Positions 1 through 64,000 of a stretch of DNA of 64,000 nucleotides are shown piece by piece. The stretch covers positions 62,001 through 126,000 of the forward strand of contig CAJXYP010000003.1 of assembly GCA_913063225.1 (NCBI GenBank). The letters run 5' to 3'. The stretch is from an uncultured Cellvibrionales bacterium (GTDB lineage: Bacteria > Pseudomonadota > Gammaproteobacteria > Pseudomonadales > GM7GCV1). Made by a program: the position numbers and the translations under genes. Under the pieces are notes generated by a model, which ran no database searches, was not told the DNA's origin, and was given only the letters and a program-made list of their open reading frames with translations. Positions within the stretch are counted from its first letter, which is position 1. Every line of letters begins with the position of its first letter.

Positions 1-836
1 CCATCACCACCATATTCAAACTCAATCCAAGTAAACGGCACCTCGGCATAAACTTCTTCTAGTGCTACCCAGGAGTTACCCACCTCAACAACAAGGTGTC
101 CTCCTTCATTGAGATACTCAGCAGCCTGCATCAGCATAGGTCTTAGTATATCTAATCCGTCTCTACCCGCGGCTAGGCCAATAGCGGGCTCTTTGTGGTA
201 CTCGGCTGGCATCTCGTCTAAATCTGTTTGGTCTACATAGGGTGGATTGCTCAGGATAAGGTCAAAACTCAATCCCGCTAAGTTTGCAAAAATATCACTT
301 TCTATGAGCTGGCAGCGATCCTTAAGCTGGTGCCTCTGGATATTTTCTTCGGCTACTGCCAGCGCGTCTACTGAAAGGTCGGTTAGGATCGCCCTCGAAT
401 CAGGAAAAGCCAATGCACTGGCTATACCAATGCAACCAGAGCCTGTGCAGAGATCGAGAATATGGCCCGGATCCTGGCTAATCCAGGGTCGAAATTTCCT
501 AAAAATAAGCTCTGCAATAGGCGATCTTGGTACCAAAACACGCTCATCAACCTTAAAACGCAAACCGGCAAATTCGGCTTCACCAATAAGATAGGCCGCT
601 GGAACCCGGCTTTCTATTCGCTGCTCAATCAATTGTTCAAATGCCGCTTTGATTTCAGGCTCAATCAGCTCATTCAAAATAGATTCATCGGCACTCTCTA
701 ACCCTCGGCAATGTAGAAACAGCAAACACGCCTCATCCCAGGTGTTATCTGTCCCGTGACCGCAATAGACCTTGTTTGCTTCGAGCTTTTGAGCTGCCTC
801 TACAAGAGTTTGTTCGACAGTACCGATGTGCGACAT
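1..836 (-). CDS. prmB: 50S ribosomal protein L3 N5-glutamine methyltransferase (C-terminus beyond window)
   Basis: Manual minus-strand translation from ATG at 836 (MSHIGTVEQTLVEAAQ...) is open to the window edge and contains LDLCTGSGCIGIA and NPPYVDQ, typical of PrmB/PrmC methyltransferases. Not in the supplied ORF track. Confidence 0.88.
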   Translation of the reverse strand, partial: MSHIGTVEQTLVEAAQKLEANKVYCGHGTDNTWDEACLLFLHCRGLESADESILNELIEPEIKAAFEQLIEQRIESRVPAAYLIGEAEFAGLRFKVDERVLVPRSPIAELIFRKFRPWISQDPGHILDLCTGSGCIGIASALAFPDSRAILTDLSVDALAVAEENIQRHQLKDRCQLIESDIFANLAGLSFDLILSNPPYVDQTDLDEMPAEYHKEPAIGLAAGRDGLDILRPMLMQAAEYLNEGGHLVVEVGNSWVALEEVYAEVPFTWIEFEYGGD

Positions 837-1020
837 ACAGAAATTCCAGAATCCTACTTAGTTAGTTGGTTAATACTTTGCGCATAATAAGATAATCAGG
901 CTAGAAACCGGCTCGATTGGCCGCAAGTATAGGCTAGATCAATAAGCGCTGTAGCAAGACTTCATTTCCAAGCTTTGAAGCAAATGGCTAAGATAGGGCT
1001 ATCAGAAATAGAGAATATCA

Positions 1021-1569
1021 ATGAAAGAACAATTTGAAGCCATTATTCGCAATATCGGCGAAGATTTAACCCGACCAGGACTAGTGGATACCCCGGAACG
1101 CGCTTCCAAGGCTATGAAATACATGACCCGCGGTTATGATCAGGATTTAGACACCGTAGTAAACGGTGCCATTTTCCCTTCGGACAATCGAAATATCGTA
1201 GTGGTCAAAGATATTGAGCTTTATTCTCTATGCGAGCACCACATGCTGCCCTTTATCGGCAAGTGCCACGTGGGCTATATACCCAACGGCAATGTTATTG
1301 GTCTTTCCAAGATTGCTCGAATAGTAGACATGTACGCCAGAAGGCTACAGATTCAAGAGACCCTAACGGCGGAAATTGCAGACTCCATTGCTAAGGTAAC
1401 TGGCACAAACTGCGTGGCTGTGGTGGTTGAGGCAAAACATCTGTGCATGATGATGCGCGGAGTAGAGAAACAAAATTCAGTAATGCTCACTTCAACCATG
1501 CTCGGGTCTTTTAGAAAAAACCAAGCCACTAGAGAAGAGTTTCTTAGCCTTATCAGGCATTTAAACTAG
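1021..1569 (+). CDS. folE: GTP cyclohydrolase I
   Basis: 182 aa; [22 protein letters not shown] and [20 protein letters not shown] motifs. Confidence 0.97.
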
Positions 1570-1586
1570 ATAATTAATTTAGAAAA

Positions 1587-2039
1587 TTAACTCTGGACGA
1601 AGGATAGATTGCAGCATCCACGGGCCAGAAAATCCACTTCTAGGCAAACCAATTTACCAGTCTTTATGTGTAGATCTTCTCCACACAAAAAACTGACAAG
1701 ATCCTCAACAAAGGGATTATGAGTAACCAACAATGCGGTGCAAAGAGCTTCGCTTTCTAGATACTCCGGAAAACTCTCCGGATCTCCCCAAGGCGAGATG
1801 CCTTCCATTAATTTCGGCCGAAGCTGTGGCGCCAATATCTTCACTGCGATATCTGCTGTCTGCGCTGCCCGGGTTAACCCACTATGGAATATGGCTTCCA
1901 ATTCAGGCAGCTGAGCTTGAGCTTTGGTTAGGCTTTGTGTGACTTCATCACGCCCTGCCTGCGTCAACTCTCGCAGGTGATCTGGTAAACTGTGGACAGC
2001 TTCACCGTGACGAAGCAATAACAGGTGACTTAGGGCCAT
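1587..2039 (-). CDS. sixA: Phosphohistidine phosphatase SixA-like histidine phosphatase
   Basis: LLLLRHGEA RHG motif at N-terminus, about 150 aa, LLVTHNPFVEDL. Confidence 0.85.
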   Translation of the reverse strand: MALSHLLLLRHGEAVHSLPDHLRELTQAGRDEVTQSLTKAQAQLPELEAIFHSGLTRAAQTADIAVKILAPQLRPKLMEGISPWGDPESFPEYLESEALCTALLVTHNPFVEDLVSFLCGEDLHIKTGKLVCLEVDFLARGCCNLSFVQS

Positions 2040-2058
2040 AAATCGAGCTTTGCTTGCC

Positions 2059-2379
2059 CTAGTCGACTAGATCGTCGCCGTCAATAAAGTCAGATGACTC
2101 GGGGTCTCGGCTATCATCGGGGAAATCCGACATAGGCCAAGGTGCCGTATCTGAAGCAAATGTCTGATAGTCCACAATCTGCACCAAATATGAGCCCAGC
2201 ATAATGCTGACTTGATCCAAATTGTCTGCTTTACGACCCGTAATAAGCACAAAGAGAAATTGTGCAGCTACGATAAGATTCACAACCCAAAGCAGGACAG
2301 CGCGGGCTAGGAAAAAAAGCATTATGAGCAGTAGACGTAGCCAAGTATCCAGATTTAAGAGCTTTTCCTTTAGATTCAT
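2059..2379 (-). CDS. DUF4389 domain membrane protein
   Basis: 106 aa, hydrophobic N-terminal half (LRLLLIMLFFLARAVLLWVVNLIVAAQFLFVLITG) followed by an acidic tail. Confidence 0.7.
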   Translation of the reverse strand: MNLKEKLLNLDTWLRLLLIMLFFLARAVLLWVVNLIVAAQFLFVLITGRKADNLDQVSIMLGSYLVQIVDYQTFASDTAPWPMSDFPDDSRDPESSDFIDGDDLVD

Positions 2380-2380
2380 A

Positions 2381-3400
2381 TCAGTTCACCTTGTATTCAA
2401 CGTCTTCAGTTTGGTCACGATCCATAAGACTCGCTACCACTTCTTTGGTGGGCCGGTTTGCATGGAGAATTTCGTACAAACCATCGCATAACGGCATTGG
2501 TATATTCATTTGCGCTGCTCGTTCGTGCACAACAGCAACCGTATTTACGCCTTCAGCAGTCTGACCTAAGTCAGCCACTGCCTGTTCCAAATTCATACCC
2601 TGCCCCACACGTAAACCTATCTGGTAATTTCTACTTAGAGGCGAGGTACAGGTGGCAATAAGGTCGCCAACGCCACTCAAACCAAGGTATGAAGCCGCAT
2701 TGGCACCCTGAGCTGAGGCAAATCGGCTCATTTCGGCCAAGCTGCGCGTTATTAGCATGCTCATAGAGTTGGCGCCAAAACCTAGGCCAGAAGCGATTCC
2801 AGACAGTATTGCGTATATGTTCTTTAATGTACCTGCCAGTTCAACACCAGTACGGTCATCATTTGAATAGATTCGGAAGTAAGAATTACCCATTACCTCC
2901 TGCACAAGAGCACAGAGCTCAGCACTATGGCTGGCAATTACCGATCCGGTTAGCTGCCGCTCGGAAATTTCTTTGGCCAGATTTGGGCCGCTAAGTACGC
3001 CTATCTCATGACCCGGTATCTCTTCTTCCAGCACCTGGCTCATAAGCTTTGAGCTAACAGGCTCAATACCCTTGGTTCCACTAATGAGAAACGCTCCGGG
3101 CTTAATATGGGCTGAAACAACCTTAGCTACTTCACGCACTGCACAGCTGGGAACCGTAAACAGAAACACATCGCATTCTTGCGCAAGCATATGTAAACGA
3201 GAGTCGATGTGTAAGTTGTCTGGCAGCTGCAGATTAGGCAAATAGCGTGTATTTATTCCAGACGCGCGCGCTTCTGCGGCCTCGCTTTCGTCGCGCATCC
3301 ACATAGAACACTGGTAATCGTTTTCAGCGATGATGTTTGCCAATACGGTGCCAAAACTGCCGGCACCTAATACGGCATAACGGAGGGATTTAAGATCCAT
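2381..3400 (-). CDS. gpsA: NAD(P)-dependent glycerol-3-phosphate dehydrogenase
   Basis: VLGAGSFGTVLANIIAEN, GPNLAKEI, ELAGTLKNIYAI, GVGDLIATCTSPLSRNYQIG. Confidence 0.97.
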   Translation of the reverse strand: MDLKSLRYAVLGAGSFGTVLANIIAENDYQCSMWMRDESEAAEARASGINTRYLPNLQLPDNLHIDSRLHMLAQECDVFLFTVPSCAVREVAKVVSAHIKPGAFLISGTKGIEPVSSKLMSQVLEEEIPGHEIGVLSGPNLAKEISERQLTGSVIASHSAELCALVQEVMGNSYFRIYSNDDRTGVELAGTLKNIYAILSGIASGLGFGANSMSMLITRSLAEMSRFASAQGANAASYLGLSGVGDLIATCTSPLSRNYQIGLRVGQGMNLEQAVADLGQTAEGVNTVAVVHERAAQMNIPMPLCDGLYEILHANRPTKEVVASLMDRDQTEDVEYKVN

Positions 3401-3436
3401 TGAATGATTATAGGCTATGCAATGGAAGAAATATTA

Positions 3437-3466
3437 GGATCGAGCACAATTAATTGTACTCGATCC
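3437..3466. repeat. 30-bp near-perfect palindrome in htpG-gpsA intergenic region
   Basis: GGATCGAGcACAATTAATTGTaCTCGATCC; only one pair mismatched; flanked by gaagaa (3425-3430) and ttcttc (3472-3477). Confidence 0.85.
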
Positions 3467-3485
3467 ATTACTTCTTCGAATCGCG

Positions 3486-5393
3486 CTAAAGCTCTAGTAA
3501 AAGCTTGTTGATTCGCTGCACATAGGCAGTTGGATCTGCCAACGTTTCACCGTTACCTAGCTTGGCCTGATCAAACAGTATTTGAGCCAGGTCTGCAAAA
3601 CGTTCCTCGTCAGCTTCTTTGTCCATCCGCTCCACAAGCGGATGCTCCATATTGATCTCGAGAATAGGTTTGCTTTCTGGAAGTTTCTGACCCGATGCTT
3701 CCATAATACGACGCATTTGCGCCCCCATATCAAAATCATTGAGTACCAAACATGAAGGTGAATCTACTAGTCTTTTGGAGGCACGAACCTGATCTACCTG
3801 CGTATCAAGCAGTGTTTTTACCCGCCCAATTAAAGGTGATTCAGTCTCTTCTTCTTTCGCTTCGTCAGAGGAGTCTTCCTTTTTCTCACCAAGGTCTTCC
3901 GCAAGATCACCCCGGGCGATATTCTGGAAGCTCTTTTCCTGATATTCCGTCAGATTAGACATCAGCCATTCGTCGATTCCATCGGACAGAAGCAATACCT
4001 CGGTTCCCGCTTTGCGAAATGACTCTAGCAGAGGACTTCGAGCCACTAGCTCAGGGCTATCACCAATCAGAAAATAGATTTTCTGTTGAGTTTCAGGCAT
4101 GCGCTCAACATAGTTCGCTAAGGATTGATCCTGAGCCGCTGATTCACCATGAGTGCTTGTGAATCTGAACAGATCAGCGAGTTTCTTCTGGTTCTCAGGG
4201 TCTTCGACCACACCTTCCTTTAATACCGGGCCAAACGCATCCCAGAATTTTAGGTACTTTTCGCTATCCTTTTTCGCAGTCTTGGCAAGCAAGTCAACAA
4301 TACGCTTACTAAGCGCGTTGCGAATTTTGGTTACCTGAGGAGAATCCTGAAGTAATTCGCGAGAAACATTCAAAGGGAGATCATTGGTATCCAGCACGCC
4401 TTTCACAAAACGCAGGTACATCGGCAAGAACTGCTCGGCATCATCCAGGATAAAAGTACGTTTAACGTAGAGTTTTAGGCCTCGTGCGCCTTCACGTCGC
4501 CACAGATCGGCAGGCGCGACACTAGGGACAAATAGCAGGCTTGTGTAATCCAGCTTGCCTTCGAGTTTGTTGTGACTCCAAAGCAAAGGCTCTTGGAAAT
4601 CGTGGGTGAGCTGGCGATAAAATTCTTGGTATTCATCATCGGAAACTTCGGTACGTGATCTTGCCCAAAGAGCAACCGCTGCATTGATAACCGAATACTC
4701 AGGTAGTTCTGGCGCTTCTTCACCCTCGGCCGCCGGAGCCGGTGGTGGAGACTTCATTTCTACGGGGATAGCAATATGGTCAGAGTACTTGCGAATAATC
4801 GTTTTTAGATTCCATTCATCCAAGAACTCTTTCATACCCTTTTTAAGCTTGAGCACTACGGTGGTTCCGCGCTCGGGAATATCAGCTGCTTCGATTTCAT
4901 ACACGGCTTCTCCGGTACAGCTCCAGTGCACACCTTCAGAAGCGTCTGCTCCAGCACGACGTGTATATACGTCCACTTGGTCGGCAACTATGAAGGCTGA
5001 GTAAAAACCTACACCGAATTGGCCTATTAGAGCGGAATCTTTCTTCTCGTCACCGCTGAGCTGATCTACAAACTTTGCAGTTCCCGAGCTGGCAATAGTT
5101 CCGATGTTGTCTATAACTTCCTGCCGACTCATTCCAATGCCGTTGTCGGAAATAGTGATAGTTTTCTTTTTCTCGTCCAGATCTATTCGCACTCGAGCGT
5201 TCGGAGAGTCCTCCAGTAGGTCCGCATTGTTCAGCGCCTCAAAACGTAACTTATCGCAGGCATCTGATGCGTTGGAGATCAGCTCCCGTAAAAATATTTC
5301 CCGATTGCTGTACAAGGAGTGGGTCATCAAATGCAAAAGCTGCTTAGCTTCTGTTTGAAATTCGCGTGTTTCAGAACTTTTCACTTCAGACAT
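3486..5393 (-). CDS. htpG: Molecular chaperone HtpG (Hsp90)
   Basis: MSEVKSSETREFQTEAKQLLHLMTHSLYSNREIFLRELISNASDACDKLR; start taken at the internal Met (track ORF begins at 5411). Confidence 0.97.
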   Translation of the reverse strand: MSEVKSSETREFQTEAKQLLHLMTHSLYSNREIFLRELISNASDACDKLRFEALNNADLLEDSPNARVRIDLDEKKKTITISDNGIGMSRQEVIDNIGTIASSGTAKFVDQLSGDEKKDSALIGQFGVGFYSAFIVADQVDVYTRRAGADASEGVHWSCTGEAVYEIEAADIPERGTTVVLKLKKGMKEFLDEWNLKTIIRKYSDHIAIPVEMKSPPPAPAAEGEEAPELPEYSVINAAVALWARSRTEVSDDEYQEFYRQLTHDFQEPLLWSHNKLEGKLDYTSLLFVPSVAPADLWRREGARGLKLYVKRTFILDDAEQFLPMYLRFVKGVLDTNDLPLNVSRELLQDSPQVTKIRNALSKRIVDLLAKTAKKDSEKYLKFWDAFGPVLKEGVVEDPENQKKLADLFRFTSTHGESAAQDQSLANYVERMPETQQKIYFLIGDSPELVARSPLLESFRKAGTEVLLLSDGIDEWLMSNLTEYQEKSFQNIARGDLAEDLGEKKEDSSDEAKEEETESPLIGRVKTLLDTQVDQVRASKRLVDSPSCLVLNDFDMGAQMRRIMEASGQKLPESKPILEINMEHPLVERMDKEADEERFADLAQILFDQAKLGNGETLADPTAYVQRINKLLLEL

Positions 5394-5558
5394 ATATCTC
5401 TTAACTCTCAAAAGGATTTTGTTATTGGCTCAGAGATGGGTCTGGGTAATGATTTTTCAAGTCTAGGGCGCTGAATTGGAGCAAACAAAGCTATTCATAG
5501 CTAGTTGTCGAGAGACAGACCGATCGCACCCACTTACTCGACCCTACTATCCCGTCTA

Positions 5559-5972
5559 TTAGTCGGCGGGCGCAAGTCGATAAAGCTCTCGCACATTGTG
5601 TTCGTAGCGAAAGCCAAGTCGTTGGTGCTCGATAGATCGCACGTACAAGGCCCTGTCATCAAAGGGGCTAGGATTTGCCTGAATAAGAATGGTATCGCCA
5701 CGGTGAAGCGTATCTTCTGTAAAACCGAGCGCAGCAAGCTCCCAACGATTATCCATTTCTAGGGTCCAGATATCTGAAGAATCTGGCGCGCTACTTAGGG
5801 TAGCTGAGGCAAAAGGATGTGGATTAATAAAGCGAAACTCCCGAATTACCAATTCCACGGACACTAGGCTCGATTCATCGTAAGTCTCAGAAACCCAGTG
5901 GTGACCAAAAGTAAGTTCGGCACAGAGCATAGTAATGGTATAAGCGATGTATCGAAACATTTTACGAGGCAA
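5559..5972 (-). CDS. DUF6152-like exported protein
   Basis: 137 aa with N-terminal hydrophobic segment and GHHWVSETYDESSLVSVELVIREFRFINPHP. Confidence 0.6.
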   Translation of the reverse strand: MPRKMFRYIAYTITMLCAELTFGHHWVSETYDESSLVSVELVIREFRFINPHPFASATLSSAPDSSDIWTLEMDNRWELAALGFTEDTLHRGDTILIQANPSPFDDRALYVRSIEHQRLGFRYEHNVRELYRLAPAD

Positions 5973-6244
5973 GCTCTTCGTGCCATTGGTTCAAACTAGA
6001 GCTAGATATTTTATATTAATCCCAGATGAGTAAAATCGATTTCAATGAAATATTCCTCATGTTTAATCCTGGCTTCCCTAGATACCCCGTTAGTTCCATG
6101 TCCTCAGCGTAAATTTGCGGCCGCATTCACAAACCAACACTGTCTCCAGATCAACAGCTCAGTTAAACTTCTCCCCACATACAAATGCCATGTGCATTTC
6201 ATGATCTTCCGCCTCCATTCACGCGCACTGGGAATTTAGCATTA

Positions 6245-7288
6245 GTGAACATTTTATTTGGTATCCAAGCCACAGGTAACGGGCATATCACCAGGGCGCG
6301 TGCTATGGCTCCCGCTTTGGAAAAACTGGGCGTTAAAGTTCAGTATCTTTTTTCCGGAAGAAAGCCGTCTGAGCTTTTTGATATGGAGGTGTTTGGAGAC
6401 TATATAACTAAGCCGGGGCTCACCTTCCACAGTAAAAAAGGCCGAGTTCAACTTGGCGACACCCTGTTGCGTAACAATATGTTCCGTCTAACTCAGCAGG
6501 TTAAATCTCTAGATGTCGATAAATACGATCTGGTTATTACCGACTTTGAACCTATCACCGCATGGGCCGGCAAGCTGACATTTAAAAGGGTTGTAGGCTT
6601 AGGCCACCAATACGCCTTTCAATACGATATACCCCATATTAAAGGCACCATCGTCGATCAATTCATAATGCAGAACTTTGCTCCCTGCGATGTTTCAGCG
6701 GGTTTACACTGGCATCACTTTAACTGCCCTCTCCTGCCACCAATTGCTCCCGTTAATGCAGATCATTACAAACCAGTATCTAGACGTATTTTGGTTTACC
6801 TACCCTTTGAATCGCGCACGGATATAACCAAACTATTACGTGGATTTTCTAACTATGAATTTATCTTGTATCACCCAAACAGTACGGACTACCGTAAAAA
6901 GAATCTAACCTGGCGCAAGCCTGGTAGAGATAATTTTCAGGCCGACCTACTAACCTGTGAAGGCGTTATATGTAATGCCGGCTTTGAACTGGCCAGCGAA
7001 GCCCTGCAGCTCGGCATTAAGCTTCTGGTCAAGCCTATGGATGGCCAGCCAGAGCAGCAATCGAACGCCCTTTCCTTAGGCCAACTGGGTTATGGTTCTA
7101 CCATGTCTAGGTTAGACCACGACACAACCGCATTTTGGCTAAACTCGCAAACCCATACTAAGATTAATTATCCTGATACGGCTAGCGTAGTAGCCAAATG
7201 GATAGCCGAAGGCGCTACGGAAGATATCGGAGATATTTCAAAAAAACTGTGGGCAACAATAGATTTACCCATAAAAAAACCCCGATAA
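6245..7288 (+). CDS. MJ1255/VC2487-type glycosyltransferase (GT-B fold)
   Basis: From GTG at 6245: VNILFGIQATGNGHITRARAMAPALEKLGVKVQYLFSGR; C-terminal EGVICNAGFELASEALQLGIKLLVKPMDGQPEQQSNA. Confidence 0.75.
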   Translation: MNILFGIQATGNGHITRARAMAPALEKLGVKVQYLFSGRKPSELFDMEVFGDYITKPGLTFHSKKGRVQLGDTLLRNNMFRLTQQVKSLDVDKYDLVITDFEPITAWAGKLTFKRVVGLGHQYAFQYDIPHIKGTIVDQFIMQNFAPCDVSAGLHWHHFNCPLLPPIAPVNADHYKPVSRRILVYLPFESRTDITKLLRGFSNYEFILYHPNSTDYRKKNLTWRKPGRDNFQADLLTCEGVICNAGFELASEALQLGIKLLVKPMDGQPEQQSNALSLGQLGYGSTMSRLDHDTTAFWLNSQTHTKINYPDTASVVAKWIAEGATEDIGDISKKLWATIDLPIKKPR

Positions 7289-7311
7289 CCATATAAGGCA
7301 CCGGGGTTTTT
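7273..7311. terminator. Bidirectional intrinsic terminator between convergent glycosyltransferase and sucD
   Basis: aaaaaaaCCCCGataaccatataaggcacCGGGGttttt between convergent genes; 5' arm overlaps the glycosyltransferase stop codon. Confidence 0.8.
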
Positions 7312-7338
7312 CAAGCAAAAAGCTAAGCTAGCTAAAAA

Positions 7339-8211
7339 CTACCAACCAGTAGCTTCCTTCAAAGCTTCACCAATTTTTGCCAAGCTGCGAACCGTAGTAA
7401 CGCCAGCAGCTTCCAGTGCGGCAAACTTCTCATCAGCAGTGCCTTTACCGCCAGAGATAATTGCACCGGCATGTCCCATACGCTTGCCTTCAGGCGCAGT
7501 AACACCAGCAATATATGACACAACAGGTATATCGATATTATCTCTGATGTACTCGGCCGCTTCTTCTTCAGCAGTTCCGCCAATTTCACCGATCATAACG
7601 ATAGCTTCGGTTTGCGGATCATCTTTGAATAGCTTAAGAATATCGATGAAGTTTGATCCGGGAATGGGGTCACCACCGATACCAACACAGGTAGATTGAC
7701 CAAAACCATAATCAGTAACTTGCTTAACTGCTTCGTAAGTCAAAGTACCTGAACGCGAAATAATGCCAACCTTGCCAGGTAAGTGGATATGACCAGGCAT
7801 AATTCCGATTTTGCATTCGCCTGGAGTGATAACACCCGGGCAGTTTGGCCCAATAAGAATCACACCCAGTTCATCGCAACGAACTTTAGCTTCGAGCATA
7901 TCCAGTGTTGGAATGCCTTCGGTGATGCAGACAATCAGCTTGATGCCGGAGTTTGCAGCCTCAAGGATAGAGTCTTTACAGAATGGCGCTGGCACATAGA
8001 TAACTGTGGCATCAGCACCAGTAGCTTCTACCGCTTCGGTAACCGTGTTGAATACGGGAAGATCAAGATGAACCTGCCCACCTTTGCCTGGAGTAACACC
8101 ACCAACTAGGTTGGTGCCATAGGCAATTGCTTGCTCAGAGTGGAATGTTCCCTGCGACCCGGTAAAACCTTGGCAGATTAGCTTTGTATCTTTGTTAATT
8201 AAAATGCTCAT
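7339..8211 (-). CDS. sucD: Succinyl-CoA synthetase subunit alpha
   Basis: [52 protein letters not shown]. Confidence 0.98.
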
Positions 8212-8213
8212 TC

Positions 8214-9380
8214 TTAGTTCTGCTCCGCTGCAGCTGCTACTACCATGTCTGCCCCTTCGGCTAGCGAAGCGGGTGCCTGAATATTCAGGTTACTGTTTGC
8301 CAAAATTGCTGATCCCTCGGCTGCATTTGTACCTTCCAAACGCACTACCACAGGTATCGTTACGCCAACTTCTTCTACTGCGCCGATAATGCCCTCAGCA
8401 ATCATGTCGCAACGAACAATGCCACCAAAGATATTTACAAATACTGCTTTTACATTCTTATCGGAAAGGATGATTTTGAATGCTTCGGCAACGCGCTCTT
8501 TATTAGCACCGCCCCCAACATCCAAGAAGTTTGCTGGCGAACCGCCATGCAAGTTAACAATATCCATCGTGCCCATAGCCAGGCCAGCACCGTTAACCAT
8601 ACAGCCGATATTGCCATCCAAAGCGACGTAATTTAGGTCCCAGTTGGCTGCATGCGCTTCACGCGGATCTGTTTGACTTGGGTCATCCATTTCATGCAAC
8701 TGCTGTTGGCGGTAAATTGCATTTCCATCAATCACCAATTTCGCATCCAAACAATGAATATCGCCCGTATCAGTTATAACCAGAGGATTAACCTCGATAA
8801 GCGCAATATCTTTTTCTTGGAACATCTTGGCCAGGCCGAGAAATATCTGAGTGAATTGCTTTACTTGCTTGCCTTCTAATCCCAATTTAAAAGCCAGCTC
8901 ACGCCCCTGGTATGGCTGTGCGCCAACCAACGGATCGACTTCTGCTTTGAGGATCTTTTCCGGAGTTTCGTGGGCAACTTTTTCAATTTCCACGCCACCT
9001 TCGGTGGATGCCATGAAAACAACTCTTCGAGATGCACGATCAACGACCGCGCCCAGATAGAGTTCGTTCTCAATTTCAGTACATGGTTCCACAAGGATAC
9101 GACTTACGGGTTGTCCGTCTGCGTCCGTTTGGTAAGTTACTAAACGGTTACCAAGCCACTTAACTGCAAATGCCTCAACTTCTTCTGCAGTGTCTACTAG
9201 CTTTACGCCACCAGCTTTGCCTCGACCACCGGCATGAACCTGCGCTTTGACAACTGCTTTGCCGCCAATTTCTTTAAATGCAGCAACTGCTTCGTGGGCA
9301 TTTGCTGCCGCGTAACCCTTTGATACCGGGAGACCGTACTCAGCAAATAGCTGTTTGGCCTGATACTCGTGAAGATTCAT
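8214..9380 (-). CDS. sucC: Succinyl-CoA synthetase subunit beta
   Basis: [60 protein letters not shown]. Confidence 0.98.
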
Positions 9381-9422
9381 TATTTATCGCTCAATTATTG
9401 TGATTATAGGAAATTAATAAGA

Positions 9423-12138
<2,716 letters not shown>

Positions 12139-12166
12139 CTATCTAGTCCTTCTAGCCTTGCGTACG

Positions 12167-15007
12167 CTAACTTAGCGCAGCCTCAACCAGTTCATTTTGT
12201 TCTTGCAAATGCCGTGACATATAGCCTACGGCTGGCGCGGCTGAAGCAGGTCTGCCGACAAACACTAGGTGTTTACCTGGCAAAACCCGCTCCAAAACTG
12301 ACCGAATGTGGTGTTGACTACTGTACCAAGCACCCTGATTTTGTGGCTCTTCCTGACACCAGACTACCTGCTGAGCGCCGCTAAATGGCGACAGCTTTTC
12401 AATTAGATCCGCTTCCGGGAATGGGTAAAGCTGCTCGATGCGGATTAAAGCCACATCTTCAATCGCTTTTTCCTCACGCATCTCAAGCAAGTGGTAATAA
12501 ATCTTGCCGGAGCAAAGTACTATTTTACGGGTTTTCTCGGCAGATACCTGCTCTTCACCTATGACATTTTGGAATTGTCCAGATGAAAGCTCTTCAAGAC
12601 TGGATGTTGCCAGCTTATGCCGAAGAATCCACTTTGGACTCATAATTATCAGGGGGCGACGCATTGGTCGTATAGCCTGACGCCGCAGCAGATGAAAAAT
12701 CTGCGCTGGCGTTGTTGGCAAACAAACCTGAATATTGTGGTCGGCACACTGCTGCAGGAAGCGTTCCAATCTCGCTGAAGAATGCTCTGCACCCTGCCCC
12801 TCGTAACCGTGTGGCAGCAATAGGGTTAATCCGCAGAGCCTTTGCCACTTGTGCTCACCGCTCGTAATAAATTGGTCGATAACCATCTGAGCGCCGTTGG
12901 CGAAGTCGCCAAACTGCGCTTCCCATATAACCAAGGCATTCGGTGTAGTCGATGCATAGCCATACTCAAACGCCAATACGCCCTCTTCTGATAGGAGGGA
13001 ATCGAAAATCTCAACAGGCCGCTGCTCGCTGCTGAGATTTTCTAGAGGAGCATAGGGCTTACCGGTTTCCTGATCAAATACAGCTGCGTGGCGATGAGAG
13101 AAAGTTCCGCGACGACAATCCTGACCGGAAATACGTATTCGCACGCCAAATTCAGCCAGTGATGCGTAGGCCAGAAGTTCGGCCATACCCCAGTTAAGTG
13201 AAAGCTCACCAGCGGCCATTTTTTGGCGGTCTTTATAAAGCTTTAATACCTGCCTTTGAACATTAATTTCATCAGGTATTGTGCTGATTCTATTAGCTAT
13301 ATCTTTTAAATAATTTAAATCGATGCCTGTATTTGAAGGTATGTCCCAATCGTGACCAATGTAGGGATTCCAATCGACAAAAAGCGACATATTTGGGTCC
13401 GTAACCATATTTGGCGCTACAGTTTCTCCAGCATCCATGCGCTCACGGAACGCATTCATCATGGCATCACTTTGCTCTGAAGAAACAACACCCTCACGAT
13501 CAAGCTGCTCGGCATAGAGCGCGCAGGTAGTAGCTTGGCTGCGAACCAGTTTGTACATCAGTGGCTGGGTTGCTGCGGGTTCATCGGTTTCATTGTGACC
13601 GCGGCGTCTATAGCAAACCAAGTCAATCACTACATCTTTATGATACTTATAGCGATATCGCATCGCCAGTTCAGCTACAAAGGCAACGGCTTCAGGGTCG
13701 TCACCATTAACGTGAAATACCGGCGCTTGAACCATTTTAGCTACATCAGTGCAGTACTCGGTAGAACGCGCGTCTTCTTGATCTGAGGTAGTAAAGCCGA
13801 CTTGATTATTAATAATGACGTGAATACTGCCGCCGGTACCATAGGCTCTGGTTTGGGACATCTGGAATGTTTCCATAACCACGCCCTGCCCTGCAAAAGC
13901 CGCATCACCATGCATGATGATAGGAACAACCGTATTGCCTTCTGGGTCACCACGACGATCCTGCCTAGCGCGAACACTTCCTTCAACAACGGGTGACACA
14001 ATCTCCAGATGCGATGGATTAAACGCCATTGCCAGATGAACCTCTCCGCCAGAGGTCACAACATTTGATGAGAAACCCAGGTGATATTTAACATCGCCCG
14101 AGGTATTGATAACACGTTTACCTTCGAACTCTTCAAACAACTCTACGGGGTTTTTACCAAGAATATTCACTAGGACGTTCAAACGGCCACGGTGAGCCAT
14201 ACCTAGAATGATTTCTTTGGCTCCGGCTTCACCAGCGTCTTGCACTAGCGTGTCCAGCAAAGGAATTAAGCTCTCGCCCCCTTCAAGCCCAAAGCGTTTT
14301 ACCCCTGGGTATTTGCTATCTAGATGCTTTTCAAGGCCTTCAGCAGCGGTTAACCGCTCTAATAGCTCCAACTTGCGTTCTTTACTATAGGTAGGCCGTC
14401 CCTTTACTTTCTCAACCTGTTCCTGCAACCAGCGCTTCTCTTCCAAGTCGGTGATATGCATGGTTTCTACAGCAATTTTGCCGGCATAGGTCGACTCGAG
14501 GGCCTCGAGAATATCCCGCAGAGAGGCGGTATTATTCTGAAACCCAAAATGAGTCATCCCCGCTCTAAACTGGGTATCCATATCCGCTTGAGACAATTCG
14601 TAGTGGGCTAGAGAAAGCACCTTTGAGTGCTCCCTCTGAAATTGGCCTAAAGGATCTAGATCGGCCTTGGTATGACCTCGATGTCTATAGCCGGCAATCA
14701 GCTCAATAACGCTAACCTGCTTAAGCTCATGCTCAAGCGCAGCACCATCAACGCTGCCGCGGACCGACTCATCCGATTGTTTGTTGCGCGCAAGATCACG
14801 AAAATAGGTAATTACATTTTCGTGGGAAACATCGTTATTGCCCAGCTCACTGCCACTCGGTAGCTGATCGAAGTACTCACGCCATACATCGGGAACACTG
14901 AATTCATCTTGGATGTATTTTTCGAACAACATCTCAACATAAACGGCATTGGAGCCGGATATATGGGAAGTATCCCACCAGGACTGCATGTCAGATTTGC
15001 TATGCAT
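12167..15007 (-). CDS. sucA: 2-oxoglutarate dehydrogenase E1
   Basis: 946 aa; GMAHRGRLNVLVNILGK, HGDAAFAGQGVVMETFQMS, CYRRRGHNETDEPAATQPLMY. Confidence 0.97.
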   Translation of the reverse strand: MHSKSDMQSWWDTSHISGSNAVYVEMLFEKYIQDEFSVPDVWREYFDQLPSGSELGNNDVSHENVITYFRDLARNKQSDESVRGSVDGAALEHELKQVSVIELIAGYRHRGHTKADLDPLGQFQREHSKVLSLAHYELSQADMDTQFRAGMTHFGFQNNTASLRDILEALESTYAGKIAVETMHITDLEEKRWLQEQVEKVKGRPTYSKERKLELLERLTAAEGLEKHLDSKYPGVKRFGLEGGESLIPLLDTLVQDAGEAGAKEIILGMAHRGRLNVLVNILGKNPVELFEEFEGKRVINTSGDVKYHLGFSSNVVTSGGEVHLAMAFNPSHLEIVSPVVEGSVRARQDRRGDPEGNTVVPIIMHGDAAFAGQGVVMETFQMSQTRAYGTGGSIHVIINNQVGFTTSDQEDARSTEYCTDVAKMVQAPVFHVNGDDPEAVAFVAELAMRYRYKYHKDVVIDLVCYRRRGHNETDEPAATQPLMYKLVRSQATTCALYAEQLDREGVVSSEQSDAMMNAFRERMDAGETVAPNMVTDPNMSLFVDWNPYIGHDWDIPSNTGIDLNYLKDIANRISTIPDEINVQRQVLKLYKDRQKMAAGELSLNWGMAELLAYASLAEFGVRIRISGQDCRRGTFSHRHAAVFDQETGKPYAPLENLSSEQRPVEIFDSLLSEEGVLAFEYGYASTTPNALVIWEAQFGDFANGAQMVIDQFITSGEHKWQRLCGLTLLLPHGYEGQGAEHSSARLERFLQQCADHNIQVCLPTTPAQIFHLLRRQAIRPMRRPLIIMSPKWILRHKLATSSLEELSSGQFQNVIGEEQVSAEKTRKIVLCSGKIYYHLLEMREEKAIEDVALIRIEQLYPFPEADLIEKLSPFSGAQQVVWCQEEPQNQGAWYSSQHHIRSVLERVLPGKHLVFVGRPASAAPAVGYMSRHLQEQNELVEAALS

Positions 15008-15026
15008 CTTTCTCTAGTTTCACTCT

Positions 15027-15042
15027 GGGGTATCTATACCCC
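15027..15042 (-). repeat. Hairpin (7-bp perfect stem) in sdhB-sucA intergenic region
   Basis: GGGGTAT-ct-ATACCCC. Confidence 0.7.
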
Positions 15043-15059
15043 GAAATAGGTTATTTGGA

Positions 15060-15082
15060 CTACCTCGTCAGTGACGAGGTAG
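15060..15082 (-). repeat. Hairpin (10-bp perfect stem) in sdhB-sucA intergenic region
   Basis: CTACCTCGTC-agt-GACGAGGTAG. Confidence 0.8.
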
Positions 15083-15109
15083 AAAAGTGTTGCCCGCAAG
15101 GGTTAAGGG

Positions 15110-15814
15110 TTAGACGCCTCGCTGCAGCAACATGTTACGAATATGTCCAATCGCGCGAGTCGGGTTTAGCCCTTTAGGACAAACCGCCACACAGTTTTGG
15201 ATGCCATGACAGCGAAATACACTAAAAGGGTCTTCCAAATCGGCTAATCGCTCTTCGGTTGCGGTATCTCTGCTATCGGCAATAAAGCGATAGGCCTGAA
15301 GTAGACCCGCCGGCCCTATAAATTTATCCGGATTCCACCAAAACGAAGGACAGCTGGTCGAACAGCAGGCGCAGAGAATGCATTCATAAAGTCCATCAAG
15401 CTTAGAGCGTTCTTCAGGAGATTGCAGCCGCTCAATAGCCGGTGCCGGAGTATCATTTATCAGAAAGGGTTTGATCTTCTCGTACTGGGCATAGAACTGG
15501 CTCATATCCACTACTAAATCGCGAATAACTGGCAATCCCGGTAATGGTCTCAATACTAGCTTGCCCTTTTTCACCACCTGACTAATAGGGGTTATGCAGG
15601 CCAGGCCGTTTTTACCGCCCATATTGATACCATCAGAGCCACATACCCCTTCCCGACAGGACCGGCGGTAGGACAGAGTAGCGTCCTCAGCCTTCAGCAG
15701 CTCTAGTGCATCCAATACCATTAGATCTTTGTCACCCGTATCAAACTCATAGTCCTTCATATAAGGCTCTGAGTCAGTTTCGGGGTTATATCGGTAAATA
15801 CTTACAGTTAACAA
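15110..15814 (-). CDS. sdhB: Succinate dehydrogenase iron-sulfur subunit
   Basis: SCREGVCGSDGINMGGKNGLACIT; CILCACCSTSCPSFWWN; CVAVCPKGLNP. Confidence 0.98.
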   Translation of the reverse strand: MLTVSIYRYNPETDSEPYMKDYEFDTGDKDLMVLDALELLKAEDATLSYRRSCREGVCGSDGINMGGKNGLACITPISQVVKKGKLVLRPLPGLPVIRDLVVDMSQFYAQYEKIKPFLINDTPAPAIERLQSPEERSKLDGLYECILCACCSTSCPSFWWNPDKFIGPAGLLQAYRFIADSRDTATEERLADLEDPFSVFRCHGIQNCVAVCPKGLNPTRAIGHIRNMLLQRGV

Positions 15815-15829
15815 GATATTGCCCTCGAA

Positions 15830-17602
15830 TTAGTAGGTACGAACTTTGGGTTCAAATGTGGGAACCGTTTTTGGTTTCATATTCACGGCTCGTGTGCCGA
15901 CTGTATTGTCCTGACTCCAATACATAGAGTGCAGCAACCACTTTTCGTCATCGCGATCGGGATAGTCTTCTCTTGAATGAGCGCCACGAGATTCAGTACG
16001 GGCAATTGCCGTATAGGCTGTAGCCTCTGCGGTTTCAAAAAGATTTTGTAGTTCCAGAGCTTCGATACGAGCCGTATTAAAAGCGTTCGAAGTATCGACC
16101 AATCCAACGTTCTCTATCCGAGGGCGCAAGGCTTCCAGCTGTTTTATACCGCGCGCCATATCTTCGCCGTTGCGGAATATGCCAAAGCAGTCTTGCATAA
16201 TTTTTTGCATCTCAGCACGTAACACTGGAGCACTTTCACCATCTTGGTTCGATTCCAATCGATTAAGCCTCGCCATGGCCGTTTCAACATCGGCTTCAGA
16301 CGCTTCATCAAGGTCGATGCCTTCACGCATCGTTTTTTCGAGGTACAGGCCCGCAGCCCGTCCGAATACGACCAAATCGAGCAGGGAATTTCCGCCTAAA
16401 CGGTTAGCCCCGTGAACCGAGACACATGCGATTTCGCCACAAGCGTAGAGACCTTCGATAACGGTATCTTCACCTTCCGCATTTTGATTAATGACCTGAC
16501 CATTCACATTAGTTGGGACGCCGCCCATCATGTAATGACAGGTTGGCACTACTGGAATCGGCTCTTTGGTTGGATCAACGTGGGCAAAAGTTTTTGCTAG
16601 CTCCTGAATACCAGGCAAGCGTGAGTTAAGTACTTCTTCACCCAAGTGATCCAGCTTCAACATCAGGTGATCGCCGTTTTCACCACAACCACGGCCTTCG
16701 CGCATCTCGATCGCCATGGAACGGGCTACAACATCGCGACCAGCAAGGTCTTTCGCGTTAGGGGCGTAGCGCTCCATAAAGCGCTCGCCATCCTTATTAA
16801 TTAGGTAACCACCCTCACCTCGACAGCCTTCGGTAACCAATGTGCCGGCACCATATATACCTGTCGGATGAAATTGCCACATCTCTATATCTTGCACCGG
16901 TACGCCAGCTCTTAGAGCCATGCCGACACCATCACCAGTATTAATGTGCGCGTTAGTAGTCGACTGATAAATTCGACCAGCACCGCCTGTCGCTAACACC
17001 GTAGCTTTTGATTTAACAAAAACCACTTCTCCTGTTTCTATTTCAATGGCGATGCAGCCCACGACCTGACCTTTTGTGTTGCGAACTAGGTCAACGGCAA
17101 ACCACTCATTCATAAAGACAGTTTTGTTTTTAATATTGTTTTGGTAGAGCGCGTGCAATAGCGCATGACCGGTACGATCTTCTGCCGCACAAGTCCGAGC
17201 AGCCTGACCGCCTTCACCATAATTCTTTGACTGACCACCAAAAGGCCGTTGATAAATACGTCCATTCTCGAATCGAGAAAATGGCATGCCCATATGGTCC
17301 AGCTCCATAATCGCAGCTGGGCCTTCGGCGCACATGTACTCGATGGCATCCTGGTCGCCAATATAGTCAGAACCTTTAACGGTATCGTACATATGCCAAC
17401 GCCAATCATCGTTGGGATCCGCACTAGCAATTGCGCAGGTGATTCCGCCTTGAGCAGATACCGTGTGCGACCGAGTCGGGAATACCTTAGTAATCACTGC
17501 GGTTTTAAACCCTGACTGCGCCAGTTGTAAAGATGCACGAAGGCCTGCTCCGCCGCCGCCGATAATTACGCCATCAAAATTCATTGTTTTCATAGTTGCC
17601 AT
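15830..17602 (-). CDS. sdhA: Succinate dehydrogenase flavoprotein subunit
   Basis: [76 protein letters not shown]. Confidence 0.98.
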
Positions 17603-17605
17603 CAG

Positions 17606-17986
17606 TTACAGACTCCAAAAAATGCTTAGGCCGACAACGGCAACGATTAGCACAACAGCGAATACGACTAGTTCCACCACAAGGCGCATGGAATTTGCTT
17701 TGCTTCCCATAAGTCGAGGTGTCATATAGTCCGTAAGTACGCCCCATACGCCGATCCAAACATGGGCTAGCAACATCAAAAGAGAAATAGTACTAAATAC
17801 CTGCATCCAATTACTGGAAAACAAAGCGACCCACTGCTCATAAGTGAGACCCGGATTCATCACTAAGAAAAATACAAGAAACAAAAAGTAGGCTGCTATG
17901 ACCACTGCGCTAATACGCTGAACTACCCAGTCATATAGCCCATTTCGTCCGAGACTGGCTATTGAAGTTACGCTCCCCATAACCAA
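17606..17986 (-). CDS. sdhD: Succinate dehydrogenase membrane anchor subunit
   Basis: Small three-TM protein GLYDWVVQRISAVVIAAYFLFLVFF; position between sdhC and sdhA. Confidence 0.93.
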   Translation of the reverse strand: MVMGSVTSIASLGRNGLYDWVVQRISAVVIAAYFLFLVFFLVMNPGLTYEQWVALFSSNWMQVFSTISLLMLLAHVWIGVWGVLTDYMTPRLMGSKANSMRLVVELVVFAVVLIVAVVGLSIFWSL

Positions 17987-18360
17987 ACTCCTGTAAATAC
18001 TATCAAGACTGCAGAAACGATAAATACGATTTTGGCACCCAGGCGGCCCCCCTCAAGAGATTCTCCAACACCCATGTCCATAATTAAATGCCGAATACCG
18101 GCAATCAGGTGATACCAAAAAGGAGCAAGAAACAAAAACATCAGCGCCTTAATTGGCATGCTCGACAGAATTTTTTGAACTTCAGTGAAATCCGCTTCGG
18201 AAGTCAGGCTCTTATCTAGGAACCAAAGCAGCACAAGAACCGCGGCACACAGCACCAATCCAGTGATTCGATGCGTGATAGATGCATACGCAGTAATTGG
18301 TAAGTCAATGGTATTTAGATCCAGATTTACTGGACGACCGTTAACTGACGAAATCTTCAA
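17968..18360 (-). CDS. sdhC: Succinate dehydrogenase cytochrome b556 subunit
   Basis: RPVNLDLNTIDLPITAYASITHRITGLVL; HLIAGIRHLIMDMG haem-ligand region. Confidence 0.95.
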   Translation of the reverse strand: MKISSVNGRPVNLDLNTIDLPITAYASITHRITGLVLCAAVLVLLWFLDKSLTSEADFTEVQKILSSMPIKALMFLFLAPFWYHLIAGIRHLIMDMGVGESLEGGRLGAKIVFIVSAVLIVFTGVWLWGA

Positions 18361-18534
18361 AATATATTACCTATTCAAAGGAAACTAAACTCGGGTGAAA
18401 GCCCGATTACCGAAGGCAATCAGCGGGGCGCGATTTTACATTTGACGGCATCAAAACTCAAACGCTAGATGATCTATAAAACGTTATTTTTAATCCATTT
18501 TTCGAAAATGATGGTTATTCGACGAGTTTGTCGT

Positions 18535-18562
18535 TTGCTCCTTTTCCCCGTCCGGATATAAT
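18535..18562 (+). promoter_or_regulatory. Candidate sigma70 promoter for gltA
   Basis: Perfect TATAAT at 18557-18562 with weak -35 (TTGCTC, 18535-18540) at 16-bp spacing, upstream of gltA. Confidence 0.5.
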
Positions 18563-18700
18563 GCGCGCCTGCAGAAAAAATATTATTGGTTTTTTTCTCG
18601 CGCAATTACTGCGTTTTGGTGTCCACCACGGCGTAAAGAAATTACTCGTTTCGATGCTGAAAAGTACGAAGCAATCCATTTATTAGCCTCAGGAGTATAT

Positions 18701-19984
18701 ATGAGCAACGGTAAGGCAAGACTGGAAGTTGAAGGCAGAGACGCCCTGGAACTGGACGTCTATCAAGGCACCATCGGACCAGATTGTATTGATGTATCTA
18801 GCTTAGCGGGGCAAGGGATATTTACTATTGATGAAGGCTTTGCTTCAACTGCTTCTTGTGAATCGAAGATTACCTACATCGATGGCGGAGCAGGCGTATT
18901 GTTGCACCGTGGATACCCGATTGACGAGCTTGCTGATAACGCCGATTACCTGGAAGTCTGTTACCTCCTGCTAAATGGCGAGCTACCAAACGCTGAGGAA
19001 AAAGCTGCTTTTGATCATATAGTAAGCCGGCACACCATGGTCAGCGAGAATGTTGCCGCCTTTTATAATGGATTCAGACATGATGCCCACCCCATGTCCA
19101 TGCTCTGTGCAGTAGTTGCTGCCCTATCCTCTTTTTACCACGATTCTTTGGATATATCGGATCCCGAGCACCGAGATATAACTACCATGCGGCTTATTTC
19201 TAAAATGCCTACCATGGCAGCGATGGCTTACAAGCACTCAATTGGTCAACCATCTCTATACCCACGCAACGATTTAGATTACTCATCTAACTTTCTATAC
19301 ATGATGTTTGGTAATCCCTGTGAAGACTACGAGGTCAATCCGGTTATAGCTCGCGCAATGGACAAAATCTTCATTCTGCACGCTGACCATGAACAAAATG
19401 CATCAACTTCTACGGTTCGACTGGCGGGATCTACTGGCGCCAACCCATTTGCCTGTATTGCTTCCGGCATCGCTGCACTCTGGGGGCCATCTCACGGCGG
19501 TGCAAACGAAGCAGTTGTGAAAATGCTTGAAGAAATTGGCGACGAAAGTAATGTTGATTCAGCCGTTATGAGAGCCAAGGATAAAAGTGATCCTTTTCGC
19601 CTTATGGGCTTTGGTCATCGCGTGTACAAGAACTTTGACCCACGAGCCAAGGTAATGAAAGAAACCTGTGACGAAGTGCTTTCTGAACTAGGCATCGACG
19701 ATCCATTACTGAAGATTGCCAAACGGCTTGAGCAAATTGCACTGGAAGACGATTATTTCATTCAGAAAAAACTATATCCAAACGTTGATTTTTACTCCGG
19801 AATTATTCTGCGAGCAATCGGCATCCCACTAAATATGTTCACTGTGATTTTTGCGCTTGGCCGCACCTCTGGATGGCTAGCCCACTGGAACGAGATGGTA
19901 AGTTCAAACAGTCGCATTGGTCGACCGCGTCAGCTCTACACTGGCAGTCCGCAACGATCATATGAACCTATAGATAAACGATAA
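18701..19984 (+). CDS. gltA: Citrate synthase
   Basis: [23 protein letters not shown]-like N-terminus; [39 protein letters not shown]. Confidence 0.98.
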
Positions 19985-19986
19985 AT

Positions 19987-20014
19987 AAAAAGCCCGGCAA
20001 ATGCCGGGCTTTTT
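19987..20014 (+). terminator. Intrinsic terminator downstream of gltA
   Basis: AAAAAGCCCGGCAAATGCCGGGCTTTTT, immediately after the gltA stop. Confidence 0.92.
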
Positions 20015-20035
20015 ATTGGATAACCAATAAGCTAA

Positions 20036-21059
20036 CTAACCCGACTCTACGCAATTGCGTCCCTTGTTTTTTGCCCGATACAAAGCTGCGTCCGCTTGCT
20101 CGATTGTTTTAAAAACATCTACCTCTGGATCAAATTGAGAAACGCCAATTGAAATAGTGACAGCTCCCAGCTTTTCTCCTGTCTTGGGATTAATTACTCG
20201 TCTACGCTCTACAGAATCGCGGATACTTTCAGCCAGAACTTTTGCCTCTTCTGCTTTTGATCCCGGTAGTAATACAGCAAACTCTTCTCCTCCGTAGCGA
20301 CTAGCTAAACCTCTATCGCCGACGACTTCTTCAATAACCTTGGCAACGGCTGTAATTACTCTATCGCCAAAAAGATGCCCGTATTCGTCATTAACCTGTT
20401 TAAAACGATCTATATCGGCAAAGATCATGCAGGTTTCGGCGAGCTTGTCTGCCTTCTGTTGAATACGCTCTAACTCATCGTGGAATGATTTTCTATTTGC
20501 GAGTCCGGTTAGTGCGTCTTTGAGTGATTCAGATTTTACCCTTTTCAAGCTCATCCCTAAGACTCTCAGCCTCTCTGCGTGATTTATTCAGGCTTTTCCT
20601 CAGTGCTTGATTGCCTTCACTCATTTGACTGCTAACTAGAGTCAAAACCCCAACCAAAGGCCTCACCTGCAGCGTTGACATGTCTGCTGAAATTTTCTGT
20701 GCGACTTCTTTTAGCGACGTATCATATTGCTCAGTTTCACCCGCAGCTGTTGTTAGCGAGTGGGTTACTCTATCGGCGAGCCTGTGAAAAATTTTTTGGG
20801 CCTGGATAAGCGGCGCATAATCAATTGGATCGACATAACGTTTATGTAACCTACTTGTTACTTCTTCGCCCACGCTCTTATCTTTTTGAATCAAGTCATC
20901 GATGATTTCCGTAAGAGCTAGATTACCACCAGACACATATTCATACCAAGCAGCGTAATTCTCTGGGGTAACTGGCACCTTATATTTTGACATCAAAGGT
21001 AGTGTCAATCGCAGGTACTCAGAAGAACGATCGAAATCTATGGGAGCTCTTGCGTTCAT
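20036..21059 (-). pseudogene. Diguanylate cyclase (GGEEF) split into two ORFs (20529-21059 and 20036-20554) by an apparent 1-nt frameshift
   Basis: Upstream ORF ends ...SLRDELEKGKI*; removing one G of GGG (20539-20541) gives ...DELEKVKSESLKDALTGLANRKSF, fusing smoothly to the GGDEF ORF (SRYGGEEFAVLLPG). Confidence 0.75.
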
Positions 21060-21115
21060 TTGCGTATGCCGAGTGGGGTAACTTCACTATTTATCGGCTA
21101 ATTGATACAAAACCT

Positions 21116-21352
21116 TTAGGTAGTTTCGGGTAAAGGTTCGATAAATTTAAATCTAGGTACCGAGATACCACTGATTTCAATATGCTCAGTGAACATTTCC
21201 AACGGCCTTACCCATTTTTGATCTTGGGATTCTCCGTAGAGAGGCCTGTATAGCACCAATTCCTGCTCCGTTTCAGAGTGTTTGACGACATCAAGAACCT
21301 GATAATCGTTGCCTTTATAATGCCGATACCGGCCGGATTTAACTTCCGTCAC
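21116..21352 (-). CDS. DUF1653 domain protein
   Basis: 78 aa; SGRYRHYKGNDYQVLDVVKHSETEQELVLYRPLYG...KWVRPLEMF. Confidence 0.85.
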   Translation of the reverse strand: MTEVKSGRYRHYKGNDYQVLDVVKHSETEQELVLYRPLYGESQDQKWVRPLEMFTEHIEISGISVPRFKFIEPLPETT

Positions 21353-21506
21353 GTGCTTCTTCCTGAGTTTAAAGCACCAAGCGGGCGCATTTATTGGCCC
21401 AATCCAATTGAACCTGTCTAGTAATTATATCTGCGCATTACTGGTAAAACTTTAGATATTTTGAGGTTTTAATTCGGCACACCTGAGAAAGGACAAAGCA
21501 CTGAAT

Positions 21507-22565
21507 TTAGAAGGCCTGATCACGATACACATGAGGTTCAGGGCTATCCTCATATATGTGGAACTGCTGTTTGCCACTCTTTTTAGCTTCATACATCGCC
21601 AAATCGGCCGATCGCATCACATATCCAACGTCTTGATTCTCCACCTGAATATGGTTGACACCAATGCTTGAGCGTATCTGTAACCTTCGCTCTCCGATGA
21701 AAAAGGGTTTTGAGAGTATCTCTTGAAATCTACTTGCAACATAAGTAGCGGTATCCCTTGAATCAGTATTGACACATGCCAAAACAAATTCATCGCCGGA
21801 TAGGCGACAGAAATTGAGTTCTGGGCTAGCGTGAAATTCAATATTTATGTCCCGCGCACAATTTTTTATACGCTCTGCAAACTCCTTCAAGACTCGGTCG
21901 CCACCTTCATGGCCGAAACCATCGTTTACGGATTTAAAGTCATCAATATCAAAGTAGAATAGCGTCAATTTGGAATGCAAATTGCTAGGGTCAGAAAGAA
22001 GCCCCTCTAACCAGCCATAAAATCTCCGTTGATTCATTAGACCGGTTAGATAATCTTGATTGGCATCCCTCTCGAGCTTAGCCGTTTGCTTGAGTATCTG
22101 AGATGCAAAGGTAGCTGACAACATGAAGGAAAAACCGAGTGCGATACCAAAACGAAGTAGCATTTCTCCAGGCATAATATGTGAAGCTGCCGCTACGCTA
22201 AGGCAGCATATTGTTAATCCGCCGGCTAGAGCTGCACGAAAACTCAGCATGAAAAATAAGGCCGCAGCAAAAGAGAAGCAATAAACTAGTCCTCGCTCCC
22301 CATAGAGATAAGATGCAGTCAACAAAATCAGAGCTAAGCTGGTAACAAAGCACATCAAAAAAATCGAGCTGCTATTTCTGTTGATCGCTGTAAAAAGTGA
22401 AAGCGCGGCGAATACCAGCGCGATGAAACAAAGAATGCCTAGTAATAAGCTGCCATATAGGAGGTGTGAAAAACCATACAGCAAAAGCAGTAATATAGTG
22501 AGCCCATGCACGGAAACTCTTGCGACAAGAGGCAACTTGGGTTCGAATAAATTCATACTATCCAT
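21507..22565 (-). CDS. Membrane GGDEF-domain protein (SGDEF variant)
   Basis: Multiple N-terminal TM segments then DYLTGLMNQRRFYGWLE...FYFDIDDFKSVNDGFGHEGGDRVLKEFA...CRLSGDEFVLA. Confidence 0.87.
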   Translation of the reverse strand: MDSMNLFEPKLPLVARVSVHGLTILLLLLYGFSHLLYGSLLLGILCFIALVFAALSLFTAINRNSSSIFLMCFVTSLALILLTASYLYGERGLVYCFSFAAALFFMLSFRAALAGGLTICCLSVAAASHIMPGEMLLRFGIALGFSFMLSATFASQILKQTAKLERDANQDYLTGLMNQRRFYGWLEGLLSDPSNLHSKLTLFYFDIDDFKSVNDGFGHEGGDRVLKEFAERIKNCARDINIEFHASPELNFCRLSGDEFVLACVNTDSRDTATYVASRFQEILSKPFFIGERRLQIRSSIGVNHIQVENQDVGYVMRSADLAMYEAKKSGKQQFHIYEDSPEPHVYRDQAF

Positions 22566-22684
22566 ACCGAGAAACTGAGTAGATAAGAGGCTAACTATCG
22601 ATTCTAATCATGGGTGTTCCCTGCTGCCAGCCTTTACCTATTTAATATTTCAAGATTGTGACGCAGTCGATCCTACTAAATGCC

Positions 22685-24217
22685 CTATTGCATGCGCAGC
22701 AACAGAATTCCGCCTTTATTGAAGAGAATTTCATCAGCCTGCTGCAAATCTATCCTACCGACCCGAGTAAATACCAGATCTCCAGATTTAGGTTCATCCT
22801 CAGTGGTAATTCGCTTGCTATAAGTCGTAAAACTAGGCATATCTGTTCGCCACATTATTACCGGTTCATCCATAGACCTTGCGAGCATTGCAGCTTCTCG
22901 AACCGGGGTTTGCTGAATCTGCGCAGCAGCTGGCAGTATAGCTAAGCCTACTAGTAACAGATGAACCAGACCCGTTCCAAGAATCGCTGATAAGTGACTT
23001 TTTGCTCGAAGTACAATGGCAATTATAGCGAGTATTCCAGCCACCAAAATTATCCAATAGCTAAGGCTTAGTTGCGTTACGCCGTAGGAAATCATTTCAA
23101 AGACATATAGATCGTCAGGATCAATCAGTCCAGCAGCGACCAAGGGGAAAATGAGGAATAAAGCGGGTAGAACTAAGGCCGGCACTAAGGCAATCCGCAG
23201 TGGTACCTTATAGAGATACTGAGACATAAGAAGAAATAGAGGTGTAGAACCGTACAAAACATAGTGCGGTAGTTGTGTGCTTGAAAAAGAAAACAAAACA
23301 AATACAAAACCAAACCAAGCCCAGCACCAAGTGGTAAGGCGATTCTTTCCCACCTGCCGAACGGACGCCAAACTGCGGACTAACCATGCTGCAAAAGGCA
23401 GAGTAACCAAGAGAATACCGGGGATGTAGTAAAAAATCGTACCGCCATGACTTTCCATGGTCTCTGTGAACCGGCCTAAGTTATGTGTAAGAAAAAAGCC
23501 ATCAATAAACAGCTGCCCTTGATCTAGATACTCCGCTATATACCAAGGCAAAGCGACAGCTCCCACAATTAGCCAACCCAAGGGTTTTACAGCAACTCTA
23601 GTCCAGGCCGAGCCATCTCGCATTAGCAAAGCAAACAGCGTGAGAGTTGCAAACGGCACCGCTGCGCCCACAGGTCCCTTTGTCAGCAGCCCGAGTCCGA
23701 TCCAGAGGTACGCTCGCATTCCTGCCTTTTTATCCTTTTCCACAGCCGCTCGATAACCGTCCATGCATGCAAGAGCAATCCACAGGTTCAGCAGCGCATC
23801 AGCCGTTGCTGCGCGTCCGATTACCGACACTCCAATCGCACTAACGAGGAATATAAAGGATGCTCGAGCCTCTATTTCGCCCAAACGAGGTTGCGCAAAA
23901 CGATATACAGATACGGCCCAAAAGCTTGCGGCAATCGCTGAAGGAAGACGGTAGAAAAACTCGTCCGTACCGAATAGGCCCGTGCTAACGGCTTGCAGCC
24001 AATATATGAGAATGGGTTTATCAAACCGTTGAGTGCCATTTAAATACGTGGTAATAAAATCCTGGCGTAACAACATCTCCATTGTCGCCGCTGAAAACGC
24101 ACCTTCGTCCAAATCAAATAGCGCCGGCCCCCATAGGTTTAAGAAAAACCCAATAGCAAGCATCAGGGCAATCCATGGCGTAAAACTTGATTGCGGGCTG
24201 AGAGAAGGTAGCTTCAT
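22685..24217 (-). CDS. ArnT/PMT-like glycosyltransferase family 39 membrane protein
   Basis: GPALFDLDEGAFSAATMEMLLRQDFITTYLNGTQRFDKPILIYWLQAVS; many TM segments. Confidence 0.85.
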   Translation of the reverse strand: MKLPSLSPQSSFTPWIALMLAIGFFLNLWGPALFDLDEGAFSAATMEMLLRQDFITTYLNGTQRFDKPILIYWLQAVSTGLFGTDEFFYRLPSAIAASFWAVSVYRFAQPRLGEIEARASFIFLVSAIGVSVIGRAATADALLNLWIALACMDGYRAAVEKDKKAGMRAYLWIGLGLLTKGPVGAAVPFATLTLFALLMRDGSAWTRVAVKPLGWLIVGAVALPWYIAEYLDQGQLFIDGFFLTHNLGRFTETMESHGGTIFYYIPGILLVTLPFAAWLVRSLASVRQVGKNRLTTWCWAWFGFVFVLFSFSSTQLPHYVLYGSTPLFLLMSQYLYKVPLRIALVPALVLPALFLIFPLVAAGLIDPDDLYVFEMISYGVTQLSLSYWIILVAGILAIIAIVLRAKSHLSAILGTGLVHLLLVGLAILPAAAQIQQTPVREAAMLARSMDEPVIMWRTDMPSFTTYSKRITTEDEPKSGDLVFTRVGRIDLQQADEILFNKGGILLLRMQ

Positions 24218-24235
24218 GTTCGTCGAACTATCCCT

Positions 24236-25207
24236 TTATGAATGGTTCGAATGCTCCTCGCGCACTACGTAATGCGTGGTATTGGAAGTTTCATAATAGG
24301 TTCGAGACATTAGCTCTGACAAAATTCCGGTGGTGAGGAACTGAAAAGCGGTAATAACCATAACCACGCCTATAAGCAAAGCTGGTCGAGTTCCAATATC
24401 GTGGCCCAGAATGAATTTATCAAACCCCAAATAAACCAGTATTACACTGCCGATAAATCCAACGACCAACCCGATGGTTCCAAAAAAATGGCCTGGACGT
24501 GCACGGTATTTCATAAAAAATAGCACGGAAAGCAGATCTAACACGACTCGGATAGAGCGAGAAATACCGTACTTTGATACTCCATGGATTCGCGCATGGT
24601 GTGTCACTGGCATTTCGCCAATTCGGCGCGCTGGCGCTACCGCTGCAACCCAGGCAGGAATAAATCGATGCATTTCACCGAGTAGCTTGACCTGTTTAAT
24701 TACTGAGGATCTGTAAACTTTCAAACTACAGCCATAGTCGTGAATTCGAACTCCAGTGATCCTACCGATCAGTCTATTCGCAACCCAAGACGGAATTTTT
24801 CGCATAAATAATTTATCTTTTCGATTCTCGCGCCACCCCACCAGCAAATCCAAATCGCGATCAATCAGCGCATCAACCATTCTGGGGATATCATGCGGAT
24901 CATTCTGTAAATCACCGTCCAGCGTCGCAATTAGCTCACCAGTAGCTGCGTCAATACCTGCCTGCATAGCCGCTGTTTGACCGAAGTTTCGTTGTAATTC
25001 GAGAACCCGTATTTCATAGTCATGATCAGAGCTTGATGCCAAAGCTGTAGCAACGGTATGGTCTGAGCTGCCATCATCTACCAATATCAATTCATAAGGC
25101 CCGCTGTAATCCACCATAGCCTCTTCAACTCGTTTTAGCAGTGGATTAATGTTGTCTTGTTCGTTGTATAGAGGGACTACTAAAGAAAGGCTTGGCTGTG
25201 TCGACAT
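24236..25207 (-). CDS. Glycosyltransferase family 2 (DPM1/ArnC-like polyprenyl-phosphate sugar transferase)
   Basis: SLVVPLYNEQDNINPLLKRVEEAM; LILVDDGSSDHT; GELIATLDGDLQNDPHDIPRM; C-terminal TM pair. Confidence 0.88.
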   Translation of the reverse strand: MSTQPSLSLVVPLYNEQDNINPLLKRVEEAMVDYSGPYELILVDDGSSDHTVATALASSSDHDYEIRVLELQRNFGQTAAMQAGIDAATGELIATLDGDLQNDPHDIPRMVDALIDRDLDLLVGWRENRKDKLFMRKIPSWVANRLIGRITGVRIHDYGCSLKVYRSSVIKQVKLLGEMHRFIPAWVAAVAPARRIGEMPVTHHARIHGVSKYGISRSIRVVLDLLSVLFFMKYRARPGHFFGTIGLVVGFIGSVILVYLGFDKFILGHDIGTRPALLIGVVMVITAFQFLTTGILSELMSRTYYETSNTTHYVVREEHSNHS

Positions 25208-25301
25208 CTCGGCTCGTTTTATGGTTATGTTGCGGCCTGCACTGTATCAAAAACCCCTCCCCCTGTACCATTCGTGGAGTCAAAAACACAATCATATTTT
25301 A

Positions 25302-26228
25302 ATGATGGATTCTTCGGCTAAATCACGTACTTATATCACCCTCAGCTTCGCCGCAGTGATTGCCTATGCCGCTGTAATCGAGTGGGCCTGGGGTTGGGAT
25401 AGTATTGTCGCTCAATGGACAAATTGGTCGCCTGCAGCAACGGCTTTTGCCTTGATATTAATGTTTTGCACCTACGCTATTAGAGCCTATCGAATAAGAG
25501 ATTATTTTCGAAGCCATGGACAAGTTAATTTTTCTGAGTCTTTTCGCATTACCCTAATGCACAATCTGGCTAATAACTTACTTCCAATGCGCTCTGGCGA
25601 AGCAAGCTTTCCCTTGATGATGCGCAGCAGTTTTGGACTATCTCTATCCATGACCACTGGTACGCTTCTATTTTTCCGTGTTCTTGATCTATTTACCCTG
25701 CTGGCGCTCGGCAGCATTGCTTGGATACTGGGCTTAGACACATCGCCCGTCTGGTTAATGCTCTGGGCTCTGTTCCTCTGTAGCCCTATTTTACTTCTGC
25801 CCATGCGGTCTGTTGTATCAAGTCAGATACTAACGAGGCTGCCACGGAAATTTGAGGAGCTAGGCAATAGCATACTGTCAGGCATGCCGGATAACCTTCC
25901 GGCATTGGTGCGGACCCTGATTCTAACCTGGCTTAATTGGGGTCTTAAACTGGCAGTATTTGCTTGGATATTAATTAGCTTTGCGGATTTGAATGTAGTT
26001 CAGGCAATTACCGGGGCTACCGGTGGAGAATTGAGTTCTGTTTTACCTCTGCACGCGCCCGGTGGCGTTGGGACTTATGAAGCAGGAGTGGTAGCGGGAG
26101 CGGTTTTCTCTGGGGCAGATTTAGACTCTTCTGTTTTGGCTGCGGTAAATCTGCATCTGCTTATAATTTTGGGAACATTAATCGGAGGTTTCATCGCGCC
26201 ACTGATAGGTTCAGCTTCACCCGAATAA
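25302..26228 (+). CDS. Lysylphosphatidylglycerol synthase TM region / UPF0104-like flippase-type membrane protein
   Basis: Start at internal ATG 25302 (MMDSSAKSRTYITL...); NLANNLLPMRSGEASFPLMMR and LPLHAPGGVGTYEAGVVAG resemble the LPG_synthase_TM family. Confidence 0.7.
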   Translation: MMDSSAKSRTYITLSFAAVIAYAAVIEWAWGWDSIVAQWTNWSPAATAFALILMFCTYAIRAYRIRDYFRSHGQVNFSESFRITLMHNLANNLLPMRSGEASFPLMMRSSFGLSLSMTTGTLLFFRVLDLFTLLALGSIAWILGLDTSPVWLMLWALFLCSPILLLPMRSVVSSQILTRLPRKFEELGNSILSGMPDNLPALVRTLILTWLNWGLKLAVFAWILISFADLNVVQAITGATGGELSSVLPLHAPGGVGTYEAGVVAGAVFSGADLDSSVLAAVNLHLLIILGTLIGGFIAPLIGSASPE

Positions 26229-26294
26229 CTAGGTAAATCCGCGCGCCTTGACCGACTACTTACTGATCAAGGCTACGCTAGAGCTTCGCCCTTC

Positions 26295-27584
<1,290 letters not shown>

Positions 27585-27600
27585 TTATGCTCCGTAAAAA

Positions 27601-28467
<867 letters not shown>

Positions 28468-28470
28468 TTA

Positions 28471-30225
<1,755 letters not shown>

Positions 30226-30323
30226 TCACGAGATGGGACGTAATCTTAGCACTAGGCTCCATCTCAAACAATTTAAAAATAGAATGAAATATGAAACATG
30301 TAGTCTGCAATAACAAAACATCA

Positions 30324-30341
30324 CAAGGTAGTTTGACCTTG
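30324..30341. promoter_or_regulatory. Inverted repeat upstream of HiPIP gene overlapping a possible -35
   Basis: CAAGGT-agtttg-ACCTTG perfect 6-bp arms; TTGACC lies inside; weak -10 (TATCTT) follows. Confidence 0.45.
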
Positions 30342-30413
30342 ATTACCTATTAGATATCTTTGAGACTGGTATATTATTGATCTATATACTTGCCCAAAAG
30401 ACAGAGGTTTTCG

Positions 30414-30758
30414 ATGAAAAAAAATAACTCCATTAGTCGACGAAGGTTCATAGCAGGAACGCTAATAATTTCCATACTGGATATTAGTCGCCCGCTGCTG
30501 GCGCAAACCCTCCCTAAGGTTGCAGAAACTGATCCAACTGCAGCGGCATTGGGCTATAAGCACAACGTCGCAGACATCGACTCGATGATGTTTCCTGGCC
30601 GTGAAACAGCAGCCGATGGAGACACCCATTTTTGCAATACCTGTATTTTGTACACTGAAGAATCGGCGGGCAGTGACTGGGGTGCCTGTGCTTTATTCCC
30701 CGGAAAATCCGTAGCTGCCGAAGGATGGTGCAACGTTTGGTCCGCTAAACCAGCATAG
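30414..30758 (+). CDS. High-potential iron-sulfur protein (HiPIP), Tat-exported
   Basis: SRRRFIAGT Tat-like signal; CNTCILYTEESAGSDWGACALFPGKSVAAEGWCNVW four-Cys HiPIP pattern. Start could also be 30390. Confidence 0.87.
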   Translation: MKKNNSISRRRFIAGTLIISILDISRPLLAQTLPKVAETDPTAAALGYKHNVADIDSMMFPGRETAADGDTHFCNTCILYTEESAGSDWGACALFPGKSVAAEGWCNVWSAKPA

Positions 30759-30789
30759 CTAGAACTGGGTAGATCTGGAGCAACGCTAT

Positions 30790-32070
30790 TTAGCGAATTC
30801 TCCAGATTATCTTTGGCAGACTGATTTCTTCACTACAGCTAAATACGTCGGCAACCGCAATCAATTCTCCGTCTTTCCAGATTAGGGGAGTCCTGTCTCG
30901 TAGCCAAGGGACAAGGCCATACTCTTGCATCAGCTTTTTAAGGGACTGAGACTTATCTCTCCCCAGGGGTCTGCATCGTTCTCCACCTACTCTAAAACTT
31001 AGGGATAGAGTCTCACCTGAGTAGTTATCGAGAGGCATCACCTCACAACAGCCCTCCACAACTATTGATTCTTTGCCGCTCCACTCCAGTTTAATATCTG
31101 CCGCTCTAAGCTCGGTAACCTCCGACATTAAGTAAAGTCGCCCGGCATAGCGGCGCAACTCGCTATCACCAGCCTTCAATAAGGGTTTGGCGTCTTCAGC
31201 CGCATCTATAACTGCGGCAGCCCTAGCTCGATAGTTAGAATCAAAGCCATTTAGGCCAAGATCGGCTAGCGCTCTTTCTAATAGCAAAGCCTGCGCAGCT
31301 TCGCCCAAGGCCTGATAAGCCAAGATCTCAAAACTACTGCCGTAGCCTTCTTCACGCCAATTACAACCTCCAAGTAAAATAAGCCCGTACTCGTCCAACA
31401 AATTCGACGCACTGCGCAGATTTGAAGCCGCCCGTAATAGAGATAATCTGACTGCTGGCCAGCGCTCAAGAATAGTTGGCAGTACATTTTGGCGAATGAA
31501 ATTTCGGTCATAGCTGATATCCAAATTAGAAGGATCTTCAACCCATTCAATCTGTGCCTCTTCTGCCAACTGCTTTAACTCTTGTTTAGTTCGAGATAAT
31601 AAAGGCCGAAGCAATAGTCCCAACCCTTCAGTACGCTCTTGCGGAATAGCAGAAAGCCCGCGAACTCCAGCTCCTCGGAATAGCCTATATAATAGTGTTT
31701 CAGCTTGGTCATCGGCGTGATGCCCCAACAACAACAGGTCGCCGACCACAATATTCTCTCGAAAGAATTTGTATCGAAGTTGGCGGGCCTCCTCTTCAAC
31801 GCCCTGCCCTTGATTTGCAATCTCGAGTATTGCGTGGCGAAATTCTACATCAAGGGACTCACAGATCTGCCTGCACTTTTCTTGCCAGGTTTTTGATTCG
31901 ATCTGGAGATTATGATTTAGGTGCAAGGCACCAACCTTGGCAGGCCCCATCATTTTAATAGCTGCATGCAACAGTATTGTGGAATCCAATCCTCCGCTGT
32001 AAGCAACCCACACTTTATTGGCAGCACGTAGCTGAGGTTCAATGTCCTCAAGTAAGTATTCCAATCTCAT
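30790..32070 (-). CDS. tilS: tRNA(Ile)-lysidine synthetase
   Basis: VWVAYSGGLDSTILLH; LGHHADDQAETLLYRLFRGAGVRGLSAI. Confidence 0.95.
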   Translation of the reverse strand: MRLEYLLEDIEPQLRAANKVWVAYSGGLDSTILLHAAIKMMGPAKVGALHLNHNLQIESKTWQEKCRQICESLDVEFRHAILEIANQGQGVEEEARQLRYKFFRENIVVGDLLLLGHHADDQAETLLYRLFRGAGVRGLSAIPQERTEGLGLLLRPLLSRTKQELKQLAEEAQIEWVEDPSNLDISYDRNFIRQNVLPTILERWPAVRLSLLRAASNLRSASNLLDEYGLILLGGCNWREEGYGSSFEILAYQALGEAAQALLLERALADLGLNGFDSNYRARAAAVIDAAEDAKPLLKAGDSELRRYAGRLYLMSEVTELRAADIKLEWSGKESIVVEGCCEVMPLDNYSGETLSLSFRVGGERCRPLGRDKSQSLKKLMQEYGLVPWLRDRTPLIWKDGELIAVADVFSCSEEISLPKIIWRIR

Positions 32071-32094
32071 GGCCCTAGTGTGCTCATGGAGACC

Positions 32095-35000
32095 TTAGGC
32101 CTCCAGAGCGACAGACTCAGATCCGAAGTTGTGTCTAAGCTCATAAAGCAGCTCATCACGAGGTTCCACCTTCCACTCCTCACCCAGCTCAAACTCTCCC
32201 TCTGAGCCCTCCTGGATTAATTTAACTCGCACCGCGCAGCTCCCGCCCCGAAAGTCTTCAAGGCATTCGCGTAGTGAATTAATCGAGCGATCATTTAACT
32301 CATTGTGCCCGATATCGACTCTTAATCGATTAAATTTCAGGCTGCGCAATTCCAATAAGGGCATAAGTTGTTCTGCCCGGATGCGCAACCCACCAGAATA
32401 GTCATCCTGCTGTACAGTTCCCTCAACAGCTATAACCGTATCCATTATTAGGGACGGCTCAACACTGGCAAATAGATCTGAAAACAAGGTTACTTCAACT
32501 CGAGCACTTCGGTCATCAAGCGTTAGGATGCAAAGTTGATCTCCCCTCTTTGTTTTAATCACTCGTCTATCGACCAGTAATCCACCTAACCACTGCAGCT
32601 TTTTTTCAGGCCGTAAATCGCACAAGCGTTTTCCAATTAGGAGTTTCAATTCATCTGCATAAGCTTCAACTGGATGTCCCGTCAGGTAAAGACCAAGCGT
32701 TTCTTTTTCTTTTTGTAGGCGCTCTTTCATCGTCCATGCACGAACAACAGTTTTTGCATTGGTATCTTTTTCTGGTGCTTCAGCAACCTGAATTTCACCG
32801 AACATATCAACCATGCCGGAAGCTTGGTTATTGTTGACCTGTTCAGCTATCTGCATTGCTTCATCAAGCTGACTTTCAAGCACAGCTCGACATCTATCTG
32901 GATCGTCCGGGAATTGGCTGAGCCTATCCATTGCTCCAGCCCGCAGTAATGCATCGGCTCCACGTCTATTTAACTTGCGCTGATCAACGCGTCCGAAGAA
33001 ATCGTAGATAGCCGAATAGGGCCCTTGCAGTTGACGACTATCAATAATGCTTTGGATAGCGTTTTCACCCAACCCCTTAATTGCGCCTAGCCCATATACA
33101 ACCTGCGCTTGATCATTCACCGAAAACTGGAACTCACCGGTATTTACATCCGGTGGAGTGACATCTAAACCAAGACGCTCACACTCATCAATAAAACCAA
33201 CAATCTTGTCGGTATGTTGCATATCAGCCGACATAACCGCGGCCATAAACTCTGCTGGATAATGCGCTTTTAACCAGGCTGTCTGATAGGCAACCAATGC
33301 ATAGGCTGCTGAGTGAGACTTGTTAAATCCGTAACCGGCAAACTTCTCCATCAAATCAAATATATTACTGGACAGTTCCTCTGAGATATCGCGACTCTTC
33401 GCCCCAGCCATAAACATTTCGCGCTGTTTGGCCATCTCTTCCGGCTTCTTTTTGCCCATTGCGCGACGCAGTAAATCTGCATCACCCAAACTATAGCCAG
33501 CCAAGACCTGAGCGATTTGCATCACCTGTTCTTGATATAGAATAATTCCGTATGTTGGCTCAAGCACTGGTTGTAGGTCTTCATGCTGATAGGTTGGATG
33601 TGGATAAGCAATCTTCTCCCTACCGTGTTTTCGATTAATAAAATCGTCGACCATGCCCGACTGTAAGGGCCCGGGCCTAAACAGCGCTACTAGCGCAACG
33701 ATATCTTCAAAGCTTGAAGGCAATTGACGCTTGATGAGGTCTTTCATGCCTCGAGATTCAAGCTGGAATACCGCTGTTGTTTCAGCTCGTTGCAAAGACT
33801 CAAAGGTTTTCTGATCGTCGAGAGGGATTCTGTCGATCTCGATATCGGCAAGACCTTCGGATTTTCGCTTTTGATTTGCGATCGCAACGGCCCAGTCGAT
33901 AATTGTTAGGGTTTTGAGGCCTAAGAAATCGAATTTGACCAAGCCTACGCTTTCGACATCGTCTTTATCGTATTGGGTAACTAATCCACCGCCCTGATCA
34001 TCACAGTAAAGCGGAGAAAAGTCTGTCAACTTGGTAGGGGCAATAACAACGCCACCCGCATGCTTTCCACAATTTTTTGCTATCCCTTCAAGCTGAATCG
34101 CCATATCCCAGACTTCTTGTGCCTCGGAATCGTTTTCCAAAAACTCTCTTAATTGTTTTTCTTGCTCTAGCGCCAAAGAGAGCGTCATTCCCACTTCAAA
34201 TGGAATCATCTTCGAAAGACGATCCGCCAAGCCATAAGGCTTGCCCTGAACCCTGGCTACATCTTTCACCACAGCTTTAGCTGCCATGGTTCCGAAGGTA
34301 ACAATTTGAGAAACGGCGTCGCGCCCATAGCGTTCGGCAACGTAATCAATTACCCGATCCCGGCCTTCCATACAAAAATCAATATCGAAATCCGGCAAAG
34401 AAACCCGTTCGGGATTCAAAAAACGCTCAAACAGAAGATCGTAGTTAATAGGATCCAGGTCAGTAATCCTCAGCGCATAAGCCACCAAAGATCCAGCACC
34501 AGACCCACGCCCTGGCCCTACGGGAATCTTGTTGTCCTTAGCCCAGCGGATAAAGTCCATCACAATCAAAAAATAGCCGGGAAATCCCATCTGAATAATA
34601 ATATTTAGCTCTTCTTCCAGCCTATCCCAGTAAACCTTTAGACTAGCGTCCTGTTCAGAAAAATCGGGGAATAAAACCTTAAGACGTCCGCTTAAACCTT
34701 CTCGAGAAGTTAAACGCAAATAATCATCTTCTGAAGAATTATCAGGAATCGGATAGGCCGGCAAATAAGATTTACCAAGCTCCAAACTGAAATTACAGCG
34801 CTTAGCAATTTCGACCGTATTTTCTAAAGCCTCCGGCAGATCTGAGAATATCTCAGTCATTTCCTCGGCAGTGCGCAGGTATTGTTGTTCTGAATAACGC
34901 TGTAATTTACGTGGATCAGCCAAGGCAAATCCGTCGTGAATACAAGCTCTTGTCTCATGTGCCTCAAAATCCTCTGTTTTGACAAACCTCACGTCGTTAG

Positions 35001-35619
35001 TAGCCACCAGTGGCAACCCCACTGCAGACGCAAGTTCAACTGCTTGATGTAAATGTTCTTCATCACCAGAGCGACCAGTTCTTTGCACTTCAATATAGAA
35101 TCTATCGGCAAAGGTCTGAGCCCACCATTGCGCGCAACTTTTTGCTTCTTCAATTTTAGACTTGATAAGCATCTGGCCAAGTTCACCACGACTGGACCCG
35201 GACAAACAGATTAGTCCTGAATTTAGCTCTTCCAACCATTCGCGTTTAACCCTAGGTTCTCCCCTGACCTGCCCAACTACGTAGCTTCGGGATATAATTT
35301 CTATAAGGTTTTTGTACCCCTGTTGGTTCGCAACTAAAAGTGTGAACTCATTTAACGGATCGGCATCTTCAGATTGAATAATTAGGTCACAGCCAAAGAT
35401 CGGCTTAATTCCCTGAGCTACCGCCGCTCGGTAAAATTTTACGGCAGCAAAAAGGTTATTGTGATCTGTTAGTGCAAAAGCTGGCATCTGCATTTCTGCG
35501 AGGCGAGCCATAGTTGGTTTTATCCGAAGAATACCGTCCCGCAGTGAATATTCTGAATGCGCTCGTAAATGAACGAAATTCTGGGAAAGTTTTTCGGTGG
35601 TATTTGAATCTAATTCCAT
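32095..35619 (-). CDS. dnaE: DNA polymerase III subunit alpha
   Basis: 1174 aa; PHP domain FVHLRAHSEYSLRDGI; PVGPGRGSGAGSLVAYALRITDLDPI; PDFDIDFCMEGRDRVIDYV. Confidence 0.98.
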   Translation of the reverse strand: MELDSNTTEKLSQNFVHLRAHSEYSLRDGILRIKPTMARLAEMQMPAFALTDHNNLFAAVKFYRAAVAQGIKPIFGCDLIIQSEDADPLNEFTLLVANQQGYKNLIEIISRSYVVGQVRGEPRVKREWLEELNSGLICLSGSSRGELGQMLIKSKIEEAKSCAQWWAQTFADRFYIEVQRTGRSGDEEHLHQAVELASAVGLPLVATNDVRFVKTEDFEAHETRACIHDGFALADPRKLQRYSEQQYLRTAEEMTEIFSDLPEALENTVEIAKRCNFSLELGKSYLPAYPIPDNSSEDDYLRLTSREGLSGRLKVLFPDFSEQDASLKVYWDRLEEELNIIIQMGFPGYFLIVMDFIRWAKDNKIPVGPGRGSGAGSLVAYALRITDLDPINYDLLFERFLNPERVSLPDFDIDFCMEGRDRVIDYVAERYGRDAVSQIVTFGTMAAKAVVKDVARVQGKPYGLADRLSKMIPFEVGMTLSLALEQEKQLREFLENDSEAQEVWDMAIQLEGIAKNCGKHAGGVVIAPTKLTDFSPLYCDDQGGGLVTQYDKDDVESVGLVKFDFLGLKTLTIIDWAVAIANQKRKSEGLADIEIDRIPLDDQKTFESLQRAETTAVFQLESRGMKDLIKRQLPSSFEDIVALVALFRPGPLQSGMVDDFINRKHGREKIAYPHPTYQHEDLQPVLEPTYGIILYQEQVMQIAQVLAGYSLGDADLLRRAMGKKKPEEMAKQREMFMAGAKSRDISEELSSNIFDLMEKFAGYGFNKSHSAAYALVAYQTAWLKAHYPAEFMAAVMSADMQHTDKIVGFIDECERLGLDVTPPDVNTGEFQFSVNDQAQVVYGLGAIKGLGENAIQSIIDSRQLQGPYSAIYDFFGRVDQRKLNRRGADALLRAGAMDRLSQFPDDPDRCRAVLESQLDEAMQIAEQVNNNQASGMVDMFGEIQVAEAPEKDTNAKTVVRAWTMKERLQKEKETLGLYLTGHPVEAYADELKLLIGKRLCDLRPEKKLQWLGGLLVDRRVIKTKRGDQLCILTLDDRSARVEVTLFSDLFASVEPSLIMDTVIAVEGTVQQDDYSGGLRIRAEQLMPLLELRSLKFNRLRVDIGHNELNDRSINSLRECLEDFRGGSCAVRVKLIQEGSEGEFELGEEWKVEPRDELLYELRHNFGSESVALEA

Positions 35620-35631
35620 GGTCTCAAATAT

Positions 35632-36246
35632 TTAGCTATTAAACAGATCAGCCTGCTGCACAGGGCGATAACTTTGTCGATGAATTCTACAGGAGCCAAA
35701 CTCTCTCAGCATTTCAATATGCGGTTTAGTTGGATAGCCCTTGTGTTTATCGAACCCGTATTTTGGATATATTTCATGCATCTCTTGCATATGCCTATCC
35801 CTTGCCACCTTCGCCAATATGGACGCTGCAGAAATTTCCGCAACACGGGAATCGCCTTTTACTAAGGCGACGGAGGCGAAGTTCCAATTGGGCAATCGAT
35901 TTCCGTCAACCGCGACAAATTCTGGAGTGGGGTCCAGCGCCTCTACCGCTCGCTGCATCGCGAGCATAGAAGCCTGCAGTACGTTAATTCGATCGACTTC
36001 TTCTACACTCGCAATGCTTATATTCCATGCCAATGCTCCTTCGCAAATCTCAACAAACAGGGCCTCTCGACGCTTAGCGCTGAGCTTCTTTGAATCATCG
36101 AGGCCTTGAATGGGCTTATTCGGGTCTAATATCACTGCTGCTGCGTAAAGATCGCCTGCCAGGGGGCCGCGCCCTGCCTCATCTGTTCCGGCTAGCAAAC
36201 TTCCCCCATAGAGGATTTCAGGGTCTCGAAAGAAATTATTAGCCAT
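35632..36246 (-). CDS. rnhB: Ribonuclease HII
   Basis: LLAGTDEAGRGPLAGDLYAAAVIL; SAASILAKVARD. Confidence 0.97.
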   Translation of the reverse strand: MANNFFRDPEILYGGSLLAGTDEAGRGPLAGDLYAAAVILDPNKPIQGLDDSKKLSAKRREALFVEICEGALAWNISIASVEEVDRINVLQASMLAMQRAVEALDPTPEFVAVDGNRLPNWNFASVALVKGDSRVAEISAASILAKVARDRHMQEMHEIYPKYGFDKHKGYPTKPHIEMLREFGSCRIHRQSYRPVQQADLFNS

Positions 36247-37369
36247 CTATAAGTGAAGCAGCCGCTTCTGCAGCCATTTTATTCGAAGGTAATCTAAGTT
36301 GTTGTGAAAGAGAATCAAAAACCTTCTTTTGCTCCATACACTTCTGTTCATTGTTCAATAAGGTTAATACTGCTGACGCTAGGTTTTCGGGACTCGCCTC
36401 AGCTTGTAAATATTCTGAAACTATCTTCTTTCCAGCTATCAGATTCGGTAGGGAAACATATGGCACTTTCAGCATACTGCTAATTATCTTATAAGTGAGC
36501 CAGTCGGAGCGGTAAGCGACAATTAGCGGTCGATTCACCAACATAATCTCTAAGGTAGTAGTGCCGGAAGCAGCAACTACAAGATCAGCAGCTGCGATAA
36601 CTTCCAAGGTCCTGCCAACTACCACGGGAATATCGAGACTACCCAGTAGAGCCTTAATTTGCTCTGCCTTATCCTGGTTAACAGCAGCAAACACAAACTG
36701 AATTTCGGGATTTGACCTTCCAATCAATTCCAGCGTTTCAAGATAGCCCGGGACTAAGTGTTTTATTTCACCGGAGCGGCTTCCGGGTAACAGCGCAATA
36801 CAGAGGCCGGAGGCGTCAAATTGCAGACTATCGCGGCTATCTTCCTTATTCGGCCCACCAAAAATCTCAGAGGCCAAAGGATGCCCTACGAATGTTACTG
36901 GCACACCGTGGTTTTCGTAAAATTTTGCTTCAAAGGGCAGTAGCGTCAACATCATATCGATAGACTTGGCGATAGATTTAATACGGCCCTGCCGCCATGC
37001 CCAAACCGAGGGGCTTACATAGTGCAAAGTTTTAATGCCTGTTTTTTTTAGACGCTTTGCCAAGCCGAGATTAAAGTCTGGAGAATCAATGCCGACGAAC
37101 AGATCTAAGTCGGATTCAATAAAACGCTTTGCTAGGTTTCTCCTCATCCAAAGCAATTCTGGCAATCGCTTTAGCGGTTCAATTAGGCCCATTACCGACA
37201 GAGGCTCCATCGGATATAGCTGCTCGAGACCTAGCGCAGACATTCGACTGCCGCCAACGCCAATAAATTCAATTTCTGGGAACTGGAGTTTTAGTTCTGA
37301 CATTAAGCCAGCGCCGAGAATATCTCCGGATGCTTCACCTGCAACCATACCAACGCGGCGTAGCGTCAT
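36239..37369 (-). CDS. lpxB: Lipid-A-disaccharide synthase
   Basis: MVAGEASGDILGAGLM; GIDSPDFNL; YVSPSVWAWRQGR. Confidence 0.97.
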   Translation of the reverse strand: MTLRRVGMVAGEASGDILGAGLMSELKLQFPEIEFIGVGGSRMSALGLEQLYPMEPLSVMGLIEPLKRLPELLWMRRNLAKRFIESDLDLFVGIDSPDFNLGLAKRLKKTGIKTLHYVSPSVWAWRQGRIKSIAKSIDMMLTLLPFEAKFYENHGVPVTFVGHPLASEIFGGPNKEDSRDSLQFDASGLCIALLPGSRSGEIKHLVPGYLETLELIGRSNPEIQFVFAAVNQDKAEQIKALLGSLDIPVVVGRTLEVIAAADLVVAASGTTTLEIMLVNRPLIVAYRSDWLTYKIISSMLKVPYVSLPNLIAGKKIVSEYLQAEASPENLASAVLTLLNNEQKCMEQKKVFDSLSQQLRLPSNKMAAEAAASLIDG

Positions 37370-38139
37370 TAACGCAAAATTCCTCGCTCGGAGTTTTCCA
37401 GTGAATCGATCAACGGCTGAAGAACAGATGCGTTTTCATGATCAGTCTTTAGTAATTCAATTGCTACAGAGAGCTCCATTCCTTTGCGGTATATCGACTT
37501 GTAAGCCCTTTGCAGGCATCGAATTTGTTCAGAAGTAAACTCGCGACGCTTCAGGCCTTCTGTATTAATTGTTCGGGGCTTAGCAGGACTACCTGCAACC
37601 ATGACATAGGCAGGAACGTCCTGAGTTATCCAGGCGTGAGCACCTATAAAGCTATGAGCGCCGACATTGCAGTATTGGTGTAAGCTAGAGAAACCAGAGA
37701 TTATCGCCCAATCGCCTACTTCCACATGGCCAGCAAGTGCCACATTATTAACCAATATAGTGTTGTTTCGAACGATTGAATCATGGCCAATATGCACGTA
37801 AGCCATAATTAGGTTCTTATTGCCGACTCGGGTTTCGGATCGATCTTGAACCGTGCCGCGATGAATAGTTACCCCTTCACGAATAACATTTTCGTCACCA
37901 ATAACCAGCTTAGTATCCTCCCCTTTGTATTTAAGGTCAGGAGTGTCTTCGCCAATACTGCAAAACTGCAGTATCCGGTTATTCTTGCCTATCTTGGTGG
38001 GCCCTTTGAGCACATTGTGCGGGCCGACCACTGTGCCAGAACCGATTTCGACATTGGGACCAATCACCGTAAAGGGCCCTATTTCAGCATCTTCAGCGAT
38101 AATTGCAGATGGATCTACAACCGCACGGGGATCAATCAT
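37369..38139 (-). CDS. lpxA: UDP-N-acetylglucosamine acyltransferase
   Basis: Hexapeptide repeats; MAYVHIGHDSIVRNNTILVNNVALAGHVEVGDWAIISGFSSLHQYCNVG. Confidence 0.97.
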   Translation of the reverse strand: MIDPRAVVDPSAIIAEDAEIGPFTVIGPNVEIGSGTVVGPHNVLKGPTKIGKNNRILQFCSIGEDTPDLKYKGEDTKLVIGDENVIREGVTIHRGTVQDRSETRVGNKNLIMAYVHIGHDSIVRNNTILVNNVALAGHVEVGDWAIISGFSSLHQYCNVGAHSFIGAHAWITQDVPAYVMVAGSPAKPRTINTEGLKRREFTSEQIRCLQRAYKSIYRKGMELSVAIELLKTDHENASVLQPLIDSLENSERGILR

Positions 38140-38176
38140 TAGCGTGGATCGGTCATGAGAAAGAGCCTAGGTGTTA

Positions 38177-38611
38177 TCAGCTATCTACGATAGCGCAAGT
38201 CAACTGCGCGGTAACTGCAACTCTATCATCGACCAGTGCTCTGACATCAAATTTCCATATATGCCGCTTTCGGTTAATTACGGTTGATTCAAGAACCAGT
38301 CTATCGCCGGGGATAACTCGATGCTTAAATCGAACTTTATCAATTCCGGCAAATAAATATAGGAACCCATCTTCCGGTTTCATATCCACTGTCCTAAATC
38401 CAAGTACTCCAGATACCTGAGCCAACGCCTCAATAATTACCACGCCAGGCAAAATAGGGTTGTCGGGAAAATGTCCCTGAAACATTTGTTCGTTATAGGT
38501 TACATTTTTGAACCCACGAATAAAGTGCCCTTCCTCATAATCTGTAACCCTATCTACAAAGAGCATGGGGTAACGGTGAGGCAGGTATTTTTGAATCTCA
38601 ATAACGTCCAT
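38177..38611 (-). CDS. fabZ: 3-hydroxyacyl-ACP dehydratase
   Basis: IQKYLPHRYPMLFVDRV; GHFPDNPILPGVVIIEALAQ. Confidence 0.97.
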   Translation of the reverse strand: MDVIEIQKYLPHRYPMLFVDRVTDYEEGHFIRGFKNVTYNEQMFQGHFPDNPILPGVVIIEALAQVSGVLGFRTVDMKPEDGFLYLFAGIDKVRFKHRVIPGDRLVLESTVINRKRHIWKFDVRALVDDRVAVTAQLTCAIVDS

Positions 38612-39657
38612 TAATCTTCGGCCTTGTGCGATGTTTTATTTTCGAGGGCGGTAACCCTATCTATTAACTTTTCTATTTGTCTCAGCCTAACGGTATTTTT
38701 TCTCCATTCCTTTGAAGGAGCGGCTGGCATTCCCGATGAATATTGCCCCGCAGTTGCAATTGAGCGAGTCACCATACTCTTGCCCGTAATATGGACATCA
38801 TCTGCAATGGTAAGATGCCCTGCAACAGCAACCTGACCGCCCATAGTGCAGTTTTGGCCAATCTTGCTACTACCCGCTATACCTATCTGCCCAGCGAGTG
38901 CGCTATAGTCCCCGATTTCGACATTGTGAGCAATCAAAACCAGATCATCTATGATGACGTCATTACCGATAATCGTATCGTCCAGCGCGCCACGAGATAT
39001 GCTGACATTGGCACCAATATCAACTCTATCGCCTATCCTAACGCTGCCAAGTTGGTGAATCTTTATCCAGCCTTGGGCGGAAGGCGCAAAACCAAAACCA
39101 TCCGACCCAATTATGGTCCCACTGCTCACGCGGCAGTCGCTTCCAATTACCACTTCGTGATAGATGGTCACGTTTGCATTAAGACTGACGTTAGCCGCTA
39201 ATGAGGTCCCTCGTCCAATGAAGCAACCCGCGCCAATCTGACAACCATCACCAATTTTTACACCGGACTCAATCTGAGTAAAAGGCCCTATATTTACTCC
39301 CTCGCCTATATCCGTATTAGACGAAACGCTGGCCAATTCTGAAATGCCCCCTGCCAATTGCGTATCTACAAATAGCTCTGTTGCAAGTGCGTAGGCAAAG
39401 TAGGGTTGAGAATGGGTCAGAGTAACCAAATCCAGCTTTGGATCTATAAGGCTCGGAGGGGCTATCAACGCACCGGCAGAACTTACCAGTGCCTGAGTAA
39501 GGTGCTTTTCGGACACGATAAAACTTAAATCGGTTGGAGTGGCGGATGCGAGAGAGGCCATTCCAGAAATGGAAAGGTCTTTCGACGCACCCGATAACTC
39601 CGCACCTATATGAGCGGCAATCTCTGTGATAGAAATTCCAGAGCGTTGCAAGCTCAT
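38611..39657 (-). CDS. lpxD: UDP-3-O-(3-hydroxyacyl)glucosamine N-acyltransferase
   Basis: Hexapeptide repeats; GSDGFGFAPSAQGWIKIHQLGSVRIGDRVDIGAN. Confidence 0.97.
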   Translation of the reverse strand: MSLQRSGISITEIAAHIGAELSGASKDLSISGMASLASATPTDLSFIVSEKHLTQALVSSAGALIAPPSLIDPKLDLVTLTHSQPYFAYALATELFVDTQLAGGISELASVSSNTDIGEGVNIGPFTQIESGVKIGDGCQIGAGCFIGRGTSLAANVSLNANVTIYHEVVIGSDCRVSSGTIIGSDGFGFAPSAQGWIKIHQLGSVRIGDRVDIGANVSISRGALDDTIIGNDVIIDDLVLIAHNVEIGDYSALAGQIGIAGSSKIGQNCTMGGQVAVAGHLTIADDVHITGKSMVTRSIATAGQYSSGMPAAPSKEWRKNTVRLRQIEKLIDRVTALENKTSHKAED

Positions 39658-39663
39658 ATCAAA

Positions 39664-40173
39664 TTATTGCTGAGACAGTTTCTCAGAAAGTAGCGACGTC
39701 AAATTGTGTGAATCGTCTGCATCGTAAACGGCAGTTTCGCGGAGTAACAACGAAATACTTTCTTCTTCGATAATTTGCTCTAGTGCCTCAAGCGCTGGGG
39801 CATTCATTGAGTTGATGATCTCGCCAATTACGCGTTCGCGTTCGGACTGAATTTTCTGTGTGGTCAACTGTAAATCAGCATCTTTGAACTGGCGCGTACG
39901 GGTGTACTGAGCAAAACGAGCATCGTCCCAACCGCTAGCTTCTGCACGAGCCTCACCATCCAAACTATCCATATCTGCCTGCAAACTGCGGGCCACAGCA
40001 ACGAGCTCGGAGAACTCTGGATCAGCAGCAAGCCTTTCCAGCTCTTGCTGACCGTATGAGCTATTCAAAATAGCCGATTGAATATCAACTACAGCTATGT
40101 TTTGCGCTGAAACCGCTGCTGATGCAAGAACAGCCGAAGCGGCCAAAGTTGCGAGTAAAATCTGTCTAATCAC
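39664..40173 (-). CDS. skp: OmpH/Skp family periplasmic chaperone
   Basis: Signal peptide then NIAVVDIQSAILNSSYGQQELERL; located between bamA and lpxD. Confidence 0.88.
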   Translation of the reverse strand: MIRQILLATLAASAVLASAAVSAQNIAVVDIQSAILNSSYGQQELERLAADPEFSELVAVARSLQADMDSLDGEARAEASGWDDARFAQYTRTRQFKDADLQLTTQKIQSERERVIGEIINSMNAPALEALEQIIEEESISLLLRETAVYDADDSHNLTSLLSEKLSQQ

Positions 40174-40191
40174 TTACTATCTCCTAGTATT

Positions 40192-42528
40192 TTAAAATGT
40201 TTGTCCCAGAGTAAACTGGAACATTTCTCTTTCTTCAAATTCTCCGCCATTAACAGGGCGGCCAAAACTAAAGGACATAGGTCCAAAGCCACTGATCCAA
40301 GTTACCGCTATTCCAGCTGAATATCTAAGTTCTTCTATATCTGGTGCAAAACAGTTCAACTGTATAGTTTCCATGATCCCAGCTGGGTCCGGCGTACAGT
40401 TTGTGTCAAATACATTGCCCGCATCGAAATATAGGGACGCTTGAACCGCACCTGGATTAGGTAAAAATGGTGTCGGTATCAAAATTGATCCACTAAATAC
40501 CGCTAAGACGTTGCCGCCTATAGGAAATGGTTCAAATGAGCCCGTTGAGCCTGACTCCCTAGGACCAAGCTGATTGGTTTCAAATCCACGAACCGACCCA
40601 ATACCGCCCGCAAAATAGTTTTCAAAGAAAGGCATGCGATCGGTATCACCGTATCCCTCTCCGTACCCAAGCTGGGTTTCCAACTTAAGTTTGAAATTTC
40701 CATATATTGGGAAGAACCTTTCCGCATTCAATGAGATTTTGTAATAGCTAATGTCGCTACCAGGTGCTGAAAACTCAAGCGCTATGGACTGTGACGCTCC
40801 AGCTGTTGGCAATACACCTCTGTTAAGCGTGGAACTACCTATGGATGTATCCAATTTGACCATATTGAATACGGCATTACCCTTCGGTGCTAACCGAGAA
40901 ATTTCATTCGAGGCAAATGCACCTGTACTAAGATCCAACTGCTCGAAGCCTATTCCATATCGTATATATCCTGTTTCCGATAGTGGATATCCAAAGTTCA
41001 CGCTCAAACCAAGAGAGTCCGTGGTATAGGTCGAAATATTAATTTCACCATAATCCGTAGATCGGGAAAATAACGAGAATCCGGCTGAAACACCATCTGG
41101 CGTAAAATATGGATTACTATAATTAATACTATAGCTGTCCTGATAGGTCGACTTGTTGACACTCAAACCAACGGAGTTCCCAGTACCAAGAAAGTTATTT
41201 TCCGAAAGGTTGAAGCCTAGCAAAATGCCTGAATAATCAGCATAACCAACGCTGGCGCTAATCGACCCGGAAGCCTGCTCATCTACGGTATAAATCACAT
41301 CAATTTGATCTGAAGTCCCGGCAACAGGCTGCGTCTCAGTATTTACCTCTGCGAAAAAACCAAGCCGATCTAATCTAACTTTACCCAACTCAATAAGCTG
41401 ATCCGAAGCTGAAGAGGATTCCAACTGCCGCATTTCCCTTCGCAGTACTTCATCTTCGGTTCGCAAATTTCCTCTAAATTCAACCCGTCGCACATATACA
41501 CGCTGATCTGGGTTGATGAAAAAATCGAGCTTAACTTCACCGCTGCCTGACTCGAATTCTGGAATATCTTGAACTTCGGCAAAGGTATAACCTTCGTTAG
41601 CCAGTCTAGTAGTCAGGTATTCTTTAGTGAGGGTAACTAACGCCTGCGAGTAAACTTGCCCAGGCCTCACTAATAGGTACCTTGATAGATCTTCTTCTGG
41701 AACAACTAGGTCACCAAGAAAGCCAACTTCGGAGATAGTATAAACATCGCCCTCGGTGACATTTACTGTGATGAATACCGATGTTTTATCAGGGCTGATG
41801 GCTATCTGAGAAGAGGTAATGCCAAATTCAAAATACCCTTGATTGCGGTAAAATGATTCCAAACTATCCAAATCGCCGGTCAACTGTTCTCGAGAGTATC
41901 TGTCCTTTTTGTCTATCCAGGACAGCCAGTCGGTGTCTTCAAGTTCAAACAGATCCAACAATTCTTTGTCGTCAAAACGCTCATTACCGATAATGCTAAT
42001 TTGCTTGATTGCGGCCTTTTCACCTTCATCGACATTCAGACGCACGCTAACTCGGTTTCTCGGCAGTTCGATAATTTCAGATTCAACAGCCGATCCATAG
42101 TGCCCCTGAGATACATATTCTTGCGCAAGAGAGCGCGAAACTGCCTCCAAAGTGGCGGGCTGCAATATCTGACCTTCGAATAAGCCCGCATCGTTCATAG
42201 ACTCCAAAAGCGCATCGGTTTCAATAATCTTATTGCCTTCGATTTCGATCGCTGCAATAGCCGGTCTTTCTGTAACTCGAACCACAAGAACGTTGCCATC
42301 ACGCTCGATACGAATATCCGTAAAAAAGCCCGTCGCAAAAAGCGCTCGGATTGAATCCTGAATTACCAGCTCATCGACAATATCTCCAACACGAGCAGGC
42401 ATAGCCGCGAAAACCGATCCGGAGGAAACCCTCTGAACGCCTTCAATGCGAATATCTTCGATTACGAAAGTTTGGGCGAATAGGTTTGCCGAAAACAGGA
42501 CAATAATACTTAGAAAGAATTTTTTCAT
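40192..42528 (-). CDS. bamA: Outer membrane protein assembly factor BamA
   Basis: 778 aa; POTRA repeats; FFENYFAGGIGSVRGFETNQLGPRE; C-terminal FTLGQTF. Confidence 0.97.
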   Translation of the reverse strand: MKKFFLSIIVLFSANLFAQTFVIEDIRIEGVQRVSSGSVFAAMPARVGDIVDELVIQDSIRALFATGFFTDIRIERDGNVLVVRVTERPAIAAIEIEGNKIIETDALLESMNDAGLFEGQILQPATLEAVSRSLAQEYVSQGHYGSAVESEIIELPRNRVSVRLNVDEGEKAAIKQISIIGNERFDDKELLDLFELEDTDWLSWIDKKDRYSREQLTGDLDSLESFYRNQGYFEFGITSSQIAISPDKTSVFITVNVTEGDVYTISEVGFLGDLVVPEEDLSRYLLVRPGQVYSQALVTLTKEYLTTRLANEGYTFAEVQDIPEFESGSGEVKLDFFINPDQRVYVRRVEFRGNLRTEDEVLRREMRQLESSSASDQLIELGKVRLDRLGFFAEVNTETQPVAGTSDQIDVIYTVDEQASGSISASVGYADYSGILLGFNLSENNFLGTGNSVGLSVNKSTYQDSYSINYSNPYFTPDGVSAGFSLFSRSTDYGEINISTYTTDSLGLSVNFGYPLSETGYIRYGIGFEQLDLSTGAFASNEISRLAPKGNAVFNMVKLDTSIGSSTLNRGVLPTAGASQSIALEFSAPGSDISYYKISLNAERFFPIYGNFKLKLETQLGYGEGYGDTDRMPFFENYFAGGIGSVRGFETNQLGPRESGSTGSFEPFPIGGNVLAVFSGSILIPTPFLPNPGAVQASLYFDAGNVFDTNCTPDPAGIMETIQLNCFAPDIEELRYSAGIAVTWISGFGPMSFSFGRPVNGGEFEEREMFQFTLGQTF

Positions 42529-42557
42529 TGTTATACTTTTGTTTCAGACGCGCGACG

Positions 42558-43928
42558 TTACAGGCGAGCGAAATCATTGTAAAGGGCAAGAATCATCACG
42601 CTGAACAACACTGCCATACCAAACCGAACTGCAATACCCTGAACCCAGTCATTAACTGGTGAGCCTTTAATTAATTCCACTATATAGAAAAGTAAATGAC
42701 CACCGTCTAACACGGGGATGGGAAGTAGATTTACTACCCCCAGCATTACACTTAGCCCAGCTACAAACATAAAAAACGACTGCCATCCGGCGTCTGCCGA
42801 AGCACCCGCATATTTGGCAATTGAAATCGGGCCTCCCAGGTTCTTAGTAGATATCTGACCGGTAACCAGTTTTTTAAGTGAATCTAATATTAGTACTGTA
42901 GTTGAGCCGGTCTGCTGCAAACCTTCGGCAAACCCACCAAGGACAGAAAACTTAATATCTCGTTTTAAGTCGGCAGGCCATGCAGCCCCTGCAGCAACCA
43001 CGCCAATCAATCCGATCGTTTCGCCACCCACAACGTTGGGCTCAGGCGTTATCAATAACTGAATACGCTCAGACTCTCTCAGGAGAACCACACTAATTTC
43101 GGTACCAGGCCGTTCTGAGACGTAGTCGCGCCACTGCTGCCACGAGTCGATATTTAAATCATCGACAGATAACACTTGATCACCGACCTTCATGCCAGCA
43201 CGTTCTGCCGCTCCGGACTCGACAATTTGACCAAATACGGCTTCAAGAGCTGGTGAATATGGAGTGATTCCCAGCGAGGAAAGAAATTCGGGGGATTCAG
43301 TGTCGCCTTGCCATTGCTGAATAGGGATAGATATTTCACGAGACTGCAGGGAACTTCCGAATGGTTTCACCTCAACCGATAAGGCACCAGACTCTCCAAT
43401 TCTTCGTACAAGCTGATCGAAAGCTTCACGCCAAGTGTCAACAGCGATCCCGTCTACCGCCGTGATCTCATAAGCGGGGCTTTGAACACCAGAAGCTAGA
43501 CCAGCTTGGTTGGCAGGCGAGCCCTCCTCTACATTGCCTATAAGAGGCAAATACCCGGTCATGCCGCCCATAAAAACAGCCCAATAGAAAAATACGGCTA
43601 ATATAAAGTTGGCTATTGGCCCAGCACTCACTATGGCAATGCGCTGCCATACCGACTTATGGCTAAAGCTGAATTGCTCATCTTCCGGCTCTACAGGCTC
43701 TTCTTGCCCTTCACCGAGCATCTTGACATAACCACCCAAAGGGATCGGCGCCAAGGCAAACTCGGTATCACCTTTATTGAAACGCAAAAACGGCTTGCCA
43801 AAGCCAATAGAGAATCGTAATACGCGCACACCACACCTACGGGCCACCCAATAATGCCCAAATTCATGCACTGTCACCAATATAAACAGGGCAAGTATGG
43901 CGAAGATAATTGCGTTAAATACATACAT
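42558..43928 (-). CDS. rseP: Site-2 intramembrane protease RseP
   Basis: VTVHEFGHYWVARRCGVRVLRFSIGFGKP (HExxH); PDZ domains; LLPIPVLDGGHLLFYIVE. Start at internal Met. Confidence 0.97.
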   Translation of the reverse strand: MYVFNAIIFAILALFILVTVHEFGHYWVARRCGVRVLRFSIGFGKPFLRFNKGDTEFALAPIPLGGYVKMLGEGQEEPVEPEDEQFSFSHKSVWQRIAIVSAGPIANFILAVFFYWAVFMGGMTGYLPLIGNVEEGSPANQAGLASGVQSPAYEITAVDGIAVDTWREAFDQLVRRIGESGALSVEVKPFGSSLQSREISIPIQQWQGDTESPEFLSSLGITPYSPALEAVFGQIVESGAAERAGMKVGDQVLSVDDLNIDSWQQWRDYVSERPGTEISVVLLRESERIQLLITPEPNVVGGETIGLIGVVAAGAAWPADLKRDIKFSVLGGFAEGLQQTGSTTVLILDSLKKLVTGQISTKNLGGPISIAKYAGASADAGWQSFFMFVAGLSVMLGVVNLLPIPVLDGGHLLFYIVELIKGSPVNDWVQGIAVRFGMAVLFSVMILALYNDFARL

Positions 43929-45103
43929 CAGGATATCTCGTTCAGACAATCAAGGCAGTGTTGACGGGCTTTGCCATCGAGCTGTATGACTTCATCAATG
44001 CTCACAGGTTCACTATCTGGTGCAAATTTTAAGGTTTTTTCCACCAGCGAGGCTATTTCAGTGATTTTGATCCGACCATCAATAAAGGCCTGAACGGCCA
44101 CTTCATTTGCGGCATTTAAATACAATGGGTGGCTACCGCCACGTTTTGCGGCTTCTATAGCCAACTTTAGACAGTCGAAAGTTTCTGTATCTGGCTTTTC
44201 AAAACTAAGGTCAGGCGCGCTGCACAGATCCAAGAATGCAGAACCAGAGCTAATACGATCAGGAAACCCAAGTCCATGAGCAATGGGGGTGCACATATTG
44301 GGTGAACCTAGTTGAGCCAGTTGAGAACCGTCATCATATTCGACTAACGAATGGATAATACTCTGCGGGTGTACCAGTATTTCAATGGTCTCAGGTGAGA
44401 CACCGAACAACCAACAGGCTTCGATCAGCTCGAGCCCCTTATTCATTAGCGTGGCAGAATCAACACTGATCTTTTTACCCATTTCCCAGTTGGGATGAAG
44501 GAAGGCTTGCTCTGGAGTAACTTCATCAAGCTGAGCCCTTGTATAGCCGCGAAAAGGGCCTCCAGAGGCCGTTAGTAAGATTCTGCGGACTTCCGGCTGA
44601 TATCGCTTGTTGTAAGGTAGGCATTGGAAAATGGCGTTATGTTCACTGTCGAGGGGCAATAACTCGGCGCCTGAACGTTCAACCTCCGACATGAACAGCC
44701 TGCCAGCACAAACTAAAGCTTCTTTGTTAGCTAGCAATACTCTCTTGCCCGCTTGAACCGCCGCAAGTGTGGGCAGTAAACCTGCGGCACCGACTATTCC
44801 AGCTACCACGGTATGGGTAGCCTGATCTTGGGCTACTGCTTGCAGAGCAGTCTCCCCGGATAGAATTTGCACTTGCAGATCTGGAAGCTCTGTTTTGACT
44901 CGAGCCAGGAGCACCGGCTCTAGACTTTCGTCCGCGATCACTGCAAAACTGGGTTTAAATTCTCTTATCTGGGCAAATAGCGCTTCGATATCGGTATTGG
45001 CGGTTAACGCTCTAACTCTGAACCTCTCAGGATGTAATCGAACCACCTCAAGCGTGCTCTGACCGATGGATCCAGTCGCTCCCAGTAAACAAATATCTAT
45101 CAC
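43928..45103 (-). CDS. dxr: 1-deoxy-D-xylulose 5-phosphate reductoisomerase
   Basis: LLGATGSIGQSTLEVVRLHPERF; LLPLDSEHNAIFQCL; LTASGGPFRG. Confidence 0.97.
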   Translation of the reverse strand: MIDICLLGATGSIGQSTLEVVRLHPERFRVRALTANTDIEALFAQIREFKPSFAVIADESLEPVLLARVKTELPDLQVQILSGETALQAVAQDQATHTVVAGIVGAAGLLPTLAAVQAGKRVLLANKEALVCAGRLFMSEVERSGAELLPLDSEHNAIFQCLPYNKRYQPEVRRILLTASGGPFRGYTRAQLDEVTPEQAFLHPNWEMGKKISVDSATLMNKGLELIEACWLFGVSPETIEILVHPQSIIHSLVEYDDGSQLAQLGSPNMCTPIAHGLGFPDRISSGSAFLDLCSAPDLSFEKPDTETFDCLKLAIEAAKRGGSHPLYLNAANEVAVQAFIDGRIKITEIASLVEKTLKFAPDSEPVSIDEVIQLDGKARQHCLDCLNEIS

Positions 45104-45104
45104 G

Positions 45105-45923
45105 TCAACCCAGAGATAAAGAAAGAAAAGTCGCTAGTACAAAAAATGGTGTTGCGGCCAGTAATCCGTCAATACGATCAAGAACTCCGCCATGACCCGG
45201 AAGTAGATCACCGCTATCTTTAACACCACTATGACGTTTGATGGCGCTTTCTGTTAAATCACCTACCACAGAGAGCAGGCTGGCCCCCAAAATTACGACA
45301 AAGATAAGTAAATTGGATAAAGGAGAAAAATCGATTAAGGCAACTAGAACTCCAGCCAATACTAAATTGCCGATCAAGCCTCCCAGAGCGCCTTCCTTAG
45401 TTTTTGCGGGGCTGATCTCAGCAGCTAACTTACTGCGCCCAAAACGCCGCCCTGCAACGTACGCAAAGGTGTCGGCAACGGCAACCAATCCAACAATCAG
45501 AGTAACTCGCCACTCGCCATCTGGAAGAGTTTTTAGCCATACCAGCCCCAGGGAGGCCGATAGCATAAACACAGCACCAGATATAGCCACGAGCCAGGTA
45601 TTACTGAATATCGCTTGAGATTTCCGGTAGAAAACGAGTAAAGGTATTGCCAAAATCCAAAGGGAAAATGCCAATACAACTAAGGGAATTAAAACGGCGG
45701 TTGAGCTATCCAACTGCCTAGAGCAAAAAATGAAAATCAGTGCCAATCCAAGCACATAGGCAACCTGTAGTCTTGGACCAAAACCACAGAGTTGACTCCA
45801 CTCTCGAGCCGCAACAAGTAAAAGAGCTCCAGCCACCAATACAAACAAGCCCGGAACGGGTAAAAATATAGCCGCCAAAAATAACGCACCAGCGGTAATA
45901 CCCGTTGTGAGTCGGGCGATCAC
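45105..45923 (-). CDS. cdsA: Phosphatidate cytidylyltransferase
   Basis: Polytopic; AYVAGRRFGRSKLAAEISPAKTKEGALGGLIG; KRHSGVKDSGDLLPGHGGVLDRIDGL. Confidence 0.97.
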   Translation of the reverse strand: MIARLTTGITAGALFLAAIFLPVPGLFVLVAGALLLVAAREWSQLCGFGPRLQVAYVLGLALIFIFCSRQLDSSTAVLIPLVVLAFSLWILAIPLLVFYRKSQAIFSNTWLVAISGAVFMLSASLGLVWLKTLPDGEWRVTLIVGLVAVADTFAYVAGRRFGRSKLAAEISPAKTKEGALGGLIGNLVLAGVLVALIDFSPLSNLLIFVVILGASLLSVVGDLTESAIKRHSGVKDSGDLLPGHGGVLDRIDGLLAATPFFVLATFLSLSLG

Positions 45924-46673
45924 TTAGCCTACCTTCATATTTTGTTGAGGCTCTTCGGGCAACGGGTTGGTTCCAAAACGTCTCTGCCGTCGGTAATACT
46001 CTCTTACCGCCTTTTGAAACCAGTGACTATCAAAATCTGGCCAATAGCACTGCGTAAAGAATAATTCAGCGTAGGAAAGCTGCCAAAGTAGAAAATTACT
46101 TACCCGAGTTTCCGCGCCAGTACGTATTAGTAAATCGAGCGGAGGAAACTCACTTAAACAAATTTCCTGCTGGAACTTTTCTTCGGTAATTTCATCTGAA
46201 GTGATTTTTCCAGCCGCTACATCTTCCGCAAGCGAACGCGCTGCTTGAACGATATCCCATTGCCCACCATAGTCAGCAGCCACAACAAGAGTTCTTATCC
46301 CCTGCGCAGTTTGCTCCTCTACCTGAGCAATAAGCTTATTCAGGCGCGCACTAAAGCGATCTCTGCGGCCTATTACTTTTAGCCGGACATTCCTTTCTAC
46401 CAGCTCCTTACGGTAACGTCGCAGAGAAGAAGCGAACAAAGACATAAGCCCGCCCACTTCCTGCTTTGGGCGGCTCCAGTTTTCACTACTAAATGCGAAT
46501 ACGGTCAATATGCTGATACCTTCGTGATCGCAAAGATCTATAACGTCTCTGAGACGGTCTGCACCAGCCTGATGACCCGACAATGGAGGAAGGCCTCTGT
46601 CACGCGCCCAGCGATTGTTGCCATCCATGATAATGGCGACATGCTTTAATAGGTTTGTTTCGTTGGAAGGCAT
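45924..46673 (-). CDS. uppS: Undecaprenyl diphosphate synthase
   Basis: HVAIIMDGNNRWARDRGLPPLSGHQAG; LLIRTGAETRVSNFLLWQLSYAELFF. Confidence 0.97.
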   Translation of the reverse strand: MPSNETNLLKHVAIIMDGNNRWARDRGLPPLSGHQAGADRLRDVIDLCDHEGISILTVFAFSSENWSRPKQEVGGLMSLFASSLRRYRKELVERNVRLKVIGRRDRFSARLNKLIAQVEEQTAQGIRTLVVAADYGGQWDIVQAARSLAEDVAAGKITSDEITEEKFQQEICLSEFPPLDLLIRTGAETRVSNFLLWQLSYAELFFTQCYWPDFDSHWFQKAVREYYRRQRRFGTNPLPEEPQQNMKVG

Positions 46674-46693
46674 ATGGATAGGCTCTTCAGAAC

Positions 46694-47251
46694 CTAAATT
46701 TCCATCAAATCAGCTTCTTTTTTAACTAATAACTTATCTATATCGGCGACAAACTGATCAGTGATCTTTTGAATATCATCATGAGCTTTGCGCTCTTCGT
46801 CTTCACTAATATCTTTTTCTTTGAGTAGATCTTTAAACTGAGATAATGAATCACGTCGAACGTTTCGAATTGATACGCGGCCAGATTCAGCTTCTTGTTT
46901 AGCCTGCTTTGTATAGTGCTTTCGAGTTTCTTCAGTAAGTGCAGGCATGGGAATACGTATTACGGTTCCGGCGGTCGCTGGATTCAGGCCCAGATTAGAT
47001 TTCATAATCGCTTTTTCAATTTCCCGCACCATGGATTTCTCCCATGGAGTCACCATCAGGGTACGAGCATCTTCGACATTCACGTTGGCGACCTGATTCA
47101 GCGGCATATCCGAACCGTAATAATCAACATGGATGCCATCTAGCAGATTGGGATGAGCACGGCCGGTTCGTATCCGACTGAATGCACTGTTGAGCGCATC
47201 AATAGACTTCCCCATACGCTGCTCGGTTTCCTTTTTTATCGCTTCTATCAT
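46694..47251 (-). CDS. frr: Ribosome recycling factor
   Basis: [47 protein letters not shown]. Confidence 0.98.
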
Positions 47252-48027
47252 TATGATTCCCCTACAGATTTTTCTGAAGCACTGTCAGATAGTTGATCAG
47301 TAACAAGTGTGCCTTCATCTTCCCCCACAACAATGGAAAGTAAGGCGCCAACTTTGGACATTCTAAACACCCTTAGTGGCATACGATGGTCGCGACACAA
47401 GCAAATTGCTGTCAAATCCATAACCCCCAGTTTTTCATTCAAAACTTGATCATAGGTCAGACTGCTATATAGCTTGGCATCGCCGTGTTTCATCGGATCT
47501 TTATCATAGACCCCATCTACTTTAGTCGCCTTAAGTACAATATTTGCATCCACCTCAATAGCTCTGAGGCAGGCGGCAGAATCAGTAGTAAAGAAAGGAT
47601 TACCTGTGCCGGCGGCAAAAATAACCACATCGCCCTGAGCAAGATATCTCATGGCCAAGCGCCGATCGTAATGTTCTAGAATTCCGCCGATAGGGATTGC
47701 TGACATAACGTGGCTAGTTATATTAGAGCGTTCGAGCGCATCTCTAAGCGCCAGGGCATTCATTACCGTCGCGAGCATACCCATATGATCGCCGGTAACT
47801 CGATCTAAACCAGCCGCGCTTAGCGCCTCTCCCCGAAACAAGTTACCACCACCAACCACCAGCCCTAACTGAACACCAATTCCTACAAGCTGGCCTATTT
47901 CCAAGGCCATTTTATCCAGAACTTTAGGGTCAATTCCGAAACCTGCCTCTCCACTAAGCTCTTCGCCACTTAATTTGAGAAGTATGCGCTTATATTTTCG
48001 CTCTTTTTTCTTACCGGAATTGACCAT
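47251..48027 (-). CDS. pyrH: UMP kinase
   Basis: [47 protein letters not shown]. Confidence 0.98.
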
Positions 48028-48042
48028 CGGATGTTCTCTCAG

Positions 48043-48909
48043 TTAACCGTTTGCTCCTGCGACTTGAGCCGCAACTTCCGCTGCAAAGTCTTCTTGTTTT
48101 TTCTCGATACCTTCACCCACTTCGTAGCGGGTAAACCCTAGAATATCAGCACCAGCAGCTTTAAGCAGCTTGCCTACCGTCTGATCTGGATCTTTTACAA
48201 AGGCTTGCTCAACAAGCGAATTTTCAGCTAAGTACTTCCGCACTCTGCCTTCCACCATTTTTTCAATGATTTCAGCGGGCTTTCCAGATTCGGCAGCCTG
48301 TGCTGCAAATATTTCTCTTTCCTTTGCTACCTCGTCTTGAGACATATCTTCAGGTTTTGCGACCAGAGGATTAACAGCCGCAACATGCATAGCTATGTCT
48401 TTAGCAAGAATTTCATCCCCGCCCTGTAATTCAACCAATACACCGATTCGGTTGTTACCATGAATATAAGCGCCCAGAACCGCATCGGAAGCTTTTGATT
48501 CAAAACGGCGTACAGTGATGTTTTCACCAATTTTTTGAATCAACGCTTCGCGTGCTTTTTCTAAGTCGCCGCTCATAAGCTCTTCAACGGATGCTGCAGA
48601 GCCAGCAAGCGCAGCGTCTGCTACATTGCCGACAAAGGCCAAGAAGCTATCATCGCGAGCAACAAAATCGGTTTCACTATTCACTTCAACCAAAACAGCT
48701 TTCCCCGCTTCAGCGCGAAGAGCAATAATGCCATCTGCTGCAACACGGCCTGCCTTTTTCGCAGCCTTCATTCCGCTAGATTTGCGAAGATTTTCAATAG
48801 CCAGTTCGCTGTCGCCTGCGGCTTCAACTAAGGCTTTTTTACATTCCATCATGCCAAGACCAGTGCGCTGGCGGAGGTCCTTTACCATGGAGGCGGTAAT
48901 AGCAGACAT
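48043..48909 (-). CDS. tsf: Elongation factor Ts
   Basis: [35 protein letters not shown]. Confidence 0.98.
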
Positions 48910-48932
48910 AATTGTTCCTCTTAAATTAGATT

Positions 48933-48962
48933 GTTAAATGCCACCCGAAGGTGGCATTTAAC
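48933..48962 (-). terminator. Perfect 13-bp hairpin in the rpsB-tsf spacer (attenuator or processing signal)
   Basis: GTTAAATGCCACC-cgaa-GGTGGCATTTAAC; on the minus strand the loop is UUCG closed by C-G; only a weak U-run follows. Confidence 0.65.
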
Positions 48963-49002
48963 ATAAGTTATAAAATTGATTCGGGCATCTAGTACCCGGA
49001 TA

Positions 49003-49899
49003 TCAATCTTCTTTCTTTGCTTCTTCGGCTGGCTCAGCTTCTACTTCAGGAGCCGCTTCTTCAGCAACCACTTCAACAGCTGCTTCTGCGACTTCTTTTT
49101 CAGGAGCAATTTCTACCGCCGCTTCTGCTACAGCTGTAGCTTCTTCAGTGGCAACAGGCTCGGCTGCAGTTTCTTCAACTTCAACAAACTCGTCTTTTGA
49201 AGATACGTGGCTTCCACCAGATATACGACCGGCAATAATGGCGTCCGCAGCAGCAGCTACATATAGCTTAATGGCACGAATTGCATCGTCATTACCAGGG
49301 ATAACAAAATCAACACCATCTGGATTGCTGTTGGTATCAACGATTCCGATAACCGGAATACCTAACTTATTTGCTTCATTGATCGCAATACGTTCGTGAT
49401 CAACATCTACTACGAACAATGCATCAGGCAATCCACCCATGTCCTTAATACCGCCGATGGACAGATGCAGCTTGTCCATTTTACGCTGACGCATTAGCGC
49501 TTCTTTTTTCGTCAGTTTAGTAAGGGTTCCGTCCGCCGTTTGCTGCTCTAATTCACGAAGAACTCGAATCGATGCACGAATAGTTTTGTAGTTGGTAAGC
49601 ATGCCACCTAACCAGCGGTGACTTACATATGGCATACCACTGCGTTCAGCTTGCTCTTGAATAATCTTGCTAGCCGCACGCTTGGTGCCTACAAATAGAA
49701 TTTTGTTGTTATTGCTCGCGAGCTGCTGAAGATAAGCTAAAGCTTCGTTAAAAGCTGGCAGCGTATGCTCGAGGTTGATTATATGGATTTTGTTTCGAGG
49801 CCCGAATATATAGGGCTCCATTTTGGGATTCCAAAAACGGGTTTGGTGACCGAAATGGACACCAGCCTGCAACATGTCACGCATGCTTACACTAGTCAT
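49003..49899 (-). CDS. rpsB: 30S ribosomal protein S2 with long acidic/Ala-rich C-terminal tail
   Basis: [28 protein letters not shown]; tail [58 protein letters not shown]. Confidence 0.97.
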
Positions 49900-50010
49900 A
49901 TTTACTCCAAGTTATGGGTTAGGCCTCTGCGAATCCCCCTCTACTAACCCCCGGTATTACTACCAAAGAGCACCCAGTAAAAGGTGTCGAAACGCGTGAG
50001 TCGTTAAGTT

Positions 50011-50037
50011 AAAAAAAACGCCGCTCATGCAGCGGCG
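50011..50037 (-). terminator. Intrinsic terminator downstream of serA
   Basis: Minus strand CGCCGCT-gcatg-AGCGGCG-TTTTTTTT. Confidence 0.88.
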
Positions 50038-50090
50038 CGCTTTATACCATATCCATACCCTTGGTTAAAGAGTTGGGCGCTAAGAAATGG

Positions 50091-51260
50091 CTAAATAATT
50101 CTCAGGGAAATAACGCCATCCACCCCAGTAATACTGGACTTCAGGCTATCACTAACATCACCCGCAACATCAATAATATTGTACGCCAAGTCGTTGCGAC
50201 TGCGATTGAGCATATCCACTACATTTATATTTGCGTCAGCTAATACGGATAACACACTGCCCAACACTTTAGGTACGTTTTCGTTTGCAAAAGTTATGCG
50301 GGTTCCACCATTTCTGGCCATAGAAGCCGCCGGGAAATTTACAGAGTTCTTTATATTCCCGGACTCTAGGTAATCCATAAGTTGATCTGCAGCCATAATC
50401 GCGCAATTCTCTTCCGCTTCAGCTGTGCTGGCACCAATATGCGGCATTGGGATTACATCTGACCGACCAGCCAAGGCCAAGGTCGGGAAGTCCGTAACAA
50501 AGCGACGCAACTTGCCGCTATCCAAAGCGGCAATAGTGGCCTCTACATTAACCACCTGCTCTCTCGCAAAATTCAAAAGGACAGTGCCATCTTTGCAAAG
50601 TGCCAACTTTTCAGCATCGATAAGATTTTCTGTAGCTGGGATTGCAGGCACATGCAGGGTAATAAAATCTGCACGCGCCATTAGAGATTCAACGCTATCC
50701 ATTTTCTCAACACGGCGGGAAAGCTTCCAAGCCGCTTCTACCGAAATCGCCGGATCAAATCCAACGACCCTCATTCCAAGCTCAACAGCAACGTTTGATA
50801 CCAACGCACCAATGGCACCTAGGCCAATCACACCGAGCGTTTTACCTCGAATTTCAGATCCGGCGAATCGCTTCTTCTCTTTCTCGAGCAACTTTGCTAA
50901 TGCAGCATCATCAGAAACACCTTCGAGATTGCGAACAAAATCGATTCCGCCAGCGATGTCGCGACAGGACATCAATATACCGGTAAGTACCAGCTCCTTA
51001 ACGGCGTTTGCGTTAGCGCCGGGTGTATTGAAAACAACAACGCCTTTTGCGCTGTAGTCCTCAACCGGTACATTATTTACCCCGGCTCCCGCTCTGGCAA
51101 TGGCAGCTAAACCCTCAGGGATTTCTTGCCCATGCAACTTGTGACTGCGTAAAACATAAGCATCCGCAGGTTCGAGATCTGGTCCGACATCGTATTTATC
51201 AGCAGGAAAACGCGACAAGCCCTTATCTGATATAGCGTTGTAAGTTTTAATTTTGTACAT
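50091..51260 (-). CDS. serA: D-3-phosphoglycerate dehydrogenase
   Basis: MYKIKTYNAISDKGLSRFP start at 51260; RAGAGVNNVPVEDYSAKGVVVFNTPGANANAVKEL; TLGVIGLGAIGALVSNVA; C-terminal ACT region. Confidence 0.92.
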   Translation of the reverse strand: MYKIKTYNAISDKGLSRFPADKYDVGPDLEPADAYVLRSHKLHGQEIPEGLAAIARAGAGVNNVPVEDYSAKGVVVFNTPGANANAVKELVLTGILMSCRDIAGGIDFVRNLEGVSDDAALAKLLEKEKKRFAGSEIRGKTLGVIGLGAIGALVSNVAVELGMRVVGFDPAISVEAAWKLSRRVEKMDSVESLMARADFITLHVPAIPATENLIDAEKLALCKDGTVLLNFAREQVVNVEATIAALDSGKLRRFVTDFPTLALAGRSDVIPMPHIGASTAEAEENCAIMAADQLMDYLESGNIKNSVNFPAASMARNGGTRITFANENVPKVLGSVLSVLADANINVVDMLNRSRNDLAYNIIDVAGDVSDSLKSSITGVDGVISLRII

Positions 51261-51289
51261 GAATAATCCTGTGTTTTGTTTTTTCTTTG

Positions 51290-51476
51290 AAAGACCTTTG
51301 CACGAAAACCATTTCACTCCCGTGCGGCGTCGTCGAAAGGCGTCTGCTGCTGGTAAAAACATGCTCAATCGGTCGCTTATAAACATAAACTCCCTCTTTG
51401 CGCGTATTTTTGTCTCTCTTCGTAGAGCCTACTTTTGGTGCCTGAAAACAAAATACTCTTTCGTGAAAAGGTCTTT
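51290..51476. repeat. Inverted repeat pair bracketing the serC-serA intergenic region
   Basis: Left arm 51290-51307 aaagacctttgcacgaaa; right arm 51459-51476 tttcgtgaaaaggtcttt; 17/18 complementary, about 151 bp apart. Confidence 0.75.
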
Positions 51477-51502
51477 TTAATCCCAAATAGCGTTTTTCAG
51501 CG

Positions 51503-52618
51503 CTACTGACTTACTTCGGCAAAAGCCCAATCTAACCAGGGCAATAACGCCTCTATATCGCTTGACTCGACGGTTGCTCCACACCAGATCCGAAGACCCG
51601 CTGGTGCATCTCGGTACGCGCCAATATCATAGGCAACTGCTTCGGCACCCAGTAGTTTTACCATCTGTTTTACCTGGTCATCTTCAAGAGACAAAGTTAA
51701 ACAGACGCTAGTATTGGAGCGAATAGCATCATCTTCAGCAAGAAAGCTGATCCAGTCCCGCTGGCTCACAAATCTTTCTAGTACCGCAAGGTTGGCTCGA
51801 GACCTATTTATAGCTCCCTGAAGCCCTCCTACGGACTGCACCCAACGCAGGGTATCCAAATAATCTTCTACGCAGAGCATAGAGGGCGTGTTGATCGTTG
51901 CGCCTTTGAATATACCTTCGATCAACTTTCCAGCTTTGGTTAGACGAAAAATTTTCGGCAATGGCCATGCCGGGGTATAACTTTCTAATCTCTCAACAGC
52001 TCTGGGGCTAAGGATTAGGACACCATGGGCACCTTCTCCTCCTAAAACTTTCTGCCAACTGTATGTACAAACATCAACTTTAGACCAATCAACATCCATG
52101 GCGAACACGCCGGAAGTGGCGTCACAAAGCGTCAGGCCCTCACGACTATCTGATATCCAATCCAAATTGGCCACCTTTACTCCGGAGGTGGTTCCGTTAA
52201 GTGTGAAAATAATATCTTTATCGCTGTCCGCTTTTGAGAGATCTGGTAGCTGACCGTAGTCTGCAGTATGAACCTCAACCTGGTCTAGCTTGAGCTGTTT
52301 TACAACATCGGTAACCCAACCTGACCCAAAAGACTCCCATGCAAATATATCAATGGCCCGCGGCCCCAAAAGCGACCACATGGCCATTTCGAATGCGCCA
52401 GTATCTGAACCGGCGACAATACCTAGGCGATAACCTTCTGGCAGTCCCAGAATATCTTTAGACATATCTATGGCTTCAGAAAGCGCGGCTTTACCTACAC
52501 TTGAGCGATGAGATCGCCCCAGGGTTTCTTGATTTAGAAAAGCCAGATCGTACCCAGGTCGCTTTGAGCAAGGGCCCGAAGAAAAATTAGGGTTTGAAGG
52601 TTTAGTAACAGGTTTCAT
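51503..52618 (-). CDS. serC: Phosphoserine aminotransferase (approx. 370-aa form)
   Basis: [67 protein letters not shown]; adjacency to serA. Confidence 0.9.
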
Positions 52619-52885
52619 ATATCGATGGTGCTTCGGTAATTCAATAGACGCGGCTCAAATAAACGACACGAATATAAGGTGACTTATGTAAGCGGTTAAA
52701 CACAATTTACCCGCTCCGAAAAAGGGCCGGGATTGTACCGCCGTTTCCGAGGCAATGCACCATCAAAAGGACCGGTTTAGCCGCAGAAAAAATGTATCGC
52801 TTTTGGCTTCGAATGAAACTGCGTGAAACCGCTAAAAACTGTACAATGTGCTGCCTTTAGTTCTGCACTTTTACATTCTATTACC

Positions 52886-53656
52886 ATGCCTGTAACCCTT
52901 AAAACCCCGAATGAATATGAAAAGATGCGCGTTGCCGGCCGACTAGCCGCTGATGTGCTTGAGATGATCGCGCCCCATGTAGTTGCCGGTGTATCTACTG
53001 GTGAACTGGATCGCATCTGTCATAGCCATATTGTTGAAGCGCAGAAAGCGGTGCCCGCCCCCCTTAATTATCGCGGCTTTCCCAAATCAATCTGCACCTC
53101 CATCAATCAAGTGGTATGTCACGGAATCCCCGATGATAAACGTATATTGAAAAATGGCGACATCATCAATATAGATATCACTGTCATCAAAGATGGTTAC
53201 CACGGCGATACCAGTAATATGTTTTTTATTGGTGAAGCACCGGCGCACGCTAAACGACTTTGCGGTGTCGCTCAGGAATGCCTCTACAAAGCTATCGAGC
53301 TGGTAAAGCCGGGAGCTACCCTGGGAGATATTGGGCACGTAATCCAAAAGCACGCCGAGGCTAAATACTACTCAGTAGTCCGGGATTATTGCGGGCATGG
53401 CATTGGTCAGGTTTTCCATGAAGATCCGCAGGTATTGCATTACGGCAAAGCGGGCACCGGCTTGGTGCTAGAACAGGGCATGACCTTTACTATCGAGCCA
53501 ATGATCAACGCTGGGACGTATCGCACGCATCTCAAGCCCGACGAGTGGACTGTGGTGACCAAAGATGGGCGACTTTCTGCGCAATATGAACACACCATGG
53601 GCGTAACAGCTGATGGCGTGGAGGTATTCACTAAACGTTCTGACGAATCCCTATGA
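52886..53656 (+). CDS. map: Methionine aminopeptidase type I
   Basis: MRVAGRLAADVLEMIAPHVVAGVSTGELDRI; DYCGHGIGQVFHEDPQV. Start at internal Met. Confidence 0.97.
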   Translation: MPVTLKTPNEYEKMRVAGRLAADVLEMIAPHVVAGVSTGELDRICHSHIVEAQKAVPAPLNYRGFPKSICTSINQVVCHGIPDDKRILKNGDIINIDITVIKDGYHGDTSNMFFIGEAPAHAKRLCGVAQECLYKAIELVKPGATLGDIGHVIQKHAEAKYYSVVRDYCGHGIGQVFHEDPQVLHYGKAGTGLVLEQGMTFTIEPMINAGTYRTHLKPDEWTVVTKDGRLSAQYEHTMGVTADGVEVFTKRSDESL

Positions 53657-56361
53657 GCATGTTTGGTAAACAACAGCGCATAGTGCGCCCCGCCTTCGGT
53701 GAATTAAGTTTTTTTGCAGAAGATAGATTCGAAAAGGCATTACTTAACTGCGCGCCGAGCAAGCGCGTGGAGTTATTCCGGGCGACTCTAGACGCCGGTG
53801 ATGAGCATCTGTTTAACCGGTTTCGAGAAGGTGAAGACGTAATGCGCCTGACCATGGACCGGGCGAGATTTATAGACAGGCTGATTTTCTACGCCTGGTC
53901 AGAATTTAAATGGGACAAGAATATCGCACTACTGGCAGTTGGAGGATACGGCCGCTGTGAGATGCACCCACAATCTGATATCGATTTATTATTTTTAACC
54001 AAAAAAGATAATCACACCACCTATCGAGAGTCTATCCAGGGCTTTACCACTTTGCTCTGGGATATACAGCTTAAAGTTGGCCATAGTGTCCGTACGCCCA
54101 AACAATGCGCACAGGTAGCCAAGGCAGACGTTACCGTCCTAACCAACCTTATCGAAGCACGAACAATCCTAGGAGACGATGAGCTGCGATTGGAAATGGA
54201 ACGCCTAGTGGCGCCTGAAAAAATCTGGCCTGCTGACAAGTTCTACAAAGCTAAGGCGGAAGAGCAGCGCGTTCGATACGAACGACATGGCATTGTTGAA
54301 TACGACATGGAACCAAACGCTAAAGAATCCCCTGGCGGCTTACGTGACATTCAAACTATTCACTGGATTGCTAAGCGCATATACGGCGTGTCCAGCATTG
54401 AACAGTTGGCCGGCCGCGGCATCTATACCGAAGAGGAGTATGTAAGCCTTTCTGCCGCTCGGCGCTTCCTCTCTAGGGTTCGCTTTGGTCTTCACATGGT
54501 TACAGGTAAGCCTTTAGACCAGCTTCAGTTCGAACATCAGCGCATGCTGTCAGAATTATTCGGCTATAAAGATAATCCACGGCGCCTCGCTGTGGAGGTC
54601 TTTATGCAGGACTATTACCGAAGTGTTACGGTGATTCGAGAAGTGAATGATGTGCTGATGCAGGTTATGGTAGATCACCTTTACTCAGCCGAATCCAAAA
54701 AAATCAATGTAGTAAATGATCGCTTCCAAATTCGCGATGGCTACCTTGAAGCCCGTCGGGATTCAGTCTTCAAAGACAGCCCTTCGGCTCTATTAGAAAT
54801 ATTTGTCATTCTTTCCCGCGATAAAAAAATTCTGGGTATTCAGGCGTCGACCATTAGATTACTTCGAGAATACGGCTCTTTGATTAATGACAAATTTCGC
54901 GATCAGCAAGAAAATAAAACGCTTTTCTTAGAACTAATACGGTCTCCAGACCATCTCTCTGCTCCCCTACAAATGATGGCCAGATATGGGATTCTGGGAC
55001 GATACCTGCCAGAGTTTGGAGTTATCACTGGCCTACCCCAGCACGACCTATTTCATATATACCCAGTGGACGTGCACACGCTCAATGTGGTGCGCAATAT
55101 TCGCCACTTCGGTTTGCCCGGTAGCAGCCTGCACTCCCCCATATCAAGCTATATATACAGCACCCTAAGAAAGCCGGAACTCTTGATAATAGCCGGTCTA
55201 TATCATGACATAGCCAAAGGGCGCGGAGGCGACCACTCTGAATTGGGCGCTCACGATGTTAAGGATTTTGCTGAAAGGCACGGTTATAACGCTCGAGAAG
55301 TTAAGCTGATGATGTGGCTGGTTGAAAACCACCTGCTGATGTCGAGAATATCCCAGCGTGAAGACATTTCTGATCCTATTGTAATCAACCGGTTTGCCCG
55401 CCATGTTGGAGACGAAACCAATCTAAACCTGCTCTATGCGCTTACCGTGGCTGATATTAACGCAACCAACCCTGCACTATGGAGTAGCTGGCGAGCGTCG
55501 CTTATGCGCCAGCTATACATGGAAACGCGCAAAGCACTCCGGCTTGGTTTAGAAAATTCAGCCGACCAACAGGAAAGAATCCGCGAGGATCGAGAGGCAG
55601 CTCTGCAAATATTGGCCAAAAAAGGCATCTCGGAAGAAACCACTAAAAATATTTGGGCAGATTCAAGCGACGAGTATTTCCTGAAAGAATCCCCTGAAGA
55701 TATCGCCTGGCACACCGAGCTTGCTAGTCGTCATAAAAATCCCTCTGACCCTATCATTATTGTAAAGCCCTTTATATCCAACCGCCGTGAGCGGGCCACC
55801 ATGATCTTGGTTCGCGTCAAGCAGTCTGCAAATGTATTTGCTGCAGTTGCGGTAGCGATCGATCAGGCAGGCCTAAACATTCAAGATGCGCGCATTTACG
55901 ACAGCGGTGACGTTACGCTGAGTTGTTTTTATATACTCAATGAAGATTCTGAGCCTCTTGGCAAAGATTCTGAGAGAGTGGATAGACTTGAACGCTCTAT
56001 TCGCGAGGAGCTAAAAACCATTGATGACTATCATCAAGTACTTGGCACCCGCACTAAACGAGCGTTAAAACAATTTCCGGTACCCACCCAGGCGACGCTA
56101 TCCAAAGGGCAAAAGTACAGCATGCTCGAAGTGGTTACAGCTGACAGACCCGGGCTTCTAGCGGTTATTGGACAGATATTTGTGGAGTTCGATATTCAAC
56201 TGCACGGTGCGCGAATTGTCACGCTGGGAGAACGCGTAGAAGATTTCTTTATTGTATCCCTCGCCGATGGAACACCAATTTCAGATGTGAAACTCGGCAA
56301 GCAGCTCACGGATTCGATTTGTGAAACTATAGATCAGCGGGTTGAAGCTATTGCTTCATAA
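53653..56361 (+). CDS. glnD: [Protein-PII] uridylyltransferase
   Basis: 902 aa; GGYGRCEMHPQSDIDLLFL nucleotidyltransferase; HD region GLYHDIAKGRGGDHSELG; C-terminal ACT domains. Confidence 0.97.
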   Translation: MSMFGKQQRIVRPAFGELSFFAEDRFEKALLNCAPSKRVELFRATLDAGDEHLFNRFREGEDVMRLTMDRARFIDRLIFYAWSEFKWDKNIALLAVGGYGRCEMHPQSDIDLLFLTKKDNHTTYRESIQGFTTLLWDIQLKVGHSVRTPKQCAQVAKADVTVLTNLIEARTILGDDELRLEMERLVAPEKIWPADKFYKAKAEEQRVRYERHGIVEYDMEPNAKESPGGLRDIQTIHWIAKRIYGVSSIEQLAGRGIYTEEEYVSLSAARRFLSRVRFGLHMVTGKPLDQLQFEHQRMLSELFGYKDNPRRLAVEVFMQDYYRSVTVIREVNDVLMQVMVDHLYSAESKKINVVNDRFQIRDGYLEARRDSVFKDSPSALLEIFVILSRDKKILGIQASTIRLLREYGSLINDKFRDQQENKTLFLELIRSPDHLSAPLQMMARYGILGRYLPEFGVITGLPQHDLFHIYPVDVHTLNVVRNIRHFGLPGSSLHSPISSYIYSTLRKPELLIIAGLYHDIAKGRGGDHSELGAHDVKDFAERHGYNAREVKLMMWLVENHLLMSRISQREDISDPIVINRFARHVGDETNLNLLYALTVADINATNPALWSSWRASLMRQLYMETRKALRLGLENSADQQERIREDREAALQILAKKGISEETTKNIWADSSDEYFLKESPEDIAWHTELASRHKNPSDPIIIVKPFISNRRERATMILVRVKQSANVFAAVAVAIDQAGLNIQDARIYDSGDVTLSCFYILNEDSEPLGKDSERVDRLERSIREELKTIDDYHQVLGTRTKRALKQFPVPTQATLSKGQKYSMLEVVTADRPGLLAVIGQIFVEFDIQLHGARIVTLGERVEDFFIVSLADGTPISDVKLGKQLTDSICETIDQRVEAIAS

Positions 56362-56367
56362 ATAGAA

Positions 56368-57579
56368 ATGAATTCTCGTCTGGATTTATTACAGCCCTAC
56401 CCCTTTGCTCGCTTAAATACGCTACTAGCTAATTCCCAACCAAACCCAGACCTAGAGGTTATTACGCTCTCGATAGGAGAGCCTAAGCACCCGGCTCCAA
56501 CCGTGGCGCTGGAAGCGCTTCAAGGTGCACTGAACGAAGTACAAAAGTACCCGGCAACATCGGGAAAGTTTGGCCTTAAACAAGCCATCACTGATTGGAC
56601 AAATCAAAGATTTGAGCTATCCGAAAATAGCCTAAGCGCCGATTCCAACGTACTGCCGGTCAATGGCACGCGTGAAGCACTATTTGCTATTGCTCAAACT
56701 TTGACGGACCCAAATAAAAAAAACGGCACGGTGGGTATGCCAAACCCCTTTTATCAAATATACGAGGGAGCCGCTCTTTTAGCCGGTAAAACTCCGGTTT
56801 ACTTCAATAGTTTGACTAGCAAAAACATGCAGCCTGATTGGCGCCAAATTAGCGACGCTGAATGGCAGCAAATGGAACTGCTATATATATGCTCGCCGGG
56901 CAATCCTTCAGGCACATATATAGAACTCGAAGATATGTGCTATCTGATCGAACAATCGGATCTGCACGATTTTGTAATTGTTAGTGACGAGTGTTATTCC
57001 GAGTTGTATTTGGACGATTCACAAAAAGCACCTAGCATCTTGCAAGCTTGCAGTAAGCTGGGAAGAACTTGCTTTTCACGCTGCATCGCCTTTCACTCCC
57101 TATCAAAACGATCCAATCTTCCGGGATTGCGCTCCGGTTTTGCCGCCGGTGACGCAAAACTCCTCAAAGACTTTCTGCTCTATCGGACCTATCACGGATC
57201 TGCAATGCCAGGATTTGTGCAAGTGGCGAGCGAGCAAGCTTGGAAAGACGAAAACCACGCTGGAATAAACCGAGAACTTTATAGAGCCAAATACAAAGCC
57301 ATTCTGCCAAAACTGACAGATCATTTTGAGTTTACTGCACCAGAAGCGGCCTTTTATCTTTGGCTGGACACGCCTATTGATGATCAGGAATTCACTAGGC
57401 GGCTTTTCGAAGAGCAAAGTGTAAAGGTTGTGCCAGGCAGTTTATTGGCTCGAGACACCGAAACGGGTAACCCCGGTCAAAACCGCATTCGCATCGCCCT
57501 CGTCGCGCCGATAGATGAATGCATCGAGGCTATAGATCGACTAATCAGTTTCACCTCTTCATTGGTCACCAATGCGTAA
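56368..57579 (+). CDS. dapC: Succinyldiaminopimelate transaminase
   Basis: PYPFARLNTLLA; ITLSIGEPKHPAP; SLSKRSNLPGLRSGFAAGD; follows glnD. Confidence 0.9.
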   Translation: MNSRLDLLQPYPFARLNTLLANSQPNPDLEVITLSIGEPKHPAPTVALEALQGALNEVQKYPATSGKFGLKQAITDWTNQRFELSENSLSADSNVLPVNGTREALFAIAQTLTDPNKKNGTVGMPNPFYQIYEGAALLAGKTPVYFNSLTSKNMQPDWRQISDAEWQQMELLYICSPGNPSGTYIELEDMCYLIEQSDLHDFVIVSDECYSELYLDDSQKAPSILQACSKLGRTCFSRCIAFHSLSKRSNLPGLRSGFAAGDAKLLKDFLLYRTYHGSAMPGFVQVASEQAWKDENHAGINRELYRAKYKAILPKLTDHFEFTAPEAAFYLWLDTPIDDQEFTRRLFEEQSVKVVPGSLLARDTETGNPGQNRIRIALVAPIDECIEAIDRLISFTSSLVTNA

Positions 57580-58225
57580 GCTGGAACGAGTTCAGTATAT
57601 TAACCACAGGCTGGCAGAGCTTTACCCTGCCCCTCCAATACCCCTAAATCACTTTGATTCATTTAGCCTTCTAATCGCTGTTTTACTTTCAGCCCAATGC
57701 ACTGATGCTCGAGTCAACACAGTTACCCCGCAACTATTTGCCCTAGCCGACACACCGGAAAAAATGGCTAGGCAAAATGTGGATGATATTCGGGCAATAA
57801 TCCGTCCCTGTGGATTATCTCCGCAGAAGTCCAAAGCTATTCAAGGCCTATCTCAGATACTGGTAGATAAGCATGCTAGCGAAGTACCTGACAACTTTGA
57901 AGATTTAGAAAAACTTCCCGGAGTGGGCCACAAAACAGCTGGTGTTGTCATGGCTCAGGCCTTTAATCACGCTAGCTTCCCCGTGGACACCCATATTCAT
58001 CGCCTAGCCCAACGCTGGAAACTGACCAGTGGCCACAATGTTTCCACCACCGAAGCAGATCTGAAGCGGCTATTCCCCAAAGACCGGTGGAACAAATTAC
58101 ACCTACAAATCATCTATTATGCCCGCGAACACTGTCAGGCGCGCGCGTGTTTCGGCTTAGAATGCGATATTTGTCGGCAATGTTTCCCCGAACGCAAAAG
58201 AAAATTGGTTACTCATAAAGCCTAA
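57572..58225 (+). CDS. nth: Endonuclease III
   Basis: LPGVGHKTAGVVMAQAF (HhH-GPD); VDTHIHRLAQR; C-terminal 4Fe-4S cysteines. Confidence 0.96.
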   Translation: MRKLERVQYINHRLAELYPAPPIPLNHFDSFSLLIAVLLSAQCTDARVNTVTPQLFALADTPEKMARQNVDDIRAIIRPCGLSPQKSKAIQGLSQILVDKHASEVPDNFEDLEKLPGVGHKTAGVVMAQAFNHASFPVDTHIHRLAQRWKLTSGHNVSTTEADLKRLFPKDRWNKLHLQIIYYAREHCQARACFGLECDICRQCFPERKRKLVTHKA

Positions 58226-58249
58226 ACTTGTCTAAACCGACAACCTAAA

Positions 58250-58267
58250 TGTCAATATAAATTGACA
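58250..58267. promoter_or_regulatory. Perfect palindrome, candidate operator
   Basis: TGTCAAT-ataa-ATTGACA; includes consensus -35 TTGACA (58262-58267) upstream of the HTH-aminotransferase. Confidence 0.6.
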
Positions 58268-58277
58268 TATTAGAAAA

Positions 58278-58294
58278 TATGTACAAAATACATA
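58278..58294. promoter_or_regulatory. Second palindrome, candidate operator
   Basis: TATGTA-caaaa-TACATA perfect 6-bp arms in the expected -10/start region. Confidence 0.45.
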
Positions 58295-58320
58295 GAAATA
58301 TTCAGTCAAAATATAAACCT

Positions 58321-59733
58321 ATGCTGACACTCTCAGAAATATTGCCACACTTTGAAGGCAAAAAATCCCTGCTCGCCAAACACCTTGGCATAAGTCGCCA
58401 GGCCGTTTCCCGCTGGAAGCAAGAGGCACCCATACCTGAAAAGCATGAATTCAAACTTCGCCATCAGCTAATTGGCTGGGACGACAATTCAATGCTCGAA
58501 AAAAGTAAACCCAGATTGACACGAGATATCCATAGCTCTAGCAAGTTAAGTAATGTGAATTATGAAATTCGTGGTCCCGTACTTGAAGAAGCTTATAGGT
58601 TGGAAGAAGAAGGCCACCGAATAACGAAGCTTAATATTGGCAACCCCGGCGCGTTCGGGTTTCACGCTCCTGAGGAAATAATCCAAGATGTAATTTACAA
58701 CCTTAGTTCTGCGGAGGGCTACTGCGAATCCCGAGGACTCTTCCCCGCTCGAAAAGCGATAATGCAAGAATGTCAGTTACGCGGGATTCCCAATGTAGGC
58801 ATCAATGATATCTATATGGGTAACGGCGTCAGTGAGTTAATTCTGATGTCTCTGCAAGCCTTGCTAGAAAACGGTGATGAAATTCTTATTCCGGCACCTG
58901 ACTACCCTCTTTGGACCGCTTCTACCAGCTTGGCTGGGGGCCGCGCTGTTCATTATCTTTGTGATGAGAATCAGGATTGGGAACCGGACCTTGAAGACCT
59001 TGAGTCCAAGATAACCGATCGCACTCGAGGTATTGTTGTTATTAACCCTAACAACCCAACGGGAGCCGTATATAGCAAGGATACCTTGACCCGGATCGCG
59101 CGCATTGCAGAAAAACATAATCTTATTGTTTTTGCAGATGAGATATACGACAAAGTGTTGTACGACGGAGCTGTGCATACGCCCTTTTCTACCATTACAG
59201 AAGACTGCCTTGTAATTAGTTTTGGGGGCCTCTCTAAAAACTATCGACTAGCTGGGTTTCGTTCGGGCTGGCTGATTGTGAGCGGAGCCAAAGACAAGGC
59301 CAAAGACTATTTGGAAGGCATTAATATTCTGGCTTCAATGCGCCTCTGTGCCAATGTGCCAGGACAGCTTGCAGTGCAGACGGCTCTGGGAGGATACCAA
59401 AGCATTAACGATCTGGTTCTGCCTGGAGGTCGTCTTAAACAACAGCGCGACGTTGCATGGCAGGCTCTAAACGATATTCCTGGCGTGAGCTGCGTAAAGC
59501 CTAAAGGAGCGCTTTATCTATTCCCAAAAATTGATCCAAAAATGTATTCTGTTCCGGATGATGAGAAATTTGTTCTTGATTTGCTAAAAAGCAAACAGCT
59601 ACTTTTGGTGCAGGGCACGGCGTTTAATTGGCCGACACACGACCATTTGCGCATTGTTTTCCTTCAACCGCATGAAGAATTGCAAGTATCCATTGACAAA
59701 CTAGGCAGTTTCCTCAAAAAATACAGGTCTTAG
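58321..59733 (+). CDS. Cro-like HTH domain fused to AlaA-type class I aminotransferase
   Basis: N-term MLTLSEILPHFEGKKSLLAKHLGISRQAVSRWKQEAPIPEKHEFKLRHQLIGW, then YEIRGPVLEEAYRLEEEGHRITKLNIGNPGAFGFHAPEEI...VINPNNPTGAVYS...SFGGLSKNYRLAGFRSGWL. Track ORF begins at 58279. Confidence 0.87.
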   Translation: MLTLSEILPHFEGKKSLLAKHLGISRQAVSRWKQEAPIPEKHEFKLRHQLIGWDDNSMLEKSKPRLTRDIHSSSKLSNVNYEIRGPVLEEAYRLEEEGHRITKLNIGNPGAFGFHAPEEIIQDVIYNLSSAEGYCESRGLFPARKAIMQECQLRGIPNVGINDIYMGNGVSELILMSLQALLENGDEILIPAPDYPLWTASTSLAGGRAVHYLCDENQDWEPDLEDLESKITDRTRGIVVINPNNPTGAVYSKDTLTRIARIAEKHNLIVFADEIYDKVLYDGAVHTPFSTITEDCLVISFGGLSKNYRLAGFRSGWLIVSGAKDKAKDYLEGINILASMRLCANVPGQLAVQTALGGYQSINDLVLPGGRLKQQRDVAWQALNDIPGVSCVKPKGALYLFPKIDPKMYSVPDDEKFVLDLLKSKQLLLVQGTAFNWPTHDHLRIVFLQPHEELQVSIDKLGSFLKKYRS

Positions 59734-59793
59734 TACATCTAATAAGAAACACCGTTAATTGGTGTATTTGTATCTACACTTGGGGAAGAAAAG

Positions 59794-59961
59794 TTGAACA
59801 ACCAAAATAATAAGCAAGCGCACGGCATAAAAGAAGAAATTGATTTTCATGAAGCAGCGATAGTGAATGAAAAAGGGGACGAGATAGCTATTACGGAAGA
59901 AATGGTCCGAAGCGCAATACAAAAGCTAGACGAAGATACCGATCCAAAATCGGAAGGCTAG
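59794..59961 (+). CDS. Small conserved protein, PA1571-like (TTG start)
   Basis: Manual translation LNNQNNKQAHGIKEEIDFHEAAIVNEKGDEIAITEEMVRSAIQKLDEDTDPKSEG; purine-rich ggggaagaa upstream. Not in ORF track. Confidence 0.55.
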   Translation: MNNQNNKQAHGIKEEIDFHEAAIVNEKGDEIAITEEMVRSAIQKLDEDTDPKSEG

Positions 59962-59962
59962 T

Positions 59963-61030
59963 TTAAGACCTCAGAAAACCGAAGGCTTTTAATTCAGCGC
60001 TGTCAGAACAAAACTCTGATATCTCTGTTCGGTGGGCGTAGTTCTTACGCAGAAAATCAAAGCCCTCTCCGCCAGCACTTAGACTTGCGCGTAATACAGC
60101 GTCATCTCTGCGTGGGTCGTAGACTTCTAGCAAGGCTGAGTTCCAATTTTTATTTTCAATTTTGCTGAGATTTCCCGTTCGATCCATCTCGGGCTCAAAA
60201 GCTATATCGAAATACCTGAACAGTTCCTCAAAGACCATTTGACTGCCTCTAGATTTTGCTCCAGCCGAGTAACCAGCAATATGCGGCGTTGCAATTTCAC
60301 AAGCTTTCACAATTTCGGCATCTATTGAAGGCTCACCGGACCACACATCAAAAATCAGTCTGATATCCGGTCGATCATTCAACACCCGCTTTAGATCGTC
60401 TTCATTAATGACGCCACCTCTGCCCGCATTGATCACTAACGCTCCTTCAGGGAGCTGTATTAACTGGTCAAAGCCGAGCATGCCCTGGGTTGGATAGCGC
60501 CCTTCTTTCGTCAAAGGCGTGTGTAAGCAGATCACTTCTGAAGTAAGCACAGTATTCAAATCCGTAAGCTCTGGCTGCTGCTGACCTGTCAGAAAGGGGT
60601 CATAACACTGGCATTTGGCGTTCAGCACTTGCAAGGCTTGGTAAAGTAAACCGCCAACCTGGCCACAGCCAACAACTCCAAAATTACGCTCTCGCGGATC
60701 AAAATCAATCGCTGCCAGGCAACATAGTACATAGTCAACAACCGACTGAGCGTTGCTTCCCGCAGCATAGAAACATGGAATGCCCTTCGCTTTAAGATAG
60801 TCCATATCCAAGTGATCGATACCTGCTGTTGCACTGGCCACAAACCTTACCGAACTACCCTCTAATAAAGCCTCGTTTACTTGGATAACTGAACGTACTA
60901 GTAATGCATCTGCAGTGCCCAGGTCTTCAGGTTTTAGGCTACGACCAGAGACCCTAACAATCTCAACACCTGGCACATAAAAGCTGGAGGGGATTGGAAT
61001 GTTTTCATCGACAATAATAGTAGTGGTCAA
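59963..61030 (-). CDS. pdxB: Erythronate-4-phosphate dehydrogenase
   Basis: IIVDENIPIPSSFYVPGVEIVRVSGR; SATAGIDHLDMDYL; NFGVVGCGQVGGLLYQAL. Confidence 0.95.
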   Translation of the reverse strand: MTTTIIVDENIPIPSSFYVPGVEIVRVSGRSLKPEDLGTADALLVRSVIQVNEALLEGSSVRFVASATAGIDHLDMDYLKAKGIPCFYAAGSNAQSVVDYVLCCLAAIDFDPRERNFGVVGCGQVGGLLYQALQVLNAKCQCYDPFLTGQQQPELTDLNTVLTSEVICLHTPLTKEGRYPTQGMLGFDQLIQLPEGALVINAGRGGVINEDDLKRVLNDRPDIRLIFDVWSGEPSIDAEIVKACEIATPHIAGYSAGAKSRGSQMVFEELFRYFDIAFEPEMDRTGNLSKIENKNWNSALLEVYDPRRDDAVLRASLSAGGEGFDFLRKNYAHRTEISEFCSDSAELKAFGFLRS

Positions 61031-61569
61031 AACTGCATCTCGATAATTTTAGTAACGGGTATTAGTGACTCACCGCTCATTTTTTGCAAGGCACTAATAA
61101 ACTGATTTGCACGAGTAGGCTTGTTCTCGTCCAAATATTCAATGGCGCAATGCTTCATTTCTTCAACAAAGTAATGGGGCAATAAATCACTAGCTCCGCT
61201 CTGAAGATTCAAATTATCTACACTGGGAAGAAATGAAAGCCCTGCTGCCGACGAAAATATCCACTCCAACCCCTGCGGACGAGATTCCACCAGAAAAAAG
61301 GATTTTTGTTGCTCAGTATTTCGCCCGTCAGGAGCATACCAGTAACCATAGTCCAGCTGGTTTCGACGCGTTTGACCCGCAATACACCAATGAGCTACCT
61401 CGTGTAGGGCACTCTGGACGTAGTCGAACTTGTAGCCAATTTGGGCTGAGCTATCGACACTAGAAGGAGTGTATTCCGGCTCATCAAAACCACCTTGCAG
61501 GCAAGTATTATGGCTACCAGAAAAGCTAGCGTTAAAAATTTTCTCTACTTGAATACTAGTGAGTGCCAA
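61027..61569 (-). CDS. epmC: Elongation factor P hydroxylase-like (EpmC/YfcM)
   Basis: SALHEVAHWCIAGQTRRNQLDYGYWYAPDGRN; TTG start. Confidence 0.88.
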   Translation of the reverse strand: MALTSIQVEKIFNASFSGSHNTCLQGGFDEPEYTPSSVDSSAQIGYKFDYVQSALHEVAHWCIAGQTRRNQLDYGYWYAPDGRNTEQQKSFFLVESRPQGLEWIFSSAAGLSFLPSVDNLNLQSGASDLLPHYFVEEMKHCAIEYLDENKPTRANQFISALQKMSGESLIPVTKIIEMQF

Positions 61570-61644
61570 AGAAAAAAACTCGAAAAAGAAATGATTCGCG
61601 AAAGTCTAGGTGGTCGATTAGTAGATCACAAAAAAAATCATACA

Positions 61645-61656
61645 ACAAGATCTTGT
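61645..61656. repeat. Perfect 12-bp palindrome between A- and T-tracts
   Basis: ACAAGATCTTGT flanked by (A)8 and (T)8 upstream of the 61736 ORF. Confidence 0.5.
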
Positions 61657-61735
61657 GTTTTTTTTGAGGGCACTATACCTTATGTAGTGGTGGCGTGATA
61701 AATCAGCCGTAATTCCACTACCTTAGGAGATACTC

Positions 61736-62434
61736 ATGGGCGCAACCCTTGACGTAGATTTTTCAAGTAACGTAGTTGATATTTTTTCGGGAGATACTTG
61801 GTCGGAGAAGCAGCAAAAACGCTTTATCAGATTAGCGCCAGAGATCGACGGTATGGAAATGCTCTATATCAACGAACAGAACCCGAACAAAATTTTCACC
61901 CTGAAAATCCTCTGCTGGGGCCTTCGAGAAAATGGTGAGATCGATGGTTTGGTTCCCTGGCTCGACAAGATAGTTCCCTGCACAGAGATAGATGATCCAC
62001 TTCAGGGTAGCTGGCAGGGATATTTTGATCCCGGCATCGAACAGATATATTTCGAACCACCGGAACATAAAATAGCCGAACTCGACGCCGCTGCGGAATA
62101 TTACCAATACGAATGTGACTCAGACGACGAGGTTGTTCAGGAAATTTCCGACAACATCGGCACACACGCAGTTTTATCCGGTGACGAATTCCAAAGTATC
62201 ACCCTCGCTGAGGTGGTTAGTTGGAGACTAAAAAACAACGGTGAGCTGAGTGCAATGCTAATCGACGAAAAATTAGTTGCCACCACACCTGTTCTGCCGG
62301 GAGATCCTTGCCTTTTTTGTGCAGATGAGCGCGGTGACTTTCAATATTACTTCCAACACCACATTGCAAACAAATTGAAAGAGAAGGATCCAGAGGCGAT
62401 AGCTGCCATTGCCAACCTTATGGACCGGGGCTAA
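61736..62434 (+). CDS. Uncharacterised acidic cytoplasmic protein
   Basis: 232-aa ORF, no signal peptide or TM; good upstream purine tract (cttaggagatactcATG). Confidence 0.75.
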   Translation: MGATLDVDFSSNVVDIFSGDTWSEKQQKRFIRLAPEIDGMEMLYINEQNPNKIFTLKILCWGLRENGEIDGLVPWLDKIVPCTEIDDPLQGSWQGYFDPGIEQIYFEPPEHKIAELDAAAEYYQYECDSDDEVVQEISDNIGTHAVLSGDEFQSITLAEVVSWRLKNNGELSAMLIDEKLVATTPVLPGDPCLFCADERGDFQYYFQHHIANKLKEKDPEAIAAIANLMDRG

Positions 62435-62440
62435 CCCGTT

Positions 62441-62695
62441 TCAGTTGTTCGAATCTAACAGCTCCTTTGCCTGAAGGAGCTGTTTTGCTTTCTCAGCGCT
62501 CACTAAGCTTGCGGATTCAGCTTCCGCATCCCAGAGCAATTTCATACGGCCCACTTCGAGAGCACGCAGGGCATTCTTAACCTTGTCAGCAGTACTTAGC
62601 TCCTGCTCCCCATAGTCCGTTCCGTCACGAGTTACGATCTCTTCTAGGAGTCGCTCCAGAACTTCTTTTTCTAGTGTTTGCTCAGGAATAATCAT
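62441..62695 (-). CDS. UPF0270 (YheU-like) protein
   Basis: MIIPEQTLEKEVLERLLEEIVTRDGTDYGEQELSTADKVKNALRALEVG matches the YheU pattern. Confidence 0.75.
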   Translation of the reverse strand: MIIPEQTLEKEVLERLLEEIVTRDGTDYGEQELSTADKVKNALRALEVGRMKLLWDAEAESASLVSAEKAKQLLQAKELLDSNN

Positions 62696-62721
62696 CTGCT
62701 GGCCTCGCCGCGTATAATAGT

Positions 62722-63255
62722 TTGTTTTTCGAGTACTGGATTGTGCAACAGCATTACATTATTTCCTATATCGGTGTCGATCGCCCTGGCCTTGTAGACC
62801 AGATTAGCCAAATTATTCACGAAATTGGTGGCAGTTGGCAATCCAGCCGGTCAGCCAACTTATCAGGTATGTTTAGCGGCATGGTTCATGTGAGCCTGGA
62901 CCAGAGCAATGAAGCATCTTTGAGCGAAGCAGTAAGCGATCTTCAATCTGAGTCAATGCAGATTTCTGTAACTCCGGTAAACGCCATCGGTAGCTCTCCA
63001 GAAGCCTTGCTTGAAGTAAAGGTTGTCGGGGCCGACCGAAAAGGCATAGTGCGGGAGGTGTCCAGCATACTATCGAGCCTGGGAATTAATCTGGAAGCGC
63101 TTGAGACCCAAGTAGCGCCAGCTCCCATGTCGGGCGAACCGACCTTCTCTGCCATAGCCGAAGTCTCTATTCCAAAAAATCTAGATATCGATCGCCTTCG
63201 GGATGCATTGGAGCAACTCTCCGACGACCTGATCGTTGAAATAAGAAAAATATAG
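62722..63255 (+). CDS. gcvR: Glycine cleavage system transcriptional repressor-like ACT protein
   Basis: Two ACT-like halves: YIISYIGVDRPGLVDQISQIIHEIGGSW and LLEVKVVGADRKGIVREVSSILSSLGINLEALETQVAPAPMSGEPTF. True start may be GTG 62743. Confidence 0.78.
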   Translation: MFFEYWIVQQHYIISYIGVDRPGLVDQISQIIHEIGGSWQSSRSANLSGMFSGMVHVSLDQSNEASLSEAVSDLQSESMQISVTPVNAIGSSPEALLEVKVVGADRKGIVREVSSILSSLGINLEALETQVAPAPMSGEPTFSAIAEVSIPKNLDIDRLRDALEQLSDDLIVEIRKI

Positions 63256-63263
63256 GCGATACC

Positions 63264-63728
63264 TTGTTAAATCTAATCCTCTTTGAGCCGGAGATCCCCC
63301 CCAATACGGGAAATATTATCCGACTCTGCCACAACTGTGGTTTTACTCTACATCTGATACAACCCCTTGGCTTTGAACTAGATGATAAGAGGCTGCGCCG
63401 TGCCGGCTTAGACTATATTGAGTGGGAAAAAATGAAAGTTCACGCCAACTGGGAGCAATATTGTGCTGACTCCCCGGGTGCTAGCCGCTATGCAATTTCC
63501 ACCAAAGGATCACAGAAACATACTGACGCCCGGTTTAACCCCGGTGATCACCTAATACTTGGCCCCGAGACACGAGGACTACCAACAGAAGTACTCAATA
63601 GCATGAGTGCAGATCATGTTCTTAGAATTCCGATGCGTGAAGATAGCCGCAGTCTAAATCTATCTAACGCCGCGGCAATAATAGTCTATGAAGCATGGAG
63701 ACAAATGGATTTTGGTGGCATGGAATGA
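63264..63728 (+). CDS. trmL: tRNA (cytidine(34)-2'-O)-methyltransferase
   Basis: LFEPEIPPNTGNIIRLCHNCGFTLHLIQPLGFELDDKRLRRAGLDY; LILGPETRGLP; TTG start. Confidence 0.93.
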   Translation: MLNLILFEPEIPPNTGNIIRLCHNCGFTLHLIQPLGFELDDKRLRRAGLDYIEWEKMKVHANWEQYCADSPGASRYAISTKGSQKHTDARFNPGDHLILGPETRGLPTEVLNSMSADHVLRIPMREDSRSLNLSNAAAIIVYEAWRQMDFGGME

Positions 63729-64000
63729 GCACAGCAATCGGTATTTTCTACGGTTCGAGTACCTGCTACACCGAAATGGTTGCTGAACAAATCTTCGCTC
63801 AACTAGGGCCAGAGAGAGCAACCCTGCACAATATTGCCGATACACCCATCTCAAAGTGCAAAGAATACGATTACCTACTCTTTGGTATCCCTACCTGGGA
63901 CTATGGTGAGCTTCAGGAAGACTGGGAGAATATTTGGGATGATGTGGCCGGGCTAGATCTGTCTGGTAAAACAGCAGCCATATTCGGCCTTGGCGACCAG
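63725..64000 (+). CDS. Flavodoxin (FldB-like), partial at window edge
   Basis: ATGA overlap with trmL; MSTAIGIFYGSSTCYTEMVAEQIFAQLG...YLLFGIPTWDYGELQEDWENIWDDV...AAIFGLGDQ. Confidence 0.88.
   Translation, partial: MSTAIGIFYGSSTCYTEMVAEQIFAQLGPERATLHNIADTPISKCKEYDYLLFGIPTWDYGELQEDWENIWDDVAGLDLSGKTAAIFGLGDQ

Follow-up and report, generated by a model that had tools for sequence, protein, structure and literature searches.

Enzymes with a DNA-binding domain of their own

NadR, PutA and BirA are active metabolic enzymes that carry a DNA-binding domain of their own and control their cognate genes, and their ligand logic is known. The MocR regulators, among which GabR and PdxR, consist of an N-terminal DNA-binding domain, a linker and a class I aminotransferase fold. 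The protein described here shares this order of parts, but where MocR proteins combine a GntR winged helix with an aminotransferase fold of the sensor type, it combines a Cro helix bundle with an orthodox AlaA. It belongs neither with the MocR proteins nor with NadR, PutA and BirA; it is proposed to work like the latter, with a different enzyme and different folds. CDD model PRK13355 presumably represents a helix-turn-helix (HTH) domain ahead of an AlaA/AlaT-type enzyme, annotated as 'bifunctional HTH/aminotransferase'; no NCBIfam model of this kind was found among the best matches of the fusion protein. The original prediction that the fusion is little characterised agrees with the open-access papers searched, in which neither published work on a Cro-AlaA fusion nor a function for it was found.

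AlaA of E. coli (PDB 4cvq) is a dimer. Its N-terminal arm contributes to the dimer interface and closes like a plug over the substrate (PMC4094517). Unlike the fusion, this enzyme has no HTH domain; the Cro domain of the fusion is attached to the very arm that forms the plug in E. coli AlaA. P22 Cro (PDB 1rzs, Pfam PF14549) shares with the HTH domain of the fusion its fold, the HTH and an IPEK stretch. It differs in that the Cro of the fusion is joined to an enzyme, has its C-terminal part replaced by a linker and has no lysogeny switch nearby.

The analysis of the window, i.e. the whole stretch of 64,000 nucleotides, makes it fairly probable that AlaA, once joined to a domesticated phage Cro, became a dimeric enzyme that represses its own gene, with transaminase activity retained. 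If true, aminotransferases would have evolved into transcription factors by a second path apart from MocR, here with an apparently preserved catalytic site. It would also be a clear example of how fusion to a housekeeping enzyme can domesticate a phage Cro protein. The features of the locus are collected in Table 1.

Table 1 Features of the HTH-alaA locus (positions in the window)
Feature	Position	Strand	Basis
HTH-AlaA fusion gene, 470 aa	58321..59733	+	ATG at 58321, stop at 59733; orthologs in 5/5 family genomes
Cro-type HTH domain, residues 1-50	58321..58470	+	profile, sequence and fold matches
Linker, residues ~51-66	58471..58518	+	length and sequence differ between orthologs; low pLDDT
AlaA-type class I aminotransferase, residues ~67-470	58519..59730	+	homology to 4cvq, residue comparison
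Codon of catalytic Lys306	59236..59238		
Perfect inverted repeat ATGTCAAT-ATAA-ATTGACAT, proposed operator	58249..58268	.	core in three congeners
Core of the repeat, GTCAAYN4RTTGAC	58251..58266		kept in 3/3 genomes of the window's genus
Promoter-like TTGACA-16-CAAAAT	58262..58289	+	10/12 matches; -35 box coincides with the palindrome's right half; weak -10
One-mismatch copy of the operator motif in the linker-coding region	58505..58520	.	second site, weak hint

The two halves of the fusion protein

The open reading frame had been put forward as a HTH-aminotransferase fusion and is confirmed, with the boundaries and length predicted, as a real fusion of a Cro-fold HTH and AlaA. Translation initiation downstream of the HTH is unlikely, because all five orthologs begin with MLT- and, in codons 1-48, synonymous substitution is close to saturation whereas the protein changes little (pN 0.11-0.29 vs pS 0.71-0.99 among the family orthologs). 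The HTH domain is therefore under purifying selection, and on this, together with the presence of the fusion in five of five genomes, misassembly or a false start is rejected.

Profile and sequence searches, with Foldseek in addition for the HTH, led to P22 Cro for the HTH and, by homology, to AlaA for the aminotransferase half. The HTH domain has helices at residues 4-11, 15-22, 26-30 and 40-50 or longer, with residues 15-30 forming the HTH. The Pfam model P22_Cro matched the window protein with an E value of 8.8e-6 and 25.8 bits, slightly below the curated cut-off of 30.2 bits, which was exceeded by two family orthologs (G004 and G002, 34.5 and 32.9 bits). P22 Cro 1rzs was also the best PDB match by sequence (E 2.8e-4), and PHROG 409, a phage transcriptional regulator, matched the HTH with E 8e-10 (range 5e-9 to 7e-12). 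An AlphaFold model of residues 1-63 based on all five orthologs, with a pLDDT of 82 on average and about 90 in residues 1-40, displayed an HTH fold. Its best fold match in the PDB was again P22 Cro (TM 0.68-0.70, rmsd 1.5, probability 1.00, 39% identity), with a Foldseek E value of merely 0.046, and worse for the others, as expected given the shortness of the domain; N15 Cro and Xfaso 1 Cro were among the next matches. Of the Cro/DicC type originally assigned, Cro thus stands, whereas DicC is a weak match; P22 Cro is the proper comparison.

The closest relatives of this HTH are free-standing Cro-like genes divergent from phage-type repressors. The nearest is a 59-aa protein in genome G399, encoded divergently from a CI/S24-like repressor, with 49% identity and itself matching P22_Cro at E 8e-14; another close relative, a 64-aa protein in G072, is divergent from a similar repressor. 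Phage origin is the simplest reading of the domain. We infer that the fusion protein binds DNA.

Residues ~67-470 match E. coli AlaA 4cvq (E 8e-179) and PF00155, class I aminotransferase (E 6.6e-49), with 62.6% identity over 404 aa to AlaA of E. albertii (~63% to enterobacterial AlaA). The aminotransferase half was poorly predicted in a whole-protein AlphaFold model, for which the alignment was shallow, and homology to 4cvq was therefore used. The residues named in the E. coli AlaA structure paper (PMC4094517) were compared at a constant numbering offset of 66, and 20 of the 21 active-site and plug positions checked are identical, the sole difference being Ile213 of E. coli AlaA, which is Val279 in the fusion. 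Catalytic Lys240 corresponds to Lys306, within SFGGLSKNYR, and Asp207, Asn179, Tyr210, Tyr68* and Arg248 to D273, N245, Y276, Y134 and R314. Substrate-binding Arg378 is R444, the plug residues Tyr15/Ile17/Arg18 are Tyr81/Ile83/Arg84, Pro20 is the anchor Pro86, and Tyr129, Ser105 and Ser239 are likewise conserved. The earlier view of a full class I aminotransferase with an intact PLP-lysine context is borne out. As the checked catalytic residues are intact, the fused aminotransferase is probably active as a transaminase. It is the product of the sole AlaA-type gene of the genome; the next matches, the adjacent dapC included, show 23-28% identity.

No GntR domain was matched in the fusion protein up to E = 1. 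Membership of the MocR family is rejected on the absence of this winged-helix domain, though a class I aminotransferase-like C-terminal domain is present, and the combination first noticed, a Cro-like rather than GntR reader on a probably active AlaA-type enzyme, is upheld.

Distribution and gene neighbourhood

The fusion was found in five of five genomes of the window's family, covering two genera; the named MAG L004 also has it, with the same sequence as G002. Outside the family, the AlaA matches listed for 295 genomes of the order lack the HTH; they begin around query residue 36-72. Searches with a profile of the HTH in ~290 other genomes of the order and in samples of 369 genomes of the class and 399 of the phylum revealed no further fusion, and in 14 stand-alone alaA genes whose open frames are long no HTH was recognised by eye. 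Restriction of the Cro-AlaA fusion to one lineage is well supported in the genomes sampled. Since only one bacterial family underwent the event and its neighbours have an unfused AlaA, a comparison of the states before and after fusion is possible.

A Moraxellaceae MAG (L045:1776-3230, JAUSND010000016.1) encodes an AlaA with a different N-terminal extension of ~75 residues, FLADYPDLSATQFGTLFRKDPNFVGELKKGRSPRQATVDQLLADM. From reading of the sequence, this extension is possibly another small HTH and hence a second independent HTH-AlaA fusion; it had no profile match, PHROG included, and no extension like it was seen in 245 genomes of the order.

The gene order at 53653-61569 is glnD, dapC, nth and HTH-alaA, followed by the convergent genes pdxB, a vitamin B6 gene, and epmC. 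In relatives nth lies directly upstream of the fusion and pdxB downstream where the contig extends (~3.5 kb further in G001), whereas the stand-alone AlaA relatives examined have other neighbourhoods, e.g. msrB- and htpX-like genes in L045. Between HTH-alaA and pdxB lies a small open reading frame (59794-59961, 55 aa, TTG start) with no confident family match, and between epmC and a double-ACT protein (62722-63255) one of 232 aa (61736-62434) with no Pfam match. Four of the five family genomes, that of the window among them, have Lrp/AsnC-type genes, and the idea that the fusion replaces a lost Lrp is not supported.

The promoter palindrome and the role of the fusion

In each of the three genomes of the genus, a perfect palindrome is found 55-72 bp upstream of the start codon, where it overlaps a -35-like box, TTGACA; it reads ATGTCAATATAAATTGACAT in the window, GTCAATTTATATTGAC in G003 and GTCAACTTTAGTTGAC in G004. 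It is the best-conserved block in an otherwise diverged intergenic alignment, and in G004 both halves are altered together by a symmetrical T/A to C/G change. The three congeneric genomes (6.4 Mb) contain four exact copies of the core motif, three upstream of the fusion gene and the fourth within a transporter-like open reading frame. The motif was not found upstream of any of 78 stand-alone alaA genes with up to one mismatch allowed, and the copy in G002 is within a long open reading frame. Shuffling gave p values of 0.01, 0.24 and 0.04 per genome, individually just modestly unlikely, and the case for the palindrome rests on co-location, symmetry-preserving change and near-uniqueness. Of the regulator-enzyme idea that had been raised for the protein, self-regulation is the part favoured, as a promoter palindrome nearly unique to the gene suggests.

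It is proposed that the ancestor of the family acquired a Cro domain from a phage, which became fused to the N-terminal arm of the sole AlaA-type alanine aminotransferase, and that the resulting protein would have retained transaminase activity. Held as a dimer by its aminotransferase half, the protein would offer two HTH domains to the palindrome in its own promoter; occupying the -35 box there, it would repress transcription of the fusion gene, a repression that we infer. Active-site occupancy or the PLP/PMP state possibly tunes DNA binding via the arm. Such ligand control is speculative; its rationale is that the arm and plug, which become ordered upon substrate binding in E. coli AlaA, are the direct attachment point of the HTH. 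The full version, a one-protein feedback device in which substrate- or PLP-dependent ordering of the arm is relayed to the Cro domain, so that an active enzyme would report its catalytic state to its promoter, is a tentative possibility. The model makes it possible to test whether an arm known to close over substrate also acts on DNA binding.

The HTH could instead be purely structural, stabilising the enzyme, or a relic, the palindrome being the site of another regulator or a plain promoter. The sister genus (G001 and G002) has the fusion without a clear palindrome upstream of the gene, which is the main gap in the case for an operator, and the palindrome's right half also serves as -35 box and may have been kept for that reason alone; about one promoter-like site of this quality is expected by chance in the stretch. 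The palindrome could also be owned by another regulator. Against this reading, the five orthologs, although diverged, share an unchanged HTH core (ISRQAVS and W32) and IPEKHE stretch, and the non-promoter half of the palindrome is conserved too, with matched changes; it is considered unlikely.

Still less probable is a pathway regulator, a fused AlaA that would control several distant genes, e.g. alanine, nitrogen or PLP genes such as pdxB, in the manner of PutA or NadR. The proximity of glnD, dapC and pdxB, the latter kept downstream in relatives whose contigs extend there, fits this. However, the only exact motif copies of the three congeners outside open reading frames precede the fusion gene itself, and pdxB is convergent, with no site near its start within the window. 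A wider regulon was rejected, as one-mismatch copies (9, 14 and 11) were at or below the counts for a reversed control pattern (15, 16 and 13), with no excess.

A catalytically dead sensor, in which the aminotransferase fold would serve only to govern the HTH through bound PLP and amino acid, as it does in the MocR regulators GabR and PdxR (PMC5320631), is highly improbable for a GntR-free protein that is the only AlaA of its genome and is so similar to a working enzyme in overall identity and in the catalytic and substrate residues checked.

Besides the proposed operator, one-mismatch copies of its motif are present in the linker-coding region at +185 in the window gene and at +216 in G004, where one arises in 1.9% and 1.0% of synonymous shufflings; this test was post hoc, and the copies are non-homologous in position (different codons) and occur in two of the three genomes, with none in G003. 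A second inverted repeat, ACATATT-AGAA-AATATGT (58265-58282), overlaps the end of the proposed operator and is seen in the window only.
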